Of a DNA stretch of 64,000 nt, positions 1-64,000 are shown piece after piece (position 1 is the first letter of the stretch; every line of letters starts with the position of its first letter). The position numbers and the translations under genes were made by a program. The DNA comes from Actinomyces sp. S6-Spd3 (GTDB taxonomy: Bacteria > Actinomycetota > Actinomycetes > Actinomycetales > Actinomycetaceae): contig NZ_JRMV01000196.1 of NCBI RefSeq assembly GCF_000758755.1, positions 62,001 to 126,000 on the forward strand, written 5' to 3'. The notes below the pieces were generated by a model, which ran no database searches, was not told the origin of the DNA, and worked only from the letters and a program-made list of their open reading frames with translations.

Positions 1-808
1 AGATCGCGCGAGCAAAAACCAGATCAATTGGGGTCGTGATCTTAAGCGCGCGCCCCTCCCCCTGGACGATCCGAACGGGAATCCCCGCGCTCTGAGCTAA
101 CCCGGCATCGTCAGTAAGCGCTGTTTCCTCACTGTTTCCCGTGGACGCGGCCTTCCTGTGCAGTTCCCGAATCACCGACCACGGGAATCCCTGAGGAGTT
201 TGGACCGCAACCAATCCACTGCGATCAACGGTCGCATCGACATAGCGCGCACTTGAGGGCTCCCCAGCCGGGGCCTCGTCAATCAGGCGGAAACTCTTCA
301 AGGTATCGGCAACTGGAAGCCCGGGAATTACAGCCTTCTCACCGGATTGGAGCGCCTCGATGACTCGCTGAACCAGCTGCGCGGACACTAGGGGGCGCGC
401 AGCATCGTGAATCAGCACCGGTGTATCCTCCCCCACTGCCGAGGCCGTGGTTTCCGGTACAGAAAGAGCACCCTTTCGGGCAGCGTCCTCTTCCCCCAAG
501 ATTTCTGCAAGTGCATCCAAACCTGCCGCAACAGAAGCTTGACGCGATAGAGGAGAACCTGGGACAACGCGCGAAATTGCACGTAATTCCGGCGAGGAAA
601 GCGCCTCGTTGAATTCGTCAAGGTGATCGGGAGGTGCGGTGATGATCGAAAAATCAACGCCACCCACGTGGAGATTACGCAGAGCACGCTCAACAAGAGA
701 CATACCCTCAAGATCAACTAAGGCTTTAGGGCGATCCGAGCCCAGCCGAGTACCCGATCCTGCAGCAGTGATAACCGCAAAAACTCGATCGGAATGAGTC
801 TGTGTCAC
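1..808 (-). CDS. ispD: 2-C-methyl-D-erythritol 4-phosphate cytidylyltransferase, 3' end outside window
   Basis: Transfers CMP from CTP to methylerythritol phosphate in the cytosolic non-mevalonate isoprenoid pathway. The frame is open from a GTG at 808 to the window edge, about 269 codons. Near the N-terminus it has the nucleotide-binding signature [16 protein letters not shown]. Later come a variant of the family HDAARPLV motif, a [10 protein letters not shown] segment and the TDDAG motif. The GTG overlaps the carD stop by 4 bases (GTGA), so translation is probably coupled. carD-ispD is a conserved actinobacterial order and ispF usually follows. Whether this protein is fused to IspF cannot be seen because the C-terminus lies outside. 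Identification is firm. Confidence 0.95.
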
Positions 809-1344
809 TCTTCCGAGTCGTCTTCCGGAAGGTCGTCCGCGATAGCAAGGGAGGAGTCATATCCCTCGGCAAGGACCTCATCGAGTCGAGCAGCCGCTGC
901 GGACTTATCGATGCCGCGGGCAAGAGCAAGTTCTGAACTGAGGATCTGGCGCGCCTTCGTCAGCATGCGCTTCTCACCCGTTGAGAGCTTCTTCTGATCA
1001 TCGCGGCGAGTGAGATCACGAACAACCTCGGCGACCTTCACAATGTCACCGGTCGCAATTTTCTCTTGGTTCGCCTTGAAACGACGAGACCAGTTCGTCG
1101 GTTCCTCGATATAGGGAGCGCGAAGGACCGAGAGAACAGTTTCAAGCCCGTCTTCGTCGACAACGTCACGAACCCCAACAAGGTCAACGTTTTCAGCGGG
1201 AACTTGGATGGTGAGATCTCCTTGGCTTACGCGAAGAGTCAGGTAGGTCTTCTCTTCTCCGCGAATCATGCGGGTGGAGATTTCCTCGATCTTGGCGGCG
1301 CCGTGGTGAGGGTAAACAACGGTCTGACCGATCTCAAATGACAT
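805..1344 (-). CDS. carD: CarD-family RNA polymerase-binding transcription regulator
   Basis: CarD binds the RNA polymerase beta subunit and the upstream edge of the bubble to stabilise open complexes, typically at rRNA and housekeeping promoters. The 179-residue protein begins [19 protein letters not shown], the start of the Tudor-like RNAP-interaction domain. This is followed by the beta strands around KTYLTLRV and a helical DNA-binding C-terminal half with [12 protein letters not shown], which holds the conserved Trp. The tail (residues 150-179) is acidic. Length is close to the usual 160-170. It is the first gene of a carD-ispD operon. Confidence 0.95.
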
Positions 1345-1699
1345 AGAAGAAACTCCTGCACTCCAGCTGAACTGCGGTTTATATTCTATCAGTTTGTGCC
1401 CTTTGTGTGCCCGGGACGAGAACTCGCTTTTTCCTGAGGATTCACAGAGCTTTGCAGCCTGAAGTCTTCACGCGGGAAGGTGGTAGTTTCCACTCCAGCC
1501 CTGCAGTTACCGAAACTTCAAAGTCGGACGCGCTCTTCGTTCCCGTTTCCCTCCGAGCACAAGTGGCCCCCGGGTCTCAACCTCAGTGCGGTCCCCGTAG
1601 ATCTTGGTTTCCTTGCCGCGCAACTCACCCCTGGGTCCACTTCCATCTACCGGAAGGAGAATCGATCCCTCCACGCACAAGTACACCCCTGCCCTTAGA
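1345..1699. other. Intergenic region upstream of carD
   Basis: This 355-bp gap separates the carD start from the 3' end of the DUF559 gene. Reading toward carD there is a TAGAATATAAA stretch at about 1381-1391 that could serve as a -10 region, but no good -35 precedes it. Short open frames here have no recognisable protein character. No RNA gene or repeat was seen. Confidence 0.3.
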
Positions 1700-2770
1700 T
1701 CAAGCTCTGAGTCGTTTCCCTCGTTTCGCTCCCCACAGAAGAATCTCGGAAAGCTGTCGAAGGACCAGGGAAGGGTCGGCCAGCGCACTCCACCGCAGAC
1801 GAACGACTTTCCAGCCCTCGGCCTCGAGACGACGCTGGCGATCTTGCTCATCTTCAATCACCGAATGAACCTGATCGACGGTATCCCCATATTTCTGGCG
1901 GCCATCAAATTCGTACGCAATTTTGTGCATCGGAAAAGCAATATCGACGAAACATTGACGACCGACGGCATTGACTTCATATTGGGTCTGCATTTGGGGA
2001 GCCCTGGCAGATTGAAGAATAAATAGAAGACGAGATTCGCCTGGAGACTCACACCCCGCGTCAAGCCTGGGGATCAAGGATCGAAGCTTGGCGTTGTTAC
2101 GAATATTGCGGGCAAGGCGCGCGTGAGTGAGTTGAAGACTCTCTCGAGCTGAACGTTCCCGGAAGCGAGAGGCCCCTTGCCTGAAACGATCAAAGTTCAC
2201 GATGGCGGCAAAAATCATGTTGATTTGAGGGAAAAGATCAGCCAACCGCATGCGGCGAGGGGCACGAGTGACGCAACGAATGAGGAGAGACTCTTGATCC
2301 AAGAAACGCAGTCCTTCAACGCGCTTAAGACCCGCACGGCCATCGCAATGACGCGGACCGACACTGATCGCAGCCGCGACTACGCGCTGATCGAGAACTA
2401 CTGCTGGGAAATGCAGAGGACGAAGGCTGTGATCTTTGCCGTGACACAAGTCCGGGGCTAGGTCAAAGTCGTGCGTGTAGCCGTAGATAAAGAGTGACAG
2501 ACGAGAATCAAGCACGAGATAGGGGCGTCGGTGGATCGCCGCCAGAGCTCGTGCGATCAGGACCATGAATTGGGCATTCACCAAGCCTTGATGACAAGCT
2601 GATCGAAGGGCAGATGAGGGAAGATAACTTCCTCTGATGATCCGAACAATTTCACCGGATCGACAGCGATTGGCGAGAACTCGTCGGTTACTTGTAGACG
2701 AGTAGAGCATCGCTTGGGACACACTCCGAATAATCGAAGAGATGAAACGTGGCTCAATAACGATTTTCAC
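1700..2770 (-). CDS. DUF559 / Vsr-like endonuclease-fold protein
   Basis: Protein of 356 residues. The N-terminal two thirds resemble the AbiEi-like winged-helix region found in many actinobacterial DUF559 proteins, a weak family-level impression. The C-terminal ~110 residues show a PD-(D/E)XK-like pattern: a Glu in GESRLLFIL, FVDIAFPMHKIAYEFDG with the acidic strand residues, and the closing RRLEAEGWKVVRLRW. The GTG at 2770 is chosen because AGGAGG lies 5 bases upstream; a longer frame to 2845 lacks this. These proteins are often called type IV TA or repair-like, but the function is not known. It stands alone, and the gap on its 5' side carries an 81-bp inverted-repeat element. Confidence 0.7.
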   Translation of the reverse strand: MKIVIEPRFISSIIRSVSQAMLYSSTSNRRVLANRCRSGEIVRIIRGSYLPSSALRSACHQGLVNAQFMVLIARALAAIHRRPYLVLDSRLSLFIYGYTHDFDLAPDLCHGKDHSLRPLHFPAVVLDQRVVAAAISVGPRHCDGRAGLKRVEGLRFLDQESLLIRCVTRAPRRMRLADLFPQINMIFAAIVNFDRFRQGASRFRERSARESLQLTHARLARNIRNNAKLRSLIPRLDAGCESPGESRLLFILQSARAPQMQTQYEVNAVGRQCFVDIAFPMHKIAYEFDGRQKYGDTVDQVHSVIEDEQDRQRRLEAEGWKVVRLRWSALADPSLVLRQLSEILLWGAKRGKRLRA

Positions 2771-3012
2771 CGCGCCCTCCTCTTTCGGATCCACACTCGA
2801 TGAACACTGACCGTCTATAAGTAAGGATGCGTGCTGCGACTTCAACTGGCAGAACAGTTATGCAATCTGTGGATAACTCGGCTCAAACACAACACTGTGG
2901 ATCGGCGGTTGCGCTACTTCAGGCTAGAAACCAAACCAAAACCCTCGCATCGAAGCTACTCAAATGCCCCACCCTTGCGATCGCTACCCTAGCGAGCCCA
3001 AATCTCCATTCA

Positions 3013-3093
3013 CCCGGACAAAGTGCGTCTGAATGCGGAGACAAAGGTACAAATACTGTGAATCAGTTGAGGCTATGACGCACTTTGTCCGGG
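3013..3093 (-). repeat. 81-bp inverted-repeat element, copy 1
   Basis: Perfect 17-bp arms (CCCGGACAAAGTGCGTC at 3013-3029 and its complement at 3077-3093) enclose 47 nt. The same arms and the same spacer length recur at 18699-18779 and 29582-29662. By spacer comparison this copy is inverted relative to the other two: read on the minus strand the spacer starts ATAGC and ends ATTCA. It lies between the 5' end of the DUF559 gene and the 3' side of gpmA. Confidence 0.9.
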
Positions 3094-3171
3094 CTGAAGC
3101 GCCATAACAGCATCGGCGCAGGAACCATAAGCGCCTTCACGCACAGAACCAGACAGTAGATATAGCGAAGC

Positions 3172-3201
3172 CCCGGCGTCGCCCGAAAAGGCGACGCCGG
3201 G
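3172..3201 (-). terminator. gpmA terminator hairpin
   Basis: A perfect 12-bp stem (CCCGGCGTCGCC / GGCGACGCCGGG) encloses the 6-nt loop CGAAAA, 12 bp beyond the gpmA stop. There is no strong U-run on the minus strand. Confidence 0.7.
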
Positions 3202-3213
3202 ACTCCGTTCAGA

Positions 3214-3951
3214 TCACTTGCCCTGGTTAGCGACCGCGGCGATCTTCGCCTCGGCCTCAGGATCCAGGTAGGTGCCGCCCTTCTTAACGGGCTTGAGGGT
3301 CTCTTCATCAAGCTCGTACACCAGCGGAATACCGGTGGGGATGTTCACGCCGGCGATGTCCTCGTCGGAGATCTCATCCAGGTGCTTGACGATGGCGCGC
3401 AGGGAGTTGCCGTGCGCTGCAATCATGACGGTCTTGCCGGTCTTGATCGCGGGAACGATGGTCTCATCCCAGTAGGGCAGCAGACGTGCGATGACGTCCT
3501 TGAGGCATTCGCTCATGGGAACGGGCTCCCCAGCGTAGCGGGGATCCTGATCCTGCGAGAACTCAGAACCTGCCTCAATGGCGGGCGGAGCCACGTCGAA
3601 GGAACGGCGCCACAGCATGAACTGCTCTTCGCCGTATTCGTCGCGGATTTCCTTCTTGTTCTTACCCTGGAGCGCACCGTAGTGACGCTCGTTGAGGCGC
3701 CAGTTGCGCTCAACGGGGATCCAGTGACGGTCAGCGGCGTCGAGAGCCAGGTTCGCGGTCATAATCGCGCGACGCAGCATCGACGTGAACAGGAGATCCG
3801 GAAGAACACCGGACTCCTTGAGGAGCTCACCACCGTGGGTTGCTTCCGCGCGGCCCTTGTCCGACAGCGGAACATCCACCCAACCGGTGAAGAGGTTCTT
3901 TGCATTCCATTCGCTCTCGCCGTGGCGGAGCAGCACCAGTTTGTAGGTCAT
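3214..3951 (-). CDS. gpmA: 2,3-bisphosphoglycerate-dependent phosphoglycerate mutase
   Basis: Interconverts 3- and 2-phosphoglycerate in glycolysis. The 245-residue length is typical of dPGM. The phosphohistidine motif [10 protein letters not shown] is at residues 7-16 with His10 as the phosphorylated residue. It is followed by [15 protein letters not shown] and by the [13 protein letters not shown] segment, which is diagnostic for this subfamily. The second catalytic His sits in [14 protein letters not shown]. It is a single gene, divergent from the OmpA-like lipoprotein gene. Confidence 0.97.
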
Positions 3952-4102
3952 GCTCCTATTCTTTCATCCTTTTTCCATATGTGTCAGGACGTGTGTCATG
4001 CATCATCTATTTCACATGCACTTGCAACCAAATCAACCATGATCAGTCCATATCGAGTGCCCGCCCAGCGACCATTCAGCGACATTCCTTTAAACTCTCC
4101 GC

Positions 4103-5326
4103 ATGAGTGACACAACTTCAAAGCGCCACTTTTTCCATACGGCGACCGCATTGACCGCAATGGCCGCACTCTTTTCTCTGAGTGCATGCTCCCAGAGCAC
4201 GCCTTCCACTTCAACGACGACCGAGGCGACGCAGGCTCCCGAGGCCTCCGCCACGACGACCACTGCAGTACCGGCTGTCGCAGGTTACAAGCCCGGCGAG
4301 ATCCCGCCGATTCCTCTCTTCAAGGTTCCCCCGATCGGCGTCTTCGCTTCCAACGCGGACAAGGCCGTTATCGACGCTACCTCAAAGATTTCCTCCGTTC
4401 CCGGCGTGACAGTTGCTCCCGCCGTGTGTGACGGCTCCGGTCTCGTTACCAACGGTGGAAACACAGTCCTTGGCGGCGACGGCTCCGGCGTCTCGAACAA
4501 CGGTGACAAGCAGGTTGTGAACAACGGTGACGGCTCCGGCGTCATCAACGAGGGCCCCGTGAGCATCGTTGTCGACGGTACGGGCGGCGGTGTCTACAAC
4601 GATTCATCCACCGGTCTGAACATCGTCATCAGCGCCGACGGCTCGGGCACCTACAACTCCAACACCCTGAACATTGTTATCAGCCCCGATGGCTCGGGCA
4701 CCTACAACAACTCCGAGACGGGCGAAAGCATCGTCATTAGCGCCGACGGCTCGGGCACCTACAGCAACACCAAGACCTCCGTAAACTACAACCTTGATGG
4801 CAAGGGTGCCGGCGTCTACACCGACCCGAACCTCAACATCATCAACAATGGCGATGGCACCGCGCAGGTCAACGGACAGCAAGTCAAGGCCGACAAGGCC
4901 CCGACTGCCGGCAAGGTCGGCAAGTTCCCCAAAGTCGACAGCCTCAAGCCCGTCGAGAGCTGCGGTACCACCATCACCCTTGAGGACGGCGTCCTCTTCG
5001 ACTTCGGCAAGTCCGATATTCGCCCCGAGGCAGCGGCAACCCTGAAGAATCTCGCTGAGGTTCTGACCAACGCGAAGGTTCCGCTTGCACACATCTACGG
5101 CCACACCGATTCAATCGGTGATGACGCATCGAACCAGACCCTCTCCGAGGAGCGCGCAGCCGCTGTCGTGAGCGAGCTGAAGAAGGATGGCGTCACAGCA
5201 ACCCTGGATTCACAGGGCTTCGGCGAGAGCAAGCCTGTTGCTCCGAACACGAACGCTGATGGCTCCGACAACCCGGCAGGCCGCCAAGCGAACCGCCGAG
5301 TTGAAATCTTCATTCCCGCTTTCTGA
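4103..5326 (+). CDS. OmpA-domain lipoprotein with DGSG-type repeats
   Basis: Predicted surface lipoprotein of 407 residues. It has a Lys/Arg n-region, a hydrophobic h-region and the lipobox LSAC with Cys29. A Thr/Ser/Ala-rich linker runs to about residue 60. From about 108 to 250 it has at least seven degenerate 15-20-residue repeats built on DGSG(T/V)(Y/V) with alternating Ile/Val, likely a beta-solenoid. The C-terminal OmpA-like domain (about 288-405) has VLFDFGKSDIRPEA, YGHTDSIGDD and GRQANRRVEI, the peptidoglycan-binding residues including Asp336 and the NRR motif. OmpA-like domains in monoderms bind peptidoglycan, so a wall-bound role is inferred. A DUF3060-like lipoprotein follows 19 bp downstream. 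Confidence 0.85.
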   Translation: MSDTTSKRHFFHTATALTAMAALFSLSACSQSTPSTSTTTEATQAPEASATTTTAVPAVAGYKPGEIPPIPLFKVPPIGVFASNADKAVIDATSKISSVPGVTVAPAVCDGSGLVTNGGNTVLGGDGSGVSNNGDKQVVNNGDGSGVINEGPVSIVVDGTGGGVYNDSSTGLNIVISADGSGTYNSNTLNIVISPDGSGTYNNSETGESIVISADGSGTYSNTKTSVNYNLDGKGAGVYTDPNLNIINNGDGTAQVNGQQVKADKAPTAGKVGKFPKVDSLKPVESCGTTITLEDGVLFDFGKSDIRPEAAATLKNLAEVLTNAKVPLAHIYGHTDSIGDDASNQTLSEERAAAVVSELKKDGVTATLDSQGFGESKPVAPNTNADGSDNPAGRQANRRVEIFIPAF

Positions 5327-5345
5327 TTACTTTCAAGGATTCACA

Positions 5346-5876
5346 ATGACTATTCGTTCACCTCGCTCTCTGGCCGCTTTCGCGGTCACCACGACCGTGG
5401 CCCTCGCTATGGGCATCAGCGCTTGCAGCCAGACCAACAATCAGGGCGCCGAGCAGCTGGCCTCCGCGAAGGCAACGCTCCAGAGCGCCGCTGCCGAGGC
5501 CTCGACCGCCGCATCGGCCGGCCTGGCCAGCGCGTCTGCGACCGTCTCCGCAGCGCAGGCAACCGCTTCGTCTGCTGCCAATAGCGCAAAGGAAACGGCA
5601 CAGGGCGTCACCGGAAGCACTCAGACTATCGTAGATTCTGACGTTGTTGTCACCGTTCCCGAGGGCGTTGCCCACGTGGTGATCTTCGGTTCGGACGTCA
5701 AGCTGACCTCGACCCACGCAATCGAGTCCATCACGATCGGCGGCAGCGACAACACTGTCACCCTCGCTTCCGTGAACCGCGTAAGCATCAGCGGCTCGAG
5801 CAACACGGTCACCTACTCCTCGGGCAACCCGAATGTTGCCGATACAGGTGCCGACAACTCGGTCTCCAAGGGCTGA
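5346..5876 (+). CDS. DUF3060-like lipoprotein
   Basis: Protein of 176 residues with a signal peptide and a lipobox ending in Cys27 (ISAC). Residues 30-92 are a long Ala/Ser-rich low-complexity helix. A C-terminal domain of about 70 residues follows, with repeated beta strands (VVVTVPEGVAHVVI, ITIGGSDNTVTL, VSISGSSNTVTYSSG) matching the DUF3060 style. Start at 5346 is supported by AAGGA 7 bases upstream; a longer frame from 5187 runs through the preceding gene and is rejected. It shares Asn/Gly/Ser beta-repeat character with the OmpA-domain protein just upstream and is probably co-transcribed with it. Function is unknown; an envelope role is inferred. Confidence 0.8.
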   Translation: MTIRSPRSLAAFAVTTTVALAMGISACSQTNNQGAEQLASAKATLQSAAAEASTAASAGLASASATVSAAQATASSAANSAKETAQGVTGSTQTIVDSDVVVTVPEGVAHVVIFGSDVKLTSTHAIESITIGGSDNTVTLASVNRVSISGSSNTVTYSSGNPNVADTGADNSVSKG

Positions 5877-5891
5877 CTTTCTTTAGCTCAC

Positions 5892-5928
5892 AGAGGGGCC
5901 GGGATGCGTTTAGCGTCCTGGCCCCTCT
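5892..5928 (+). terminator. Terminator of the OmpA/DUF3060 unit
   Basis: A 13-bp stem, AGAGGGGCCGGGA against TCCTGGCCCCTCT with one G-T pair, encloses an 11-nt loop. It starts 15 bp after the DUF3060 stop and ends in TC-rich sequence. Confidence 0.75.
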
Positions 5929-6097
5929 TCGCACGCGCGGGCGTCCGCTTTCGTTGAGGGGCCTCCCGCATGATGGCGTGCATGCAGCTGTCCATTCGCG
6001 ATAGATTTTCTTCGATTGACGAGGCCGCGCCGACCATCCGCTTGCGCCCAGAATCTCGCTTCACCACCAATCGTCCACGCAACAGAAGAGGACCATC

Positions 6098-7102
6098 ATG
6101 AGGATCCACGTAACCTACGCCGGGGGCACCATCGGAATGGTTGATTCTCCGGATGGTTTACGACCGGGCGCTGACTTGGCCTCGTGGCTCAATGCGCAAT
6201 TGGACGGTATTGAACTCTCGGGACAGGTTTCTCTTTCTCAGCTCTCTCCTTTAGTTGATTCTTCTGAGACAACGCCTATCCACTGGCAGATGATTATCGA
6301 CGACGTTCGTTCTCACGCCGATAGTGCGGATGCTTTTATCGTTTTGCATGGCACAGACACGATGGCTTACACCTCAGCAGCACTGTCCTATGCTCTGGCC
6401 GATTTTGACAAGCCGATTGTTTTCACGGGCTCGCAGTATCCACTGGGGGTAGTCGGTACAGACGCATCGGCGAATGTTACCGGTGCTTTGCGCGCTGCGG
6501 GAAGCCCGCAGGTTCGAGGTGTCACCCTATTCTTTGGCCACACGCTTTTGGCAGGCAATCGCGCGACAAAAACTTCGTCATGGGCGTTTGCCGGCTTTGA
6601 TTCCCCTTCGACTTTGCCAGTCGCGCGAACCGGCGCCCCGTGGCAGTGGTACCACGGCATCGAGGCGGGTGAGGGCTGGGCGAAGCCCGCTCCCTATACC
6701 CGTCACGATGTCGCGGTGATCGACATTGTTCCCGGGCTGTCTGCCGAGCGTCTGCGCGCAATGCTGACTCCCGCACCCGAGGCCGTCATTATTCGCGCGT
6801 ATGGCGTGGGCAATATCCCGGCCTCTGACCCGGGAATTGTCGATGTTCTTGCAGGGCTTCGCGCGCAGGATGTTCCGCTGATCGTGGCTTCCCAGTGTTA
6901 TCAATCCGAAGTGGTTCTGGGCCATTACGAGGCTGGTAGCGCCTTGGCGCGTTTAGGGGCCATCAGCGCTCATGACATGACCTTGGAAGCTCTGTACTCG
7001 AAGACAATCTTCTTGCTTTCGCAGGAAATTCGTAGCGATCAGTTCGCGCAGTGGATGAACCGGTCTATCGCCGGAGAGGTCAATCTCCCAACTATTGCCT
7101 AG
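6098..7102 (+). CDS. ansA: Type I (cytoplasmic) L-asparaginase
   Basis: Hydrolyses L-asparagine to aspartate and ammonia. The 334-residue protein has no signal peptide. The first active-site block is HVTYAGGTIGM with the nucleophilic Thr11. The second is VLHGTDTMAYTSAALSY with Thr86-Asp87. The SEVVLGHYEAG segment lies in the C-terminal domain. These blocks and the length fit the AnsA family. The ATG at 6098 has GAAGAGGA upstream. It is a single gene ending at a bidirectional terminator shared with lsr2. Confidence 0.93.
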   Translation: MRIHVTYAGGTIGMVDSPDGLRPGADLASWLNAQLDGIELSGQVSLSQLSPLVDSSETTPIHWQMIIDDVRSHADSADAFIVLHGTDTMAYTSAALSYALADFDKPIVFTGSQYPLGVVGTDASANVTGALRAAGSPQVRGVTLFFGHTLLAGNRATKTSSWAFAGFDSPSTLPVARTGAPWQWYHGIEAGEGWAKPAPYTRHDVAVIDIVPGLSAERLRAMLTPAPEAVIIRAYGVGNIPASDPGIVDVLAGLRAQDVPLIVASQCYQSEVVLGHYEAGSALARLGAISAHDMTLEALYSKTIFLLSQEIRSDQFAQWMNRSIAGEVNLPTIA

Positions 7103-7193
7103 CTGACCTGCACATTTGCGCAATCGACAGACGCTCCGTGAGCAGCTTTAAAAACTGACCACTCAATACAAAACGTATTGGATACACAAGTAA

Positions 7194-7226
7194 ATGCGGG
7201 GTGTTTTGTTTTAAAACACCCCGCAT
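7194..7226. terminator. Bidirectional terminator between ansA and lsr2
   Basis: A perfect 14-bp stem (ATGCGGGGTGTTTT / AAAACACCCCGCAT) with a 5-nt loop lies between the convergent 3' ends. T-rich and A-rich stem bases allow termination in both directions. Confidence 0.9.
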
Positions 7227-7251
7227 AAAGAGAAACTTTCCTCAGGAATAC

Positions 7252-7578
7252 TCAGCGAGTCTCTTTTTCGAATTGCTCAATAATTGCCGTCGGAATACGT
7301 CCGCGTTCACTCAAAGAAATACCTTTTTCGCGAGCCCAGCGCCGCACCTGTGAACTCTTTGATTCAGGGGCAGCAGACTGACCCACTCGGCGACTATTCA
7401 ATCGCCCACCAACCCTACGCGCTGCTGAGATCCAAGGGGAAATCACTCGCTCAAACTCTTCGGCGTTTTCGTTCGAAAGGTCAATCTCGTACGATACACC
7501 TTTGAAGGCAAAAGAAATGGTTTGTTCGGCAACTGAGCCGTCACGGTCGTCGACTAATACAACAACTTTTTTCTGCAC
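7252..7578 (-). CDS. lsr2: Lsr2-family nucleoid-associated protein
   Basis: Lsr2 is the actinobacterial H-NS analogue that bridges and silences AT-rich, often foreign DNA. This 108-residue protein opens MQKKVVVLVDDRDG, the dimerisation domain start. It has the FAFKGVSYEIDLS strand region and a C-terminal DNA-binding domain with VRRWAREKGISLSERGRIPTAII; the RGR minor-groove hook is intact. The GTG at 7578 is chosen over upstream starts because AAAGGTG precedes it and it gives the usual length. Its presence near a foreign island is suggestive only. Confidence 0.92.
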   Translation of the reverse strand: MQKKVVVLVDDRDGSVAEQTISFAFKGVSYEIDLSNENAEEFERVISPWISAARRVGGRLNSRRVGQSAAPESKSSQVRRWAREKGISLSERGRIPTAIIEQFEKETR

Positions 7579-7810
7579 AGTTTTCACCTTTCGAAAACTC
7601 ATTAGATTGGGAGAGAAATAAGCTCTCTTCAATCAAGCAATGCACATTTAATCAAAAGTTATCACATTCTATGTGGGGACTAATAATCCGCTGAGGGGCC
7701 AATTTTGCTGTCTCAATTTCGCTTTTGAGCGTTGAACGGCCTGACCAAAGTCTATAAACTGTCCTTTTGTTAGAGAATCCTCGGTGCTGAACGCAAAACG
7801 GAGAAGGGAC

Positions 7811-8266
7811 ATGAACCAAGAAAAGCGTGCTCGCGAGATCGAACAGTTTTTCATTACTATTACTAGGGCTTCCGCGGCTCTTGAGGTTGCACTCAAGCGC
7901 GATTTCGGACTGTCGCTCGGCGAGTACCGCGTCCTTGATGAGGTCGCATCAACCGGTGAAATCGGAATCCGGATGGGAGAACTTGCCCAATCGGTCATTT
8001 TTAGTCCCTCGCGATTGACCCACACCTATCGTCGCCTTGCAAGCCGCAACCTCGTTGTGCGCACGCCCTACGAGTTCGACCGTCGCGGCGGAACAATCAC
8101 GATTACAGACTCAGGCAAGGAACTCATCACCAAGGCGCAGCGCGTTGAACGAGCTCTTCTTCGTGACATCATCAGCGATGACATTTCCGACGAAGACCTT
8201 AGCGTGATCATTCGCGTGGGCTCAGATGTGAATACACGTTTGGACGAAGTAGAGAAACGTCACTAG
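7811..8266 (+). CDS. MarR-family transcriptional regulator
   Basis: Protein of 151 residues with the MarR winged-helix layout: an N-terminal dimerisation helix, SLGEYRVLDEVAS, GIRMGELAQSVIFSPSRLTHTYRRLASRNLV (helix-turn-helix with recognition helix), then EFDRRGGTITITDSGKEL (wing). The ATG at 7811 follows GGAGAAGGGAC and is preferred over an ATG 27 bp upstream. The ClC gene starts 11 bp downstream, so the two are probably one operon and the MarR protein may regulate it. The ligand is unknown. Confidence 0.85.
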   Translation: MNQEKRAREIEQFFITITRASAALEVALKRDFGLSLGEYRVLDEVASTGEIGIRMGELAQSVIFSPSRLTHTYRRLASRNLVVRTPYEFDRRGGTITITDSGKELITKAQRVERALLRDIISDDISDEDLSVIIRVGSDVNTRLDEVEKRH

Positions 8267-8277
8267 TCTCAGGAAAT

Positions 8278-9594
8278 GTGAGTACACCCGGTTTCCCAAT
8301 CTCTGCACAATCTCCCCGCCTTCGAATGGGGCTCGCGGTTGCGATTACCGCAGTTGCTGCAGGGCTTGTGGGCGCCGGGTGTTCGCATCTTCTCCACATC
8401 ATCGAGCACCTTGTTTTCGGCCACTTCGATGGCACGCTTCTTCAGGCGATCTCTTCAGTTCCCTGGTGGCACCGCGTCCTAGCTTTAAGCGGAGCGGGCA
8501 TCCTCGGCGCATTGTCCTGGTACCTCTACGCCCGCATGGGTGGGAAGCCTGTCTCTCTTCCACAAGCAGTCGATGGCCAAAAGATGCCTTTTTGGTTCAC
8601 GCTCTGGCACTCACTGAATCAGATCCTCATTGTGGGAATGGGGGCTTCCATCGGACGAGAAGTTGCCCCCCGCGAGATTAGCGCCTCCCTCGGGGGGAAA
8701 ATTTCTGACCTCCTCGGACTGACTCCCCCACAACGCCGGATCATTGTCGGCTGCGCAGCCGGCGCAGGCCTCGCCGCTGTCTATTCACTTCCCCTCTCGG
8801 GTGCCGTGTTTGCGCTCGAGATTCTTCTTCTTGAAGTCAACGCAAGCACCGTCTGGCCTGCCTTAGTCATTAGCGGTGGCGCGGTTTTGGTCGCACACGG
8901 CTGGGTGCGCACCGAGCCTTTCTACTCCCTTCCCGAGGCCGCGCAGCTTGTCCCAACTGCTTCCCTCACCCTGTGGGCCGTTATCGTCGGTCCCCTACTC
9001 GGCATTCTGGGCACCCTTTTCAAGGGCGCGGTGAAGTCCTGTTCTGCCGCGCGACCTACCGGGTGGAAATTGCTCGCGTGGATGATCCCCACCTTCACAC
9101 TGATCGGGGTCATTACCATCTGGGTCCCATCGATTGCTGGGAATGGCCAGTCCACCGCGCAGTTAGCTTTTGACGGCGCGATTCTGGGCCAAGGAGCACG
9201 TGCGGCATCTGGAATCGGCCTGGCGCTTCTCGTTTCTTTGTTTATCGATGGGGTGACGAAGCTCGTCGGAACGCTCGCCACGATTCGCTCTGGAGCATGG
9301 GGTGGCACGCTAACGCCAGGCCTTGCGCTTGGCGGCTCCTGCGGGGCAGTCTTCGGTGTCATCTGGTCGCACATTTACCCCGGCGACACGACAGCCATTG
9401 TTTGTTTCGCATTCATCGGTGCAGTAGTTTTCCTCGGCACATCAATGAGTGCCCCTCTAACCGCGCTGTGCTTGGTCGTTGAATTTACGCACCGAGGCGC
9501 GACACTCTTGGTTCCAACCACGATCGCGCTCGGACTGGGTGTCGGCGCCTCGCGCCTCTGGACGCAACTTCGCATGCGCCGAGCCGAAGCCTAG
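8278..9594 (+). CDS. ClC-family chloride channel/transporter
   Basis: Integral membrane protein of 438 residues with about ten hydrophobic segments. Family landmarks seen: GREVAPREISASLGG (equivalent of the GREGP motif, keeping the gating Glu), VYSLPLSGAVFALEILL, and GAWGGTLTPGLALGG (the GxFxP-type selectivity motif, here G-L-T-P). The GSGIP motif is degenerate (GGKPVSLPQAV). ClC proteins move chloride or fluoride, with or without proton exchange; which applies here cannot be told. The GTG at 8278 is preceded by AGGAAA. It is co-directional with the upstream marR. Confidence 0.88.
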   Translation: MSTPGFPISAQSPRLRMGLAVAITAVAAGLVGAGCSHLLHIIEHLVFGHFDGTLLQAISSVPWWHRVLALSGAGILGALSWYLYARMGGKPVSLPQAVDGQKMPFWFTLWHSLNQILIVGMGASIGREVAPREISASLGGKISDLLGLTPPQRRIIVGCAAGAGLAAVYSLPLSGAVFALEILLLEVNASTVWPALVISGGAVLVAHGWVRTEPFYSLPEAAQLVPTASLTLWAVIVGPLLGILGTLFKGAVKSCSAARPTGWKLLAWMIPTFTLIGVITIWVPSIAGNGQSTAQLAFDGAILGQGARAASGIGLALLVSLFIDGVTKLVGTLATIRSGAWGGTLTPGLALGGSCGAVFGVIWSHIYPGDTTAIVCFAFIGAVVFLGTSMSAPLTALCLVVEFTHRGATLLVPTTIALGLGVGASRLWTQLRMRRAEA

Positions 9595-9610
9595 GGGATT
9601 TCTTGGCGCC

Positions 9611-9633
9611 GCCTCGGCGGTGAGCACCGAGGC
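9611..9633. terminator. Possible weak terminator between clc and hemH
   Basis: A 7-bp stem (GCCTCGG / CCGAGGC) with a 9-nt loop lies between convergent genes. There is no U-run, so it is weak. Confidence 0.3.
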
Positions 9634-9664
9634 ACGGGGCGTTACCTAACTCCCCACGGCCTCG

Positions 9665-10690
9665 TCAATCAACCCAACCCGCAAGCCCGCGCCGGGCGAG
9701 GGCCTCCAGAGTCTCGATGGCACCGCGAGAGGCATTTCCCCACGGGATGTAGTTGAACTCTGAGCCGCCCGCCTCCAGGAAAGTTTCCCGGTTGAGTTGG
9801 GCAATTTCGTCAACAGTCTCGAGGCAGTCCGCCATAAAACCGGGACAAATGACGTCGAGGCGGCCACTCCCCTGGCGTGCCAAGTTCTCGACCGTGTCGA
9901 TCGTCGCCGGGCCAAGCCACTCGGCATGGCCAAAGACGGATTGGAAAGTCACAAGGAGTTCATCGTTGGACAGATCGAGGCGGGCCCGCAACGCCTCCAC
10001 GGTTGCCACGCATTCGCTGCGGTAGGGGTCGCCCTGGTCGTGCATCTTCTGAGGGATCGAATGGAAGGATGCAATGAGCCTGTCTCCCGCAGCGAAATTC
10101 GGACGCCCACGCTCGGCCCAGGTGTCTTCAATGGAGCGAGCGAGGGCTTCGATATAGGCGGGTTCGGTTGGGAACGAACGAATGGTCCGCACTTCAAGCT
10201 GGTCGCGGCGACTCAGCAGATAGTGAGAAAGAGCGTCGGTGACAGTCGCCGTTGTCGAGGCCGCATACTGGGGATAGGTCGGAATGAGGAGCACGCGGCG
10301 GTGCCCCTGCGAGTAGAGCTCGTCGAGGACGGATTCGAGCGAGGGCTGACCGTAACGCATTGCGAGCGCAACGCGAGCCTTGGACGAGAGCGAAGTTGTC
10401 AGAGCCTTGGTCTGCGCGATGGATTGCGCCATGAGGGGGGAACCCTCGGGTGTCCAAATCGAGCGGTAATTGGCGGCAATGCGATGAGGACGAAGGGGAA
10501 GGATCATGCATTCGAGGATCGGCTTCCACATGAGGGGATGCATTTCGATCACTCGGCGATCGCTCAGGAACTCGCGGAGAAAACGGCGGATGTCACGCGG
10601 ATGAGGCGAGTCGGGCGTCCCTAGATTAACAAGGACGACGACGGGAGTCTCCGCCGGGTTTTCTGACGTTTCGTCATGTTCTGTCAACAC
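9665..10690 (-). CDS. hemH: Ferrochelatase (probably coproporphyrin ferrochelatase)
   Basis: Inserts ferrous iron into the porphyrin in the last steps of haem synthesis; actinobacterial members generally use coproporphyrin III. The 341 residues include VVLVNLGTPDSP, RRFLREFLSDRRVIE, the ILPLRP/YRSIWTPEGSPL block and the iron-binding SFHSIPQKMHDQGDPY motif with its His. The C-terminus has the VICPGFMADCLETVDEI motif. It is the only haem gene in the window and has its own promoter region next to tRNA-Thr. Confidence 0.93.
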   Translation of the reverse strand: MLTEHDETSENPAETPVVVLVNLGTPDSPHPRDIRRFLREFLSDRRVIEMHPLMWKPILECMILPLRPHRIAANYRSIWTPEGSPLMAQSIAQTKALTTSLSSKARVALAMRYGQPSLESVLDELYSQGHRRVLLIPTYPQYAASTTATVTDALSHYLLSRRDQLEVRTIRSFPTEPAYIEALARSIEDTWAERGRPNFAAGDRLIASFHSIPQKMHDQGDPYRSECVATVEALRARLDLSNDELLVTFQSVFGHAEWLGPATIDTVENLARQGSGRLDVICPGFMADCLETVDEIAQLNRETFLEAGGSEFNYIPWGNASRGAIETLEALARRGLAGWVD

Positions 10691-10862
10691 AATTTAGGGT
10701 AACACCCAAGGAACGCGCAGGTAGGGGCAGGCACAAGTAAGGTCAGGTGCGGGCAATCACACACCGTCGCGCAAGCACAACGTTTGCTTCTCCGAAGCGG
10801 ATACCGCTAAAGTACTTCCGGTAGCTTTTCTGCACTTCCCTTCGGAAGTGAGGATTTGCCCG

Positions 10863-10935
10863 GCCGCCTTAGCTCAGTCGGCAGAGCGATTCACTCGTAA
10901 TGAATAGGTCGTGGGTTCGATTCCCACAGGCGGCT
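10863..10935 (+). tRNA. tRNA-Thr (anticodon CGT)
   Basis: 73-nt cloverleaf: acceptor GCCGCCT pairs with AGGCGGC (10928-10934), D arm AGCTCAGTCGGCAGAGC, anticodon stem ATTCA/TGAAT with loop CTCGTAA (anticodon CGT), T arm GTGGG-TTCGATT-CCCAC, discriminator T. CCA is not encoded. The 3' half is the left end of a 47-bp direct repeat bounding an inserted island. Confidence 0.96.
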
Positions 10936-10939
10936 CAGA
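10893..10939 (+). repeat. attL-type direct repeat in the tRNA-Thr 3' half
   Basis: 47 bp from the anticodon loop to 4 bp past the tRNA end, identical to 15640-15686. Such duplications are left by tyrosine-recombinase integration into tRNA genes. The copy here completes the functional tRNA. Confidence 0.93.
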
Positions 10940-11544
10940 GGTTCGCCGGGAAACCGGCGAACTCACAGGCGAAGAACTCACCCACGCCCTATACGCCGCC
11001 CACCAAGCAGCCGACGAAGCTACAGGCCCATAAGCCTGCGCCGAACGGGCGCGAGTACACAGCCTCGAAGAAGAAAATTCCTTGCGCGCCAAATGAACAG
11101 ACGAGACCTTGCGCGCGAAGAATACCAACGCGCCAACAGGCACGATCCCATCACAGGCAGCGGCGACCCCAGGGGCGCCCAATACCAATTCGAGACAGCC
11201 GCAGAAATGAAACGCGCCCTCTTAGCAGAAGCACAAAGACGCCGCCCTGACGCCCCCGCCCCCAAGCACAAGACGGCCTCACCCAATGGACCGCGCCCAC
11301 AAGCGGCCTACACGATAGGGCACTACCTGAAGAATGGCGCACCGCCCTCACCAGCCAGCGCTCAATCTTGCGCGAAATCCTCATCCAAGCAGGAAAAGAC
11401 GCCAAAGTGCAGCCTTGGATGCAAGGCGTCTGCCAGCCCGAACACCTCACCAACGAACAACGGAACACGACCGTCGGACAAATCCAGCTCTGGCGCACCA
11501 ACACGCCAAGTCGTAATGCGGGAGGACGCACAATGCAGCCCTAG
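10940..11544 (+). pseudogene. Decayed mobile-element gene (relaxase/mobilisation-like C-terminal part)
   Basis: Protein-like sequence continues in shifting frames. First comes a piece with ETGELTGEELTHALYAAHQ; then NRRDLAREEYQRANRHDPI through EMKRALLAEAQRRR; then, after another shift near 11255, EEWRTALTSQRSILREIL through VGQIQLWRTNT to a stop at 11544. Each piece reads like a charged helical protein, yet in-frame stops separate them. The start is missing because the sequence begins at the attachment repeat. It may be the tail of an actinobacterial relaxase or replication protein; that identity is a guess from style, not a match. Confidence 0.5.
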
Positions 11545-11606
11545 GATCAGATCTTGTCTACTCTCTTTTTCCTACTCGCTACTTCATCATATACTTAAGG
11601 ACTGTG

Positions 11607-12644
11607 ATGGAACGTATCAACGCTATTGACCTGTTCTGCGGGACCGGCGGCTTGTCGCTGGGCTTGAAGCAGGCTGGCATTAACGTTGTTGCTGGTGTGG
11701 ATTTTGAGAAGCGCTGCGCTTACCCGTACGAGTATAATATCCACGCCCGTTTTATCCACGCCTCGGTCACCGACATTACCGGTGCAGATCTGATGGAGTT
11801 GTGGCCAAAAAAGGGCATCCGTCTTCTGGCAGGATGCGCGCCGTGTCAGCCTTTTTCTAGCCAGCGCCGCGGGCATTCTCCTTCATTGGATAGGAACTGG
11901 CCGCTTTTGCGTTCCTTTGCCCGCCTCGTGCGAGAAACGCTCCCTGAGCTTGTGACGATGGAAAACGTTACCCGCCTAGAACGAGACTCCATGTTCACAG
12001 AGTTCACAGACGCTCTACAAGAATGCGGTTACCACGTTTCTTACGGCGTGCTCTTTGGGCCTGATTTCGGGCTCGCACAAAATAGGCGGCGTCTCATCTT
12101 GCTGGCTTCCCGCAGAGGGGAGATTCAGATGCCTATGCCCACGCACAGCCCAGAAACCTACGTCACCGTCGATGAGGTAATCGGACACTTGCCGCACCTT
12201 GGCAGCGGAGAACATGACCCCTATGATTCTTTGCACTTCGCGAGGCAACTTTCGCCCTTAAACCTGAAGCGCGCAATAGCCTCCAAACCTGGGGGAACAT
12301 GGCGAGATTGGCCTGAAGAACTTCTTGCACCGTGCCAAAAACGCGACAAGGAAGCAAACTTTGCTTCCTTCTATGGACGCATGCGAGGAGATACCCCTTC
12401 GCCCACCATCACCACCCAGCCATACAACACCGGTGCTGGACGCTTCACACACCCCAGACAAGATCGAGGCCTTACCCTGAGGGAAGCTGCCCTGCTACAA
12501 GGGTTCCCACAAGAATTCGTCTTCACAGCCCCCGAAGAAAGCATCACTCTCACCGGTGTCGGCAAACTCATCGGCAACGCTGTCCCGCCTCATTTTGGGA
12601 GAGCTGTGGGGCGCACCTTTTTTGAGCACATTCAGGCTCTGTGA
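11607..12644 (+). CDS. DNA (cytosine-5-)-methyltransferase
   Basis: Methylates C5 of cytosine in a DNA target site using S-adenosylmethionine. The 345 residues show the ordered motifs: I AIDLFCGTGGLSLGL, IV AGCAPCQPFSSQ with nucleophile Cys80, VI MENV with Glu119, VIII AQNRRRLILLA, a short target-recognition region, IX LTLREAALLQGFP and X IGNAVPP. Complete and apparently active. The ATG at 11607 follows AAGGA at 5 bp; an overlapping GTG 3 bp earlier is less likely. Its stop abuts the stop of the convergent ATPase with no gap. No restriction endonuclease gene lies beside it, so the ATPase is its likely partner. The target sequence cannot be inferred. Confidence 0.95.
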   Translation: MERINAIDLFCGTGGLSLGLKQAGINVVAGVDFEKRCAYPYEYNIHARFIHASVTDITGADLMELWPKKGIRLLAGCAPCQPFSSQRRGHSPSLDRNWPLLRSFARLVRETLPELVTMENVTRLERDSMFTEFTDALQECGYHVSYGVLFGPDFGLAQNRRRLILLASRRGEIQMPMPTHSPETYVTVDEVIGHLPHLGSGEHDPYDSLHFARQLSPLNLKRAIASKPGGTWRDWPEELLAPCQKRDKEANFASFYGRMRGDTPSPTITTQPYNTGAGRFTHPRQDRGLTLREAALLQGFPQEFVFTAPEESITLTGVGKLIGNAVPPHFGRAVGRTFFEHIQAL

Positions 12645-14348
12645 TTATTTGTCTATCCCCGCCTCACGCACAGCCTTTTCCAGCACAGAAATCTTCTCAG
12701 CCAGATACCCTCTTCCAGGTTCTGTCAGGTCTGCCGTATGCATGACTACATTACGCAAGATACGCAATAACTCCCTATCCCTGAAATCAATGTTGAAGCA
12801 GGAAGTTCTATCGTGTTTTTTCATCGAGGTAAGTTCTGGGAACTGAAGATACCAGACACCCTCTGAATGCATGCGAACATGTTTGCTGATCCCAGCTTCC
12901 TCTAGCTGCTTCTTTTCTTTCTTCCGAGCATCCTGGATTGCTGTTTTTAGTCCGCCGGGAAGTGCCTCGTCGTCGGCATAGCCCATGTCGCATAGCTTGT
13001 AGCGCATAGCGTTTTCAATTAAGTAGAGAGTTGTATAGTGACCTGCGGAAACTTCAGCACCAGCGGAAGCTCTTTTTAAGAGCATCTTCCAAACATCTGA
13101 CTCTTCATCTGTTTCCGCTGACTTCCCTAAGCTTTTCTCTATTTCCTGCACTAACTTCTTTGCTGCTCGCTCAGTCCCAGGGACACTCGGATTGTCTGGA
13201 TCCCCGTCTTTCTTATAGTGAAGACGCAAGGCGTCCCATGTGTCGTATAGACTTTTCAGCCCCTCTTTCAGGGATTCAAGAAAATCTTGGTACATGTCAT
13301 CATCTTTGATAATCCCCTCTCGACTACTGATGAAGGGATCTGTTCCAGGGCGATCAAGGCCGTCGATATGGATCTGCCCGTAGAGATAGTTTTCAGGGAC
13401 ACGTGCAGAAGGAATGTGACTCAAAATATTTTGCTCACGCAAACGACCATTGACAAAAAGATCTACACCAGCCTTTTCGTCCATGCCAAGAACTTTTAGA
13501 TCGCGAGGTTTTTCAACGGTTGCTAAAAATCCTTTAACCCCGTCTGTAAAATCATAAGTAAAAGTTTTCTTCACTCCAGAATCGGTTACTTTTGTGAAAG
13601 CCTTGTGGATTAATTCGAGATAGGGATCGTCGAACTCTCCGATCTTCCAGGCAAATTCCGTTTTCTTCGCAAAAACCTCTAAGTCCTCTACTCCAACTTC
13701 CTTGTCGTTATAAAAGATATGAAAATTATTGTCAATAAGAGAAAAGCGAAAAGCCAATGCAATCGAGCGCCGCAAGAAGTCGTCGCTGCTATTGCTCATC
13801 CTGAGTCCGTCAAGCTGAAGAAAAGTTCCGTGGTGAAAATCTCGTCTTTCTTGCCAGTCCCTCAATTTCTCGTATAAAGATTCAGGCGCGTCATAAAGCT
13901 CCACCTCTTTAATGTCATAATCGTTGGCTACAGCCTCATCAAGCGCCTTATTGTTAATGACGCATCCCGCCGCCTCGTGATCGCTCTTGAGGGAGAGAAC
14001 AGAGACCGCATCAGCACATGACAATAGCGCAAGCTTCCCAATACCTTTTGCCCCAATATATGGGCGATTCTTCGCGGAGTGGGTTAACTCGTGCCCTTTC
14101 CCTCGTTTGGAGTAACCAATCTTAAGGAAATGCTCCCTCAAATCCTGAGAACTCATCCCCACACCATCATCAATAATGAGCATCTGGGTTCGATCACTGC
14201 TTACGCTGATCCACACGTTCTCCGCATCAGCATCCCAGGCATTAGAGATCGCTTCACCCAGAACCGTAGTGAAATTTCGATAAAGCTGTCGCCCCAGATG
14301 ATCCAGCACAGTCGCAGAAAAAGAGAAAGTATGAACATCGTTGTGCAC
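12645..14348 (-). CDS. MORC-like GHKL ATPase with C-terminal HEPN-like domain
   Basis: Protein of 567 residues. The N-terminal GHKL ATPase has the N-box EAISNAWDADA (Asn36), G1 box IIDDGVGM (about 58-65) and G2 box YIGAKGIGKL (97-106), followed by a transducer-like region with FVNGRLREQNILSHIPSARV. This layout matches prokaryotic MORC/MutL-type ATPases, a family known to sit next to DNA methyltransferases. The last ~130 residues are helical, with YTTLYLIENAMRYKL and the motif RNVVMH at 532-537. The RNxxxH pattern with an N-terminal helix suggests a HEPN ribonuclease; this is an inference. The GTG at 14348 has AAGGAG 7 bp upstream. Likely the effector of a methylase-linked defence system. Confidence 0.8.
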   Translation of the reverse strand: MHNDVHTFSFSATVLDHLGRQLYRNFTTVLGEAISNAWDADAENVWISVSSDRTQMLIIDDGVGMSSQDLREHFLKIGYSKRGKGHELTHSAKNRPYIGAKGIGKLALLSCADAVSVLSLKSDHEAAGCVINNKALDEAVANDYDIKEVELYDAPESLYEKLRDWQERRDFHHGTFLQLDGLRMSNSSDDFLRRSIALAFRFSLIDNNFHIFYNDKEVGVEDLEVFAKKTEFAWKIGEFDDPYLELIHKAFTKVTDSGVKKTFTYDFTDGVKGFLATVEKPRDLKVLGMDEKAGVDLFVNGRLREQNILSHIPSARVPENYLYGQIHIDGLDRPGTDPFISSREGIIKDDDMYQDFLESLKEGLKSLYDTWDALRLHYKKDGDPDNPSVPGTERAAKKLVQEIEKSLGKSAETDEESDVWKMLLKRASAGAEVSAGHYTTLYLIENAMRYKLCDMGYADDEALPGGLKTAIQDARKKEKKQLEEAGISKHVRMHSEGVWYLQFPELTSMKKHDRTSCFNIDFRDRELLRILRNVVMHTADLTEPGRGYLAEKISVLEKAVREAGIDK

Positions 14349-14410
14349 GGCAGGCTCCTTCGAAATAGCTGCTCACCCAGCGTAAGTATAACATCCGGCC
14401 TTGAAGCAAA

Positions 14411-14435
14411 AATCCCACCCGTGAGGGGTGGGATT
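14411..14435 (-). terminator. Minus-strand terminator upstream of the MORC-like gene
   Basis: A 10-bp perfect stem (AATCCCACCC / GGGTGGGATT) with a 5-nt loop; on the minus strand it is followed by TTTTT. It would stop transcripts from the right part of the island before the ATPase gene at 14348, isolating that gene's own promoter. Confidence 0.75.
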
Positions 14436-15110
14436 GTGCTTATTTGTCAGCTGGTGTGGTTACCCGCCACGAAGGCTATTCTAACTTGGGGCTCCAGTCT
14501 CACCAAGCTTCGCAGTCGCCCGAACTCACCGTACTCTGCGGTGCAGGCCTGTAATTCCACCCTTACTGACATGAACGGGTGTAGTGCCTCGCCGTTCGGC
14601 ATACAACCCATAGAATATGGGCTGCGTATCAGGTGCTCAGCAAGGAAGAACTTACGTGTGCGCTTCAACAGGCAACTACTCGGTGATCTTGTTGGATGAG
14701 TCGATTCGTGAACGCCCTAAAGTAGAACAGTTTTACGTTGTTTCTGCTGTGCAGCCACGTTTCGAATCGAAGGATGGGCGCGATAAAACCTTGGAAGCAT
14801 TGCGTTCTGGGTTGATTCCCCTTGCTGAGGGACTGTTCGGCAGGCCCTATTGGATACGGTTGAGGCGTGGTAGATTGATGGCGAGAAGACCGCAGAGAAA
14901 ATGTGCGGGCTCATCGCCACCTCATGCGATGTACGTATGAGCATCGCAAGCATTGGCCTGGGTAAGAAAAAATTTTCTGCTGAGGAGTATAAGCAAGCAC
15001 GAGGCAAGGCTGTTAAGAATGCGGTGAGTGCATTACAGGCTCCATCTGCGCTTATGGTGCTCGATCGCGTCCGCAGTTACGGACGTAATCGTCGTAATGA
15101 CGTTGGGTGA
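14436..15110. other. Decayed coding stretch inside the island
   Basis: No intact gene was found. Plus-strand frames contain protein-like pieces: ILLDESIRERPKVEQFYVVSA with TLEALRSGLIPLAEGLFG (about 14680-14850), then a shifted piece with GLGKKKFSAEEYKQARGKAV (about 14955-15010). The first has a DUF3800-like flavour (early LLDES then a VVSAV strand), a weak resemblance only. Stops and frame changes suggest relics of old cargo. Confidence 0.35.
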
Positions 15111-15349
15111 TGGAGGGGATGTTCGCACGGTTGCGCCTTTGCGTCGCGATAAGAGCGTGGCGGGAAGTGCGTCAATCTGAGCTTGCAGGTGCGCGGCATC
15201 CACACTGGCGTCGTGCCAGGCGCCCGTGGTGGGGGCGTCGTGGATAACGCCCACTTCGTCCACATACATGCCGTCTACCAGGCGCGGGCCTTCGCGAGGT
15301 GTCTTGCTTCTTTCGGGGCGCGGTCACCATATGGGTTGTGTGTGCTCAT
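15033..15349 (-). pseudogene. Frameshifted small island gene
   Basis: An ATG at 15349 opens MSTHNPYGDRAPKEARHLAK and reaches a stop after 24 codons. In another frame the sequence continues protein-like as VDGMYVDEVGVIHDAPTTGAW and runs to 15033. A single-base shift near 15275 would join them. It lies 15 bp after the stop of the small HTH-like gene, as an operon partner would. Family not recognised. Confidence 0.4.
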
Positions 15350-15364
15350 TGGTGGTTGATCCAA

Positions 15365-15583
15365 TCAGAGTGGACGGTAGGGAAATGCTGGAGACTTTGC
15401 GCGCAACAAATAATGCATATGAGGAGCCGATATACCCAACATCGCCGCAGCCGCGCGCACAGGAACAAACAACCCCCGAAAATCAGGGTCATCCACAGAC
15501 TCGCGCAAACACTCCGCGAACTCAGCAGAAGATAACTCCACCAAATCCACAAAATCAAAATCAAACCGACCTGAAACAGGCAT
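15365..15583 (-). CDS. Small putative HTH protein (excisionase/repressor-like)
   Basis: 72 residues with an acidic N-terminal half (FDFVDLVELSSAEFAECL) and a C-terminal helix-turn-helix-like stretch, FVPVRAAAAMLGISAPHMHY, of the type seen in excisionases and plasmid control proteins. The ATG at 15583 has the strong ribosome site GGAAGGAGG 5 bp upstream, unusually good for this window, which argues that it is a real gene. It lies 57 bp inside the right attachment repeat, where xis genes of integrative elements often sit. Function inferred only. Confidence 0.55.
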   Translation of the reverse strand: MPVSGRFDFDFVDLVELSSAEFAECLRESVDDPDFRGLFVPVRAAAAMLGISAPHMHYLLRAKSPAFPYRPL

Positions 15584-15639
15584 CCGAACCTCCTTCCAAC
15601 GACTGGGAGGAGACACTCTCAAACGCTCTCAGCTAGCAA

Positions 15640-15686
15640 ACTCGTAATGAATAGGTCGTGGGTTCGATTCCCACAGGCGGCTCAGA
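15640..15686 (+). repeat. attR-type direct repeat (truncated tRNA-Thr copy)
   Basis: 47 bp identical to 10893-10939, covering the anticodon loop to the tRNA 3' end but lacking the 5' half of the tRNA. It marks the right boundary of the island. Confidence 0.93.
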
Positions 15687-15687
15687 C

Positions 15688-15732
15688 AAGCCCGAGATAT
15701 CAACGAAAACATCGTTGATATCTCGGGCTTTT
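15688..15732 (+). terminator. Strong terminator, probably the original tRNA-Thr terminator
   Basis: A perfect 19-bp stem (AAGCCCGAGATATCAACGA with its complement at 15712-15730), a 5-nt loop and following T residues. It begins 1 bp after the right repeat, where the tRNA-Thr transcript would have ended before the island inserted. It can also terminate the convergent DUF2249 gene. Confidence 0.9.
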
Positions 15733-15789
15733 GTATTGAAACTGAAATGCCCGCGAGCGCGGGGCCCGCGGGCATTGAGCCTCAGAAAA

Positions 15790-16374
15790 TTAGGACAGAC
15801 GCGTAATGCGGTAGCGCCAGTCGACCGGGCCGGTCTCGATTGTCTCGACGCGGTAGTGCGATTCGCTTTCCTGCAGGTAGTTGAAGAGCGGAGCCGGCTG
15901 ATGCGGAGCAACGACAATCAGCGATGCACCAAGCGGCAGGTTATCCATCGCAGCAAAGAGCAGAGCATGGCGAACAACCTTAGGCAGGGAATGAATAACA
16001 AGTTCGTCCTCACGAACGGCGGGATCCTGCGATACAACGTGCGCTGTTCCCTGGCCGTGATCACCGCAACCGCAGCCCCCGTGAGCAGGTGCTTCAGCCT
16101 TCGGAGCTTCCTGAGCACCGTGTCCATGTCCGCCACAACCACAACCGCCGTGTGATTCACGGGCAGGTGCGGCCTCAGCCTTATGTCCGTGCCCACCGCA
16201 GCCACAGCCTCCGTGCGACTCGGGTGCAGTTGCTGCAGGAGCAGCCTGTTCCTTCTTTCCGTGGCCGCCACAACCACAACCGCAACCGCCCTCAGAGGGG
16301 GTGGTCGACACATCGACCAGCTTGAATTGCTGTCCAGTTCCCGGCGCTGCTGCCTCGGGCAAAGTCTCTGCCAT
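15790..16374 (-). CDS. DUF2249-type protein with four Cys/Gly/His metal-binding-like repeats
   Basis: 194 residues in two parts. Residues 29-107 hold four spaced repeats of the type HGGCGCGGHGH (29-39, 54-64, 75-85, 98-107), joined by Ala/Glu/Pro-rich linkers of 12-15 residues. Together they carry nine Cys and many His, suggesting several metal sites. Residues 120-194 (ELVIHSLPKVVRHALLFAAMDNLPLGASLIVVAPH) fit DUF2249, a TusA-like fold found with haem and nitrogen or sulfur metabolism genes. Cytoplasmic by absence of a signal peptide. A metal-buffering or metal-transfer role is inferred; no partner gene is adjacent. Confidence 0.75.
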   Translation of the reverse strand: MAETLPEAAAPGTGQQFKLVDVSTTPSEGGCGCGCGGHGKKEQAAPAATAPESHGGCGCGGHGHKAEAAPARESHGGCGCGGHGHGAQEAPKAEAPAHGGCGCGDHGQGTAHVVSQDPAVREDELVIHSLPKVVRHALLFAAMDNLPLGASLIVVAPHQPAPLFNYLQESESHYRVETIETGPVDWRYRITRLS

Positions 16375-16488
16375 TTTGTCCTCTTCCTTGGAATAAAGCT
16401 GTTACCAGCGGGTATTCACAGGAACGCCCGCACGCAAACCTTTATTTCAGTTTAAATCCTTGCTAAATAGAGCGCTGAGCGATCCCAC

Positions 16489-16953
16489 TCACTCGGAACG
16501 GAGTGCGAACTCCACCTCAACCTCGACCGAGGCATTCAGCGGCAAGGCCGCAACACCCACAGCCGAACGCGCATGCTGAGAGCCAAAAACCTCACCCAGT
16601 AGTTCAGACGCGCCATTGACCACAGCAGCCTGCCCATAGAAATTCGGCAAGGACGCAACAAAGGCAGTCACCTTAACTACCGAGGCCAGACGATCCACAC
16701 CGCCCGCAACTGCAGCCGCAGCCGCCATCGCGTTCAACGCGCAAATCCGCGCGGCCTCGTACGCATCTTCGGGATCCGCACCATCTTCACCGACCGCACC
16801 AATGCAGGCCAACTCGCCGTTTTCCAAGGGAAGCTGGCCGGAGGTGCGCACAACACCGCGATCCTCAATGGCTGGGACGTAGGCGGCAACAGGCTTGGCA
16901 ACCTCAGGCAGTTCAAGGCCGAGCTCAGCAAGTTTCTCCGAAGGCAGTGTCAT
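16489..16953 (-). CDS. RidA/YjgF-family protein
   Basis: 154 residues of the Rid superfamily, which hydrolyse reactive enamine/imine intermediates from PLP enzymes. Seen: GVVRTSGQLPLENGE near the N-terminus, AARICALNAMAAAAAVAGGVD, VVKVTAFVASLPNFYGQAAVVNGAS and the closing ARSAVGVAALPLNASVEVEVEFAL. The conserved Arg of the active site is present in HARSAVGV. It resembles the longer RidA-like subgroup rather than canonical RidA, so substrate range is uncertain. Single gene flanked by terminators. Confidence 0.88.
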   Translation of the reverse strand: MTLPSEKLAELGLELPEVAKPVAAYVPAIEDRGVVRTSGQLPLENGELACIGAVGEDGADPEDAYEAARICALNAMAAAAAVAGGVDRLASVVKVTAFVASLPNFYGQAAVVNGASELLGEVFGSQHARSAVGVAALPLNASVEVEVEFALRSE

Positions 16954-16977
16954 TTTTTCCTCACGATCGCATCAGAA

Positions 16978-17008
16978 CTGGGGGGCGTGGAATTTCCACA
17001 CCCCCCAG
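16978..17008 (-). terminator. Terminator of the VTC/DUF4956 unit
   Basis: A stem of CTGGGGGG and GTGGAA with its near-complement (CCCCCCAG, TTTCCAC), one C/A mismatch, 81 bp beyond the VTC gene stop. No clear U-run. Confidence 0.6.
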
Positions 17009-17088
17009 CCTAGTCCCGCGCAGCACCTCTGGGTCATCACGCACACTTCGCGGGACAGCTTGTGTGCGGGATCAATCCCGCGGTCGGC

Positions 17089-17892
17089 TCATGCGGCAAG
17101 CGCCTGCTGGACCGTCGGCCTCATCGTGAAGAAACGATCAATCACGCGAGTCCACCGGTTTGTCTGCAAGCCCGGTGTCAGCAGAGCCATCGCAGTCGCG
17201 TACTTCGAGATACGCGAGGGCCGAATCCTATTCGCCCACAGCAAGCGGTCCAGCTCAGACGGAGCCGCGCCAGACTTGGTCTCAATAATCGCAATGTGGG
17301 GAGCCTGAAGCTCACGTCCCCACGAGTCCCAGTTCAGATCGGTGTCAATCGTCGCTCGTCCCTGGCCATCGGCCATAAGAAGCGTCGAACGCGTGTAGGT
17401 TCCAGAGAGCACGGGGAGCAGGGAATCAACCCGACCAACGCCGTCAAAGCACTGAGCGGCCTCGAGCCTTTCGGCCACCCAAAGCCGGCCCTCGCGGCTC
17501 AGTTCCATCCGCGCTGCCTGAGCGAAGTCGTAGGCCATGCGCTTCTTGACGGTGTGCCCGCGCGGGCCTCGAGTCTTGACCTCAAGGAAGGCCAACTCCG
17601 AATCGAGGTAGGAGCGCGTGCGGACCTTGTAGCGGCGGCGGCGCTTGTGCGCGGTGTCCATGAAGGAGTGCAGCTCGGGAGTATCGAAGTAGCACGAGGC
17701 ATATCGCTGCTCAATCTTCCCCCCGATTTCAAGGATCTGCGTTGCGGGGTTCATGAGCGCGAGCAACTCATCCAAGCAATCCGTGGGCACGACGTACTTG
17801 CGGTCGACTCGCGTGAGCATCGCGGCGCGTGCGTTCATGTCATCAAGGCTGATTCGTTCAAGGTTCGTCAGGTTGTGTAGTTCGTGCGTCAT
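17089..17892 (-). CDS. VTC-domain polyphosphate polymerase-like protein
   Basis: 267 residues of the VTC tunnel-fold family, which in yeast Vtc4 makes polyphosphate from ATP. Basic and acidic landmarks fit: TRVDRKYVVP, RYASCYFDTPELHSF, HKRRRRYKVRTRSY, LAFLEVKTRGPRGHTVKKR, YTRSTLLM, RATIDTDLNW, IAIIETKSG and RISKYATAMALL. The ATG at 17892 is preferred because GGAGGA lies just upstream; a GTG at 17913 has no such site. DUF4956 lies upstream with a 54-bp gap, the standard bacterial neighbour. Role in envelope-linked polyphosphate is inferred from family context. Confidence 0.85.
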   Translation of the reverse strand: MTHELHNLTNLERISLDDMNARAAMLTRVDRKYVVPTDCLDELLALMNPATQILEIGGKIEQRYASCYFDTPELHSFMDTAHKRRRRYKVRTRSYLDSELAFLEVKTRGPRGHTVKKRMAYDFAQAARMELSREGRLWVAERLEAAQCFDGVGRVDSLLPVLSGTYTRSTLLMADGQGRATIDTDLNWDSWGRELQAPHIAIIETKSGAAPSELDRLLWANRIRPSRISKYATAMALLTPGLQTNRWTRVIDRFFTMRPTVQQALAA

Positions 17893-17946
17893 GGTGTCCT
17901 CCAGTTCTTTCACGAGGCCGAGGCCGGGGTGGTCTTTCGCGCAGGC

Positions 17947-18507
17947 TCAGCGCCTGGCCGAGACCCGGTAGCGAACGTCAACCAAGGTGAGATCGTTGAC
18001 CATATCGAGTTTGATGACCTTGACTCCGGTCACCTTGACACCCATGCGGGCTTCAAGTGCTTGGCGAAGTTCCTTCTCGTCTGCGATTGCGCGGTCGAAT
18101 TGGACTTGCTGCGAGCCGGAGCGTCCTAGGATCAAGGTCGAGTCACCGATGGCGAGGGTAGCTAGGACCAGAGAGACCATTGCATAGGAATAGATCGCGG
18201 TGCTCATGCCAAGGAGCAGGCCAATGGCAAGGGAAGCAAAGTAGTAGGCGATTTCGCGCTGGCTGATTTCGTCGGAGCGAAGTCGGATGATCGACAGAAC
18301 ACCGAAGAGGCCAAGGCCTAGGCCTGCGGAGATCGTTGAGTTTGCCATGACGCTTGCGACTGCAAGGACGCCGATGTTCACAACAAAGAATGCGACGACG
18401 AGATCGGCGCGTCGGTGGCGGGGGTAGTAGAGGGCTCCAACCAGGATCAACATTGCGAAGAGGTCAATGATGATCGGCAGAACCATCGCTGTGGTGAGTG
18501 CGCTCAT
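17947..18507 (-). CDS. DUF4956 membrane protein
   Basis: 186 residues with four hydrophobic segments in the first ~125 residues (MVLPIIIDLFAMLILVGAL, LVVAFFVVNIGVLAVASV, GLGLGLFGVLSIIRLRSDEIS, ASLAIGLLLGMSTA plus a further one). A soluble C-terminal alpha/beta domain follows, ending VNDLTLVDVRYRV. The LFGVLSIIRLRSDEISQREIAYYF signature is typical of DUF4956. It leads the operon with the VTC gene; the family is repeatedly found beside VTC polymerases and is presumed to work with them at the membrane. It has the shared 32-bp element 39 bp upstream. Confidence 0.85.
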   Translation of the reverse strand: MSALTTAMVLPIIIDLFAMLILVGALYYPRHRRADLVVAFFVVNIGVLAVASVMANSTISAGLGLGLFGVLSIIRLRSDEISQREIAYYFASLAIGLLLGMSTAIYSYAMVSLVLATLAIGDSTLILGRSGSQQVQFDRAIADEKELRQALEARMGVKVTGVKVIKLDMVNDLTLVDVRYRVSARR

Positions 18508-18545
18508 TTGATGCTCCTCAAGGTTGTTTCGTGCGTGACGGAACT

Positions 18546-18577
18546 ATTGAGCCAGCGGAGTCTATGAATGAGCTATG
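18546..18577 (-). promoter_or_regulatory. Shared upstream element, site A (DUF4956-VTC operon)
   Basis: ATTGAGCCAG, 5 variable bases, then TCTATGAATGAGCTATG (plus-strand text). Site B upstream of the beta-helix gene matches at about 28 of 32 positions with the same spacing, orientation and distance to its gene. It could be a common promoter or operator. Confidence 0.6.
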
Positions 18578-18698
18578 TGCGGGACTTGACCCAGCCATGC
18601 ACTTTGGGGGCGCCTTGGTCATACTCGAGGCTAGGACACCCGGACGAAGCGCCCTGAGACATCCACAGATCGAAAAGATCGTTTCTTGCGTACACGTA

Positions 18699-18779
18699 CC
18701 CGGACAAAGTGCGTCATTGCTCGACCGATTCCGGCCATATACGGACACGAGCCTCTCGTTCAGACGCACTTTGTCCGCG
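18699..18779 (+). repeat. 81-bp inverted-repeat element, copy 2
   Basis: Left arm CCCGGACAAAGTGCGTC at 18699-18715; right arm begins GACGCACTTTGTCCG at 18763. 15 bp of the arms pair perfectly; the outermost 2 bp do not. Spacer 47 nt, starting ATTGCTCGA and ending GTTCA. It lies in the gap between DUF4956 and the beta-helix gene. Confidence 0.9.
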
Positions 18780-18834
18780 GGGTGGGGTGGATCCGCGGGG
18801 TGGGCACACGGGGTGGGTCCACGGGAGTGGCCCA
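18777..18834 (+). repeat. G-rich degenerate tandem repeat beside IR copy 2
   Basis: Four units of about 13-18 bp around GGGGTGGG followed by ATCC, CACAC, TCCAC or CCCAC start at the right arm of the inverted repeat. A short tandem array also lies to the right of IR copy 3. Confidence 0.55.
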
Positions 18835-18864
18835 CAAGACGGAAAAACCCGCAGACAAACGAGC

Positions 18865-18900
18865 AGTGGGGGGATGCGACGGAAGTCGCATCCCCCCACT
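18865..18900 (-). terminator. Terminator of the beta-helix carbohydrate-binding gene
   Basis: A perfect 16-bp stem (AGTGGGGGGATGCGAC / GTCGCATCCCCCCACT) with a GGAA loop, 8 bp after the gene's stop. Confidence 0.85.
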
Positions 18901-18907
18901 CTTTCAC

Positions 18908-20752
18908 TCAGCGGCCGCCCTGACGGTTTCCGCCTTGTCCACCAGGAGCCCCTCCCTGACCACCGGGCGCTCCTCCACCGGGACCGCCCTGACTGCCGGT
19001 CGATTGACCCGCAGTGACAGAGGTCGAATTGGAATCCACACTCACCGTGTAGCTCTGGCCATTCGACACATCCGCAGAGGAGAAGACCACATTCTGGAAG
19101 GTCTTTGCTGCCTTGATGTTGGCCAAAACCTTTCCACTGAAATCCTTAATGGTCACGGTCGAGTTCGCGTTACCGGAAGCTGAAGCCTGCAGCCATCCCT
19201 GTGAAGAGTTGGTCGAAGGCGATTCAGCCATTCCGGAAGAACCGATGGCAAGAAGCGTTCCACCGCTGACCAAGAATTCACCGTTGGCATCGAGGGCACC
19301 GTTTCCACCGTCAGTCGGTCCGTAGACGATCGTGTTACCGCCGGAGATCTCCACCGAGCCATTGGAGTCGATTCCGTCACCGCCGGCGTTCACCGTGATG
19401 GTGCCGCCCGAGATCAGGATCTTTTCACCGGTGTCCTGCATGGAGCCACCGCCGCCAGGCCCGTTGTTGGTCGTGGTCGTCTTGGTCGCGGTCTTCGCCG
19501 CTTCAACTGCCGCAACGGTGGTCGAACCGGAGCCGTTGATACCATCATCACTGGAGGTCAGATTGACCTCACCATTGGAGATGGTGATCAAGCCGCCCTC
19601 AAGGGCTTCATTGGACTGTTCAACCGTAACCTTCGCGCCGTCAAGAACGGCCGCACCCTCAGCGTGAATACCATCGTCAGCGGTTGATGCAACGATCGTT
19701 CCCGAGGTCAGCCGGATTGCACCATCGGAGTGCAAACCATCGTCACCGGAGTCAATCGTGACCTCGCCACCGTCTTCAATCAGGAAGACACCGGCCTTAA
19801 TTCCCTTAGTGGAATTGTTGGAGTCCTTTCCAGACGAGGCACCGCCACCGGCAATGATCGTCGTATCTCCGCCGCTGATGATGACGTCAGTTTCACCCTG
19901 GATACCATCACCCACCGAGGTGATTTCGATGGTGCCACCGGTGATATTGACGTAGCCCTTAGTGGTATCGCTATCTTGGTCAGACTTCAGGCCGTCCCCT
20001 CCTGAAGTGAGCTTGATAGTTCCGCCGGCAACGGTCAGCGAGTCCTTGCCACGTAGCGCATCATCCTTCGAGGTGACCGTGATGTTACCCGACAGAATGT
20101 AGAGGTCGTCCTTGCTGGTAATGCCGTCGTTGTAGTTGGCATTGACCGTCAGTGAACCGCTACCCGTAATGGTGAGATCTGCATCGGAATAAATCGCCGC
20201 GTTGTCCTCAGCATTCGTATCCGAGGGAGTGCCGTCAGTGACGGTGTTTGAACCATTCAATGACAGAACAACATCATCTGCAGAGACCACATTGATGGCG
20301 CTACCCGAAGAGTTCGTGATTGTCGCACCGTCAAGGATCAAGACGACCTGGGCATCCGTCCCAGCCTCAACCTTGACCTGTCCATTGAGCGTTCCAGAGA
20401 GCTTGTAAACGCCAGCCTGGGTGATCGTCACCGCGGAGCCATCGACCTTGACTCCGGATGCTGAGGTACTCGCGCTACTTCCATTCAAAGAAATGGTCTG
20501 AGCCGAAGAAGCATCCCACGCGCTGTCCTCAACGTAGGAGGCTTTCGCGTTCGCAGCCAAGGCCTCGGCAGCGGTCGGAGGAGCAATGACAGTCCCGGAT
20601 TCCGCGGAAACCGATGAGCTTGAGGCGGCCTTCGCACTGACGGCCGACGAGGCCGATGCGGTGCCGGAAGTCGAGGAGCAGGCGCTCAGTGCGAGCGCGC
20701 CGACCGCGGCTACGGCTGATAACCGTACGAGAGTCGATGCTGGCGTTTTCAT
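18908..20752 (-). CDS. Secreted beta-helix carbohydrate-binding lipoprotein (DUF4353/Cthe_2159-like)
   Basis: 614 residues. Signal peptide ending in the lipobox LSAC with Cys25. A Ser/Ala-rich linker is followed by a long run (about 75-540) of parallel beta-helix turns such as TISGGDTTII, GDGLHSDGAIRLTSG, ADDGIHAEGAAVLDGAKV and GGDGIDSNGSVEISGGN. The GDG(I/L) turns recall Cthe_2159 proteins, whose founding member binds acidic plant polysaccharides and calcium. The tail is Gly/Gln/Pro-rich (GGPGGGAPGGQGG), perhaps wall-spanning. Together with VTC and DUF4956 it forms a recurrent trio; the shared 32-bp upstream element supports joint control. The actual ligand is unknown. Confidence 0.8.
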   Translation of the reverse strand: MKTPASTLVRLSAVAAVGALALSACSSTSGTASASSAVSAKAASSSSVSAESGTVIAPPTAAEALAANAKASYVEDSAWDASSAQTISLNGSSASTSASGVKVDGSAVTITQAGVYKLSGTLNGQVKVEAGTDAQVVLILDGATITNSSGSAINVVSADDVVLSLNGSNTVTDGTPSDTNAEDNAAIYSDADLTITGSGSLTVNANYNDGITSKDDLYILSGNITVTSKDDALRGKDSLTVAGGTIKLTSGGDGLKSDQDSDTTKGYVNITGGTIEITSVGDGIQGETDVIISGGDTTIIAGGGASSGKDSNNSTKGIKAGVFLIEDGGEVTIDSGDDGLHSDGAIRLTSGTIVASTADDGIHAEGAAVLDGAKVTVEQSNEALEGGLITISNGEVNLTSSDDGINGSGSTTVAAVEAAKTATKTTTTNNGPGGGGSMQDTGEKILISGGTITVNAGGDGIDSNGSVEISGGNTIVYGPTDGGNGALDANGEFLVSGGTLLAIGSSGMAESPSTNSSQGWLQASASGNANSTVTIKDFSGKVLANIKAAKTFQNVVFSSADVSNGQSYTVSVDSNSTSVTAGQSTGSQGGPGGGAPGGQGGAPGGQGGNRQGGR

Positions 20753-20783
20753 GTGAGGTCCTTTCGTGGATCGTGATGATCCA

Positions 20784-20815
20784 ATTGAGCCAGTCGACTC
20801 TATGAATGAGCTGTG
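20784..20815 (-). promoter_or_regulatory. Shared upstream element, site B (beta-helix gene)
   Basis: ATTGAGCCAG, 5 variable bases, TCTATGAATGAGCTGTG, beginning 32 bp upstream of the start codon. Counterpart of site A at 18546-18577. Confidence 0.6.
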
Positions 20816-20853
20816 CCTAGCTCAGGCCTCACATAAGAAAGAAAATTACGCCT

Positions 20854-22014
20854 TTACAGTGCCGAAGAATCAATGAAAGAAGGTTGATTTTCCAGGAAAT
20901 CCTCGAGGATTCGATTGAGCTGGTCGTACTCGATGAGGAAGCCGTCATGGCCGTGAGGAGAAGACAGGCACGCGTATTGCGCACCGGGAATTCCCTCGGC
21001 GACCTTGAGTCCTTCCTTCGCGAAGAACAACCGGTCCGAGTCCACCGAAATCACCAGGGTTCGCGCGGTGATCTGTCGCAGCGCCTCGGTGATCCCCCCG
21101 CGATCACGACCGATGTCGTAGCTCAGCATCGTGCGGCACAAGGAGACGTAGGAACCCGCATCGAAACGACGCACGAGCTTTGCCCCGTGGTAGTCCAAGT
21201 AGGACTGGACAGCCAGACGCCCGCCGCTCAACACGTCCTCGCGGTCCTGGGGGGCGCGGCCGAAGCGCGCGTCCAGTTCTTCGGGGGAGCGATAGGTGGC
21301 GTGAGCGATTTGTCGCGCGAGGTTCAGTCCCGCGTGGGGACCCTCTTCCTGGTCGTAGTAGTCTCCGCCTCGCCAGTTGGGATCCAATTCAATGGCGCGG
21401 ATTTGCGTGTGCGCCCAAGCCGCGCGTTCCGCGTTCGTGCATGCCGCCGAGGCGACAACAACCAAGCGCTCGCAGCGCAGCGGGAAGCTCACTCCCCACT
21501 CGAGCGCGCGATGTCCACCCAGGGAAGCGCCGATGACCGTGTTCCACGTGGGGATCCCGAGGTAATCCGCCAGCCGCGCCTCGGCCTGAACCTGGTCGCG
21601 CGTTGAGATGACGGGGAAACGCGAACCCCACGGCTGCCCGTCAGGCGCTGCCGAGGCCGGGCCCGTGCTTCCCTGACAACCACCAAGAACGTTGGGAACG
21701 ACAAGGAAGTAGCGCTCGGGGTCCAGGGGCTTGCCCGGTCCGACGGCCTCTTCCCACCAGCCCGCGGTGAGCTGGCCGGGAGCCGCCGGCCCCGAGATGT
21801 GGGCGTCACCCGTGAGTGCGTGCAGCACGAGGATCGCATTCGATCGGTCCTCGTTGGGCGTGCCCAAAGTCTCGTAGGCCAGCGTCACTTCCGGCAGGAA
21901 TGAACCATTTTCGAGGCGGAGGGGCCCCAAGTGCGCAAACTTACGGAATGCGACGGGGTCATTAGGCGTCCACGCACCGCTGACGGGGATCGGTCCAAGT
22001 TCACGTCGGCTCAT
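20854..22014 (-). CDS. metX: Homoserine O-acetyltransferase
   Basis: Acetylates homoserine with acetyl-CoA, the first committed step of methionine synthesis by direct sulfhydrylation. 386 residues of the alpha/beta-hydrolase fold: LAYETLGTPNEDRSNAILVLHALTGD, the nucleophile elbow VIGASLGGHRALEW with its Ser, the Asp in VISVDSDRLF and the His in SSPHGHDGFLIE. The GCQGSTGP segment is the MetX hallmark. The ATG at 22014 follows AAGGAAG. metY lies 43 bp upstream in the same operon. Confidence 0.95.
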   Translation of the reverse strand: MSRRELGPIPVSGAWTPNDPVAFRKFAHLGPLRLENGSFLPEVTLAYETLGTPNEDRSNAILVLHALTGDAHISGPAAPGQLTAGWWEEAVGPGKPLDPERYFLVVPNVLGGCQGSTGPASAAPDGQPWGSRFPVISTRDQVQAEARLADYLGIPTWNTVIGASLGGHRALEWGVSFPLRCERLVVVASAACTNAERAAWAHTQIRAIELDPNWRGGDYYDQEEGPHAGLNLARQIAHATYRSPEELDARFGRAPQDREDVLSGGRLAVQSYLDYHGAKLVRRFDAGSYVSLCRTMLSYDIGRDRGGITEALRQITARTLVISVDSDRLFFAKEGLKVAEGIPGAQYACLSSPHGHDGFLIEYDQLNRILEDFLENQPSFIDSSAL

Positions 22015-22057
22015 GGTTTCTTCCTTACTCACCTCGAGATTGCGCGGGCTGGCAGTG

Positions 22058-23404
22058 TCAGGCCAGGTGGGCGACGGCCTCGAATCCTTGGACAAGGTCG
22101 GCAATGATGTCGTTGACGTTCTCAATGCCAATGGACAGGCGGACGGTTCCGGGTTCAATTCCCGCGGCGCGCAGCTGGGACTCGCTGAGCTGGGAGTGCG
22201 TGGTGGATGCGGGGTGAATGACTAGGGATTTCGCGTCACCGATATTGGCGACGGTCGGGAGAAGTTTGAGCGAGGTTGCAAATGAGGTTCCTGCTTCGAG
22301 TCCGCCTTTGATGACGAAGGAGAGCAGGCCGCCGGCGCCGCGAGGGTTGTACTTCTGGTGGAGCTCGTAATAGGGCGAGGACTCGAGGCCCGCGTAGTTC
22401 ACGGACTCGACCTGCGGGTGCGATTCGAGGAACTTCGCAACTTTCAGCGCGTTGTCAACGTGGCGCTCAACGCGTAGCGACAGGGTCTGGATCCCCTGCT
22501 CGATGAGGAAGGAGTTGAAGGGCGAGGGGGCACAGCCGACATCTCGCAGGCCAATTGCACGTGCGCGAATGATGTAGGAGAGGTTTGCTCCGAGTTTTTC
22601 GGCGCCCAGGTCATGTCCGAAAACGAGGCCCGCATAGGAGGATTCGGGTTCGTTGAAACCGGGGAAACGCTCGGGGTCCTTCGTGTAGTCGAAGTTACCG
22701 GCATCGACGATCACGCCCGAGATCGCGGTGCCATGGCCGCCCAAGTACTTGGTTGCTGAGTGGATGACGATATCGGCACCCCACTCGATGGGCCTGGTCA
22801 GGTAGGGGGTCGCGACAGTGTTGTCGACGATCAGCGGAACACCGACAGAGTGTGCGGCCTGTGCAATCTTCTCGATATCGAAGATATCGCCCTTGGGGTT
22901 GGGGATGGTTTCACCGTAGAAGGCAACGGTGTTTTCGTCGGCCAGAGACAACCATTCGTCCACATCGTAGGGATCGCTCACGAAGCGGGCATCGATTCCG
23001 AGGCGACGCAGGGTGTTGTTGAGCAGCGAGGTTGAACCGCCGTAGAGGGAAGGCGAAGCAACAATGTTGTTCCCCGCGGATGCCAGGTTGAGAACCGCAA
23101 GAGTAATTGCGGACTGGCCTGAGGATGTCAGGAGCGCGCCGACGCCGCCTTCGAGGGCAGCGATTCGGGCCTCGACGTAGTCATTGGTCGGGTTGCCCAG
23201 GCGAGTGTAGATGGGGCCAAGCTCTTGCAGGGCGAAGCGGGCTGCGGCTCGTTCCGCGGAGTCAAAGGCGAATGAGGTTGTTTGAAGAATCGGGATGGAA
23301 GTTGCACCGGTTTGGGGATCGCGGTCCCAGCCCGCATGAATTTGCTTGGTTTCAAATGCCCAAGAGTTCTGGTATTCAGTGTCTGTTGCTTCAGTTGCGG
23401 CCAT
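22058..23404 (-). CDS. metY: O-acetylhomoserine aminocarboxypropyltransferase (sulfhydrylase)
   Basis: PLP enzyme of 448 residues that makes homocysteine from O-acetylhomoserine and sulfide. Cys/Met-metabolism PLP signatures: the opening WAFETKQIHAGWDRDPQTGATSIPI, RLGNPTNDYVEARIAALEGG, LIVDNTVATPYLTRPIEWGADIVIHSATKYLGGHG with the Schiff-base Lys, and the C-terminal HPASTTHSQL. The lengthened FNEPESSYAGLVF insert marks MetY rather than MetB. Upstream gene of metYX, preceded by a structured leader. Confidence 0.95.
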   Translation of the reverse strand: MAATEATDTEYQNSWAFETKQIHAGWDRDPQTGATSIPILQTTSFAFDSAERAAARFALQELGPIYTRLGNPTNDYVEARIAALEGGVGALLTSSGQSAITLAVLNLASAGNNIVASPSLYGGSTSLLNNTLRRLGIDARFVSDPYDVDEWLSLADENTVAFYGETIPNPKGDIFDIEKIAQAAHSVGVPLIVDNTVATPYLTRPIEWGADIVIHSATKYLGGHGTAISGVIVDAGNFDYTKDPERFPGFNEPESSYAGLVFGHDLGAEKLGANLSYIIRARAIGLRDVGCAPSPFNSFLIEQGIQTLSLRVERHVDNALKVAKFLESHPQVESVNYAGLESSPYYELHQKYNPRGAGGLLSFVIKGGLEAGTSFATSLKLLPTVANIGDAKSLVIHPASTTHSQLSESQLRAAGIEPGTVRLSIGIENVNDIIADLVQGFEAVAHLA

Positions 23405-23553
23405 TGTTGTCTCTCCTTGTGTTCACGTTTTTGATTCTTGTGACGTGAGGAGAGGCGATGGCTGAGGGGGTCGAGCCGCTGCGCTCACGATTCGGCGATT
23501 GCGGCAGTTTCCAACGCAAAGACGTACGACCCGGGCGAGTAATCTCTAGCCAT
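23405..23553 (-). promoter_or_regulatory. Structured metYX leader with a 22-codon upstream ORF
   Basis: On the minus strand a short frame begins ATGGCTAGAG at 23553 and stops at 23485. Around and after the stop an imperfect long hairpin can form: GTGAG...CTCAC outer pairing and GCGGCT with AGCC-AT-CGC inner pairing (about 23455-23490). No SAM-I core motif is visible. It could be an attenuator; the uORF has no obvious Met or Cys run and no strong ribosome site. Confidence 0.35.
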
Positions 23554-23620
23554 CAGTAGGTCTGGTCAAAAGCTGACGCGTGGGTCAGCTACGCATTCGT
23601 TGGAACATAGCCTCATGCTA

Positions 23621-23638
23621 TGGCCCAGGCGTGGGCCA
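23621..23638 (-). terminator. Hairpin after xylB
   Basis: A perfect 7-bp stem (TGGCCCA / TGGGCCA) with a GGCG loop, 12 bp beyond the xylB stop. No U-run, so moderate support. Confidence 0.4.
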
Positions 23639-23650
23639 CGCGCGGCGTGT

Positions 23651-25009
23651 TCATATCGTGGGCGAATGTAACATTCCCGCCTGCCTTGCGGCACCCAGGG
23701 CGACGTATTCTGCCGCCTCGGGAAATTCAACGGGTACCCCCAAGAATTCGGGCGCCAAGCTCTGCACTGCCCGCGAGCGCGCTCCCCCACCGACAACGAG
23801 CACTTTCTCGATCGGAACGCCCAGCTCACGCACGCATTCGAGCGCGAAACGCATGTGGGCAAGCAGCCCCTCGACACCGGCCCGAGCAAGGTGCGCGCGC
23901 GTCGAATTCTTGAGCGTCATTCCTTCCAATCGGGCAGTGGCATCGGGCAGGTTCGGCGTGCGTTCGCCTTCAAAATACGGAACGAGGCGCAGCCCTCCCG
24001 CGTCGGGAACCGACAGTGCCGCTTCGTCTAGTTCCTCATAGCCGAGGCCGCTCATCGCGCCGACCGCGTCGAGGATTCGCGAGGCGTTGAGCGTGCACGC
24101 GAGGGGAAGCCAATGTCCGCTTGCGTCAGCAAAGCCGGCGACTTGACCACTGGGATCTTCCACGGGAGTTTCGCTAACAACGGCAACAACCCCGGAGGTT
24201 CCCAACGAGAGCAACGCCTGTCCGACACCGAGGCCAACACCGAGCGCAGCCCCAGCATTGTCTCCACACCCTGGACCGATGGCGATTTCTCCCCATCCTC
24301 GCGCTGGATCCCCACATCCCATGGCCTCAAGGGGCTTGCAGATCTTCGGCAGGATGATTTCCTCTGCTTCTTCCACAGAGATTCGCAGGGCCTGAGCCAA
24401 GATTTCGCGCCTGTAGACTGCATCAGCCCGGTCCATGTAGCCCGTTCCCGAGGCATCGGAACGGTCGGTGCACAGGCCTTCCAACCCGACAGCCTCAAAG
24501 CCACCGCGGATTTTCCAACTCAGCCAGTCGTGGGGCAGACAGATTGCCGCGATCTTCCTTGCGTTCTCCGGCTCATTGTCTGCAAGCCAGCGCAGTTTCG
24601 TGACCGTAAAAGAGGCAACGGGAACGAGGCCCGTGGCGCGGGCCCACCAGCGAGCACCGCGCTCACGGTCGCCATCGCCTCGTTCGCAGGTGAGGTCCTC
24701 GGCCGCACCGGCGCTTCGGGTATCGTTCCACAAAAGCGCCGGGCGGATGACCTCGCCACGCTCGTCCAAGCAGACCATTCCGTGTTGTTGCCCGCCCACG
24801 CTGAGCGCACGCACGTCGTCCAAGCCGCCAGCCGCGCGCACGGCCTCGAGGAAAGCATCCCACCACGCCTGGGGGTCAACTTCGCTTCCCTCGGGGTGCG
24901 AGGCGCGACCTTCGCGGACGATCCTGCCGGTGACCGGATCGCAGATGACAACTTTGCACGATTGAGTGGAGGAGTCGACTCCAGCGACGAATGGCCTGCT
25001 CTCACTCAT
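23651..25009 (-). CDS. xylB: Xylulokinase
   Basis: FGGY-family kinase of 452 residues converting xylulose to xylulose 5-phosphate with ATP. N-terminal GVDSSTQSCKVVICD (phosphate loop), GGQQHGMVCLDERG, LLWNDTRSAGAAEDL, CLPHDWLSWKIRG, TDRSDASGTGY and the C-terminal VGGGARSRAVQSLAPEFLGVPV fit XylB. The start lies 4 bp after the xylA stop, an xylAB operon. Confidence 0.94.
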   Translation of the reverse strand: MSESRPFVAGVDSSTQSCKVVICDPVTGRIVREGRASHPEGSEVDPQAWWDAFLEAVRAAGGLDDVRALSVGGQQHGMVCLDERGEVIRPALLWNDTRSAGAAEDLTCERGDGDRERGARWWARATGLVPVASFTVTKLRWLADNEPENARKIAAICLPHDWLSWKIRGGFEAVGLEGLCTDRSDASGTGYMDRADAVYRREILAQALRISVEEAEEIILPKICKPLEAMGCGDPARGWGEIAIGPGCGDNAGAALGVGLGVGQALLSLGTSGVVAVVSETPVEDPSGQVAGFADASGHWLPLACTLNASRILDAVGAMSGLGYEELDEAALSVPDAGGLRLVPYFEGERTPNLPDATARLEGMTLKNSTRAHLARAGVEGLLAHMRFALECVRELGVPIEKVLVVGGGARSRAVQSLAPEFLGVPVEFPEAAEYVALGAARQAGMLHSPTI

Positions 25010-25013
25010 GGTC

Positions 25014-26195
25014 TCAGCCGATCAGGTGGCGCATGGCCTGCTGGTAGAGCTCAACGTAGTGGTACTCGCGAGCGCCCTTTGCTTCGGCGTCGAAATCCTC
25101 GAAGGCACTGCGGTCAGCAAGGAAGTCGTCAATGCTTTCACCGGGTGCGAGCGTGGGAGTTGCCAGCTCGGCGACAGATGCCGCTTCCATGAGTTCTTGG
25201 GTGAGCGGATCGGCGCGGAATTCGCGTGCCTTCTCCGCTAAACGAAGGTACATCTCCATGTTTGCACGCGCGGATTCCCACACGCCTTCCATGCCCTCGG
25301 TTCGGCTGGGCTTGTAGTCGAAGTGACGAGGCCCTTCGTAGCGAGGTCCTCCCCCGGGGAAGCCGTTCTCAAGCAGATCGACGGTGAAGAAAGCGCTGGC
25401 AAGGTCGCCGTGTCCGAATGCCTTGTCTTGGTCGTACTTCAGACCGGATTGTCCGTTGAGGTCGATGTGGAAGAGTTTTCCGGCGTTGAGCGCCTGAGCC
25501 AAGGCGTGCGTGTAGTTCAGGCCGGCCATTTGTTCGTGTCCGGTTTCGGGGTTCAATCCGACGACGTCGCCGTTGTCAAGCTGAGCAATCAGGGCCAAAG
25601 CGTGACCAACGGTGGGAAGGAAGATATCGCCTCGGGGTTCATTGGGCTTGGGTTCCAGGCCGATGCGGAGATCGTATCCGCGAGACTTGATGTAGGCGGC
25701 GACGGTATCGAGGCCTTCGCGGTAGCGGTCGAATGCTGCGTTGAGATCCTTAGAGGAGTCGTATTCTGCGCCTTCGCGTCCGCCCCACATGACGAAGGTT
25801 GTCGCGCCGAGTTCTGCTGCGAGGTCGACGTTACGCAAGATCTTTCGCAGGCCGAAGCGGCGGATCTCACGGTCATTATTCGTCAATCCGCCATCTTTAA
25901 ACACCGGGTGGGTGAAGGTATTTGTCGTCACCATTTCGATGACGAGTCCGGCTGCGTCAGCAACTTCCTTGACGCGCATGACTCGCTCATGGCGCTCCGA
26001 GTCCGAGGCATCGAAGTCGAAGACATCATTGTCATGGAATGTAATGCCCCAAGCGCCGATTTCTGCGAGTTTCGCCGTGTATTCCCACGGATCGAGGACG
26101 GCTCGGGTACCGGTTCCAAAGGGATCAACCGCGTTCCATCCCACGGTCCACAGGCCGAAAGAGAAGCGATCTTCGGGTCGAGGTGTATGCGCCAT
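25014..26195 (-). CDS. xylA: Xylose isomerase
   Basis: Isomerises xylose to xylulose. 393 residues, the short actinobacterial class. Seen: [34 protein letters not shown] (catalytic His), [37 protein letters not shown] (metal Glu), [41 protein letters not shown] (metal Asp/Glu) and [10 protein letters not shown]. The ATG at 26195 follows GGAAGG. Divergent from the ROK regulator, which probably represses it. Confidence 0.97.
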
Positions 26196-26220
26196 AGCAT
26201 GACCTTCCAGGTTTTAAGCT

Positions 26221-26257
26221 GTGCAAAAATATGCACGTTTTTGTTATGCCTCATAAC
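26221..26257. promoter_or_regulatory. Two inverted-repeat operators between xylA and the ROK regulator
   Basis: GTGCA-AAAATA-TGCAC at 26221-26236 and GTTATG-CCT-CATAAC at 26243-26257, both perfect, in the 92-bp divergent gap. They are likely binding sites for the adjacent ROK repressor or a second regulator. Confidence 0.6.
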
Positions 26258-26287
26258 ATAATCCATATCATGCGATAGAGTCAAGAC

Positions 26288-27505
26288 ATGGCCAACACAG
26301 TTCGCACGCAAAGCCCACATTCTGGCGCCACAAACCAAAATCTGCGTGCACACAATCTTTCACTGGCATTGCGCCACATCCTGGCCAATCCCGGCGCAAT
26401 CAACCGCGCGGGGATCGCTGCTCAAACCGGAATTTCACGCGCAACGATGTCACGCCTGGTCGATGAACTCATCGCAACCGGTCTCGTCGAAGAAAGCGAC
26501 GATAAACTCTCCACCGGCGGACGAGGCCGACCCACAAGCGTCCTCTCCCCCGCCTCGGGAACCGTCATCGCCCTGGGACTGCAGGTGAATATCTCGGTTC
26601 TTGGCGCATACCTTGTCGACCTCAGCGGCAACGTCCTTGCTCGAGAGACACTTGAGGGCGATTTTTCAGGCTCCGATCCGCAGGCAACCCTGCGCAAACT
26701 GGCCCGCATGGGCAGACGCGTACTACGCGAGGGACATGAAGAAGGCACGACATTCCTGGGCAGCGCGCTTGCTCTCCCCGGCCTCGTCTCTGGCGACACC
26801 CTAGTCACCGCGCCAAACCTCGGCTGGAAGAACATCCCCTTCGACGAGCTCACCCACCCCCTCCACGACCTCCACGTCACCCTCATTGCGAACGAGGCCG
26901 ATTTGGCGGCCTTCGCGGTCGCCCACCCCCGCCCCGGCGTCCCCGAGGGACCCGCATCTTTCATCTATGTCTCCGGAGAAGTTGGCATCGGTGGCGGCCT
27001 AGTCATCAACCATCAACCACTGAGCGGAGCTCACGGCTGGTCCGGCGAAATCGGACACATTTGCGTTGAACCCCAAGGAAACGTCTGCTCCTGCGGAGCG
27101 CGCGGATGCCTGGAAACCATTGCTGGCCTCAAGGCACTGTGCCGGGCAGCAGGTTTGGAAGACGAATCAAGCGCCCGCGAGCTCACTCAGCTTGCCGGAC
27201 ACAGCGCGAAAGCCCAAGATGCTCTTGCCAATGCCGGCCATGCTCTGGGGCAGGCTCTAGCCGGCGTCGTCAACACCGTCGATATTTCACAGGTGTATCT
27301 GGGCGGCCTCGTCGCCGAGACTGCCCTCTACTTACTGCCAACGCTGCACGAGGAACTGGAAACTCGCGTCCTCCAAGCTCCCTGGTATGCACCCGCTATC
27401 GACATCCTTCCCTCGTCCGAGGACCTTTCCCTGCGCGGCGGGGCGTTCCAGATTCTCGAGAGAATTTTGGACGATCCGATTCACTGGAAAGACGGTGCAT
27501 TCTAG
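26288..27505 (+). CDS. xylR: ROK-family transcriptional regulator (XylR type)
   Basis: 405 residues. The N-terminal MarR-like wHTH has RAGIAAQTGISRATMSRLVDELIATGLV. The ROK sugar-sensing domain has ALGLQVNISVLGAYLVDLSGNV, NEADLAAFAV, YVSGEVGIGGGLVINHQPLSGAHGWSGEIGH and the zinc motif CVEPQGNVCSCGARGCLETIAG. Divergent from xylAB, so a xylose-responsive repressor by position; the symbol rests on context. Confidence 0.85.
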   Translation: MANTVRTQSPHSGATNQNLRAHNLSLALRHILANPGAINRAGIAAQTGISRATMSRLVDELIATGLVEESDDKLSTGGRGRPTSVLSPASGTVIALGLQVNISVLGAYLVDLSGNVLARETLEGDFSGSDPQATLRKLARMGRRVLREGHEEGTTFLGSALALPGLVSGDTLVTAPNLGWKNIPFDELTHPLHDLHVTLIANEADLAAFAVAHPRPGVPEGPASFIYVSGEVGIGGGLVINHQPLSGAHGWSGEIGHICVEPQGNVCSCGARGCLETIAGLKALCRAAGLEDESSARELTQLAGHSAKAQDALANAGHALGQALAGVVNTVDISQVYLGGLVAETALYLLPTLHEELETRVLQAPWYAPAIDILPSSEDLSLRGGAFQILERILDDPIHWKDGAF

Positions 27506-27573
27506 GTAGGATTCACAGGCGCTACATAGCTGCCCACGAAGCGGCGACAAGACTCCTGTGCTGCAATGAAACT

Positions 27574-29487
27574 ATGTGTGGAATTGTTGGACACGTCGCA
27601 TGTCAAGCCTCTCAGCGAAGCCGTCAGGTCGTCCTCGACGGCCTCTCACGCCTGGAATACCGCGGATATGACTCTGCAGGAATCGCCTTGGCGCGCCCGG
27701 GAGAACTGGACGTTATTAAGGCCGTCGGCAAGCTGGTCAACCTGCGCGAGGCCGTAGATTCTGAGGCACCAGCCGATGCTTACGCCGGGATCGGGCACAC
27801 CCGTTGGGCAACTCACGGGCGCCCAACGGTTACAAACGCTCACCCCCACGTCAGCCCCGACGGACGCTTCGCACTTGTCCACAATGGAATCATCGAAAAC
27901 GCGGACAAACTGCGCACCCGGCTGCGCGCACAAGGCGCGGTTTTTGCCTCGGAAACCGATACGGAAGTGGTCGTGCACCTGCTTGCGCGCGCCTACGATC
28001 AGGCGGATGCGGCCTCGTACACGGAAGAAATTGCGGGGCTGAGTGGCACTGACGAGGCCGTCGCGCGACGGTTGGTCGTTGCAATGCGGGAAGTAACCGC
28101 CGAGCTCGAGGGAACTTTTACTCTGCTCGTGCTGTCCACCGATTCTCCCAATGTCATCGTTGCAGCGCGCAGGTCTTCGCCGCTGGTTATTGGCCTGGGT
28201 GAGGGAGAGAACTTCCTCGGCTCGGATGTCCTTGCTTTTATCGAGCACACGAATCGTGCGGTGGAAATCGGCCAAGATCAACTCGTTGTCGTGAGCGCTT
28301 CCGCTGTAACGGTCATCGGCGCGGGTGGGCATCCGGTTCCCCTAAAGGAATACGAGGTTGATTTTTCCGCGGATCGCGCGACCAAGGGCGGATGGCCGAC
28401 CTTCATGGAGAAGGAAATTCACGAACAGCCTCGAGGCGTGGCTGATACTCTTGCCGATCGCATGGACTCGCACGAGCACTTGGCTTTGGACGAGATCCGC
28501 ATCCCCGAGCACGTCCTGCGCGGGATCGACAAGATCATCATGATTGGCTGCGGAACTGCCTCCTATGCGGGGCAGGTCGCACGTTACGCGATTGAGCACT
28601 GGTGCCGTATCCCCGTCGAGGTCGAACTCTCCAGCGAATTCCGCTACCGCGATCCGGTCGTTGGCGAGAAGACCCTGGTTGTCGCGATTTCTCAGAGCGG
28701 CGAAACGATGGATACGATCCAGGCAATCCGCCACGCCCGCGAACAGGGGGCGAAGGTCGTCGCGATCGTCAACACTCCCGGTTCGACTATTTCGCGCGAA
28801 TCCGATGCCGTCATCCTCACCCATGCTGGGCCTGAAATTGCGGTTGCCTCAACGAAGGCTTTCACATCGCAGGTGACAGCGTGCTACATCCTCGGCCTGT
28901 ATTTGGCACAGGTTCGCGGGAACAAGTACGCCGACGAAATCGCTGACTACATGGAGAAACTGGCGCGCCTTCCCGAGGCGATTCAGAAGGTTTTGGATAG
29001 CGGGGAGAGCGTTCGCCAATTCGCCCGCACGATGAAGGATGCGACCTCGGTGATCTACTTGGGGCGACACGTGGGTTACCCCGTCGCACTTGAGGGCGCA
29101 CTCAAACTTAAGGAGATCTGCTACATCCACGCGGAGGGTTTTGCGGCCGGCGAGCTCAAGCACGGGCCGATTGCCCTGGTGGATGAAGGCCAGCCGGTTG
29201 TGGTTATTGTGCCAACTCCGCGCCGCCCCGAACTACACGCGAAGGTCTTGGCGAACATCCAAGAGGTCCGCGCGCGCGGAGCCAGGACAATTGTCATCGC
29301 AGAGGAAGGCGATACATCGGTTGATGAGTTCGCTGAAGTTGTCTTCCGCGTTCCTCCCGTTCCGACGCTATATGCGCCGCTGCTGACAATTGTTCCACTG
29401 CAGATTTTTGCGTGTGAGCTTGCAGCGGTGAAGGGGCTGGATGTTGATCAGCCTCGAAACCTCGCCAAGTCCGTCACCGTGGAGTAG
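27574..29487 (+). CDS. glmS: Glutamine--fructose-6-phosphate aminotransferase (isomerizing)
   Basis: Makes glucosamine 6-phosphate for cell-wall precursor synthesis. 637 residues. Mature N-terminal Cys2 nucleophile in MCGIVGHVA, glutaminase motifs RLEYRGYDSAG and GHTRWATHGRPTVTNAHPH. Two SIS isomerase domains follow: MIGCGTASYAGQVARY, SQSGETMDT, VIYLGRHVGYPVALEGALKLKEICYIHAEGFAAGELKHGPIAL and the end DVDQPRNLAKSVTVE. The ATG at 27574 is fixed by the required Cys2; longer in-frame starts are wrong. No glmS ribozyme was recognised in the 68-bp gap upstream. Confidence 0.97.
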   Translation: MCGIVGHVACQASQRSRQVVLDGLSRLEYRGYDSAGIALARPGELDVIKAVGKLVNLREAVDSEAPADAYAGIGHTRWATHGRPTVTNAHPHVSPDGRFALVHNGIIENADKLRTRLRAQGAVFASETDTEVVVHLLARAYDQADAASYTEEIAGLSGTDEAVARRLVVAMREVTAELEGTFTLLVLSTDSPNVIVAARRSSPLVIGLGEGENFLGSDVLAFIEHTNRAVEIGQDQLVVVSASAVTVIGAGGHPVPLKEYEVDFSADRATKGGWPTFMEKEIHEQPRGVADTLADRMDSHEHLALDEIRIPEHVLRGIDKIIMIGCGTASYAGQVARYAIEHWCRIPVEVELSSEFRYRDPVVGEKTLVVAISQSGETMDTIQAIRHAREQGAKVVAIVNTPGSTISRESDAVILTHAGPEIAVASTKAFTSQVTACYILGLYLAQVRGNKYADEIADYMEKLARLPEAIQKVLDSGESVRQFARTMKDATSVIYLGRHVGYPVALEGALKLKEICYIHAEGFAAGELKHGPIALVDEGQPVVVIVPTPRRPELHAKVLANIQEVRARGARTIVIAEEGDTSVDEFAEVVFRVPPVPTLYAPLLTIVPLQIFACELAAVKGLDVDQPRNLAKSVTVE

Positions 29488-29581
29488 GAGCGGCTGCGCG
29501 GCTGCGACCTCAGCGCGAGGCAGCAGCTGCGACTTCAGCACGAAGCAGACGAACGCCGTTTTCTGCTTTGACGACCTCTCC

Positions 29582-29662
29582 ACCGGACAAAGTGCGTCAT
29601 AGCTCGAAGGATAGGCGTGAAATAGGTGCGCTATGCCCACACATTGACGCACTTTGTCCGCG
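29582..29662 (+). repeat. 81-bp inverted-repeat element, copy 3
   Basis: Left arm ACCGGACAAAGTGCGTC (29582-29598) and right arm GACGCACTTTGTCCG from 29646, with a 47-nt spacer that begins ATAGCTCGA. It sits between the convergent 3' ends of glmS and the DUF4862 gene. Same orientation as copy 2. Confidence 0.9.
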
Positions 29663-29730
29663 GGCGGATACTCCGGTGGGGATATCCCGGTGGAGATACT
29701 CCAGGCGGATACTCCGGGCGGATACTCCGG
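29663..29730 (+). repeat. Five-unit tandem array of short palindromic repeats
   Basis: Units of 14, 14, 14, 13 and 13 bp, each close to GGCGGATACTCCGG; variants keep dyad symmetry by paired changes (TGGGGATATCCCGG, TGGAGATACTCCAG). It directly abuts inverted-repeat copy 3. Confidence 0.85.
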
Positions 29731-29767
29731 GGGGCCGATAATTCAACGAGCGCTTAGGCAAGCACTG

Positions 29768-30667
29768 TCAGTGAAGCTCGCACGCCTTGTAGACATGGGT
29801 CAGCATCGCGAGGCGCTCCTCCAAGGTCGCGTCCTTGGGCACGCACATCTTCGCACCCAAATAGTTGCACCCGCCCTCGATTGCGGCCTGTGCGCAGCGC
29901 TTAATTTCTGCATTACTCATGAGCGATGCCGGTTCATCGGTCTGGCCGGGCAGGTGCCCATCAATCCAGGCATAGCCGTACTGAGTTTCTTCCGGACCCG
30001 CTCCAGAGAAGACGACGCCATCTAGAACCCCGCGCTTTCCGGCCGCAACAATGTAATCGTAGGCAGCATCGGCACTGCGTTCTTCTAGAACCGAGCGTCC
30101 CCAGTTAATGAGGACACCGACCTCAAACTCGGCGGCGATCTGGATTTCTTCGTCGATCGAGAGGAATCCCTTTTCCGGTTTTTGCTCGGCGATAAAGCGG
30201 TCGCAGTGCTCAATCACGAGCTTCGCACCGTACCAGTCCCATTCGCGCAGAACTTCCAGAGATCGCCTGAACGCGTCCCCTTCCGCGGTCCGAGTGGGTG
30301 CCGAGTGCACTTCAATGCGCGTCACCACATGACGATCAGCATGCTCACACAACTTGCCCAGGTCCTCGCGCAGCTGGCGGGTGAAAGCCAGCGCGGCCTC
30401 GCGACCCTCCCTTTCTGGCGAGGCCAAGCCGAAGGTGGCGTCTTTACCGACGTTTTGCATGGTGCCGGGGATGGCGGTGATGGTGTTGAAATCCCAGTTC
30501 GCGGCGAGTAGGCCGGCAAGAAATTCGTTGTCCGTGGCGATCTGTCCGGGATAGGGCATTTCGAGGCCATTGATCCACGGCTGCTGCGCGAGAAGTTTGT
30601 AATAGTCCTCTTGCAGTTCCGGGGCGGGATGCGAGGCATAGGCTCCGATAATGAATGGAATTGTCAT
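29768..30667 (-). CDS. DUF4862-type TIM-barrel protein
   Basis: 299 residues, soluble, probably a sugar-isomerase-like TIM barrel (PFIIGAYASHPAP, INGLEMPYPGQI, NTITAIPGTMQNVG, TRIEVHSAPTR, KLVIEHCDRF, FEVGVLINWGRS, VVFSGAGPEETQYGYAWIDGH, CNYLGAKMCVPKDA). The Glu/His-bearing strands resemble xylose isomerase-like barrels, but substrate is unknown. The ATG at 30667 is preferred because AAGGA lies 8 bp upstream; another ATG is 9 bp earlier. Confidence 0.75.
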   Translation of the reverse strand: MTIPFIIGAYASHPAPELQEDYYKLLAQQPWINGLEMPYPGQIATDNEFLAGLLAANWDFNTITAIPGTMQNVGKDATFGLASPEREGREAALAFTRQLREDLGKLCEHADRHVVTRIEVHSAPTRTAEGDAFRRSLEVLREWDWYGAKLVIEHCDRFIAEQKPEKGFLSIDEEIQIAAEFEVGVLINWGRSVLEERSADAAYDYIVAAGKRGVLDGVVFSGAGPEETQYGYAWIDGHLPGQTDEPASLMSNAEIKRCAQAAIEGGCNYLGAKMCVPKDATLEERLAMLTHVYKACELH

Positions 30668-30848
30668 CGTGATCATCCTTCTGTGAATGTCGCCGTCGTT
30701 GGGACACGCACCTATAAGTCTGACAGGTCAAGCTGCAAAACGCAGCATATTCATCAGACAAATTTACCCTCAGAAGAGACCCGCATCAAAGTCCTCATCC
30801 AGTCTCAATCCAGCTCGTTCAAATCTGAAAAACGCTAAACTCACGCAC

Positions 30849-31778
30849 ATGGACCGTAATGAGCTGATTCAACGCACTTTTCCCTATCTTTTGAAGCGCT
30901 TGGAAGACGCTGGCATCGATGCCACTCCCCAGGTTGATCCGAAAACAAACGGCTACATTCTGACCGTCGACACCATGCACTTCAACGTCGAAAATCTCCT
31001 GTCAGATCTGTCGCGCATCGACCCGGTCAAGCACCAAGAGCAAATCGAACGCTGGGTTGCCTTCATGATTGAAACTCTGCGGATGCCCGAGTACTCGATC
31101 AGTGATCCCGATGAGCTTCGCAAGCGAATCCGCACACGCATCATCCGGGGCGGACAGAGCTCAGATCTCCCCATCACCTACATTCGTCCATTCACCGCCG
31201 GATTAGCCACAGCGCTCTATCTGGATTTCCCGAACAGCGTGTCATTGGTGACGGATCAAAGTCTTGCTCGATACCCACTTTCGGTTGACGAACTTTTCCA
31301 CTACGGCCAGATCAACACCGATAACGAGCCAATCGATACGAAGCAACAGGTGGGTCCGTTTACCGAACTGCTGGGAGAATCACCATTCATCGCCGGCAAG
31401 GCGGCAAACATTGGTGCGTTGGTAAGCAATCTCCAAATTAATGCCCCCCACGGATTGTTCTTCGCCATTCCGCAGCGCTCCGTCCTGCTCTATGCGCCCA
31501 TCGATCCGGAGGACATCTCACGACAGATACTCCAGATGGCCGACTACATGCGCTTCGCGGTCATGGAAGAATTCGGCAATAACAACGGCTACGCGATCAG
31601 TCGCGATATCTTCTACTGCTTACCCACCGGAGAATTCGGTCCTATTACCCAGGGTGACAATCCCCAACTTCACGAGCTTTTCAGCAATCCAGAGATCGAC
31701 TTCGAGACCTTCATCGGGCTTGCAGAAAAATACTTGTATCTACCTGAAAGTTTCGTCCAACGCTTCCTCGCGAAGTGA
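30849..31778 (+). CDS. Uncharacterised cytoplasmic protein (faint DUF1444/YtpQ likeness)
   Basis: 309 residues without signal peptide or membrane segments. N-terminal ~85 residues are helical with a small sheet (NELIQRTFPYLLKRLEDAGI, GYILTVDTMHFNVENLLSDL). The rest is alpha/beta with DLPITYIRPFTAGLATALYLDFP and a Leu/Phe-rich C-terminus. The layout faintly recalls DUF1444 proteins, but I do not assign it. The start at 30849 has no good ribosome site; a longer frame reaches 30687. Neighbours give no clue. Confidence 0.6.
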   Translation: MDRNELIQRTFPYLLKRLEDAGIDATPQVDPKTNGYILTVDTMHFNVENLLSDLSRIDPVKHQEQIERWVAFMIETLRMPEYSISDPDELRKRIRTRIIRGGQSSDLPITYIRPFTAGLATALYLDFPNSVSLVTDQSLARYPLSVDELFHYGQINTDNEPIDTKQQVGPFTELLGESPFIAGKAANIGALVSNLQINAPHGLFFAIPQRSVLLYAPIDPEDISRQILQMADYMRFAVMEEFGNNNGYAISRDIFYCLPTGEFGPITQGDNPQLHELFSNPEIDFETFIGLAEKYLYLPESFVQRFLAK

Positions 31779-31916
31779 ATAGAACAGAAGCAAGCCACTC
31801 GCGCAGCCGGCGACCAGCTGCGCGAGGCTTGTCTCAGTGCGTCTCAAGGTGATGCTCGCCGCCTTTCATCATTCAGTTTGACTTATCGTTTCTCATTCCC
31901 TAAAGTTTCCACGTAC

Positions 31917-32000
31917 GCGCGAGTGGCGGAATAGGCAGACGCGCACGGTTCAGGTCCGTGTCCTAGTGATAGGGTGGGGGTTCAACTCCCCCCTCGCGCA
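31917..32000 (+). tRNA. tRNA-Leu (anticodon CAG)
   Basis: 84-nt class II tRNA: acceptor GCGCGAG/CTCGCGC, D arm with GTGGCGGAATAGGCAGACGC, anticodon stem CACGG/CCGTG with loop TTCAGGT, long variable arm, T arm GGGGG-TTCAACT-CCCCC, discriminator A; no encoded CCA. Confidence 0.96.
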
Positions 32001-32006
32001 CGTAGT

Positions 32007-32039
32007 AAGGACCCAGCGAAAGCTGGGTCCTTTTGTTTT
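32007..32039 (+). terminator. tRNA-Leu terminator
   Basis: An 11-bp stem (AAGGACCCAGC / GCTGGGTCCTT) with a GAAA loop, followed by TTGTTTT. Confidence 0.93.
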
Positions 32040-32107
32040 ACCCGCCGAGGCCTGGCCCGCCTCATGCGCGAAGCAGGCGTCATGCGTACCTTGCTTGACC
32101 AAACTGT

Positions 32108-32142
32108 GAGGCCGGCTGACGCCTCAAGCGCCAACCGGCCTC
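32108..32142 (-). terminator. pheA terminator hairpin
   Basis: 8-bp arms (GAGGCCGG / CCGGCCTC) around a 19-nt loop that can pair further, 13 bp beyond the pheA stop. Confidence 0.6.
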
Positions 32143-32155
32143 GCAAAGCAGTCGT

Positions 32156-33091
32156 TCAGTCCTGCGAAACTCCGGCTATGAGTTCACGAACCCACGTCCG
32201 CGCGCGGCGATAGTCCTCGTCATCTTGAGGAACATCCGCGCTATTGACCGTCGAGCTGGGGTAGGACCCCATGAAGCGCACGTCTGGGGAAACACGGTAC
32301 AGGCCTCGTAAAGCAGCCTGAATGTGCTCCTGAGTAATGTGCCCAACCATGTCGATCGAGAAGGTATAGGCACCCAGGCCATCACCGCTCGGGCGTGATT
32401 CGATTCGTGACAGGTCCACGTCGTGCACCGAGAACTGCTCGAGGAGACGCATGAGCGACCCCGCCTGGTTCACCGGCAGCGCGACTTGAATCGTTGTCTT
32501 GTCGTGTCCTGTCGGCGCAGTCAAGGAGCCTTCAATCGGCCTTCTCACGCAGACGAAACGCGTAATGGCACCCGGATTATCCGCAACATCCGTGAAGAGC
32601 GATTCCAAGCCGTAGCGCTCAACCGAGGTCGCATTGCACAAGACCGCGTCGAATGCTCCCTCACTCGCACCCAAAGTCTCAGCCGCTGCGGCAGTTGAAG
32701 TCGCGGGAACGTGAACGACACCCGGGAAGGTTTCCTCGGCCCAGTTTCGACACTGTGCCCACGCATGCGGGTGCGTCCCGATCTTCCGAATGTCTTCCGC
32801 GCGCGTCCCAGGGCGGACAGCCAAGTGGAAGGTAATGGGAACCAGCATTTCCGCGCGGATCACGAGCTGCGGGTAGTCCGCGAGCGCATCGAGCGTCGCG
32901 TTGACCCCGCCCTCGATGGAATTCTCGATCGGAACGACCGCCCAATCTGCCTTTCCCTCACGTACCGCTTTCATTGCCAGCGGAGGAGAAGTCAGGGGAA
33001 TAAGCTCAGCGTTCTCCGGGGCAACCTGACGCAGAGCCTGCTCTGTGAAAGTCCCAAAGGGCCCCAGGAATGCGATTCGCAGCTTGCTCAC
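32156..33091 (-). CDS. pheA: Prephenate dehydratase
   Basis: Converts prephenate to phenylpyruvate for phenylalanine synthesis. 311 residues: MSKLRIAFLGPFGTFTEQAL, the GKADWAVVPIENSIEGGVNATLDAL block, THPHAWAQCRNW, PATSTAAAA, TRFVCVRRP, then an ACT domain with the ESRPSGDGLGAYTFSIDMVGH regulatory motif. No chorismate mutase domain. The ATG overlaps the dedA stop by 4 bp, so the two are translationally coupled. Confidence 0.95.
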   Translation of the reverse strand: MSKLRIAFLGPFGTFTEQALRQVAPENAELIPLTSPPLAMKAVREGKADWAVVPIENSIEGGVNATLDALADYPQLVIRAEMLVPITFHLAVRPGTRAEDIRKIGTHPHAWAQCRNWAEETFPGVVHVPATSTAAAAETLGASEGAFDAVLCNATSVERYGLESLFTDVADNPGAITRFVCVRRPIEGSLTAPTGHDKTTIQVALPVNQAGSLMRLLEQFSVHDVDLSRIESRPSGDGLGAYTFSIDMVGHITQEHIQAALRGLYRVSPDVRFMGSYPSSTVNSADVPQDDEDYRRARTWVRELIAGVSQD

Positions 33092-33786
33092 TCGGCGTGC
33101 TCCTCCTGCGCGAGGGCTTCAGTTTCACTGGCCTCAGTCTGCTCGCCTGAACGCTTCTTTCCAACGATCTCAATGATCACGGGCAGAACCGAGACGAGGA
33201 TGATGACACCCAAGATCAAGGTCAGGTTGTCGTGCACGAAGGGAACATTACCCAGCAGCGAGCCAACGAGGATGAATCCCGCGCCCCAGATCAGGGCACC
33301 CAAGGTGTTGAAGATCAGGAACTTCACGTAGGGGTAGCGTGCCATTCCTGCCGCGAGCGGAATGAAGGTACGAACGAAGGGGATGAAACGACCAATGACC
33401 AGCGAACGCCCGCCGTAGTCACGGAAGTATCGCTCGGCCTTCTCCAAGTGCTCGGTCTTCAAGACTCGAGCATCCGGCTTGAAGAACTTGCGTCCCCACT
33501 TTGCGCCGAGGAAGTAACCGATCTGTGCGCCGATGAAGGCCGCAACAACAACCATGATGATCAGTGTCGGCAGGTGTAGCCCCAGTCGATCGTGGAGCAA
33601 ACCCGCAGTGAACAGCAGAGATTCGCCGGGAAGGACCGGGAAGAGAACACCGGATTCGATGAGGACAATGAGCATTGTTCCCCACAAAACCCACGGTCCC
33701 ATTGCGACCAGCAGGCTTTCGGGGTCCTTGAACCAGTTGATGAAGGTATCCAGACCTGAGGCATTGACCATGACGGCAGCAAGCAT
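33088..33786 (-). CDS. DedA-family membrane protein
   Basis: 232 residues with about five hydrophobic segments. DedA/VTT landmarks: PVLPGESLLFTAGLL, GAQIGYFLGAKWGRKFF, and GRFIPFVRTFIPLAAGMARYPYVKFLIFNTLGALIW with the conserved Arg residues. DedA proteins are linked to lipid-carrier (undecaprenyl phosphate) or phospholipid translocation across the membrane. The ATG at 33786 has AAGGAAA upstream; an earlier frame start is unlikely. Divergent from the large flippase-like gene, itself a lipid-handling candidate. Confidence 0.88.
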   Translation of the reverse strand: MLAAVMVNASGLDTFINWFKDPESLLVAMGPWVLWGTMLIVLIESGVLFPVLPGESLLFTAGLLHDRLGLHLPTLIIMVVVAAFIGAQIGYFLGAKWGRKFFKPDARVLKTEHLEKAERYFRDYGGRSLVIGRFIPFVRTFIPLAAGMARYPYVKFLIFNTLGALIWGAGFILVGSLLGNVPFVHDNLTLILGVIILVSVLPVIIEIVGKKRSGEQTEASETEALAQEEHAE

Positions 33787-33875
33787 GCAGATTTCCTTAA
33801 ACTCGGGCACCGTTCACTTAAGAGTGCACGGCATGTTACGAAGTCAACCCTACCGGTCTTTAGAAGACAGATAGG

Positions 33876-36488
33876 ATGTCATCCATGGAGAATTCCGAGG
33901 AACTGATCACGTCCGAGGCCACTGACGCCCCGCAGCCCCCTGCGTCCGCGTCCGAGCAGGCCGAAGAAAGCACCCCCGATCACGCTCCCGTACGCCAGTC
34001 AAGACTTCCCGAGGCGGTCTTTTTCGCCGATCGGGTTCATTACCGTCGCCGCCGTCGCTCCGACCTTGTCGAGGCCATTTTCTGCCTCCTCGGTATCGCC
34101 TTGGCGTGGGGGCTGGGTTTCGTCGCCTCCTCAACAACCGAAGGTGTTGCCGAAGATGTCCTACGCGTGACAGTCATTCGTGATCTGCTGCTCATGCCCT
34201 TGTCCGTTGTCGAAGGCTTGACCATTCTTGTCACCCCGATCGCCGTAATCGGCATGCTGCTCTTCCGTCGGCAGGTCTCCACAGCAATCGAAGCACTGAC
34301 AACAAGCGTGATCGCAGGTGTCGCCTCGTACGTAATCTTGCTGGGACTGCGTCAACTTCCCGAAACCGCAACCGCCCCGCTAAGCGTCACCTATTCGGAA
34401 AACGGGCAAACGGCCTCGTACATTGCAATCAACTTGGTCGCCATCGCGCTCATTGCACTCTTCACTGCGGCAGGCGAGGCCGAGGCCATGCGCACGATTC
34501 GCTGGTCGTACTGGGCACTCGCCGTCATCATCGTCATTTGGGTTTTGCGCGGCCAGCTCACGCTTCCCTCGGCGGTATTCTCCGTGCTCTTGGGACGCAC
34601 TTTCGGATCGGCCTCGCGCTTTGTTTTGGGATTCCAAGACCGTAGCGCTTCGGGCGGGCAGATCGTACGCGCACTTCTCTCGATTCGGATCACGCCCCAA
34701 CGCATCATTCGCACAGATCTTCTTCCTGCGGGGGTCAACCTGGAAACATGGCTGGTCACCGAAACAGAACATGGCCATTTCCACGCGGAACCCCACGCAT
34801 CCGATTCGGCTGAATACACGATTCCACGTCGTCCCCCCGTTGATGGCAATCGCCACTACCAGGTGTGGGATATCTATGGTGTACCCTACGAGATCACGAT
34901 GCTCGACCCGGGGCGCGGAATGACCGGGACACTTTTGGAAGTGTGGAATAACGTCCGTCTTCGCGGCCTTTCCCGTTGGGTCTCCCCCTCTGTGAAGGCT
35001 GCTGCCGAGCGTTCCATGCTGACCACCATTTCCGCAAAGCGCGCGGGCGTCCATCTGCCCGAACCCATGGGGCTTGCGCAGGCGGGCGACTCCATCATGA
35101 CCGTCATGCGCGTGCTTCCACCAACCGCATCTTTGAAGGATCTTGCCGAGGCAGATGCACTCACCGATGAGATCCTTGACGAGGCCTGGAAGCAGTTGGT
35201 CTTCGCGCACTCCCATGCGATCAGTCACCGCCACATCGCCCCTTCTTCCCTGGTTGTGGATGAGTCTTCCCAGGTATGGCTGATCCACTGGGATGAGGGC
35301 GAGGTTGCAACGAACGAGCTCAATCAGCGCATCGATGTTGCCCAGATGCTCACCCTGCTTGCGATCTATGTCGGAAAGGACCGGGCGCTGGCCTCGGCGC
35401 GACGAAATCTCTCCGAAGAAGCTTTGGTCGGCTGCGCGCCGGTACTGCAAAAGGCTGTCCTACCTTCGGAGGTTACTGCAAGCCTTCGACGCAGCGATCT
35501 CCTTGACAAACTCCGCGAAGAGATCGTTGCCGATACTCCTCAAGAGTCCGTCCAACCGGCGAATTTGCAACGTTTCGCTCCCAAGACGATGATCACCTTC
35601 GCAGTTCTTGCGCTCGCGGCCATCATCTTGATGGGTTCCTTGAACTTCTCCGATATCGTCGCAGCCGTCAAGCAGGCCAACCCAATCTGGATTGCCATTG
35701 CTTTCGCTTTCGCAGCTGCAACATGGGTTGGCGGCGCTGTTCCTCTGGTCGCTTTCAGCCAAGAGAAGGTCAAGTTCGGAGACTCGATTCTTGCTCAGGT
35801 CGCTGCTTCGATTGTCACTCTGGTCGCACCTGCTGGAATTGGGCCCGCCGCACTCAACCTGCGCTTCCTCACCAAGCAGAAGATGAGCACAGCCGCTGCG
35901 GTTACAACCGTGACTCTTCAGCAGATTTCACAGTTCCTCGTGACTATTTCGCTGCTCGTCACCGTTTTGTTCTTCTCCGGTTCCTCGCTGTCTGTATCGC
36001 TGCCTTATGGCGCGATCATTGCCGGTGTCGCAGTTGTCGCCCTTGTGGTGATTATCTGCATCTCGATCCCGAAGGTCCGAAAGTTTATTTGGTCGAAGAT
36101 CGAACCCACGTGGAAGCAGGTCTATCCGCGCCTCATGTGGGTTGCCGGCCAGCCCCAGCGCCTCCTGGCGGTTCTTGCGGGGAACATGCTCATGAACATC
36201 GGCTTCGTTGGTGCGTTCTGGGCTTCGCTCAAGGCCATGGGCGGGTCGCTGAATCTTGTGACCCTGTCGATTACCTACTTGGCATCGAACTCCTTGGGTT
36301 CGGTTGTGCCCTCCCCCGGTGGTATTGGTCCTGTCGAGGCCGCGCTCACCGGTGGTTTGCAGGTGGCAGGTATCGGCGTGTCGATCGCATTGCCAACCGC
36401 AATCATCTACCGCCTCGTGACCTTCTATGGCCGCGCGCCCTTCGGTTGGGTTGCACTGAAGATCATGCAGAAGCGGAACCTAATCTGA
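33876..36488 (+). CDS. Flippase-like (LPG synthetase-type) membrane protein with an embedded degenerate kinase domain
   Basis: 870 residues. Disordered acidic N-terminus (1-40); 6-7 membrane segments (about 68-255); a soluble central region (about 270-565) that looks like a protein-kinase/APH fold; then 7-8 segments (572-865) matching the lysylphosphatidylglycerol synthetase transmembrane family, with PAGIGPAALNLRFL and VPSPGGIGPVEAALTGGL. In the kinase-like part the catalytic loop reads SHRHIAPSSLVV (451-461) and the metal loop VWLIHWDEG. Relative to HRD..N and DFG, the catalytic Asp and Asn are lost, so it is probably a pseudokinase. Likely lipid-linked translocation or synthesis at the membrane; the substrate is unknown. 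Confidence 0.75.
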   Translation: MSSMENSEELITSEATDAPQPPASASEQAEESTPDHAPVRQSRLPEAVFFADRVHYRRRRRSDLVEAIFCLLGIALAWGLGFVASSTTEGVAEDVLRVTVIRDLLLMPLSVVEGLTILVTPIAVIGMLLFRRQVSTAIEALTTSVIAGVASYVILLGLRQLPETATAPLSVTYSENGQTASYIAINLVAIALIALFTAAGEAEAMRTIRWSYWALAVIIVIWVLRGQLTLPSAVFSVLLGRTFGSASRFVLGFQDRSASGGQIVRALLSIRITPQRIIRTDLLPAGVNLETWLVTETEHGHFHAEPHASDSAEYTIPRRPPVDGNRHYQVWDIYGVPYEITMLDPGRGMTGTLLEVWNNVRLRGLSRWVSPSVKAAAERSMLTTISAKRAGVHLPEPMGLAQAGDSIMTVMRVLPPTASLKDLAEADALTDEILDEAWKQLVFAHSHAISHRHIAPSSLVVDESSQVWLIHWDEGEVATNELNQRIDVAQMLTLLAIYVGKDRALASARRNLSEEALVGCAPVLQKAVLPSEVTASLRRSDLLDKLREEIVADTPQESVQPANLQRFAPKTMITFAVLALAAIILMGSLNFSDIVAAVKQANPIWIAIAFAFAAATWVGGAVPLVAFSQEKVKFGDSILAQVAASIVTLVAPAGIGPAALNLRFLTKQKMSTAAAVTTVTLQQISQFLVTISLLVTVLFFSGSSLSVSLPYGAIIAGVAVVALVVIICISIPKVRKFIWSKIEPTWKQVYPRLMWVAGQPQRLLAVLAGNMLMNIGFVGAFWASLKAMGGSLNLVTLSITYLASNSLGSVVPSPGGIGPVEAALTGGLQVAGIGVSIALPTAIIYRLVTFYGRAPFGWVALKIMQKRNLI

Positions 36489-36522
36489 GCGGTCCGCAGC
36501 GATATCTTTGCGCGCCCCACGC

Positions 36523-37413
36523 TTAGCCCTTGACTGCGCCCGAAACCATTCCCGTTGACATCCTGTTTTGAACGAAGATAAACAAGATAAGAACGGGGAT
36601 TGTAATAAGCGTCGAACCGGCCATCACGCCTCCCCAGTCAGAACCTTGAAGGCCCTGCTGGAAGGATTGGAGCCACAGCGGCAAGGTCACCGCAGAATCG
36701 CGCGAGAGAACGATAAGCGCCAGCGTGTACTCGTTCCACGAATGCAGGAAAGCAAAGACTGAAGTTGAGACCAACCCCGGCGCCAGCAACGGCAAAGTCA
36801 CGCGCATGAATGCTTGCACGCGGGTGCATCCATCAATCATTGCGGCCTGTTCCAATTCCTCGGGAACGGCCTCGACGTATCCGCGCATCATCCATGTGAC
36901 GAAGGGGAGTACACCACCGACGTAGAGCAGGGACAATCCCGCGACAGAATTCAACAGTGCCCACGAATCAAGCATGCGGTACTGCGAAATGAACAGTGCC
37001 TCGGCGGGGATCATCTGGATCACGAGGATGGAGACGATTAGGGTGCGTCGGCCTCGGAAGTTAAAGCGAGCCAAGGCAAGCGCTGCAAGAAGCGAGCACA
37101 GCGTAGTCGCGCATACAGTGATGATGGCTGCGCTCAGCGACATAAGCAGTGCAGAGCGGAAAGCCGGAGAAGTCAGCACCCCCACAAAATGCTCGGTTGT
37201 CAGCGGTGACGGCCAAAGCTTGGGAGGACTCGATAGAAGGTTGCGTTCTGTTTGGAAAGCAGAGTTGACCATCCAGTACACGGGAAGCAACCACATCAGT
37301 GCCGTGATCACCAAGAGCACATTCACGATGACTTTACCGGGACGCACCTTGCGCCGATTTGATTGACGAGGCGACACTTGGCCCGCGTTTTCCCTGACCT
37401 GCGTGGCACTCAT
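36523..37413 (-). CDS. dasC: Sugar ABC transporter permease (DasC-like)
   Basis: 296 residues, MalG/CUT1-type permease with six predicted membrane segments and the EAA loop EELEQAAMIDGCTRVQAFMRVTLPLLAPG. Its start overlaps the stop of the second permease gene by 4 bp. Part of a chitobiose-type importer by context with the DasA-like binding protein; the symbol is by similarity and position. No ATPase is encoded here; Das systems usually share MsiK. Confidence 0.85.
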   Translation of the reverse strand: MSATQVRENAGQVSPRQSNRRKVRPGKVIVNVLLVITALMWLLPVYWMVNSAFQTERNLLSSPPKLWPSPLTTEHFVGVLTSPAFRSALLMSLSAAIITVCATTLCSLLAALALARFNFRGRRTLIVSILVIQMIPAEALFISQYRMLDSWALLNSVAGLSLLYVGGVLPFVTWMMRGYVEAVPEELEQAAMIDGCTRVQAFMRVTLPLLAPGLVSTSVFAFLHSWNEYTLALIVLSRDSAVTLPLWLQSFQQGLQGSDWGGVMAGSTLITIPVLILFIFVQNRMSTGMVSGAVKG

Positions 37414-38351
37414 CGTGCGTCCCCCTTCGTGAAGAGCATATGGATGTATTTCGCCGTGATAACCACAGTGATCAGCAAGATGACCGTTGCCAGGGCCGAA
37501 GCCATCCCGTAGTTGCCCTGTGAAATACCCAGCCGGTAAACATAGGTTCCCAAAAGGTTTGTTTCCGTTGAGATCGATCCGGATTGCTGCAGGACGTAGA
37601 TGTGCGTGAAGACACGCAAGTCCCAGATCACTTGGAGAACGCCGATCAGTGCGATGACGGGAGAGATCGACGGGAAGATGACATAGCGCAGGCGGGAGAG
37701 GTATCCAGCGCCGTCGATTTGTGCCGCTTCAATCAGCGAGTCATCGATTTGAGTGACGGCCGCATAGATTGAAATTGCAGCCAAGGGCATCGACGCCCAG
37801 ATGATAATGGCCGAAGCTACCAAGAAGAAGGTCCAGTAGGACGCTGAGAGCCAAGCAAAACCCTTGAAGGGAAGGCCAAGAGCCGCCAAGAGGAAATTGA
37901 TGAGGCCAAAGTTCGGGTCAACCAGCCATTGCCAGACAGTGAGCGAGGCAAGGAGAGGCATTGCCCAGACGACTATCAGAGTGGAGTTCATGAAGGTTCG
38001 CGCCGCTGGGGAGGCTGCGCGCATCATGAGTGCCAAAGTAATGGCGCCAATCATGGTGATTCCAGCTGTCCAGGCACAAAATGCGAGTGATTTTGCAAGG
38101 ACCGACCAGAAATAGGAGTCGGAGAGAATCGCTTTGTAGTTGTCGAATCCAACCCACTTCGGCGGCTTTCCAAACTGCTGTTCCAAGCCAAACTTTTGGA
38201 AAGACATGATGAACTGGCGGAGCATGGGGTAGCCCAAGACAACCAAGACCAGAACAACGGCTGGACTGAGAAGAAGGAAGGGTGCCATTTTCCGTTTCAG
38301 GAAGCCCTTCTTTGGGCGCCTCTTGACGGAAGACACGTGGGTGGAGGTCAT
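37410..38351 (-). CDS. dasB: Sugar ABC transporter permease (DasB-like)
   Basis: 313 residues, MalF/CUT1-type permease: a cytoplasmic basic N-terminus (KRRPKKGFLKRK), six membrane segments and the EAA loop DDSLIEAAQIDGAGYLSRLRYVIFPSISP. The ATG at 38351 is preceded by GGAGAG; an upstream in-frame start at 38399 is unlikely. Second gene of dasABC order. Confidence 0.85.
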   Translation of the reverse strand: MTSTHVSSVKRRPKKGFLKRKMAPFLLLSPAVVLVLVVLGYPMLRQFIMSFQKFGLEQQFGKPPKWVGFDNYKAILSDSYFWSVLAKSLAFCAWTAGITMIGAITLALMMRAASPAARTFMNSTLIVVWAMPLLASLTVWQWLVDPNFGLINFLLAALGLPFKGFAWLSASYWTFFLVASAIIIWASMPLAAISIYAAVTQIDDSLIEAAQIDGAGYLSRLRYVIFPSISPVIALIGVLQVIWDLRVFTHIYVLQQSGSISTETNLLGTYVYRLGISQGNYGMASALATVILLITVVITAKYIHMLFTKGDAR

Positions 38352-38470
38352 TTTTCTCTCCGGTATTGCGATGGTGCAGGGGAGTCGCCCGGAATACATT
38401 GAGGACGGACGACTCCCCCACTATTGATGCGCCGCTCGCCGCCTCGTGCGGATAGGCGCGTTGTGAAGGG

Positions 38471-39778
38471 CTACTGCTGGTTCAAGGTCGCATCGAGCTT
38501 TGTGCCCGTTTCCTTTGCGACTGTCTTGACATCCTTACCCTGAGCAATCTCGGTGAAGAAATCACGGATGACGTTGTCACCAGCGACGACTCCCCACTGC
38601 GGAGTATTGGGGGTGAGCTTCGAGTTCTCGATGACGGTGGTCGAGATATCAGCAAATGCGCCTTCCGAGGCTGAACCGTACTGGGTATTTCCAGGTGTCC
38701 ACCCCGATTTTGCGACCATCTTCTGGAAGTCCTCGGAGAAGATCACTTCGAGTGCCTTCTTTGCGAGCTCAGGGTTTTGCGCGTTTGCAGCGAGGGAAAT
38801 CGATGAGCCCCCTGCGAAGGTCTTACCAACGCTGCCTTCCTTGAGTCCAGGAATCGGCATGACGCCGACCTTGCCGGCATCCCACAGTTCCTTGTCGATC
38901 TTCTTGGCAACGGAACCGGTGCCGACGAGGATACCAACCTTGTTTTCGTTGAAGTACTTCTGGAAGTTCTTCTGCGAAGCGGAAGAGTCCATCGCGTATG
39001 CGGTGCCATCCTTAAAGATCTTCTGGATGCGTTCGAGGGAAGCGACGGTGTTGGGATCCGTGAGCTTTTCCTGCCACTTGCCGTTGCTCAAGGTTGCATA
39101 GTCGCCATCGCCGGCAAACATCAGTGACTCAACACCGTGAATGTCAACAGCAGACAGGTACATTCCCGAGAAGCCCTCAACTCCGTCGGGGTTTGCCTTA
39201 CCCAGGGCAACTGCTGCATCTGCCAATTCATCTAGGGTCTTCGGAACAGCAATGTTGGCCTTCTCGAAGAGGTCCTTGCGGTAAATAATTCCGCGTGCAC
39301 CGGCGTAGAGAGGAAGCGCGTAGAGCTGGTTATCCCAGCGTCCTGCATCAATGAAGCTCTGAATCAGCTTATCGCCGCCGACCTTGTTGTAGAGGTCGTC
39401 AACGGGAGCAAAAGCCCCAACAGATGCAAAAACAGCAGTCTGAGTGTTTCCAGTTTCGACTAGGTCGGGACTCTCGGACTTCGATGCCAGGGATGTCTGG
39501 AGCTTGGAAACGATGCCATCCCAAGGTTGAATTTCAACCTTGAGGGTGTTTCCGGGGTTCTGTTCGGCGAAGGTCTTCTCGAGGTAAGCGATCGCATCGT
39601 CAGAGATCGACCCCTCCATGAACCACACGCGCACGGTCTTTCCCGTGATGCTTGAAGTGTCGCTAGAAGCGCTGGAACCGGACGTGCTGGATGAGTTTCC
39701 ACATGCCGCAAGGCCGAGGCTGAGCGCAGACGCGGTTGCCAGTGCGATCAGGCGCCTTCTGGTTGTGTGCTGAGACAT
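38471..39778 (-). CDS. dasA: Sugar ABC transporter substrate-binding lipoprotein (DasA-like)
   Basis: 435 residues, lipobox LAAC with Cys26. The mature part resembles N,N'-diacetylchitobiose-binding DasA: VRVWFMEGSISDD, FAEQNPGNTLKVEIQPWDGIVSKLQTSL, PDLVETGNTQTAVFASVGAFAPVDDL, YALPLYAGARGIIYRKDLFEKA. Extracellular capture of chitobiose is supported by the nearby GH20 hexosaminidase. It is first in the transporter operon with a likely promoter at 39825-39854. Confidence 0.88.
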   Translation of the reverse strand: MSQHTTRRRLIALATASALSLGLAACGNSSSTSGSSASSDTSSITGKTVRVWFMEGSISDDAIAYLEKTFAEQNPGNTLKVEIQPWDGIVSKLQTSLASKSESPDLVETGNTQTAVFASVGAFAPVDDLYNKVGGDKLIQSFIDAGRWDNQLYALPLYAGARGIIYRKDLFEKANIAVPKTLDELADAAVALGKANPDGVEGFSGMYLSAVDIHGVESLMFAGDGDYATLSNGKWQEKLTDPNTVASLERIQKIFKDGTAYAMDSSASQKNFQKYFNENKVGILVGTGSVAKKIDKELWDAGKVGVMPIPGLKEGSVGKTFAGGSSISLAANAQNPELAKKALEVIFSEDFQKMVAKSGWTPGNTQYGSASEGAFADISTTVIENSKLTPNTPQWGVVAGDNVIRDFFTEIAQGKDVKTVAKETGTKLDATLNQQ

Positions 39779-39824
39779 TGTTTTTTCCTCTCAAACGCTA
39801 CGCGCCTATGCGTAGATGAGCTTA

Positions 39825-39854
39825 AGTATCATCAGCACAAAAAAGTTTGTCAAG
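39825..39854 (-). promoter_or_regulatory. dasABC promoter with overlapping inverted repeat
   Basis: On the minus strand TTGACA (39849-39854), 18 bp, then GATACT (39825-39830). Just upstream TGTCA-CGGTTCT-TGACA forms a 5-bp inverted repeat running into the -35, and a TGTAACA half-site similar to the ROK operator at 41050 lies near 39870, at the end of the ROK gene. Confidence 0.55.
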
Positions 39855-39870
39855 AACCGTGACACTTTTG

Positions 39871-41010
39871 TTACACGGCAAGTTTTACAATCGACTCAAC
39901 GACATCTTCATCCCGCACAATGACCCTGAAGGCCGCAGAAGCCATCTCCTGAGCCGAAGCTGGCTGCCCCGCACACGCAAAACGTACGTTACGGGAAGAT
40001 AGAGGAAGGCCCCGGCGACGAACAATCCGTCGCAAGGGATCAAGAAGACTCTCCCCCACCTGCGCGATCTCACCGCCAAGGACAATCACCTCAGGGTCAA
40101 GTAAGTTCGTGACACTCACCATCACCACGCCCAGCTGCTCACCAATTTCCTCGATGACGCTTGTGCACGCATGATCCCCGCTCCGAACCGCTGCAACGAA
40201 GTCTGAAATCGTCGCACCCGCGCCAAGAATTGGCTTGAGTCGAGCAAGAATTGCAGGCGTTGATACATACTGCTGAAGACATCCTCGATTGGAACACTCA
40301 CACGGTAATCCCATGGGATCAATGCTGATGTGTCCCAGTTCCCCAGCACCCCCATGCGCACCTTGGACCAGAGTTGCGCCGAGGATGTTCCCCATAGTGA
40401 TTCCATGCGAAAGATGGACGTAGACCATATTGTCGACCGGCTGATCCAGCCGCTCAAACTCAACAAACGCCGCCAATCGCGCGGTATTTTCCACACGGAC
40501 AGGGGCCTGAAGAAGGGAACTCATTGCCTGAAGAGGATTGGTATCTTTCCACATTGACGAGGCCGTGCCACCAACCACCTCACCCGTGCGAACGTTGATT
40601 TGGGTATTGACTGCAATATGGCCTGCACACACCCTGGGTGCTCCAAGATCAGCGAGCATCGCGCGGATAGTCTTCTCGACATGAGCCAGACGCATCTTCC
40701 CGATTTCTCCTGGCTTTTCAGGATTTTCACGCGAGGCAACAATACGTCCATCTACGGTGGCAATTGAGACAAGAGTGCGATCAATCCAAAAGACAACCGA
40801 TACCAAAACCCCCAGTTTTTCAGTGAGCTTGACAGTCGACTTCAGTGGAGATTCCCCATCATCAGCCATATACCCTTCGGCGATAAGGTCTTGAACTACG
40901 TTTGTGACCGTTGTTCGAGATACCGAGAGAATGCGAGCGAGCGCAGCGCGATGCTGCGGGCCTTGACTCACAAGGGCAGCAATAGCTCGCTCTTTGTTGG
41001 TGCTCAGCAC
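39871..41010 (-). CDS. ROK-family transcriptional regulator
   Basis: 379 residues. N-terminal wHTH (RAALARILSVSRTTVTNVVQDLIAEGYM), then a ROK domain with VYVHLSHGITMGNILGATLVQGAHGGAGELGHISIDPMGLPCECSNRGCLQQYVS; the zinc cysteines are present. Lies between dasABC and the divergent GH20 gene, so it probably senses an amino sugar and controls both. Streptomyces uses the GntR-type DasR for this, so the regulator type differs. Confidence 0.85.
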   Translation of the reverse strand: MLSTNKERAIAALVSQGPQHRAALARILSVSRTTVTNVVQDLIAEGYMADDGESPLKSTVKLTEKLGVLVSVVFWIDRTLVSIATVDGRIVASRENPEKPGEIGKMRLAHVEKTIRAMLADLGAPRVCAGHIAVNTQINVRTGEVVGGTASSMWKDTNPLQAMSSLLQAPVRVENTARLAAFVEFERLDQPVDNMVYVHLSHGITMGNILGATLVQGAHGGAGELGHISIDPMGLPCECSNRGCLQQYVSTPAILARLKPILGAGATISDFVAAVRSGDHACTSVIEEIGEQLGVVMVSVTNLLDPEVIVLGGEIAQVGESLLDPLRRIVRRRGLPLSSRNVRFACAGQPASAQEMASAAFRVIVRDEDVVESIVKLAV

Positions 41011-41049
41011 TTTCCTCTCCCATCACGTCTTGGCATACCGAAATAGCAA

Positions 41050-41066
41050 TGTTACGATTCGTAACA
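41050..41066. promoter_or_regulatory. Operator between the ROK regulator and the hexosaminidase gene
   Basis: A perfect 17-bp palindrome TGTTACG-ATT-CGTAACA, 35 bp before the GH20 start and 39 bp before the ROK start. Probable binding site of the ROK regulator. Confidence 0.7.
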
Positions 41067-41100
41067 CTATAGTCGGTTGACCTTATCAAAGGGGATTAAC

Positions 41101-42306
41101 GTGTCACCCTCAATAATCCCACACGACCGCGAATGCACACCGGCATTCGCATGGCGCGGCTTCATGCTCGATTCTGCGCGAACTTTCTGGCCCCCCGAGC
41201 TAGTCCACGAGATCCTCACTCTCCTCTCGCGTTATGGTTTCAACCGTTTCCACTGGCATCTCACCGATGATGCGGGATGGCGGATCAACATTCCCGGCTA
41301 CCCCGAGCTCACACGCATAGGCGCGACCCTTCCGCGAGAAGCTTTCGATTGGTACGACAATATCGATCCCGATAAACGTGCAGAGATGATCGCACGTGCT
41401 CCTCAAGATTCCACTTGGGGGTATTACACGGATGAGGACATCCGTGAGATTGTCGCCCACGCTTCCTTAGAAGGAATCGAGGTCATCCCTGAAATTGACC
41501 TTCCCGGACACATGCACGCCGCAATTCGCTCTTATCCAAACCTCGGAGATCCGGCACTTGCTTCACTGCCCGCCAAGAAGTGGAGCCATCGAAATGACCT
41601 GCTGTGGCCAAGCGAAGAAGCTTGGGACTTCATCGAGGCCACACTCACGCACGTCGCTTCGCTCTTCCCATCGCCGATCATTCACATTGGTGGTGATGAA
41701 TGCCGTTTCGAGGCATGGGAAAGCGACCAAGAACTCATGAATTCCCTTGCGGCGCAAGAAATCCTCTCTGGGCGAGAACTTCAAGCCCACATGACCCGAC
41801 GCACGCTGGCACTCCTCCACAGCCTCGGCAAGAGAACAGCAGGATGGGACGAACTGACGGAAATCGCTCCCTGCGAGGTTCTCGATGACACTCTCATCAT
41901 CGCATGGCGCGGATTCGGCGAAGGTCCCCGCAGGGCGGCGCAATCTGGACAGCCCTGGGTCTATGGATGCTGTGACCAGCTCTATCTCAATCGTCTCGCT
42001 GGTCCGGCCCAAGAAGAACCCGCCGCCATGTTTGGCATCATCACCGAGGATCGAATCCTCACTGAGGTCATGGCGGAAGTGCACAAAGCACAAAACCCCC
42101 CGATTGGAATCCAAGCCGCACTGTGGTGCGAATTCGTCCCAACTCGCGAGCAGCTCTTTTACCAGCTCTTCCCACGCTTACTCGCGGTCGCAGAGGTCGC
42201 CTGGCACGGCCTCGATGCCCTCAATGACTCCCAGATGCGTGAGAGGATCGATACGGAAATGGAATGGCTGGCCTCGCAAGGGGTGCGAGGCCGCAGCCGC
42301 AGTTAG
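41101..42306 (+). CDS. Beta-N-acetylhexosaminidase, GH20
   Basis: 401 residues, no signal peptide, so an intracellular enzyme acting on imported chitobiose. GH20 features: WRGFMLDSARTFWP, FNRFHWHLTDDAGWRINIPGYPEL, EGIEVIPEIDLPGHMHAAI, the catalytic pair in IIHIGGDECRFEAW (Asp-Glu), and a Trp-rich C-terminal pocket (AALWCEFVPTREQLFYQLFPRLLAVAEVAW). Start GTG at 41101 with AAGGGG upstream; an upstream TTG frame start is less likely. Its stop overlaps the stop of the convergent barrel gene. Confidence 0.92.
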   Translation: MSPSIIPHDRECTPAFAWRGFMLDSARTFWPPELVHEILTLLSRYGFNRFHWHLTDDAGWRINIPGYPELTRIGATLPREAFDWYDNIDPDKRAEMIARAPQDSTWGYYTDEDIREIVAHASLEGIEVIPEIDLPGHMHAAIRSYPNLGDPALASLPAKKWSHRNDLLWPSEEAWDFIEATLTHVASLFPSPIIHIGGDECRFEAWESDQELMNSLAAQEILSGRELQAHMTRRTLALLHSLGKRTAGWDELTEIAPCEVLDDTLIIAWRGFGEGPRRAAQSGQPWVYGCCDQLYLNRLAGPAQEEPAAMFGIITEDRILTEVMAEVHKAQNPPIGIQAALWCEFVPTREQLFYQLFPRLLAVAEVAWHGLDALNDSQMRERIDTEMEWLASQGVRGRSRS

Positions 42307-43169
42307 GCGATCAACTCCAGAGCCGCCTTCACCGCGTCCTCAACGCTCCCCTCGCTGGGATACACCAGCGAGGTATCCGCCATGATTCCAATGATGTTCG
42401 GGTACGACAGTGCTTCTTGAACGCGTTCACGAACTGCGTCCACGCCCGCACTGAAATCCACTCGCAAAACGATGGGAAGAGTGGTCGCATGGGCAAGACG
42501 CTTCACGTCCTCGCACAGCGGGAGCATGAGCCATGTCAGTCCCGAGGTTGTTCCCAGACCCGATGCGATCGCAGTCGCTAGGCAGATGGAATCCATATCG
42601 AGGTGGGTGCGAACGCGACCGGATTCGTCGCGGCTTGAAATCACGGCTTCAAGCAGGGCAATTCGACCCGAGGCATTGAGCGCGCATACCCCGCGAGCGC
42701 AACGAGACAGAGTATGGGATGAGCCCTCATCGCTGTAGTCCAAGCGGAGCAGCATCTTGCCACCATCCAAGCGAGACTCATGGATTCCCGCGATGTCGTA
42801 GCCACTCATGACGTCGTCCAATTCGAAGGAAGAGTCAGCTAGGCCGCCTCGGTTCATTGAGCCGATGACGAACTTTTCCTTGAGGACTCCAGCGATCGTC
42901 AGATCTTCGACAAGATCAGCTGCACCCACGCATCCCTTGACCCCTTCAATGGCGAAGGCCTGGCACAAACGGTCGAGCAGATCCCAGCGGTCTTCCAGTG
43001 CCCGAGGGTTACCTCCCGCCGCCAAGTTTCCACGAGCGGGGTCGTCGGCAGCGATCATGAGGAATTTCGCGTTGGGACGGATCCCCATTCCGCGATCACG
43101 CATGACAAAACCGATTTGCTCGGGGTGGTTGACCCTCATATCGATGATCTGATTGATATCAACACTCAT
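42303..43169 (-). CDS. Cgl0159-type (beta/alpha)8 barrel protein
   Basis: 288 residues, aldolase-like barrel: GRGMGIRPNAKFLMIAADDPARGN, DLLDRLCQAFAIEGVKGCVG, FVIGSMNRGGLADSSFELDD, GGKMLLRLDYSDEGS, LDMDSICLATAIASGLGTTSGLTWLMLP, PNIIGIMADTSLVYPSEGSVEDA. This fits the uncharacterised actinobacterial family named after Cgl0159, often found in inositol or sugar catabolic clusters. The putative Schiff-base Lys is in GGKMLLR. Its link to amino-sugar use here is only by adjacency. Confidence 0.6.
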   Translation of the reverse strand: MSVDINQIIDMRVNHPEQIGFVMRDRGMGIRPNAKFLMIAADDPARGNLAAGGNPRALEDRWDLLDRLCQAFAIEGVKGCVGAADLVEDLTIAGVLKEKFVIGSMNRGGLADSSFELDDVMSGYDIAGIHESRLDGGKMLLRLDYSDEGSSHTLSRCARGVCALNASGRIALLEAVISSRDESGRVRTHLDMDSICLATAIASGLGTTSGLTWLMLPLCEDVKRLAHATTLPIVLRVDFSAGVDAVRERVQEALSYPNIIGIMADTSLVYPSEGSVEDAVKAALELIA

Positions 43170-43362
43170 CGTTCGTCTTCTTTCCGCACATCCGCGCAGG
43201 CATCCATGCGGGCGGGGACGTCGTCATCGTTAAAACCATAGATTGTTGTTGCGGCCGCATCGACGCGGTCGCGGTCACAGTATCACCAAAATTCGGTCCA
43301 CTAAAAATTTGCAGCGAGGCCGGGCGGCACTTTCGCGGGGTTGCGCGCGTCCTTTCGCGCGC
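43170..43362. other. Intergenic region, nothing recognised
   Basis: 193 bp between the barrel gene start and the 3' end of the hydrolase gene. G+C-rich with scattered GCGCGC stretches; no clear hairpin terminator or RNA was seen. Confidence 0.3.
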
Positions 43363-45063
43363 CTATTGACGTTCGGATTTGGCCAGATTGTCGCGGATCG
43401 CCTGGCCGATGCGTTCAAGCGTGTCGGTCTGAATCCACGTTGAATCCAGTCCAAAGCGAGAACCCATATGTTCACTGTTCTTTCGCAGGCCCAGGATTGC
43501 TTCCCACAGGGGGATGAGTTCCTCGTGGTAGGTGTGTCCGTGCCCGCCGGGAGCCGTGCCCGCAACGGGCATATCGACGAGGACCTGAATGTAGGTGGCC
43601 AGACGCGTGTAGACCATCTGTGAACTCACGTCCCCGTCGACATGTTCAGAAATCCAGTCGGGTTTGTTCCAGGCAAGCTGCGAATTCCACCAGACCACGG
43701 GATCGGAGGGGTGCTGCGCGTAGACGATTCGCGGGAAGTTCCATCGCCCAAGCTCTCGCCCATACACGTCCGCCCACAAGTTCTCCGGAACATTGACAAA
43801 ACGAACGTGACGACCGTTGGCAACAACGGGGGCGACCTGGGGGCTGCCTCGGTGACGCACTTGGGTGAGCTCGGCATGCATGGGGGTGAAGGCGGGGGTT
43901 CCGACCCACAGTGCACCGTCGGTCCGGGTCAAAACATCGACGATCCCTGAAAAGACATGTTGCGAGGCGTAGGCACCCAAGGATTCCCCGCACACGAAGA
44001 GTGCGGGTCGCGACTCTTCAGGGAGTTCGTCAACCGCGCGGCGAATCGTCTCGAAAAGAATGACCGCGGCTTCCTCTGAGACGTCCAGATCTGTCAGGAA
44101 GTTAATCGAGGAGGGGACAAAGGAATACTGCATGGACGCCGTCGCACAGTTTCCCAAGGTGAGGTATTCCAAGGGTTGGACTTGCCATTCGTCAACCCAT
44201 CCCGATCCAGTCGATGTTGCAATCAAAATAACTGCACGTTCAAATGCCCCACTTCGGCGAAGTTCGCGTACTACTAGATCAGCTGCACTCTGGAGGCTAT
44301 GCCCTTCTGCTGGCATTCCCGCGTAGACGCGGATCGGTTCTTGGGCGGCGCATCCGGCGACGGCCTCGATATCTGCGCGACTGGGACCGCGGCCAAGGAA
44401 CACGCGTCCCTGACCGCCGACAGACTCCCAGCTCGAGTAGGACGAAGGTGAACCAGAGCGTTCCTTGACTTGGGGCTGCACGATTCCCTTAGCGGTCCGA
44501 TTGTTCATGCGGCGCGCGTGACGGGTGAAAAAGTTAATTCCCAGCTTGATGATGACCTGCGAGGTCAATCCGTAAACAATGATGACGAGAAGCGCCAAAG
44601 TAATGGACAGTGCAACAACGTAGTGCAGCCACTGACTGAAGAAAGCAAGAAGAGCGCGCCCAATCCACTGCAGTCCAGAAGCGATGGCAAGAAGGACAAG
44701 GGTGAGGACGACAGCTCCGGCAGTGCCCAGAAGGTACTGGCCCAAGTTCTCGCCGGACATTCCAACCAGAACATCGGCTCGCCTACGTTCGCGATAGGAG
44801 TGGATCAACCAGCGAATCAGCCACAGGTAGAAAGCAAAGAAGAGAATGACTCTAAACGCGAGCGCCACCGTGGGTGGAGCAGTGATCTGAACTCCCAATC
44901 GGGGGACAACGATCGCATACAGGCGTTGTAGGGTCAGGCCGAGGATGTAACCAGCAGCCGTGAGGACACCGGATGCTACCGCGTGCCACTGCCACGAGCG
45001 AGCAAGGAGAGAGGGAGAGACGGAGACTCCGTACATGACCAGCGCGCCGATCAGGCCGAGCAA
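43363..45063 (-). CDS. Membrane-anchored alpha/beta-hydrolase (Abhydrolase_9-like)
   Basis: 566 residues. Four to five membrane segments in the first ~180 residues, a basic loop, then a soluble domain from about 215 containing RVYAGMPAEGHSLQSAADLVVRELRR, VDEWQVQPLEYLTLGNCATASMQYSF and the nucleophile elbow CGESLGAYASQHVFSG. The C-terminal part has IVYAQHPSDPVVWWN and GHGHTYHEELIPLWEAI. This fits the actinobacterial Abhydrolase_9 family of lipase/esterase-like membrane proteins. The start is uncertain: 45063 is a TTG and no strong ribosome site is visible. Confidence 0.75.
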   Translation of the reverse strand: MLGLIGALVMYGVSVSPSLLARSWQWHAVASGVLTAAGYILGLTLQRLYAIVVPRLGVQITAPPTVALAFRVILFFAFYLWLIRWLIHSYRERRRADVLVGMSGENLGQYLLGTAGAVVLTLVLLAIASGLQWIGRALLAFFSQWLHYVVALSITLALLVIIVYGLTSQVIIKLGINFFTRHARRMNNRTAKGIVQPQVKERSGSPSSYSSWESVGGQGRVFLGRGPSRADIEAVAGCAAQEPIRVYAGMPAEGHSLQSAADLVVRELRRSGAFERAVILIATSTGSGWVDEWQVQPLEYLTLGNCATASMQYSFVPSSINFLTDLDVSEEAAVILFETIRRAVDELPEESRPALFVCGESLGAYASQHVFSGIVDVLTRTDGALWVGTPAFTPMHAELTQVRHRGSPQVAPVVANGRHVRFVNVPENLWADVYGRELGRWNFPRIVYAQHPSDPVVWWNSQLAWNKPDWISEHVDGDVSSQMVYTRLATYIQVLVDMPVAGTAPGGHGHTYHEELIPLWEAILGLRKNSEHMGSRFGLDSTWIQTDTLERIGQAIRDNLAKSERQ

Positions 45064-45102
45064 TGAAATATTGATGATGTCACCCCCTCTTGTCCTACGT
45101 GT

Positions 45103-45837
45103 CTATTGTGCCCGATACGCCGTCCATACAAGAGTGAAGTACGGCAGAATCACAGTGGAATGCGGCGCAAATCCCAGATGCTCATACAGGTACCAACGCA
45201 GGTTTGCCTGCATCTTTTCCCTGCCCGCCGAGGTCGAGCGCAAATAGGAGGAGCGCGTTGTTCCCAACTCGAGAATCTCCTCGGGAGTGCTCTCGTCTTC
45301 CCAATCGAAACGCTCCAAAACGGGCTGCGACCACTGCGAGTTCAAAAGGGGCGGCCGATCAGGACGATGAACATCTCCCGAGCGCATGATGCGCGTGAGC
45401 CTGTGCACCCAAGGAATCGTGACATCGAGCTGATTCCACACGATCATGAGCTTCCCGCCAGGACGCACGATTCGATGCATCTCCGCGCTTGCTGCTTCCG
45501 CATCCATCCAATGCCACGATTGAGCGAAAACAGCGCGGTCAACGCTGGAATCAGGAAGCCCCGTTGACTCCCCGCATGCGTCGACAATTTCCAGATTCGC
45601 GTCCTCTCCTAGAAGCTGCCTCATCTGGTCGCGCATTGCCTGGGCTGGTTCGATAGCCGTGACCTTCACTCCGCGAGAAAGGAGTGCGGCAGTCAGTTTG
45701 CCCGTCCCCGCTCCCACGTCTGCGATCGTGAGTGTCGAGGCCTCGGCCCCTTCCACGATCTTCTCGACTGCCGCGCGCGGGTAGCTTGGGCGCACCGCTC
45801 CATAGGAGTCAGTCGCAAGACGGAAGGGATTGGTCAC
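45103..45837 (-). CDS. Class I SAM-dependent methyltransferase
   Basis: 244 residues of the UbiE/Methyltransf_11 type: motif I LTIADVGAGTGKLTAALLSRG, AIEPAQAMRDQMRQLL, DACGESTGLPDSSVDRAVFAQSWHWMDAEAASAEMHRIVRPGGKLMIVW. The QSWHWMD segment resembles yeast TMT1-like small-molecule methyltransferases. Substrate unknown. Ends 9 bp before thiQ's 3' side, same strand, possibly read through from the thiamine operon. Confidence 0.85.
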   Translation of the reverse strand: MTNPFRLATDSYGAVRPSYPRAAVEKIVEGAEASTLTIADVGAGTGKLTAALLSRGVKVTAIEPAQAMRDQMRQLLGEDANLEIVDACGESTGLPDSSVDRAVFAQSWHWMDAEAASAEMHRIVRPGGKLMIVWNQLDVTIPWVHRLTRIMRSGDVHRPDRPPLLNSQWSQPVLERFDWEDESTPEEILELGTTRSSYLRSTSAGREKMQANLRWYLYEHLGFAPHSTVILPYFTLVWTAYRAQ

Positions 45838-45846
45838 GAGTGAAGC

Positions 45847-46776
45847 CTAGTGGATGATGCCGTGTGATGCCCGAGCCTTGACTCGCTCACCCACCGCTGG
45901 GACCCGGCTTCCGAAAGGAATACGCACAATGCGCGGCTCGCCGTCAGCCTCGTTTTCGAGGCGCGCGGGCACTTCGTAGTACCCGCGGGCGCGGCGAGAT
46001 ACCCCTCCGGTGATCTCAATCCAAACCTCGCCTACGTCTGCCCTCCCCTCGAGTTCGATGCTCGCAAAACCCAGGAAACGCGCGACTTCTGCATCCCCTG
46101 GGTTCGCCCACAGGGCCTCGGGAGTGTCGATGCGGCGCAGGCTGCCCTGAATCATCACTCCGATTTGGTCGGCGACTGCGAAGGCCTCGTCCTGGTCGTG
46201 AGTGACGTAGATACTCGTAATTCCCTCGCCGGTAATGATCTCGCGCAACTCGACTGAGAGGCTTTCGCGCATGGTGCGGTCAAGTGCGGATAGCGGTTCG
46301 TCAAGAAGGAGAAGACGAGGCCGTGGCGCGAGTGCGCGGGCGAGGGCTACTCGTTGCGCCTGTCCTCCCGACAAGGATTCAATGTTGCGCGAAGCAAATC
46401 CCTCCAGACCAACGATTGCAAGGACTTCGGCGACTCTGCGCTCACGCTGATCACGTGGAAGATGACGCAGGCCGTAAGCGATATTTCCCTCAACATTTCG
46501 ATGGGGGAAAAGCTGCCCATCCTGGAACATCAGCCCGAAACCGCGCTGATAAGTGGGTGTGTCAAGAACTGACTCGCCTTCCCAGCGGATATCCCCGTCG
46601 CTGGGTCGTTCAAGGCCTGCAATTGCACGTAAGAGCGTGGATTTTCCGCAGCCGCTGGGGCCAAGGAGTGCGGTAATCTGGCCGGGTTTTACATCGAAAG
46701 ACACTTCATCGAGTGCGCGAAAAGACCCGTAATCGACGCTGACCTTCGTACAGCTCAAGGCCACGTTTTCACTCAT
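45847..46776 (-). CDS. thiQ: Thiamine ABC transporter ATP-binding protein
   Basis: 309 residues: Walker A GPSGCGKSTLLRAI, Q-loop LMFQDGQLFPHRNV, signature LSGGQAQRVALARAL, Walker B RLLLLDEPLSALD, switch His in YVTHDQDEA. A C-terminal ~90-residue extension (after position 215) resembles a TOBE-like regulatory domain. Overlaps the permease gene by 4 bp. Thiamine is inferred from the operon's TPP riboswitch. Confidence 0.9.
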   Translation of the reverse strand: MSENVALSCTKVSVDYGSFRALDEVSFDVKPGQITALLGPSGCGKSTLLRAIAGLERPSDGDIRWEGESVLDTPTYQRGFGLMFQDGQLFPHRNVEGNIAYGLRHLPRDQRERRVAEVLAIVGLEGFASRNIESLSGGQAQRVALARALAPRPRLLLLDEPLSALDRTMRESLSVELREIITGEGITSIYVTHDQDEAFAVADQIGVMIQGSLRRIDTPEALWANPGDAEVARFLGFASIELEGRADVGEVWIEITGGVSRRARGYYEVPARLENEADGEPRIVRIPFGSRVPAVGERVKARASHGIIH

Positions 46777-48440
46777 ACTGTCTCTCCAATCTCAGCGGGA
46801 CGCAGCCACTCCATACACGTGATGAGCAGCGCACACACGAGTGCAAGAAGTACACACGAGGCCATTGCAACCCCTTGATCCAGTGCATCGGGACGCGAAA
46901 TTAATCGATATATCACGACCGGGAGCGTCACCGAATCGCCCTTGGCCAGGAAGGATGTCGCGCCAAATTCACCCAGCGATGTTGCGATCGCGAAACCTGC
47001 TGCAATGCCAAGGCTACGAAGAAGCACGGGACCGTCAATTGTCGCCAGAATGCGCGCCTCACTTGCGCCGAGGCTTGCCGCAGCTTCGCGCAAACGCGGG
47101 TTAATGGCACGCAATGAGGGCGCGATCAAGCGAACAACTAAGGGAAGCGCGACTACTGCTTGCGCACAGGGAACAAGAATCCACGAGCTCCGCAGATCCA
47201 GAGGCGGGCGATTCATGGTGATGAGAAAACCAAAACCCACCGTGACTGCAGAGACTCCCAGAGGAAGCATGAAGGCGCTCTCAAGGAGTGAAAGCGCGAC
47301 GCGCCCCGCTCGTGAACGCGGATGACGAGTCACAAGAAGGACGACGCAAACACCCACGCTCAAAGCAATCACCATTGCAACCAGAGCGACAAGAAGCGAG
47401 TGCCCCAACGCTTGGAGGGGTGAAACGCGCAGTGCGGGAGTGAAGGAGGAATCGGCCAACTTGAGGTAGTGCTCGAAGGTAAAGCGGCCTCGTTGATGGA
47501 GGGAACGCCACACAAGCGCAGCAAGGGGAAGCACAACCAGCACAAGGACCACGCCGGCGCTCATCACAAGCGTCCACACATCGCCTCGGCGCACGCGATG
47601 CCCCAGCTGCGAGGACCTTAAGGCGACTGCTCGAGTACCACGGCGGCGCGCGGCCTCGGCGACAATCAGGGACACAGCGATCACGACAAGTTGAACGATC
47701 GATAAGACCGAGGCGCTACGCAGATCCAGGTACTGGGTCGTGAGCATGTAGATTTCGGACTCGACGGTCGTGAGCTTCGAACCGCCCAAAATCAGCACGA
47801 TTCCAAAGGAAGTCGCGCAATACAAGAAGACCAGGGAAGCTGCCGAGGCGATCGCAGGAAGAAGGGTCGGGAAAGTAATGCTTGTGAATACTCGCAGTGG
47901 GCGCGCTCCGAGGCAGGCGGCAACTTGTGCGCGGCGGCCGTCGATTTGCGCCCAAAAACTACCGACATTGCGTACGACCAGCGAGTAGTTGAAAAAGACC
48001 ATGGCCGCGATCACCGCGGCGGGCGTCCCGTCGAGATTCAGGAAGCCCAGCCAACCTTGGGGAGCAAGGAGAGAACGGAAGGCAACGCCAACAACAACAG
48101 TTGGGAGAACGAAGGGAACAGAGATGAGCGCACGCAGAGCGCGCTGACCGGGGAAGCGACAACAGTAGAGCGCGTAGGCGCCGGGTAGGCCCACAAGCAG
48201 TGAAACACAGGTGCCCAGGAGAGCCATCCAGAGAGTGCGAGCAATGACGCGCCACGTGCGCGGCGCGGAAAGCAGTTCGCCGAGCCCCGAGAGGTCAAGC
48301 CCCCCACCGGGCGCGACAAAGCCCTTCGCGATGAGCGTCGCCGCGGGCCACGCGAAAAACAGCGTGAGAAAAGCCAGGGGGACGCCCAGGCCAACGGCCC
48401 CGGCGCCCACCCTCGCTACACGCTGTCGCAGGTTTTTCAC
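46773..48440 (-). CDS. thiP: Thiamine ABC transporter permease
   Basis: 555 residues with about twelve hydrophobic segments and two EAA-type loops (AQVAACLGARPLRVFTSITFPTLLP and LREAAASLGASEARILATIDGPVLL), i.e. a fused two-domain permease as in ThiP and iron permeases. Overlaps thiB and thiQ by 4 bp on each side. Confidence 0.9.
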   Translation of the reverse strand: MKNLRQRVARVGAGAVGLGVPLAFLTLFFAWPAATLIAKGFVAPGGGLDLSGLGELLSAPRTWRVIARTLWMALLGTCVSLLVGLPGAYALYCCRFPGQRALRALISVPFVLPTVVVGVAFRSLLAPQGWLGFLNLDGTPAAVIAAMVFFNYSLVVRNVGSFWAQIDGRRAQVAACLGARPLRVFTSITFPTLLPAIASAASLVFLYCATSFGIVLILGGSKLTTVESEIYMLTTQYLDLRSASVLSIVQLVVIAVSLIVAEAARRRGTRAVALRSSQLGHRVRRGDVWTLVMSAGVVLVLVVLPLAALVWRSLHQRGRFTFEHYLKLADSSFTPALRVSPLQALGHSLLVALVAMVIALSVGVCVVLLVTRHPRSRAGRVALSLLESAFMLPLGVSAVTVGFGFLITMNRPPLDLRSSWILVPCAQAVVALPLVVRLIAPSLRAINPRLREAAASLGASEARILATIDGPVLLRSLGIAAGFAIATSLGEFGATSFLAKGDSVTLPVVIYRLISRPDALDQGVAMASCVLLALVCALLITCMEWLRPAEIGETV

Positions 48441-49522
48441 CCAAGAACCGTTTCTTGCCAGGTCTTGAGCCAGTTTGCAGAGTTCTTCTGAATCTCTTGG
48501 GGATCAACACGTGCGGGGTTTTCAGCCAGGGGACCGAACTTCTCCAGTGCCTCGGGAGCCTTCCCCGCGTAGGGGTGCATGTAGGTTGCCTTGGAGATCG
48601 CGCTCTGCACCTCGTCGGAGAGGAGGAATTCGATGAACTTCTTCGCGCCCTCGGCGTTCTTTGCGCCAGTGAGGACACCGGCATATTCGATCTGACGGAA
48701 GCAGGTGTCGGTAATGACACCGGTCGAAGACTCGGTTCCCGCATCGTTGACCGCGTAAGCGGGAGAAGAACCGTAAGACACCATCATCGGGAAGCTGCCC
48801 TTGCCTTCACCCGCGCTGTAGTCAACGTTAAAGGCCTGGGACCAGCCTTCGGTGATCTTCACGCCATTGTCCTTGAGGGACTTCCAGTAGTTCGCGTAGC
48901 CATCGGGACCGTACTTGGCAATGGTGGCCAGCATGAAGGCCATTCCGGGAGTCGAAGAAGCCGGATTCATGGCGACGAGCATGTTCTTGTATTCAGGCTT
49001 CGCCAGATCCTCAAAGCTTGCGGGAGGAGTGAGCTGGTGTTCCTTAAACCAGGTCTTGTCGTAGTTGACGCAGACATCACCGCGATCGATGGGGACCAGT
49101 CCCGGTTCTCCCGCAAAGTTATCTGCAGAGTTGGGCGAGGTGATCGATGCGTCCGCAATGACGCCTTGGCCGACAATGCGCGTCGATACCGTGTTGTCGA
49201 GGCCGAATACCGCGTCTCCCAGCGGGGCATCCTTCGTGAGGACGAGTTGGTTGGCGAGCTCGCCACCGTTGCCAATCGCTTGGATCTTGACGGTGATCCC
49301 GGTCTGTTCGCGGAACTTGTCAAGGAGTTCCTGCGGGAAATCGAAGGAATCGTAGGCAAGAACCGTGACCGTTTGTTCACCGCTTGACGAGGCCGCGCTT
49401 CCTTGGCTTGTCGAAGAATCCTTTGCGCTTGATGAGCAAGCTGCAATCGACGTGGCCCCAATGAAAAGAATCGCGCTTGACGCGATGAGACGAGCGCGAC
49501 GGTGCGCCGAAAAAGTAGACAT
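48437..49522 (-). CDS. thiB: Thiamine ABC transporter substrate-binding lipoprotein
   Basis: 361 residues, lipobox SIAAC near residue 29. ThiB/TbpA features: VTVLAYDSFDFPQELLDKFREQTGITVKI, LTKDAPLGDAVFGLDNTVSTRIV, LVPIDRGDVCVNYDKTWF, ATIAKYGPDGYANYWKSLKDNGVKITEGW, VSYGSSPAYAV, EYAGVLTGAKNAEGAKKFIEFLLSDEVQ. First gene of thiBPQ, preceded by a TPP riboswitch. Confidence 0.92.
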   Translation of the reverse strand: MSTFSAHRRARLIASSAILFIGATSIAACSSSAKDSSTSQGSAASSSGEQTVTVLAYDSFDFPQELLDKFREQTGITVKIQAIGNGGELANQLVLTKDAPLGDAVFGLDNTVSTRIVGQGVIADASITSPNSADNFAGEPGLVPIDRGDVCVNYDKTWFKEHQLTPPASFEDLAKPEYKNMLVAMNPASSTPGMAFMLATIAKYGPDGYANYWKSLKDNGVKITEGWSQAFNVDYSAGEGKGSFPMMVSYGSSPAYAVNDAGTESSTGVITDTCFRQIEYAGVLTGAKNAEGAKKFIEFLLSDEVQSAISKATYMHPYAGKAPEALEKFGPLAENPARVDPQEIQKNSANWLKTWQETVLG

Positions 49523-49582
49523 TGTTTCCTCCGCTCAGGTGGGAGGGCTGGACCGCCTCGGGATGAGGGCAGTCCGGAGATT

Positions 49583-49668
49583 GCGACTTCCTACGCCGGC
49601 ATAATCCGGATCAGGTGTAAGGGTCTGCATTCGCACTCTCAGCCCGCTGTGGGCTCCCCTGTCTTACC
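49583..49668 (-). promoter_or_regulatory. TPP riboswitch (thi box)
   Basis: On the minus strand the conserved parts read GGGGAGCCC, GGCTGAGAGTGCG, ACCCTTACACCTGATCCGGA and TTATGCCGGCGTAGGAAG in order. It lies 61 bp upstream of thiB and should switch off thiBPQ when thiamine pyrophosphate is plentiful. Confidence 0.96.
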
Positions 49669-49766
49669 CGGTCAGCATAGCGCATCGCGACAAGGCAGCG
49701 CCCAGAGATCGTGCAGCTCCGGGTAGAAAGACGCCACTGTCACACGGGGAGCGGCGCACGCTGGGC

Positions 49767-51194
49767 TTACGCGGAAATCGGAGCGCGGCCTCGGCGATCA
49801 AGAGCGCGATGACGACGCACAACACCGACCACGGTAATAATCACCATCCACGCAGCCGACATCAGCAATCCCTTCAAACTCTCAGATTCCAGAGCCAGGA
49901 CCACAACCATAAGCGCGATAAAGATGATGAACAGCCAGGCAGAGAAGACACCACCGGGCAGCTTAAAAGCGGAGTCCTGGTGCTTGTCGGGATACTTGCG
50001 CACGTAGAACAGGTAGGCGATAACAACCAAAACCCACACGACCATGAAAAGGGTCGCTGACATCGCGGTCACAACGGTGAAAACACTCAGGATTGAGTCA
50101 CCGAAAACCAGAAGAATCGCGGCCGAGAGCAAGAAAACGCAGGAGAGGAACAGGGCGTTCTGGGGGACGTGACGCTTAGAGAGCCGGCTGAAGAAGGGAG
50201 CTGCATCGCCTTGAAGTGAGAGGGAGAAGAGCATCCTCGAGGTGGAGTAGATTCCCGAATTTGCCGAGGAAGCAGCAGAGGTCAGGACAACAAGGTTCAC
50301 CAGCGATGCCGCCATTCCCAGGCCGGTCAAGGAAAACATCGTGACGAAAGGCGACTGGGTCTTATCGATCTGATCCCAGGGAGTCACCATCATGATGACG
50401 GCCAGTGAGCAAATGTAGAACAGGACCACTCGGACAGGAATCGAGTTGATTGCCTTGGGGAGAGTCGTGTCGGGATCGGCGGTTTCGGCGACCGTTGTTC
50501 CCACAAGCTCGATACCGACGAAGGCGAAGATCGCAATTTGGAAGCCACCCAGGAAACCAGTAAATCCTGTTGGGAAGAGTCCTCCGTGGCTCCACAGGTT
50601 CGATACTGCGGCGGTCGTGCCATTGGAGTCTTGCATTCCGATGGCAACCATAATGACCCCGACCACGATCAGGGCAATGATCGCAACGATCTTGATCATG
50701 GCAAACCAGAATTCGGTTTCACCAAAGGCCTTAACTGTCATTGCGTTGAGGGCGAAAAGCAGGAGGGCGGTCGCGACGACGGGGATCCAGGAGGGCAGAT
50801 CAGGCCACCAGAAATGGACGTAACCGGTGATTGCGACGACATCTGCAATACCGGTAACGACCCAGCACAGCCAGTAGGTCCAGCCCATGACAAAACCCAT
50901 GGAAGGGCCAAGGAAGTGGCGGATGATATCGGCGAAGGTCCCGTATTGGCGGTCCGACAGAAGGATCTCGCCCATAGCGCGCATGAACAAGAACAGTGCG
51001 CTACCGATGATGAGGTACACCAAGAGAATCGAGGGACCCGCTGTCGCAATGGTTTTTCCCGAGCCCATGAAAAGGCCCGTACCGATTGCGCCGCCAATAG
51101 CGATGAGCTGAATGTGGCGATTCGTCAGGTTGCGTTGGAGCTGGCGGCCCGAGGCCTCACCACTGTTCTCCTCAGCATGTCCGCTGGTGCTCAT
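49767..51194 (-). CDS. Amino acid permease, APC family (CycA-like)
   Basis: 475 residues with twelve predicted membrane segments. N-terminal RNLTNRHIQLIAIGGAIGTGLFMGSGKTI is the APC signature. FAFVGIELVGTTVAETADP and the SANSGIYSTSRMLFSLSLQGDAPFF-like region match the D-serine/D-alanine/glycine (CycA) subgroup. Substrate inferred only. The ATG at 51194 gives the normal N-terminus; a longer frame adds a non-homologous 37 residues. Confidence 0.88.
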   Translation of the reverse strand: MSTSGHAEENSGEASGRQLQRNLTNRHIQLIAIGGAIGTGLFMGSGKTIATAGPSILLVYLIIGSALFLFMRAMGEILLSDRQYGTFADIIRHFLGPSMGFVMGWTYWLCWVVTGIADVVAITGYVHFWWPDLPSWIPVVATALLLFALNAMTVKAFGETEFWFAMIKIVAIIALIVVGVIMVAIGMQDSNGTTAAVSNLWSHGGLFPTGFTGFLGGFQIAIFAFVGIELVGTTVAETADPDTTLPKAINSIPVRVVLFYICSLAVIMMVTPWDQIDKTQSPFVTMFSLTGLGMAASLVNLVVLTSAASSANSGIYSTSRMLFSLSLQGDAAPFFSRLSKRHVPQNALFLSCVFLLSAAILLVFGDSILSVFTVVTAMSATLFMVVWVLVVIAYLFYVRKYPDKHQDSAFKLPGGVFSAWLFIIFIALMVVVLALESESLKGLLMSAAWMVIITVVGVVRRHRALDRRGRAPISA

Positions 51195-51258
51195 GTTGGT
51201 CCATTCTTCTAGCTGAGTTTTCCACGCTAGCATGCCCAACCGGGATAGATGAGGGAAA

Positions 51259-51663
51259 ATGGCTTGTATGAGTGAAGTGATGATTTCCGTCGCCAATGTT
51301 CCCACCGAGCGCGCACATCGCTATGGGCATCAACTTGCCTCGCACATGGGGCGAAAAATTGAGGCGCAGTGGGATGCTGAATCAGCGCGCGGAATCCTGA
51401 CCTTTACTCGCGAGGGTTTGCCCAGCGGTGAGTGCGCAATCTCGTGCACCGACCAGCATCTGCATCTTGAGCTAAAGACCTCTCCCGAGGCCGTGGAGCA
51501 CCTGGAGTTCGTCGTCGGAATTCACCTAGCCCGCTTCGGGTATCGCGACGGGCTTGAAATCGCATGGGTCAGGACTGACCCTCAGACCGGAGAAGAGGTC
51601 GCTGGATCCACGCAGGGTCCTTTGACGGCTGAGGATATCGAGCGTCACCGTCGCTCTAAGTAA
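51259..51663 (+). CDS. DUF2218-family protein
   Basis: 134 residues (131 from the ATG at 51268). Landmarks: NVPTERAHRYGHQLASHMGRKIEAQWD, GILTFTREGLPSGECAISC, LELKTSPEAVEHLEFVVGIHLARFGYRDGLEIAW, all DUF2218. Small cytoplasmic alpha/beta protein; members occur beside iron/siderophore genes elsewhere, but nothing here confirms that. Which of two nearby ATGs is used is unclear. Its 3' end overlaps the next convergent gene by 19 bp. Confidence 0.8.
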   Translation: MACMSEVMISVANVPTERAHRYGHQLASHMGRKIEAQWDAESARGILTFTREGLPSGECAISCTDQHLHLELKTSPEAVEHLEFVVGIHLARFGYRDGLEIAWVRTDPQTGEEVAGSTQGPLTAEDIERHRRSK

Positions 51664-52124
51664 TCCTTAGCACTATCGACAGCCTGATCCCACAGTCCGG
51701 CCTCATTTTCCCAAAGCTGATAGGCCTCGTCTTCGTCATCACTGAGGGCAGAGATTCCGAACTCTTCAACGTGAAGCGCGACCTTGCCCTTTTCTTCGGA
51801 TAAAGAAACCTCAACAGTAGTCAGGGATTCCTCGGGGAACTCGTCACTAGCCAGTGGGTACCAGCGGAAGGTCACAACGTCCATGGGGTCTTCGTCAACC
51901 TTCTCGACGAGCCACGTCCCGGCTTCTGGATCGGTGATGTGGTACACGCCGTTATCGTCGCGTTCAACCTCATGGTCACCCAGAGGACCATCGTTAATCC
52001 ACCAGCCCGGTTCAGAAACCAGAGCCCACGCGTCTTCGATGGTGGTGTCAACGAGCACCTCAGCTTCAACGCTGTCCGTGTTCTGGCCTGGGGTTTCTGA
52101 TTCGTCATCGCCGAAGAAGTCCAT
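51645..52124 (-). CDS. SRPBCC (AHSA1/START-like) protein
   Basis: 159 residues, very acidic. N-terminal ~20 residues disordered; then VEAEVLVDTTIEDAWALVSEPGWWINDGPL, VVTFRWYPLA, TTVEVSLSEEKGKVALHVEEFG and a C-terminal helix LWDQAVDSAKDYLERR, the SRPBCC helix-grip layout. Ligand unknown. Convergent with and overlapping DUF2218. Confidence 0.75.
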   Translation of the reverse strand: MDFFGDDESETPGQNTDSVEAEVLVDTTIEDAWALVSEPGWWINDGPLGDHEVERDDNGVYHITDPEAGTWLVEKVDEDPMDVVTFRWYPLASDEFPEESLTTVEVSLSEEKGKVALHVEEFGISALSDDEDEAYQLWENEAGLWDQAVDSAKDYLERR

Positions 52125-52212
52125 ACCTCAACGTTAGCGAGCCGCGGCCCAACTGCCAAGATCTAGGAACATTTTGCGGAGGTATTGAGCCAGCTCCGCA
52201 GCCGGAAGCGTC

Positions 52213-53865
52213 TCAGGAGTCAGCGCCACACTGAACATCGGTGGTGGGAACGACGTTTCGCAGGAAGTAGCCTTCGACGGCTGTCGCCACGCATTTGCTG
52301 CCACTCTTTGAGTAAGCGGTGTGGTTCCATCCTTCCCACGTCACCAATACGCCCGAGGACAGTTCCTTAGCCAGGTTTTGTGACATGACGTAGGGCGTTG
52401 CAGGATCATGAGTCGTTCCAACGACCATGATCGGAGGCGCGCCTTCAGCACTGATCGGCTGGCGTTTCGCGTGCGAGGTGGGCCATCCCTCAAGACCGGC
52501 TGAAGTGAAACCTGCTTCTTCACCAAAGACCAGTAATTCGCTCTTCAGGGTTTCGTAGCCCTTTGTCCACTGATCCGCGTTCCCGACAGGCGAGTAGTCC
52601 AGCGAGTTGATCGCGACAATCGCATCCATCGAGTTCGAGGCGTATGAGCCGTCCTTGTTTCGTTCATTGAGGAGATCCGCCACGAAGAGCAACATGGAGC
52701 CGTCGTTTGAATTCAGAGCCGAGGTCATGGCCTGCGTCAAAATTGAGTAGGTCTCGGTCGAGTACAGCAGTCCGATAACGGCGCTCATCGCCAGATTGCG
52801 CGTCAGAGGACGATCCGCATCTGAGGTCTGAAGCGGCGAATTCTCCAAGCTATCGAAGAAGGCCTTCATCTTTCGCATTCCCGCGTCTGCATCGCCAGTG
52901 AGCGGGCAGTTGCGCCCGGCTTGGCAGTCCTCAACCCAGTGGCGGAGAGAGGCCTCGAAACCGCGCATCTGCATGGCCGCGAGGTCATCGCCTTGTACTG
53001 CAGGATCAACCGCACCATCAAGGACCATGTGTCCAACGTTTGTTGGGAAAAGTCCCGCGTAGGTTGCACCGAGGAATGTTCCATAGGAGTAACCCAGGTA
53101 ATTGAACTTGTCCTGTCCCAGCAGCGCGCGGACCATGTCAAAGTCCTTCGCCGCATTGACCGTGTCAACATGCTTATACAGGTTTCCACTTAGATCCTGG
53201 CATCCCTTGGCGAGGTCAGCAGAATCTTTCTTTGCCTGTTCAATAAGTTGAGCAGGAGTTGCATTCGGATCTTTATCGCTGCCTGTACCAGCTGCCTGCT
53301 TGTCGCGGTCTTCGTCGCTCAGGCAGCGAACAGGAGTAGATGCACCTACCCCTCGCGGGTCCAGAGCTGCGATGTCGAAAGCCCCGACAAGCCCATTCCC
53401 TAAGGAACTGTTGACTTGGGAGACAATCGAGGACACGGCTGCCCCACCGGGACCACCGAGATTAAAGAAAAGAGCTTTGCCTTCACTCTGATCGGCGCGG
53501 TGGATCGCCAAGGCAAGAGTGATTTGATTCCCGTCAAGGTTTTCCCAGTCCAGAGGCGCAGTCAGCGACGCGCACTGATACTTGTCAATGTCGCGCGGCG
53601 CAGCGACGCCGTTGCTGGTGATTTCCGAAACCTCACACTGTCGCCAATTGAGGGGCTGAGAGTAGAACTGATCCTTCGTCGGTTTCCCGGGAAGAGGATC
53701 AGCGCTGTGTGCAACCGTCACCTTGTTCTGATTGTTCGGGCTGACGGCGGCAGCCGCCTCTGCAAAGCTATCGATCGAGCCCTTGAAGTAGTACGCAACA
53801 CCGAAATTCGATGCGAGCGCAAGCACCACGAGGACGGCGACAATCAAGCGAGAGCGTGAGTTCAT
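52213..53865 (-). CDS. Secreted alpha/beta-hydrolase, TAP-like (tripeptidyl aminopeptidase family)
   Basis: 550 residues. One N-terminal membrane segment or signal anchor (LIVAVLVVLALASNFGVAYYF) without a lipobox, so membrane-attached or secreted. Substrate domain: LFFNLGGPGGAAVSSIVSQ, IAALDPRGVGAS, nucleophile elbow YLGYSYGTFLGATYAGLFP with Ser, VLDGAVDP, then a TAP-like C-terminal domain with the Asp/His region PPIMVVGTTHDPATPYVMSQ and WEGWNHTAYSKSGSKC. Related to Streptomyces Slp/Tap peptidases. Extracellular peptide use is inferred. Confidence 0.88.
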   Translation of the reverse strand: MNSRSRLIVAVLVVLALASNFGVAYYFKGSIDSFAEAAAAVSPNNQNKVTVAHSADPLPGKPTKDQFYSQPLNWRQCEVSEITSNGVAAPRDIDKYQCASLTAPLDWENLDGNQITLALAIHRADQSEGKALFFNLGGPGGAAVSSIVSQVNSSLGNGLVGAFDIAALDPRGVGASTPVRCLSDEDRDKQAAGTGSDKDPNATPAQLIEQAKKDSADLAKGCQDLSGNLYKHVDTVNAAKDFDMVRALLGQDKFNYLGYSYGTFLGATYAGLFPTNVGHMVLDGAVDPAVQGDDLAAMQMRGFEASLRHWVEDCQAGRNCPLTGDADAGMRKMKAFFDSLENSPLQTSDADRPLTRNLAMSAVIGLLYSTETYSILTQAMTSALNSNDGSMLLFVADLLNERNKDGSYASNSMDAIVAINSLDYSPVGNADQWTKGYETLKSELLVFGEEAGFTSAGLEGWPTSHAKRQPISAEGAPPIMVVGTTHDPATPYVMSQNLAKELSSGVLVTWEGWNHTAYSKSGSKCVATAVEGYFLRNVVPTTDVQCGADS

Positions 53866-53885
53866 GCCCCTACCCTATTAGATGT

Positions 53886-55079
53886 TTAGACCTGCGGTCG
53901 AAGCGAGAGTGTCATCGCTTCCAAAATCAGAGGGACTGACATGTTTGTTGTCAGCCGCTTTCGAGCTTCCTCAATCGCCTGGACGCGGGTCATGGTCTGC
54001 TGCGGCGTTGAGCGCGTAGCAAGTTCTTCGATGAGGTCCGTGCAGTCATCATTAATAGGTTCTTGATCGCTTCCCAGTTGACGCATGAGGACATCACGGT
54101 AAATCCCAAGAAGATCAACAAGCGCGCGATCAAGCGCGTCTTGAATAGCGCGCTTCGAGCGCCGTTTCTGTTCGTCCTCGAGCTCGCGAATGCGTGCGCG
54201 CTGGTGCGAGGCCGGGGTCTGGCCTTCCTCCATTCCAAGCTGGCGCATGAGTTCAGCTTTTTCGCGGGCATTACGTTCTTCGGATTGAGATTCTGCCTGA
54301 GCTTTCGCAATGGAATGCAGGTCTTCAGCGGCAAAAACAGCTTCGCCGACGGAACGCACCTGTGCCGGGGCAGTAATGATTGACCGGCGGCGTTGACGCA
54401 TCTTCGGGTCTTTGGCGAGAGCCCGAGCCAAGCCGATATGCGATTGGGCTGCGCGGGCAGCAGAAAGTGCATCCGCGGGTTCAACCCCGTCACGACGAAC
54501 GAGGAGATCTGCGACTGCGTGCGGATCTGGGATTCGCAACCCAAGGTGGCGGCATCGTGAACGAATCGTTGTGATCATGTCTTCCGCACTGGGCGCACAC
54601 AGCAACCACACGGTGCGTTCGGGAGGTTCCTCAACTGCCTTGAGAAGAACATTCGCGGTGCGTTCCATCATGCGGTCCGCATCTTCAATGACAATGACTC
54701 GCCAGCGTCCCTGCGAAGGAGCTGTCTGCGCGCGCACGACGATTTGTCGCACTTCATCGATGCGAATCTGGGTTGATTCCGTACTGAGGATTGTCACGTC
54801 CCCATTTGTCCGAGCCAGAGTTGTGACGCATCCCGGGCACTGACCACACCCTGGGACATCCCCCGTGCACTGTAAGGAGGCTGCAAAAGCCATGGCAGCA
54901 ACGGATCGACCTGAGCCGGGAGGTCCGGTGATGAGCCACGCGTGGGTCATGGAGCGTGCTGCATCATCAACGGGAATTCCTTGGGACGCGCGGTCGACGA
55001 TTGCGCGGGCGGCGTCAGCAGCCTGTCGCAATACCGCCAGGGCGTGTTCCTGGCCAACCACTTCGTCCCAGACACTCAC
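53886..55079 (-). CDS. holB: DNA polymerase III subunit delta'
   Basis: 397 residues of the clamp-loader delta' type: WDEVVGQEHALAVLRQA, a Walker A-like GPPGSGRSVAAMAFA, a zinc module CTGDVPGCGQCPGC, the sensor region VIVIEDADRMMERTANVLLKAVEEPPERTVWLLC, and SRCRHLGLRIPDP. The GTG at 55079 overlaps the tmk stop by 4 bp, the common tmk-holB order. A charged coiled stretch (about 270-320) precedes the C-terminal domain. Confidence 0.93.
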   Translation of the reverse strand: MSVWDEVVGQEHALAVLRQAADAARAIVDRASQGIPVDDAARSMTHAWLITGPPGSGRSVAAMAFAASLQCTGDVPGCGQCPGCVTTLARTNGDVTILSTESTQIRIDEVRQIVVRAQTAPSQGRWRVIVIEDADRMMERTANVLLKAVEEPPERTVWLLCAPSAEDMITTIRSRCRHLGLRIPDPHAVADLLVRRDGVEPADALSAARAAQSHIGLARALAKDPKMRQRRRSIITAPAQVRSVGEAVFAAEDLHSIAKAQAESQSEERNAREKAELMRQLGMEEGQTPASHQRARIRELEDEQKRRSKRAIQDALDRALVDLLGIYRDVLMRQLGSDQEPINDDCTDLIEELATRSTPQQTMTRVQAIEEARKRLTTNMSVPLILEAMTLSLRPQV

Positions 55080-55819
55080 AGGAGAATGCCGTCCTCTTCC
55101 AGAAGAGCCCAGAGCGTTGCCTGAGATTCAACGGGCTTGGCATTTTCTGTAGATTCCTCGGGCAGTCCCTGGAAGGCGGCATCAACGCGTTCTTCAAGGA
55201 CTCCGCGGATTTCGCTGAAGACCTGATCTTCAGTTCCCACACCGTCGATGACAACGATACGATCTGCTTCAGAGTCTGCAAGCGCTAAGTACTGGTGACG
55301 AACGCGCTCATGGAATTCCATGGATTCGCGTTCCATTCGGTCCGGTTCACCGCCGCGACGCCTTGCGGCAACTTCTGGCGGAACATCAATGAGTAGCGTG
55401 AGGTTCGGGAGCAGGCTCTCCGTTGCCCACATGGACAGGCTGCGAATTTCGTCAACGCCCAGGCTTCGCGCGGCACCCTGGTATGCCAAAGACGAGTCGA
55501 TGTAGCGATCAGCAAGCACAATTTCGCCGCGCTCCAAAGCCGGACGAATCAATGTCGCGACATGGTAGGCACGATCAGCGGCGTACAGCAGTGCCTCGGT
55601 GCGGGGATCAACGTCGTCTGGCCCGTTCTGAACCAATTGACGCAAGGTGGTGCCCAACTCAGTTCCACCGGGTTCCCGCGTGACAACCACCTGTTGTCCA
55701 CGTTCTTCAAACCACTGGCGAACCCGCTGAATTTGGGTACTTTTGCCGGTCCCATCTCCCCCTTCGAAGGTGATGAAGAGTCCGCGCCCCGCCTGTGCAC
55801 CACTACCCATTGATCTCAT
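55076..55819 (-). CDS. tmk: Thymidylate kinase
   Basis: 247 residues phosphorylating dTMP to dTDP. P-loop FITFEGGDGTGKSTQIQRV, REPGGTELG, the DRY-type DRYIDSSLAYQGAARSLG motif, LLIDVPPEVAARRRGGEPDRME. The start at 55819 (MRSMGSG) is chosen; an ATG 9 bp downstream is also possible and the longer frame to 56005 runs into topA. The C-terminal ~35 residues extend beyond the usual ~210. Confidence 0.94.
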   Translation of the reverse strand: MRSMGSGAQAGRGLFITFEGGDGTGKSTQIQRVRQWFEERGQQVVVTREPGGTELGTTLRQLVQNGPDDVDPRTEALLYAADRAYHVATLIRPALERGEIVLADRYIDSSLAYQGAARSLGVDEIRSLSMWATESLLPNLTLLIDVPPEVAARRRGGEPDRMERESMEFHERVRHQYLALADSEADRIVVIDGVGTEDQVFSEIRGVLEERVDAAFQGLPEESTENAKPVESQATLWALLEEDGILL

Positions 55820-55883
55820 GTCTCTATCTTGACAGTGCCCACCGGCATTTACGTCCATTTTGGACCGGTCGGCGAAAGAACAT

Positions 55884-58607
55884 TTACTTCTTTGTCGAAG
55901 TCTTCTTCGTCGTGCGTCGAGTTGTTGTCTTCTTCGCAGTGGTCTTACGGGTGCGCTTGGGAGCCGGTCCCTTCGCGCGCTTGTCTGCAAGCAGCTCATA
56001 CGCACGTTCAGCGGTCAGATCCTCGACGGTTTCGGCGCGAGGAACGGTCACATTAGTTTCACCATCGGTGATGTAGGGCCCGAAACGACCGTCCTTGACG
56101 GTGACCTTCTTGCCCGAAACCGGATCTTCGCCAAACTCACGCAGCGGAGGCTTTGCTGCCCCGCGGCCTCGTTGTTTGGGCTGAGAGTAGATCTCCAGCG
56201 CCTCGTCCAGGGTGATCGTCAGAAGCTGGTCCTCGCTGGGAAGGGTGCGCGAATCGCTTCCCTTCTTCAGGTACGGGCCGTAGCGACCGTTTTGCGCGGT
56301 AATGACCTCACCGTCAGAGGGATCAACACCGACCTCACGCGGAAGCGAGAGCAGCGCAAGCGCATCCTCCAACGTGATCGTCGCGAGATCCATCGACTTG
56401 AACAACGAGGCCGTGCGCGGTTTTGCCGCAGCCTTCTTTCGCGTCTTCTTCGCGGGCTTCCCGTCTTCAGAAGCTTCCGCTTCCTCGGTTTCTTCGGGCA
56501 GAATCTCCGTCACGTAGGGACCGTAGCGGCCGTTCTTTGCAACCAGCATGTGTCCGCTTGCGGGATCGATTCCCAACTCGCGTCCATCATCTGCAGCAAG
56601 CGCGAAGAGTTCCGTGATCTTCTCTTCGGTCAGTTCATCGGGTGCGACCTCGGGCGGCACATTTGCGCGCGTCCCATCGGCCTTTTCCATGTAGGGTCCG
56701 TAACGGCCCACTCGCAGAGTGACGCCATTTCCCATGTCAATAGAGTTCACCGCACGGGCATCGATATCGTCTCCCAGGGATTCAACCTGGAACTTCAGGC
56801 CGTCAGCGTCGCCCTTACCGTCTGCACCGAAGTAGAAGGTGCTCAAAAACTCGTGGCGATCTTCGCTTCCCGCAGCGATCTGGTCCAGATCGTTTTCCAT
56901 CGATGCCGTGAAGTCGTAGTCGACCAAGTTCGACAGGTTTTCTTCCATCAGTCGCGTGACCGAGAAGGCCAGCCAAGTCGGAACCAAATACTGGCCTCGG
57001 TGGGTGACGTAGCCGCGATCACCAATGGTTTGAATCGTTGCCGCATAGGTTGAGGGGCGACCAATTCCGAGCTCTTCCATGGTCTTCACCAGGGTTGCTT
57101 CGGTGTAGCGTCCCGGGGGCTGAGTCTGGTGTCCCTGCGCCTGCGCTTCTTCAAGCAGCGCAAGTTCCCCTTCGCCCACCTGAGGAAGGGTCTTCTCAGC
57201 ATCGGTTGTTTCCGCGTCGTAGCGTCCCTTGTCCTGACCTTCCTGGTAGGCCAACCTGAACCCGGGGGACGTGATCACCGTTCCCGAGGCGCTGGACAGC
57301 ACTGCGTGAGGCTGACCTTCGACCTCGACATCGGTCCGCACGCGGATGGTAGCGGTAAAGCCGAGTGCGTCTGCCATCTGCGAAGCGACGGTTCGCTTCC
57401 AGATCAAGTCATAAAGTGCAAGCTGCTGACGATTCAAAACCGAGGCGACTTGCGCGGGAGTGCGGAAGTGATCCCCAGCGGGGCGAATGGCCTCGTGAGC
57501 TTCTTGCGCACCCTTAGAGGTGGTGCCGTAGATGCGCGGCTTCTCAGCCACGGCCTCGGCCCCATAAAGTTCCTTAGCCTGCTGGCGGGCAGCCCTGATG
57601 GCCTGCGAAGACAGGGCCGTAGAGTCAGTACGCATGTAGGTGATGAAACCCGACTCGTACAGGGACTGAGCGGTCCGCATCGTCGAGGAAGCGTTCCAGT
57701 GGAGCTTGCGGGACGCTTCCTGCTGCAGCGTCGAAGTAGTGAAGGGAGCTGCTGGACGACGGCGGTAGGGCTTCTGCTGAACAGAATCGATCGCGGAATC
57801 ACGCGCGGCCTCGAGCGCTGCGGCGAAAAGCGGCGCGGAATGGGCATCCAGGTGGAAGGCCTCGTTCTTGGTGGCCTTTGCGGAAAGTTGACCGTTTTCA
57901 TCGAAGTCAGAACCGGTTGCGACGGGACGATCATCGATGTGCGAAACCTTTGCACCAAAAGACTGACCCGAAGCGGCAAACTGGGTATCGATCGACCAGT
58001 ACTCCGCACTCACATGCGACATGCGGTCGCGCTCGCGATCAACAACCAAGCGCGTTGCAACCGACTGAACGCGGCCCGCAGACAGGGAGGGACGAATCTT
58101 GCGCCAGAGCAGCGGCGAAACTTCGTAACCGTAAAGACGGTCAAGAATTCGGCGAGTTTCTTGGGCATCGACCAGATCGGTGTCGAGCTCGCGAGTATTT
58201 TCCAGAGCGCGCTGGATCGCTTCCTTCGTGATTTCATGGAAGACCATGCGGCGCACGGGAACCTTGGGCTTGAGGACTTGGAGAAGGTGCCAAGCGATAG
58301 CCTCACCTTCGCGGTCCTCATCAGTTGCCAGGAAGAGTTCGTCGGACTCTTTGAGGAGCTTCTTGAGCTCGGTGACCTTTTTCTTCTTGTCGGGATTGAC
58401 AACGTAATAAGGGGTGAAGCCGTCCTCGACGTCGACGGCGAAGCGCCCGTAGGGACCCTTCTTCATGTCGGCGGGCAGCTCCGAGGGCTGTGGCAGGTCG
58501 CGAATGTGACCGATCGAGGCGGTCACATGGTAGTCGGGTCCCAAGTATCCTTCGATCGTCGCCGCCTTGGCGGGAGACTCCACGATCACCAGCTTGGTCG
58601 CTGCCAT
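55884..58607 (-). CDS. topA: DNA topoisomerase I
   Basis: 907-residue type IA topoisomerase relaxing negative supercoils. Toprim start LVIVESPAKAATIEGYLGPDYHVTASIGHIRDL, metal residues in ATDEDREGEAIAWHL, active-site Tyr in SGFITYMRTDSTALS. The C-terminus has repeats of the GRYGPY type and a Lys/Arg/Thr-rich tail (TRKTTAKKTTTRRTTKK), the zinc-free actinobacterial form. Single gene, 64 bp upstream of tmk. Confidence 0.97.
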   Translation of the reverse strand: MAATKLVIVESPAKAATIEGYLGPDYHVTASIGHIRDLPQPSELPADMKKGPYGRFAVDVEDGFTPYYVVNPDKKKKVTELKKLLKESDELFLATDEDREGEAIAWHLLQVLKPKVPVRRMVFHEITKEAIQRALENTRELDTDLVDAQETRRILDRLYGYEVSPLLWRKIRPSLSAGRVQSVATRLVVDRERDRMSHVSAEYWSIDTQFAASGQSFGAKVSHIDDRPVATGSDFDENGQLSAKATKNEAFHLDAHSAPLFAAALEAARDSAIDSVQQKPYRRRPAAPFTTSTLQQEASRKLHWNASSTMRTAQSLYESGFITYMRTDSTALSSQAIRAARQQAKELYGAEAVAEKPRIYGTTSKGAQEAHEAIRPAGDHFRTPAQVASVLNRQQLALYDLIWKRTVASQMADALGFTATIRVRTDVEVEGQPHAVLSSASGTVITSPGFRLAYQEGQDKGRYDAETTDAEKTLPQVGEGELALLEEAQAQGHQTQPPGRYTEATLVKTMEELGIGRPSTYAATIQTIGDRGYVTHRGQYLVPTWLAFSVTRLMEENLSNLVDYDFTASMENDLDQIAAGSEDRHEFLSTFYFGADGKGDADGLKFQVESLGDDIDARAVNSIDMGNGVTLRVGRYGPYMEKADGTRANVPPEVAPDELTEEKITELFALAADDGRELGIDPASGHMLVAKNGRYGPYVTEILPEETEEAEASEDGKPAKKTRKKAAAKPRTASLFKSMDLATITLEDALALLSLPREVGVDPSDGEVITAQNGRYGPYLKKGSDSRTLPSEDQLLTITLDEALEIYSQPKQRGRGAAKPPLREFGEDPVSGKKVTVKDGRFGPYITDGETNVTVPRAETVEDLTAERAYELLADKRAKGPAPKRTRKTTAKKTTTRRTTKKTSTKK

Positions 58608-58894
58608 TGTTTGTCCCTTCCGTTGCTACCTCGTATTTGTAGCACCCTTTGCTGGTCCTCCGATGGCGAGCGCCGGCGGAGTACCACTGGGTAGGACCTT
58701 ACCGCGTTACGAGGCTTTCCGGGAACCGATGTGCTTTTCCGCGCGTCTTTTGTGGATAATTTTCGAGGCCGTGGCGACCCCCACGCGCGCACCCGCGCCT
58801 CCATGTCCATCGGCGGCAAGCCGGTCGTCCAGTAACGACACCGCCGCGCACAGGACGTAGAATGAGTCGTCAGTCCTGATACGCGAACCGCACA

Positions 58895-58990
58895 GTCCAG
58901 TAGGAAGTCTGGACGATGCCTCGCATCCGTCGCTGCGTCGAGCAGAATCCAGCGTCATCGGGTCCACCGTGGTGTACCTGGAGACGAGTA
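58895..58990 (+). promoter_or_regulatory. Structured leader of the yjdF-like gene (candidate riboswitch)
   Basis: Two adjacent perfect hairpins, GTCCAG/CTGGAC with an 8-nt loop (58895-58914) and GATGC/GCATC with a 3-nt loop (58915-58927). A further pairing CGCTG/CAGCG follows before the start. In Firmicutes yjdF genes are controlled by an azaaromatic-binding riboswitch. Whether this leader belongs to that class is not established. Confidence 0.35.
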
Positions 58991-59417
58991 ATGAAGACGG
59001 AATTCACACTATATTTCGATGGCCAGTTCTGGGTCGGTGTCATTGAGCGCCACGAGGCCGATCGTGTTCGCGCCGTTCGAATCGTGTTCGGTGCGCAACC
59101 CTCAGACGCGGAACTCTACGAGTTCCTTCTTGCTCACGCAAATGCGCTCTTATCCCGCCTCGACGAGGCCGCTTGGGCTTCCGATATCGGTCAATGCCAG
59201 GCGACGCATCACAACCCCAAACGGCGCACAGCGCCAAGCGTCCCATCTCGCTCGCCGCGCGCTTCCGTCCACTGCGTCGCAGGCAGCGATTCAAGCAGAA
59301 CGAGAACGCACGGCGCAAGAACAAGCTTCCGCAACCAGGAAGGAGAAACGAGAGAAAGCTGAAGAGAAACGCCAACTCGCCCGCCTGAAAGCGAAAGCTC
59401 GCCACCGCGGCCACTAA
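58991..59417 (+). pseudogene. yjdF: YjdF-family gene with an internal frameshift
   Basis: The first frame starts MKTEFTLYFDGQFWVGVIERHE and reads ADRVRAVRIVFGAQPSDAELYEFL, LLSRLDEAAWA, a clear YjdF (DUF2992) N-terminus. The family's C-terminal part (NGAQRQASHLARRAL, ERTAQEQASATRKEKREKAEEKRQ, LARLKAKARHRGH) lies in the +1 frame and ends at 59417. The switch is needed around 59165-59190. It could be a recent mutation, an assembly error or programmed frameshifting; no classic slippery heptamer with a strong stem was recognised. Confidence 0.75.
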
Positions 59418-59547
59418 GGACTGCACATTAACCTCTCGGCACGCACGTAAACCCCATGACCTGCGCGTGTGCGGCGCTGCATTCCTCGCCCCGGTGGCCA
59501 CTTTCGCGCCGCTGCTGTTCTGAGGATTTCTCAGTAGTCGCCGTTTC

Positions 59548-59587
59548 CTCCCCCGCAGGCCCCAACCAGGGCTCGCGGGGGAGAATT
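59548..59587 (+). terminator. Strong hairpin with T-run (yjdF terminator or ABC-F attenuator)
   Basis: Two coaxial stems: CTCCCCCGC/GCGGGGGAG and GCCC/GGGC with a CAACCA loop, followed by AATTTT. It sits 131 bp after the yjdF-like stop and 188 bp before the ABC-F start. Confidence 0.8.
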
Positions 59588-59594
59588 TTGTCCA

Positions 59595-59666
59595 GGCGTC
59601 CTCCCGCATGCTCATGTCGTCCGTCGGCAAGCCGTTAGTCTTGTCAGACAGCCCCGGGAGGACGCC
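59595..59666 (+). repeat. 12-bp inverted repeat with 48-nt spacer upstream of ABC-F
   Basis: GGCGTCCTCCCG (59595-59606) and its exact complement (59655-59666). It follows the T-run hairpin directly. Unrelated in sequence to the 81-bp elements. Confidence 0.6.
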
Positions 59667-59709
59667 CCCATTTCCGTGCAGAACTGCCGCGCCTGCGCGC
59701 CGTTGCCGG

Positions 59710-59775
59710 TATAATGTCCCCATGGACTCCTGACATAATGCCTCCCTGCCCCTCCTCCCCTAGGTGCATTATGTC
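59710..59775 (+). promoter_or_regulatory. ABC-F promoter -10 and start-codon-masking inverted repeat
   Basis: TATAAT at 59710-59715 with no clear -35. Then GACATAATGC (59732-59741) and its perfect complement GCATTATGTC (59766-59775), which contains the ATG at 59771. Pairing would bury the start codon. Confidence 0.5.
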
Positions 59776-61477
59776 CACGATTGTCTTTTCCCACGTCTTC
59801 TTTTCCTACGGCACGCTGCCCGTCCTCACAAACGTCTCCTTCACGTGTGGGCCCGCCGACCGCCTCGCCGTTGTCGGCCCGAACGGGATCGGCAAGTCAA
59901 CGCTGCTGGCCCTCGCAGCGGGCCGACTCCAGCCGGACTCCGGAACGATCGCCGGTCCAACACTCTCCGCGACCCAGCTAGTTCCCCCAATTCATCGGCC
60001 CGCGGCTACGCGGTCAGCACCGGGAGTCCCTCTGGCGTCCCGCCCTCCGCTCGCGGGAGACAGGGAGTCCCGCACCGTCGCACAGCTCATCGATGCCGCC
60101 ACGTCAGGCATCCGCGGGCTGGCGGCGCGCTTCGACTTCCTCACCGAGCACCTCGCCACGGACCCCTCTCCGCGCGACGAAGCGGAGTACGACCGCGTCC
60201 TAGCGGCGATGATCACGCGGGACGCGTGGACCATCGACACGCGCCTCGAACAGACCCTGGAGGCCCTCGACCTAGGAGGCCTCGACCGCTCCCGCCCCCT
60301 CTCCTCCCTCTCTCCAGGGCAGCGTGCCCGCCTGCGCCTGGCCCTCACCCTCGTCGATCGACCAGAGGCCCTCGTCCTGGACGAACCGACGAACCACCTG
60401 GACACTGACGGGCGCGAGCACCTAGCACACACAATCGACGACTGGCAGGGGCCGGTGCTCATGACCAGCCACGACCGGGCCTTTATTGAGCGCACGGCGA
60501 CGGCGCTGCTCGACCTGGATCCGACACCGTGGCGGGCGCTGGCAATCTCCAAGGGAGAGCCCGCGGACTTCGGGGCGTACAGGGTAGGAGGATCCTACTC
60601 GGACTACCTGCGCAACAAGGCCGCCGCACGCTCGCGACACACAGCGATCCATGCGGAACAGCAGGCCGAGAAACGCCGACTCGTATCTCACCAGCGGGAT
60701 TCGATGGTGGTGGGGCATGCGCGCTTCAAACCCCGCACCGAGATACGGATGGCACAGAAGTACTATGCAGACCGCGCCCAAACTGTGTCGAAGAGGCGCA
60801 TCAACGACGACTCCCGGAGGCTGTCGGTTCTCGCGGCACACGAAGTCCCCAAGCCCCGCTATGACCAGGGCGGGTTCTCTTTCCCCCGCGCGATGAGGAC
60901 CACCACGGGCGGGACATCACCGCACCCACACGCAATGGGCATCGCCCTGGCCGTCCGCGGCGCGTCGGTCAAGGGACGCCTTGCACCGACCTCCTTCGAG
61001 GTGCGCTACGGCGAGCACCTCCTCGTCGCGGGGCCCAACGGGTCGGGCAAGACCACCCTGCTGGAGTGGATCGCACGCGGGGCGCCCAGCGGGGCGCAAG
61101 GATGCATCGACGCCACCTCCGGGGTCGTCCTCGTGCCCCAGGTGCTCCCGCGGCCCGGCGACCCCCTAATCCCCGAGAATGCGTGGTACCTGGGCATCGG
61201 GGAGGCCGGGAAGGGATTCGTCCCCCCAGCGGCGTGGAACCGGCCGCTCGGTGAGCTCTCCGCAGGAAACCAACGCAGGGCACAGCTGGCGTTCGCGGCG
61301 CGGGCCGACGCTCAGATCCTCGTGATCGATGAGCCCACGAACTACCTGGACCTGAACGCCCTGGAGTCCCTCGAAGAGGCGATGCGCGAGTGGGAGGGAA
61401 CCCTGGTTATCTCAACGCACGACGAGTGGCTGATCACCCGCTGGTGGGGCAGAATCCATCAACTCGGCGGGACGTGA
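59771..61477 (+). CDS. ABC-F family ATP-binding cassette protein
   Basis: 568 residues with two ABC domains and no membrane segments, so an ABC-F protein acting on ribosomes. Domain 1: Walker A VVGPNGIGKSTLLAL, signature SSLSPGQRARLRLALTL, Walker B EALVLDEPTNHLDTDG. The interdomain linker (about 270-350) is basic and helical. Domain 2: VAGPNGSGKTTLLEWI, GELSAGNQRRAQLAF, ILVIDEPTNYLDLN, switch His in ISTHDEW. Domain 1 carries a Pro/Ser/Arg-rich insert (about 65-90). Either antibiotic ribosome protection or translation factor; the elaborate leader favours an inducible resistance gene. Confidence 0.88.
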   Translation: MSTIVFSHVFFSYGTLPVLTNVSFTCGPADRLAVVGPNGIGKSTLLALAAGRLQPDSGTIAGPTLSATQLVPPIHRPAATRSAPGVPLASRPPLAGDRESRTVAQLIDAATSGIRGLAARFDFLTEHLATDPSPRDEAEYDRVLAAMITRDAWTIDTRLEQTLEALDLGGLDRSRPLSSLSPGQRARLRLALTLVDRPEALVLDEPTNHLDTDGREHLAHTIDDWQGPVLMTSHDRAFIERTATALLDLDPTPWRALAISKGEPADFGAYRVGGSYSDYLRNKAAARSRHTAIHAEQQAEKRRLVSHQRDSMVVGHARFKPRTEIRMAQKYYADRAQTVSKRRINDDSRRLSVLAAHEVPKPRYDQGGFSFPRAMRTTTGGTSPHPHAMGIALAVRGASVKGRLAPTSFEVRYGEHLLVAGPNGSGKTTLLEWIARGAPSGAQGCIDATSGVVLVPQVLPRPGDPLIPENAWYLGIGEAGKGFVPPAAWNRPLGELSAGNQRRAQLAFAARADAQILVIDEPTNYLDLNALESLEEAMREWEGTLVISTHDEWLITRWWGRIHQLGGT

Positions 61478-61571
61478 GGGAAGCAAGGACCCCCACATCG
61501 AACAGTCCCACATCGCACGGAGTCACTGTCCCCTCGCGCGTCACTCACTGACTGGGAACACAGTAACAGGA

Positions 61572-61593
61572 TATGTACAATATTTTGTACATA
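61572..61593. promoter_or_regulatory. Palindromic operator of the yefM-yoeB module
   Basis: TATGTACAA, 4 nt TATT, then the perfect complement TTGTACATA. The core TGTACA half-sites match those known for YefM autoregulation. It ends 22 bp before the antitoxin start. Confidence 0.8.
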
Positions 61594-61615
61594 CGTGACG
61601 AAGTGAGGAGCCTCC

Positions 61616-61879
61616 ATGAAGACCATGACCTACAGCGAGTCGCGCGCACGCTACGCCGAGGTCCTCGATCAGGTCGTCAACGACCGTGAGGAAATCATCA
61701 TCACCCGCCAGGGACACGAAAGCGCCGTCATCATGGCGCTTGACGAGTACGAGTCCCTCATGGAAACCGTCTACCTCATGCAGTCCCCCGCGAACGCCCG
61801 CCACCTGCGTGAATCGATCGCCCGCCACCGCGCTGGTGAGGGTGTCGTCCACGACCTCGTTGACTTAGACGAAAACTGA
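61616..61879 (+). CDS. yefM: Antitoxin of the Phd/YefM family
   Basis: 87 residues: MKTMTYSESRARYAEVLDQVVNDREEIIITRQGHESAVIMALDEYESLMETVYLM is the Phd/YefM DNA-binding dimer. The acidic C-terminus (VVHDLVDLDEN) would neutralise YoeB. The toxin starts 2 bp after the stop; autorepression via the upstream palindrome is expected. Confidence 0.95.
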   Translation: MKTMTYSESRARYAEVLDQVVNDREEIIITRQGHESAVIMALDEYESLMETVYLMQSPANARHLRESIARHRAGEGVVHDLVDLDEN

Positions 61880-61881
61880 CC

Positions 61882-62148
61882 ATGCACATCACATGGGACG
61901 AGGAAGCCTGGAACGACTATGTCTGGTGGCAGTTCGAGGACCGCAAGACCCTCAAACGCATCAACGCACTTATCAAAGACATCCAGCACAACGGAAACGA
62001 GGGCATTGGCAAACCTGAACCCCTCCGCTACGAGTTTTCGGGGTACTGGTCACGTCGAATCGACTCACGTCACCGCCTGATCTACCAGATCAGCGACGAC
62101 GGTAAAACCCTCTGGATTATCTCCTGCCGCTACCACTACGGCCAGTAG
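61882..62148 (+). CDS. yoeB: Toxin of the Txe/YoeB family (ribosome-dependent mRNA endonuclease)
   Basis: 88 residues: ITWDEEAWNDYVWWQFEDRKTLKRINALIKDI, GIGKPEPLRYEFSGYWSRRIDSRHRLIYQI and the closing ISCRYHYGQ. The catalytic Glu, Arg and His-Tyr of YoeB are all present. It cleaves mRNA in the ribosomal A site when freed from YefM. Confidence 0.95.
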   Translation: MHITWDEEAWNDYVWWQFEDRKTLKRINALIKDIQHNGNEGIGKPEPLRYEFSGYWSRRIDSRHRLIYQISDDGKTLWIISCRYHYGQ

Positions 62149-62159
62149 CTCCCAAGGTT

Positions 62160-63680
62160 CTAGAGCAGCGCACTGCCCAGACGGCAGATGTTATCGATGT
62201 AGTGCTTGTACCAGGGAAGCGCTTCCCACTCGTCGATGGTGAGCAAATGAGATCTCGCAATGATGCGTTGTTCGTTTTCCAGGAGAAGATCAACAAGATG
62301 CGAATCTTGGGCCAGCAGCATGACTTCGTAGTTCAAGCCGAAGGAACGGTAATCCATGTTGGATGATCCGATTGCTGCAAGTTCCCCATCAACCACGACG
62401 TACTTTGAGTGCAGCATATTGGGCAGAGCGTAGAGGTGAACCTTTACCCCGGCTTTCAAGAGAAAACCGTAGTAGCTGCGCTGCGCGTGCCCCACCAAGA
62501 ACTGATCGAATTGCTCGGAGACATAGAGATGGACGTCAACCCCCGACATCGCCGCACTTGTCAATGCCGTCAGGAGTGGTTCATCCGGAATGAAGTACGG
62601 GCTGGCGATAGATACATGCGTATGCGCCTGCGAGATCATCGAAACGAACATCCGCAGGTTCGGCTCTGTCGGGTAAGCCGGCCCTGAGGGGATGATCTGC
62701 ATTGGTTTGCCCGGGGTTGGATCTGCCTGGTCAAGGTTAAGATCGTCGGCAGTCAGCTCTTCGCCCGAGGCGTAGTACCAGTCCGCCGCGAACACTGCCT
62801 CCATCTGGCGAACAATTTCGCCACGCACTTCAACCGACGTGTCGTGGTATTCAATCCCCGCTTTTTGATAGGCGGGAGTGTCATAGTCCGCAGCCACCAT
62901 ATTGTGCGAACCGATGAAACCGAATTCACCGTCAATCAGAAGGAGTTTACGGTGGTTCCGCAGGTCTGGCCGTCGAATTTGCCCCTTGAATAGATTGAAG
63001 GGAAGCATGATGTGCCATTGGATACCGGATTCGTCCAAGACTCGGCAAAAGTCGCGCCAGCCCGGAATTGTTCGCACCCCGTGATGGTCCACCAGCAAAC
63101 GCACGCTCACTCCGCGAGCGCAGGCACGAACCAGGGCTTTGTAGAGCGGATCAGTGGACTGATCCCATGAGGTTTGGAAGTACAGGACATTGACGTGGTG
63201 TTGCGCCCGATCAACCTCACGGGCCATTGCCTTGAAGGTCTCGTCGGTGTCATTGAGAAGTTGAACCACTTCTCCGCTGCTAACAGGGAAGGAAGTCTGC
63301 TTCCTATTGAGCTGCATTAACGAGGCCGTTCGCTCAGGCAGAGCGCTGCTGCCTTCGTCAATTTCTGCGGATCCTTCGGGGTTTCCGCCACTGTGAGCTT
63401 TGTGAGAAGCCGCGCCCAGAATGCCCTTCACCAATTGGTGTGCCTTCGGATCAGAGCGCAGAGACTTTCCCATTGCCCACCAAGATCCGAAGATCAGATA
63501 GAGCGGAACGCCAACAACTGGCCATAAGAAAATGAGTAAAAGCCACGCGGTTGACGTAGATGCACGCCTCCGCTTCGGGACTACGCCCAATGCAATCAGT
63601 CGGATCACTAATTCAAATGTGCCGACAAGGAACCACACCCACAGGGGCGGCTGATGGCTCAGTGACGCGGGTAGTGGCAT
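62160..63680 (-). CDS. cls: Cardiolipin synthase
   Basis: 506 residues: two N-terminal membrane segments (LWVWFLVGTFELVIRLIALGVV, TAWLLLIFLWPVVGVPLYLIFG) and two phospholipase D HKD-type motifs, NHRKLLLIDGEFGFIGSHN and LHSKYVVVDGELAAIGSSNMDYRSFGLNYE. Joins phosphatidylglycerol molecules to cardiolipin. The first motif reads HRKxxxID rather than HxKxxxxD, a usual Cls variation. Starts 5 bp after the upstream gene's stop, probably one operon. Confidence 0.93.
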   Translation of the reverse strand: MPLPASLSHQPPLWVWFLVGTFELVIRLIALGVVPKRRRASTSTAWLLLIFLWPVVGVPLYLIFGSWWAMGKSLRSDPKAHQLVKGILGAASHKAHSGGNPEGSAEIDEGSSALPERTASLMQLNRKQTSFPVSSGEVVQLLNDTDETFKAMAREVDRAQHHVNVLYFQTSWDQSTDPLYKALVRACARGVSVRLLVDHHGVRTIPGWRDFCRVLDESGIQWHIMLPFNLFKGQIRRPDLRNHRKLLLIDGEFGFIGSHNMVAADYDTPAYQKAGIEYHDTSVEVRGEIVRQMEAVFAADWYYASGEELTADDLNLDQADPTPGKPMQIIPSGPAYPTEPNLRMFVSMISQAHTHVSIASPYFIPDEPLLTALTSAAMSGVDVHLYVSEQFDQFLVGHAQRSYYGFLLKAGVKVHLYALPNMLHSKYVVVDGELAAIGSSNMDYRSFGLNYEVMLLAQDSHLVDLLLENEQRIIARSHLLTIDEWEALPWYKHYIDNICRLGSALL

Positions 63681-63685
63681 CGCAG

Positions 63686-64000
63686 TTACTCCTGATCCGA
63701 TTCAACTCGAAGGAATCCCCAGCGAATTAAGGTCCGCACCTGCGGGAAGAGCTCATCCTGAAGCTGCGCGGGGTCACATTCCAGTAGGGCTGCAAGAGCC
63801 CCGCAAATCTGGCCAACGCTGAGTTCACCATCTGATGCACCAACCAAGGCACTTAGAGCAGTGGTCGAGGCAACCGATTGTCCAAGACCTCCCCCTTGGT
63901 GAAGAACCAAGGCAGAAGGATCTTGCGCTCCGGGCAGGAAATGCCGCTCTTCCGTAACATCCGAAGCAAAGTACAGGTGAAGGTCACTGAGATCATCTGG
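63686..64000 (-). CDS. C-terminus of a probable methyltransferase (start outside window)
   Basis: The frame is open to the window edge, so about the last 104 residues are seen: LYFASDVTEERHFLPGAQDPSALVL, HQGGGLGQSVASTTALSALVGASDGELSVGQICGALAALLECDPAQL, RTLIRWGFLRVESDQE. The end looks like a winged-helix domain of the kind at the C-terminus of actinobacterial DUF7059/class I methyltransferases upstream of other housekeeping genes. The identity is tentative. Confidence 0.45.
   Translation of the reverse strand, partial: PDDLSDLHLYFASDVTEERHFLPGAQDPSALVLHQGGGLGQSVASTTALSALVGASDGELSVGQICGALAALLECDPAQLQDELFPQVRTLIRWGFLRVESDQE

Follow-up and report, generated by a model that had tools for sequence, protein, structure and literature searches.

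The window analysed here, a stretch of 64,000 nt, covers positions 62001-126000 of contig C196 (145164 bp) in the draft genome of Actinomyces sp. S6-Spd3 (G000; 2.09 Mb, 281 contigs). Near its left end, between carD and gpm (phosphoglyceromutase), a minus-strand gene (1700..2845; the proposed cognate of the elements described below) encodes a protein of 381 aa, as counted from the longest open reading frame (ORF) and with an uncertain true start, that combines an AbiEi-like N-terminal part with a Vsr-like endonuclease C-terminal part (AbiEi-Vsr). Copy B of the repeat family begins 168 bp upstream of the start of this ORF, in the gap that separates the gene from gpm, and is a perfect inverted repeat of 81 bp (3013..3093) with 17-nt arms around a 47-nt spacer and 14-nt core arms at 3016-3029 and 3077-3090. 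Two further copies lie in the window, copy C at 18701..18777 (77 bp; 15-nt arms, 47-nt spacer; core arms 18702-18715 and 18763-18776, 47 nt apart) and copy D at 29584..29660 (77 bp; 16-nt arms, 45-nt loop; 14-nt core arms 29585-29598 and 29646-29659, 47 nt apart), and copy A is located 13.4 kb left of the window (C196:48620-48694). None of the elements was assigned a strand. The 14-nt arms span 75 bp from outer edge to outer edge, with their centres 61 bp apart. The first-pass annotation had described an arm and its complement exactly 47 nt apart at three window sites, which was confirmed for 14-nt arms; the total length of 81 bp that it gave for all three holds for the perfect repeat of copy B only, with 77 bp in copies C and D.

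Searching the own genome with the exact pattern GGACAAAGTGCGTC-N47-GACGCACTTTGTCC recovered three copies in the window and one just outside it, starting at C196:48620, 65016 (copy B), 80702 and 91585. The four are thus confined to 43 kb of the 2.09 Mb genome, and for the three that do not adjoin the AbiEi-Vsr gene such nearness has a P of ~1e-5 under uniform placement. With the spacing relaxed to arm-N40-55-arm, the pattern occurred at four places (reversed control, 0). When up to 2 mismatches were allowed, single arms numbered 17 in the own genome (8 exact, none with one mismatch, nine with two; reversed control, 21), and within the window arm matches at up to 3 mismatches numbered 15, against 7.3 expected and a maximum of 13 in 100 shuffles. 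As first annotated, the three window copies are intergenic: the seven ORFs (82-165 aa) overlapping them had no Pfam match at E ≤0.01, and the genes bordering the copies have family matches or conserved neighbours. Copy A is bordered by the 3' end of a gene for D-Tyr-tRNA deacylase and by the start of a gene resembling clpC (domains Tyr_Deacylase, Clp_N and AAA_2), copy C by two minus-strand genes, copy D by two converging genes, and copy E, found in Actinomyces marseillensis (G010), by a tRNA on one side and a gene on the minus strand on the other; at each of copies A-E the right-hand gene ends toward the element. Spacers of C and D (23/47 identical) and of C and E (22/47) resemble each other above shuffles (99th percentiles 18 and 20), with the orientation of the A and B spacers ambiguous in this pairwise comparison. 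Repeat-like DNA was seen after copies A, D and E and not after copy B; G-rich imperfect repeats lie to the right of copy C (18778..18835) and imperfect GGCGGATACTCC-like repeats, with indels relative to G010, to the right of copy D (29661..29740), both strandless and with approximate bounds set by eye.

The exact pattern was present in two of the 35 genus genomes, G000 and G010, and with up to 3 mismatches in one of the 151 genomes sampled across the family (a set that did not include G010), namely the own one. G010 carries five copies within 42 kb: the orthologs of A-D (B at C2:268327-268401, C at C2:281929-282003, D at C2:292809-292883) and copy E at C2:278828. All four G000 sites have a G010 ortholog, so the exact-pattern search dropped no mutated ones. 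Across these four pairs the arms differ at 0/112 positions, the spacer length is 47 nt throughout and the spacers differ at 33/188 positions (18%; 40, 40, 32 and 43 of 47 identical), while the flanks carry indels; at the spacer rate, the probability of 112 unchanged arm positions would be ~4e-10 by our own arithmetic. The earlier suggestion of selection on geometry is supported by these counts, and the gapped-pattern search of the genome and its relatives returned neither chance-only copies nor freely varying spacing for this family. The region is otherwise syntenic with genomes G016 and G019 (~70-93% DNA identity), with sites A, B and C, and likewise D and E, in stretches that do not align to these genomes; the AbiEi-Vsr gene is missing there between carD and gpm.

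Two other segments of the window drew attention. In window 10893-15686, 47-bp direct repeats of a tRNA-Thr 3' end enclose two genes, one for a DNA methyltransferase acting on cytosine (11604-12644) and one for a GHKL-ATPase protein similar to a type II restriction enzyme (12645-14348); the segment has no alignment in G010, G016 or G019 and is apparently an island integrated at the tRNA. Window 15640-18600 is 93% identical to G016/G019, compared with 72% and 86-88% on either side, and its tRNA-side terminator matches G016, not G010, which makes it a probable homologous replacement from a G016-like donor.

Pfam matches of the window AbiEi-Vsr protein fell under their cut-offs, a PDB sequence search gave no match, and Foldseek used by itself found nothing in the PDB at E ≤0.001. 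Homologs were found in 33/35 genus genomes, with two or more in 30/35, and no function for them was found in the open PubMed Central literature. The own genome holds a second AbiEi-Vsr gene (L106, C274:99001-107000) with an element family of its own, the upstream element of which has, judged by arm and loop lengths, a spacer ~20 bp shorter than that of the downstream element and than those of G010. At L109 (G010:C2:811001-820000), two AbiEi-Vsr units with identical flanking inverted repeats and equal search scores lie 2.1 kb apart, apparently because a gene was duplicated in tandem together with its elements. In the interval that separates copy B from the AbiEi-Vsr gene, window 2868-2876 perfectly matches the DnaA box TTATCCACA; the match is kept in G010 (L006 1359-1367), and a second TGTGGAT follows in both genomes.

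Inverted repeats with loops of 34-50 nt were scanned for at 65 non-duplicate genus loci, taken from 70 fetched loci (a subset of the listed AbiEi-Vsr homolog matches) after five duplicates (L058, L060, L061, L062 and L065) had been dropped. At a score of at least 12, 25 repeats were found no more than 400 bp from the gene (52.5 kb), none farther away (223.8 kb) and 7 inside predicted ORFs (78.5 kb); at a score of at least 11 the counts were 29, 11 and 9. Some of the in-ORF repeats sit at the ends of ORFs whose start, taken from the longest frame, probably lies too far upstream (e.g., L079 and L122). The near versus far binomial P of 9e-19 is overstated because the loci are related and non-independent. 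A near repeat was present at 21/65 loci at a score of at least 12 and at 28/65 at a score of at least 10. A gpm control (28 of 30 loci used, 104.6 kb) produced two repeats with a score of at least 12, one being a window-family copy and the other a C run. At 30 loci from the family's other genera, 17 repeats were near the gene and 3 far from it; all three far ones belong to L185, which has these arms near its gene as well. At 29 of 30 loci from the remaining families of the class (the own locus, L206, was left out), 9 repeats were near and 1 was far. Elements on both sides of the gene were found at 19/124 loci (score at least 10), and their arms match in 17/19 compared with 2.7% for shuffled partners. 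The elements that often flank the homologs measure ~70-80 bp, a similarity in length across families that is partly imposed by the fixed scan loops, and have arm sequences private to the gene concerned. Many upstream elements are located 105-215 bp from the ORF start. Another inverted-repeat family, with arms around GTCGCATGCAATT or TCGCACGTAATT and loops of ~74-83 nt, was noticed at loci L085-L094 (G020:C1 1030641-1114863; G021:C1 195024-280767).

One of the homolog-associated families also has dispersed copies. The pattern GCAGCATTAG-N37-CTAATGCTGC with up to 2 mismatches occurred 29 times in G001, 27 in G021, 12 in G013, 11 in G026, 10 in G022, 9 in G006, 7 in G023, 6 in G020 and 3 in G005, and in none of the other 26 of the 35 genomes (reversed control, 0). 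Many of these copies match one another over ~78 bp, with homology ending at the arms (query ~941-1018). Copies with 0 mismatches flank the gene in G006 (3/3), G020 (2/2) and G013 (3/4); in G021 the gene-adjoining copies have 1-2 mismatches, and the single 0-mismatch copy among the matches listed lies elsewhere. In the two genomes tested, non-adjacent copies lie closer to the gene than expected under uniform placement: G013 (n=9; mean 272 kb versus 614, P 0.0014) and G006 (n=6; 223 kb versus 608, P 0.0026), for which proximity to the origin could be the cause; clustering near the gene and clustering near the origin are inseparable here. Among nine orthologs of the associated enzyme, every pairwise comparison of the nuclease part gives 84-98% identity. 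For the N part, identity is 79-93% within the group of G006, G026, G013 and G020, all with GCAGCATTAG arms beside the gene, and 61-80% between these and G005, G018, G022 and G021, in which the nearest arms are different, mixed or variant; the two ranges touch at G020-G022 (80%). The G005 gene has GGGGGATTTGCGCCAT arms and all GCAGCATTAG copies of this genome carry 1-2 mismatches, as would be expected of copies decaying once specificity had changed. The G022 gene is followed by perfect GCAGCATTAG arms and has GCACTACA arms on its upstream side, yet the N part of its product is 66-69% identical to those of G006, G026 and G013, and G013 has imperfect GCACTACA elements upstream of its gene; both are mixed cases, contrary to a simple one-to-one rule between arms and N part. 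The search turned up no element close to the gene of G023.

The anatomy and conservation of the elements, the matching private arms that flank many homologs and the dispersed copies in relatives suggest that elements and AbiEi-Vsr nuclease gene form a two-part system of enzyme and repeats. Judging from sequence comparisons, the elements are probably cognate sites of the AbiEi-Vsr protein, in a unit that resembles REPIN-RAYT with an unrelated enzyme. Two AbiEi-Vsr molecules would bind the inverted arms through their AbiEi-like N-terminal parts, with centres ~six helical turns apart, and bridge both arms of one element; a fixed arm sequence and spacing with a free spacer would follow from two arm-bound proteins that bridge. 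The Vsr-like C-terminal nuclease, in which the presumed catalytic residues are kept, may then nick or cut at or near the elements, and repair or copying would occasionally leave an additional element in the vicinity. The enzyme would thereby form a two-part unit with its element family, of possible benefit to the host, with each gene lineage having its own arm sequences. Both the REP-like unit and the protein-bridged site proposed in the first-pass annotation come near this conclusion, although the likely cognate gene was not visible to it. Against the cognate-site reading, the majority of genus loci (44/65) have no near inverted repeat with a score of at least 12; these loci may have lost the element, have another geometry or be non-members. 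Arms and N part also track imperfectly, and the arms of dispersed copies are kept between orthologous sites, for which an element that was purely selfish would have no need. The lack of a clean 77-81 bp insertion at the sites compared, the mismatched gene-adjoining copies of G021 and the weak Pfam and Foldseek results count against it as well.

As the main alternative, the arms could be operators through which the AbiEi-like protein represses its own gene, the other copies being a small regulon or passive duplicates without mobility, which we consider less likely. AbiEi and Rv2827c, of the AbiE type IV toxin-antitoxin group, bind inverted repeats in their own promoters (PMC7319586), and the AbiEi-like N-terminal fold and the inverted repeat upstream of the window gene are shared with that group. 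Both the 105-215 bp distance of many upstream elements from the ORF start and arm conservation at dispersed orthologous sites, as in working sites, would fit. However, AbiEi-type repeats are described in that source as 23 bp long and 3 or 13 bp apart, whereas the arms here are 14-20 nt (14-17 nt and 47 nt apart in the window family) and separated by tens of bp. Elements on both gene sides at 19/124 loci and the position of copies A-D downstream of the right-hand gene (with D between converging genes) also speak against operators, and a single family that reaches 29 dispersed copies is hard to interpret as a regulon. Unlike AbiE, the window protein is fused to a nuclease domain, its gene lies beside carD and gpm with no adjacent DUF1814 nucleotidyltransferase toxin, and copies also occur downstream of homologs and dispersed. 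The operator model thus accounts for the upstream elements and less easily for the downstream and dispersed ones.

A MITE-like non-autonomous transposon that an ordinary transposase mobilises, the AbiEi-Vsr gene being a bystander or passenger, would share with the window elements their short length, terminal inverted repeats and extragenic position, and the many dispersed GCAGCATTAG copies with homology ending at the arms would suit it. One G013 copy is missing at the orthologous place in G006 and G023, and site E holds an element in G010 and none in G000, G016 and G019. Yet a clean insertion of 77-81 bp was found neither at sites A-E nor at one dispersed G013 copy (compared with G006 and G023), and no clean target duplication was seen at sites A and E or at that aligned G013 copy. 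Site B comprises 1.8 kb in the own genome versus 86 bp in G016, the alignment of site A has no clean boundary, the G016 sequence at sites C and D, compared by reading, is longer and different, and at site E an imperfect 7-bp match (GAAACTG/GACACAG) surrounds an insertion of ~340 bp. At this site G000 resembles G016/G019 and not G010; the next 3 kb of G000 are 93% identical to G016, with flanking segments at 72% and 86%, so the empty G000 site may stem from recombination with a G016-like donor and is no proof of a gain in G010. A truncated left arm, GGACAAAGTACC, lies 5' of copy E (L007 1450-1461) in a seemingly diverged direct duplication. The strongly diverged window-family spacers, the match of arms across the two sides of one AbiEi-Vsr gene with differences between genes, and the confinement of the window family to a 43-kb region about its gene (with uniform placement of three copies, P 1e-5) also speak against a MITE, which we regard as quite improbable.

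A structured RNA, as the first-pass annotation had also proposed, with the arms as transcript stem and the spacer as loop, can be set aside as very improbable: on both strands, shuffled sequences fold far less well than the three window elements (z -4.6 to -6.9) because the elements have perfect arms, while the spacers alone fold no better than shuffles (z 0.08, -1.05 and 1.02), no Rfam match at E ≤1 lies over the elements (window 1-33000), and invariant arms within the family leave no covariation signal to examine. Other candidates were rejected as well. In G010, dnaA lies 156-198 kb from the element cluster, against an origin or segregation site, and the absence of the exact pattern from 33/35 genus genomes together with its presence, at up to 3 mismatches, in 1/151 family genomes makes a general chromosome-segregation site unlikely. 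Against a phage origin, there were 0 matches in viral contigs, and against an intrinsic terminator, no T run comes after the arms in the sequences inspected. For an invertible switch, the four orthologous pairs have the same spacer orientation; orientation relative to the flanks is mixed by eye, and the pairwise comparison is ambiguous.

Returning to the cognate-site reading, REPIN-RAYT systems combine paired inverted ends, a kept spacer length, an enzyme gene tied to its own repeats and dispersed copies (PMC3116915, PMC8266576). The window elements are likewise extragenic, with paired, inverted and conserved ends and a kept spacer length, and the GCAGCATTAG family, with 3-29 dispersed copies in each of nine other species, adds to the likeness. 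In contrast, the window family is low in copy number and clustered (4 in G000, 5 in G010), and the proposed partner is an AbiEi-Vsr fusion instead of a Y1/HUH transposase. RAYT (Y1_Tnp, PF01797) was detected at E ≤0.001 in 0/6 genomes (G000, G010, G005, G006, G013 and G020), compared with 5/14 control genomes; with a partner enzyme that is not RAYT and no RAYT in any of the six, the system falls outside the REPIN-RAYT family, though it may work alike. The fold of the nuclease part is shared with Vsr-type (EDxHD) homing endonucleases such as I-Bth0305I, but the AbiEi-Vsr gene was not seen interrupting its own target and is associated with paired-arm sites instead.

More broadly, and tentatively, this could be a second, RAYT-independent invention of REPIN-like repeats, in which AbiEi-Vsr fusions of Actinomycetes would bind, cut and spread private families of ~70-80 bp, the DNA-binding half changing together with the arms and the nuclease half staying constant. 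No description of a pairing between AbiEi-Vsr and inverted repeats was found in the open PubMed Central literature. Known target sites would turn the AbiEi-Vsr nuclease family, which is without studied members, into a testable system. Should the sites be spread by the enzyme itself, REPIN-like repeats would have a dedicated enzyme unrelated to HUH transposases and the pairing would be of a new kind, while orthologous genes with different arms would provide a natural series for the change of DNA specificity.
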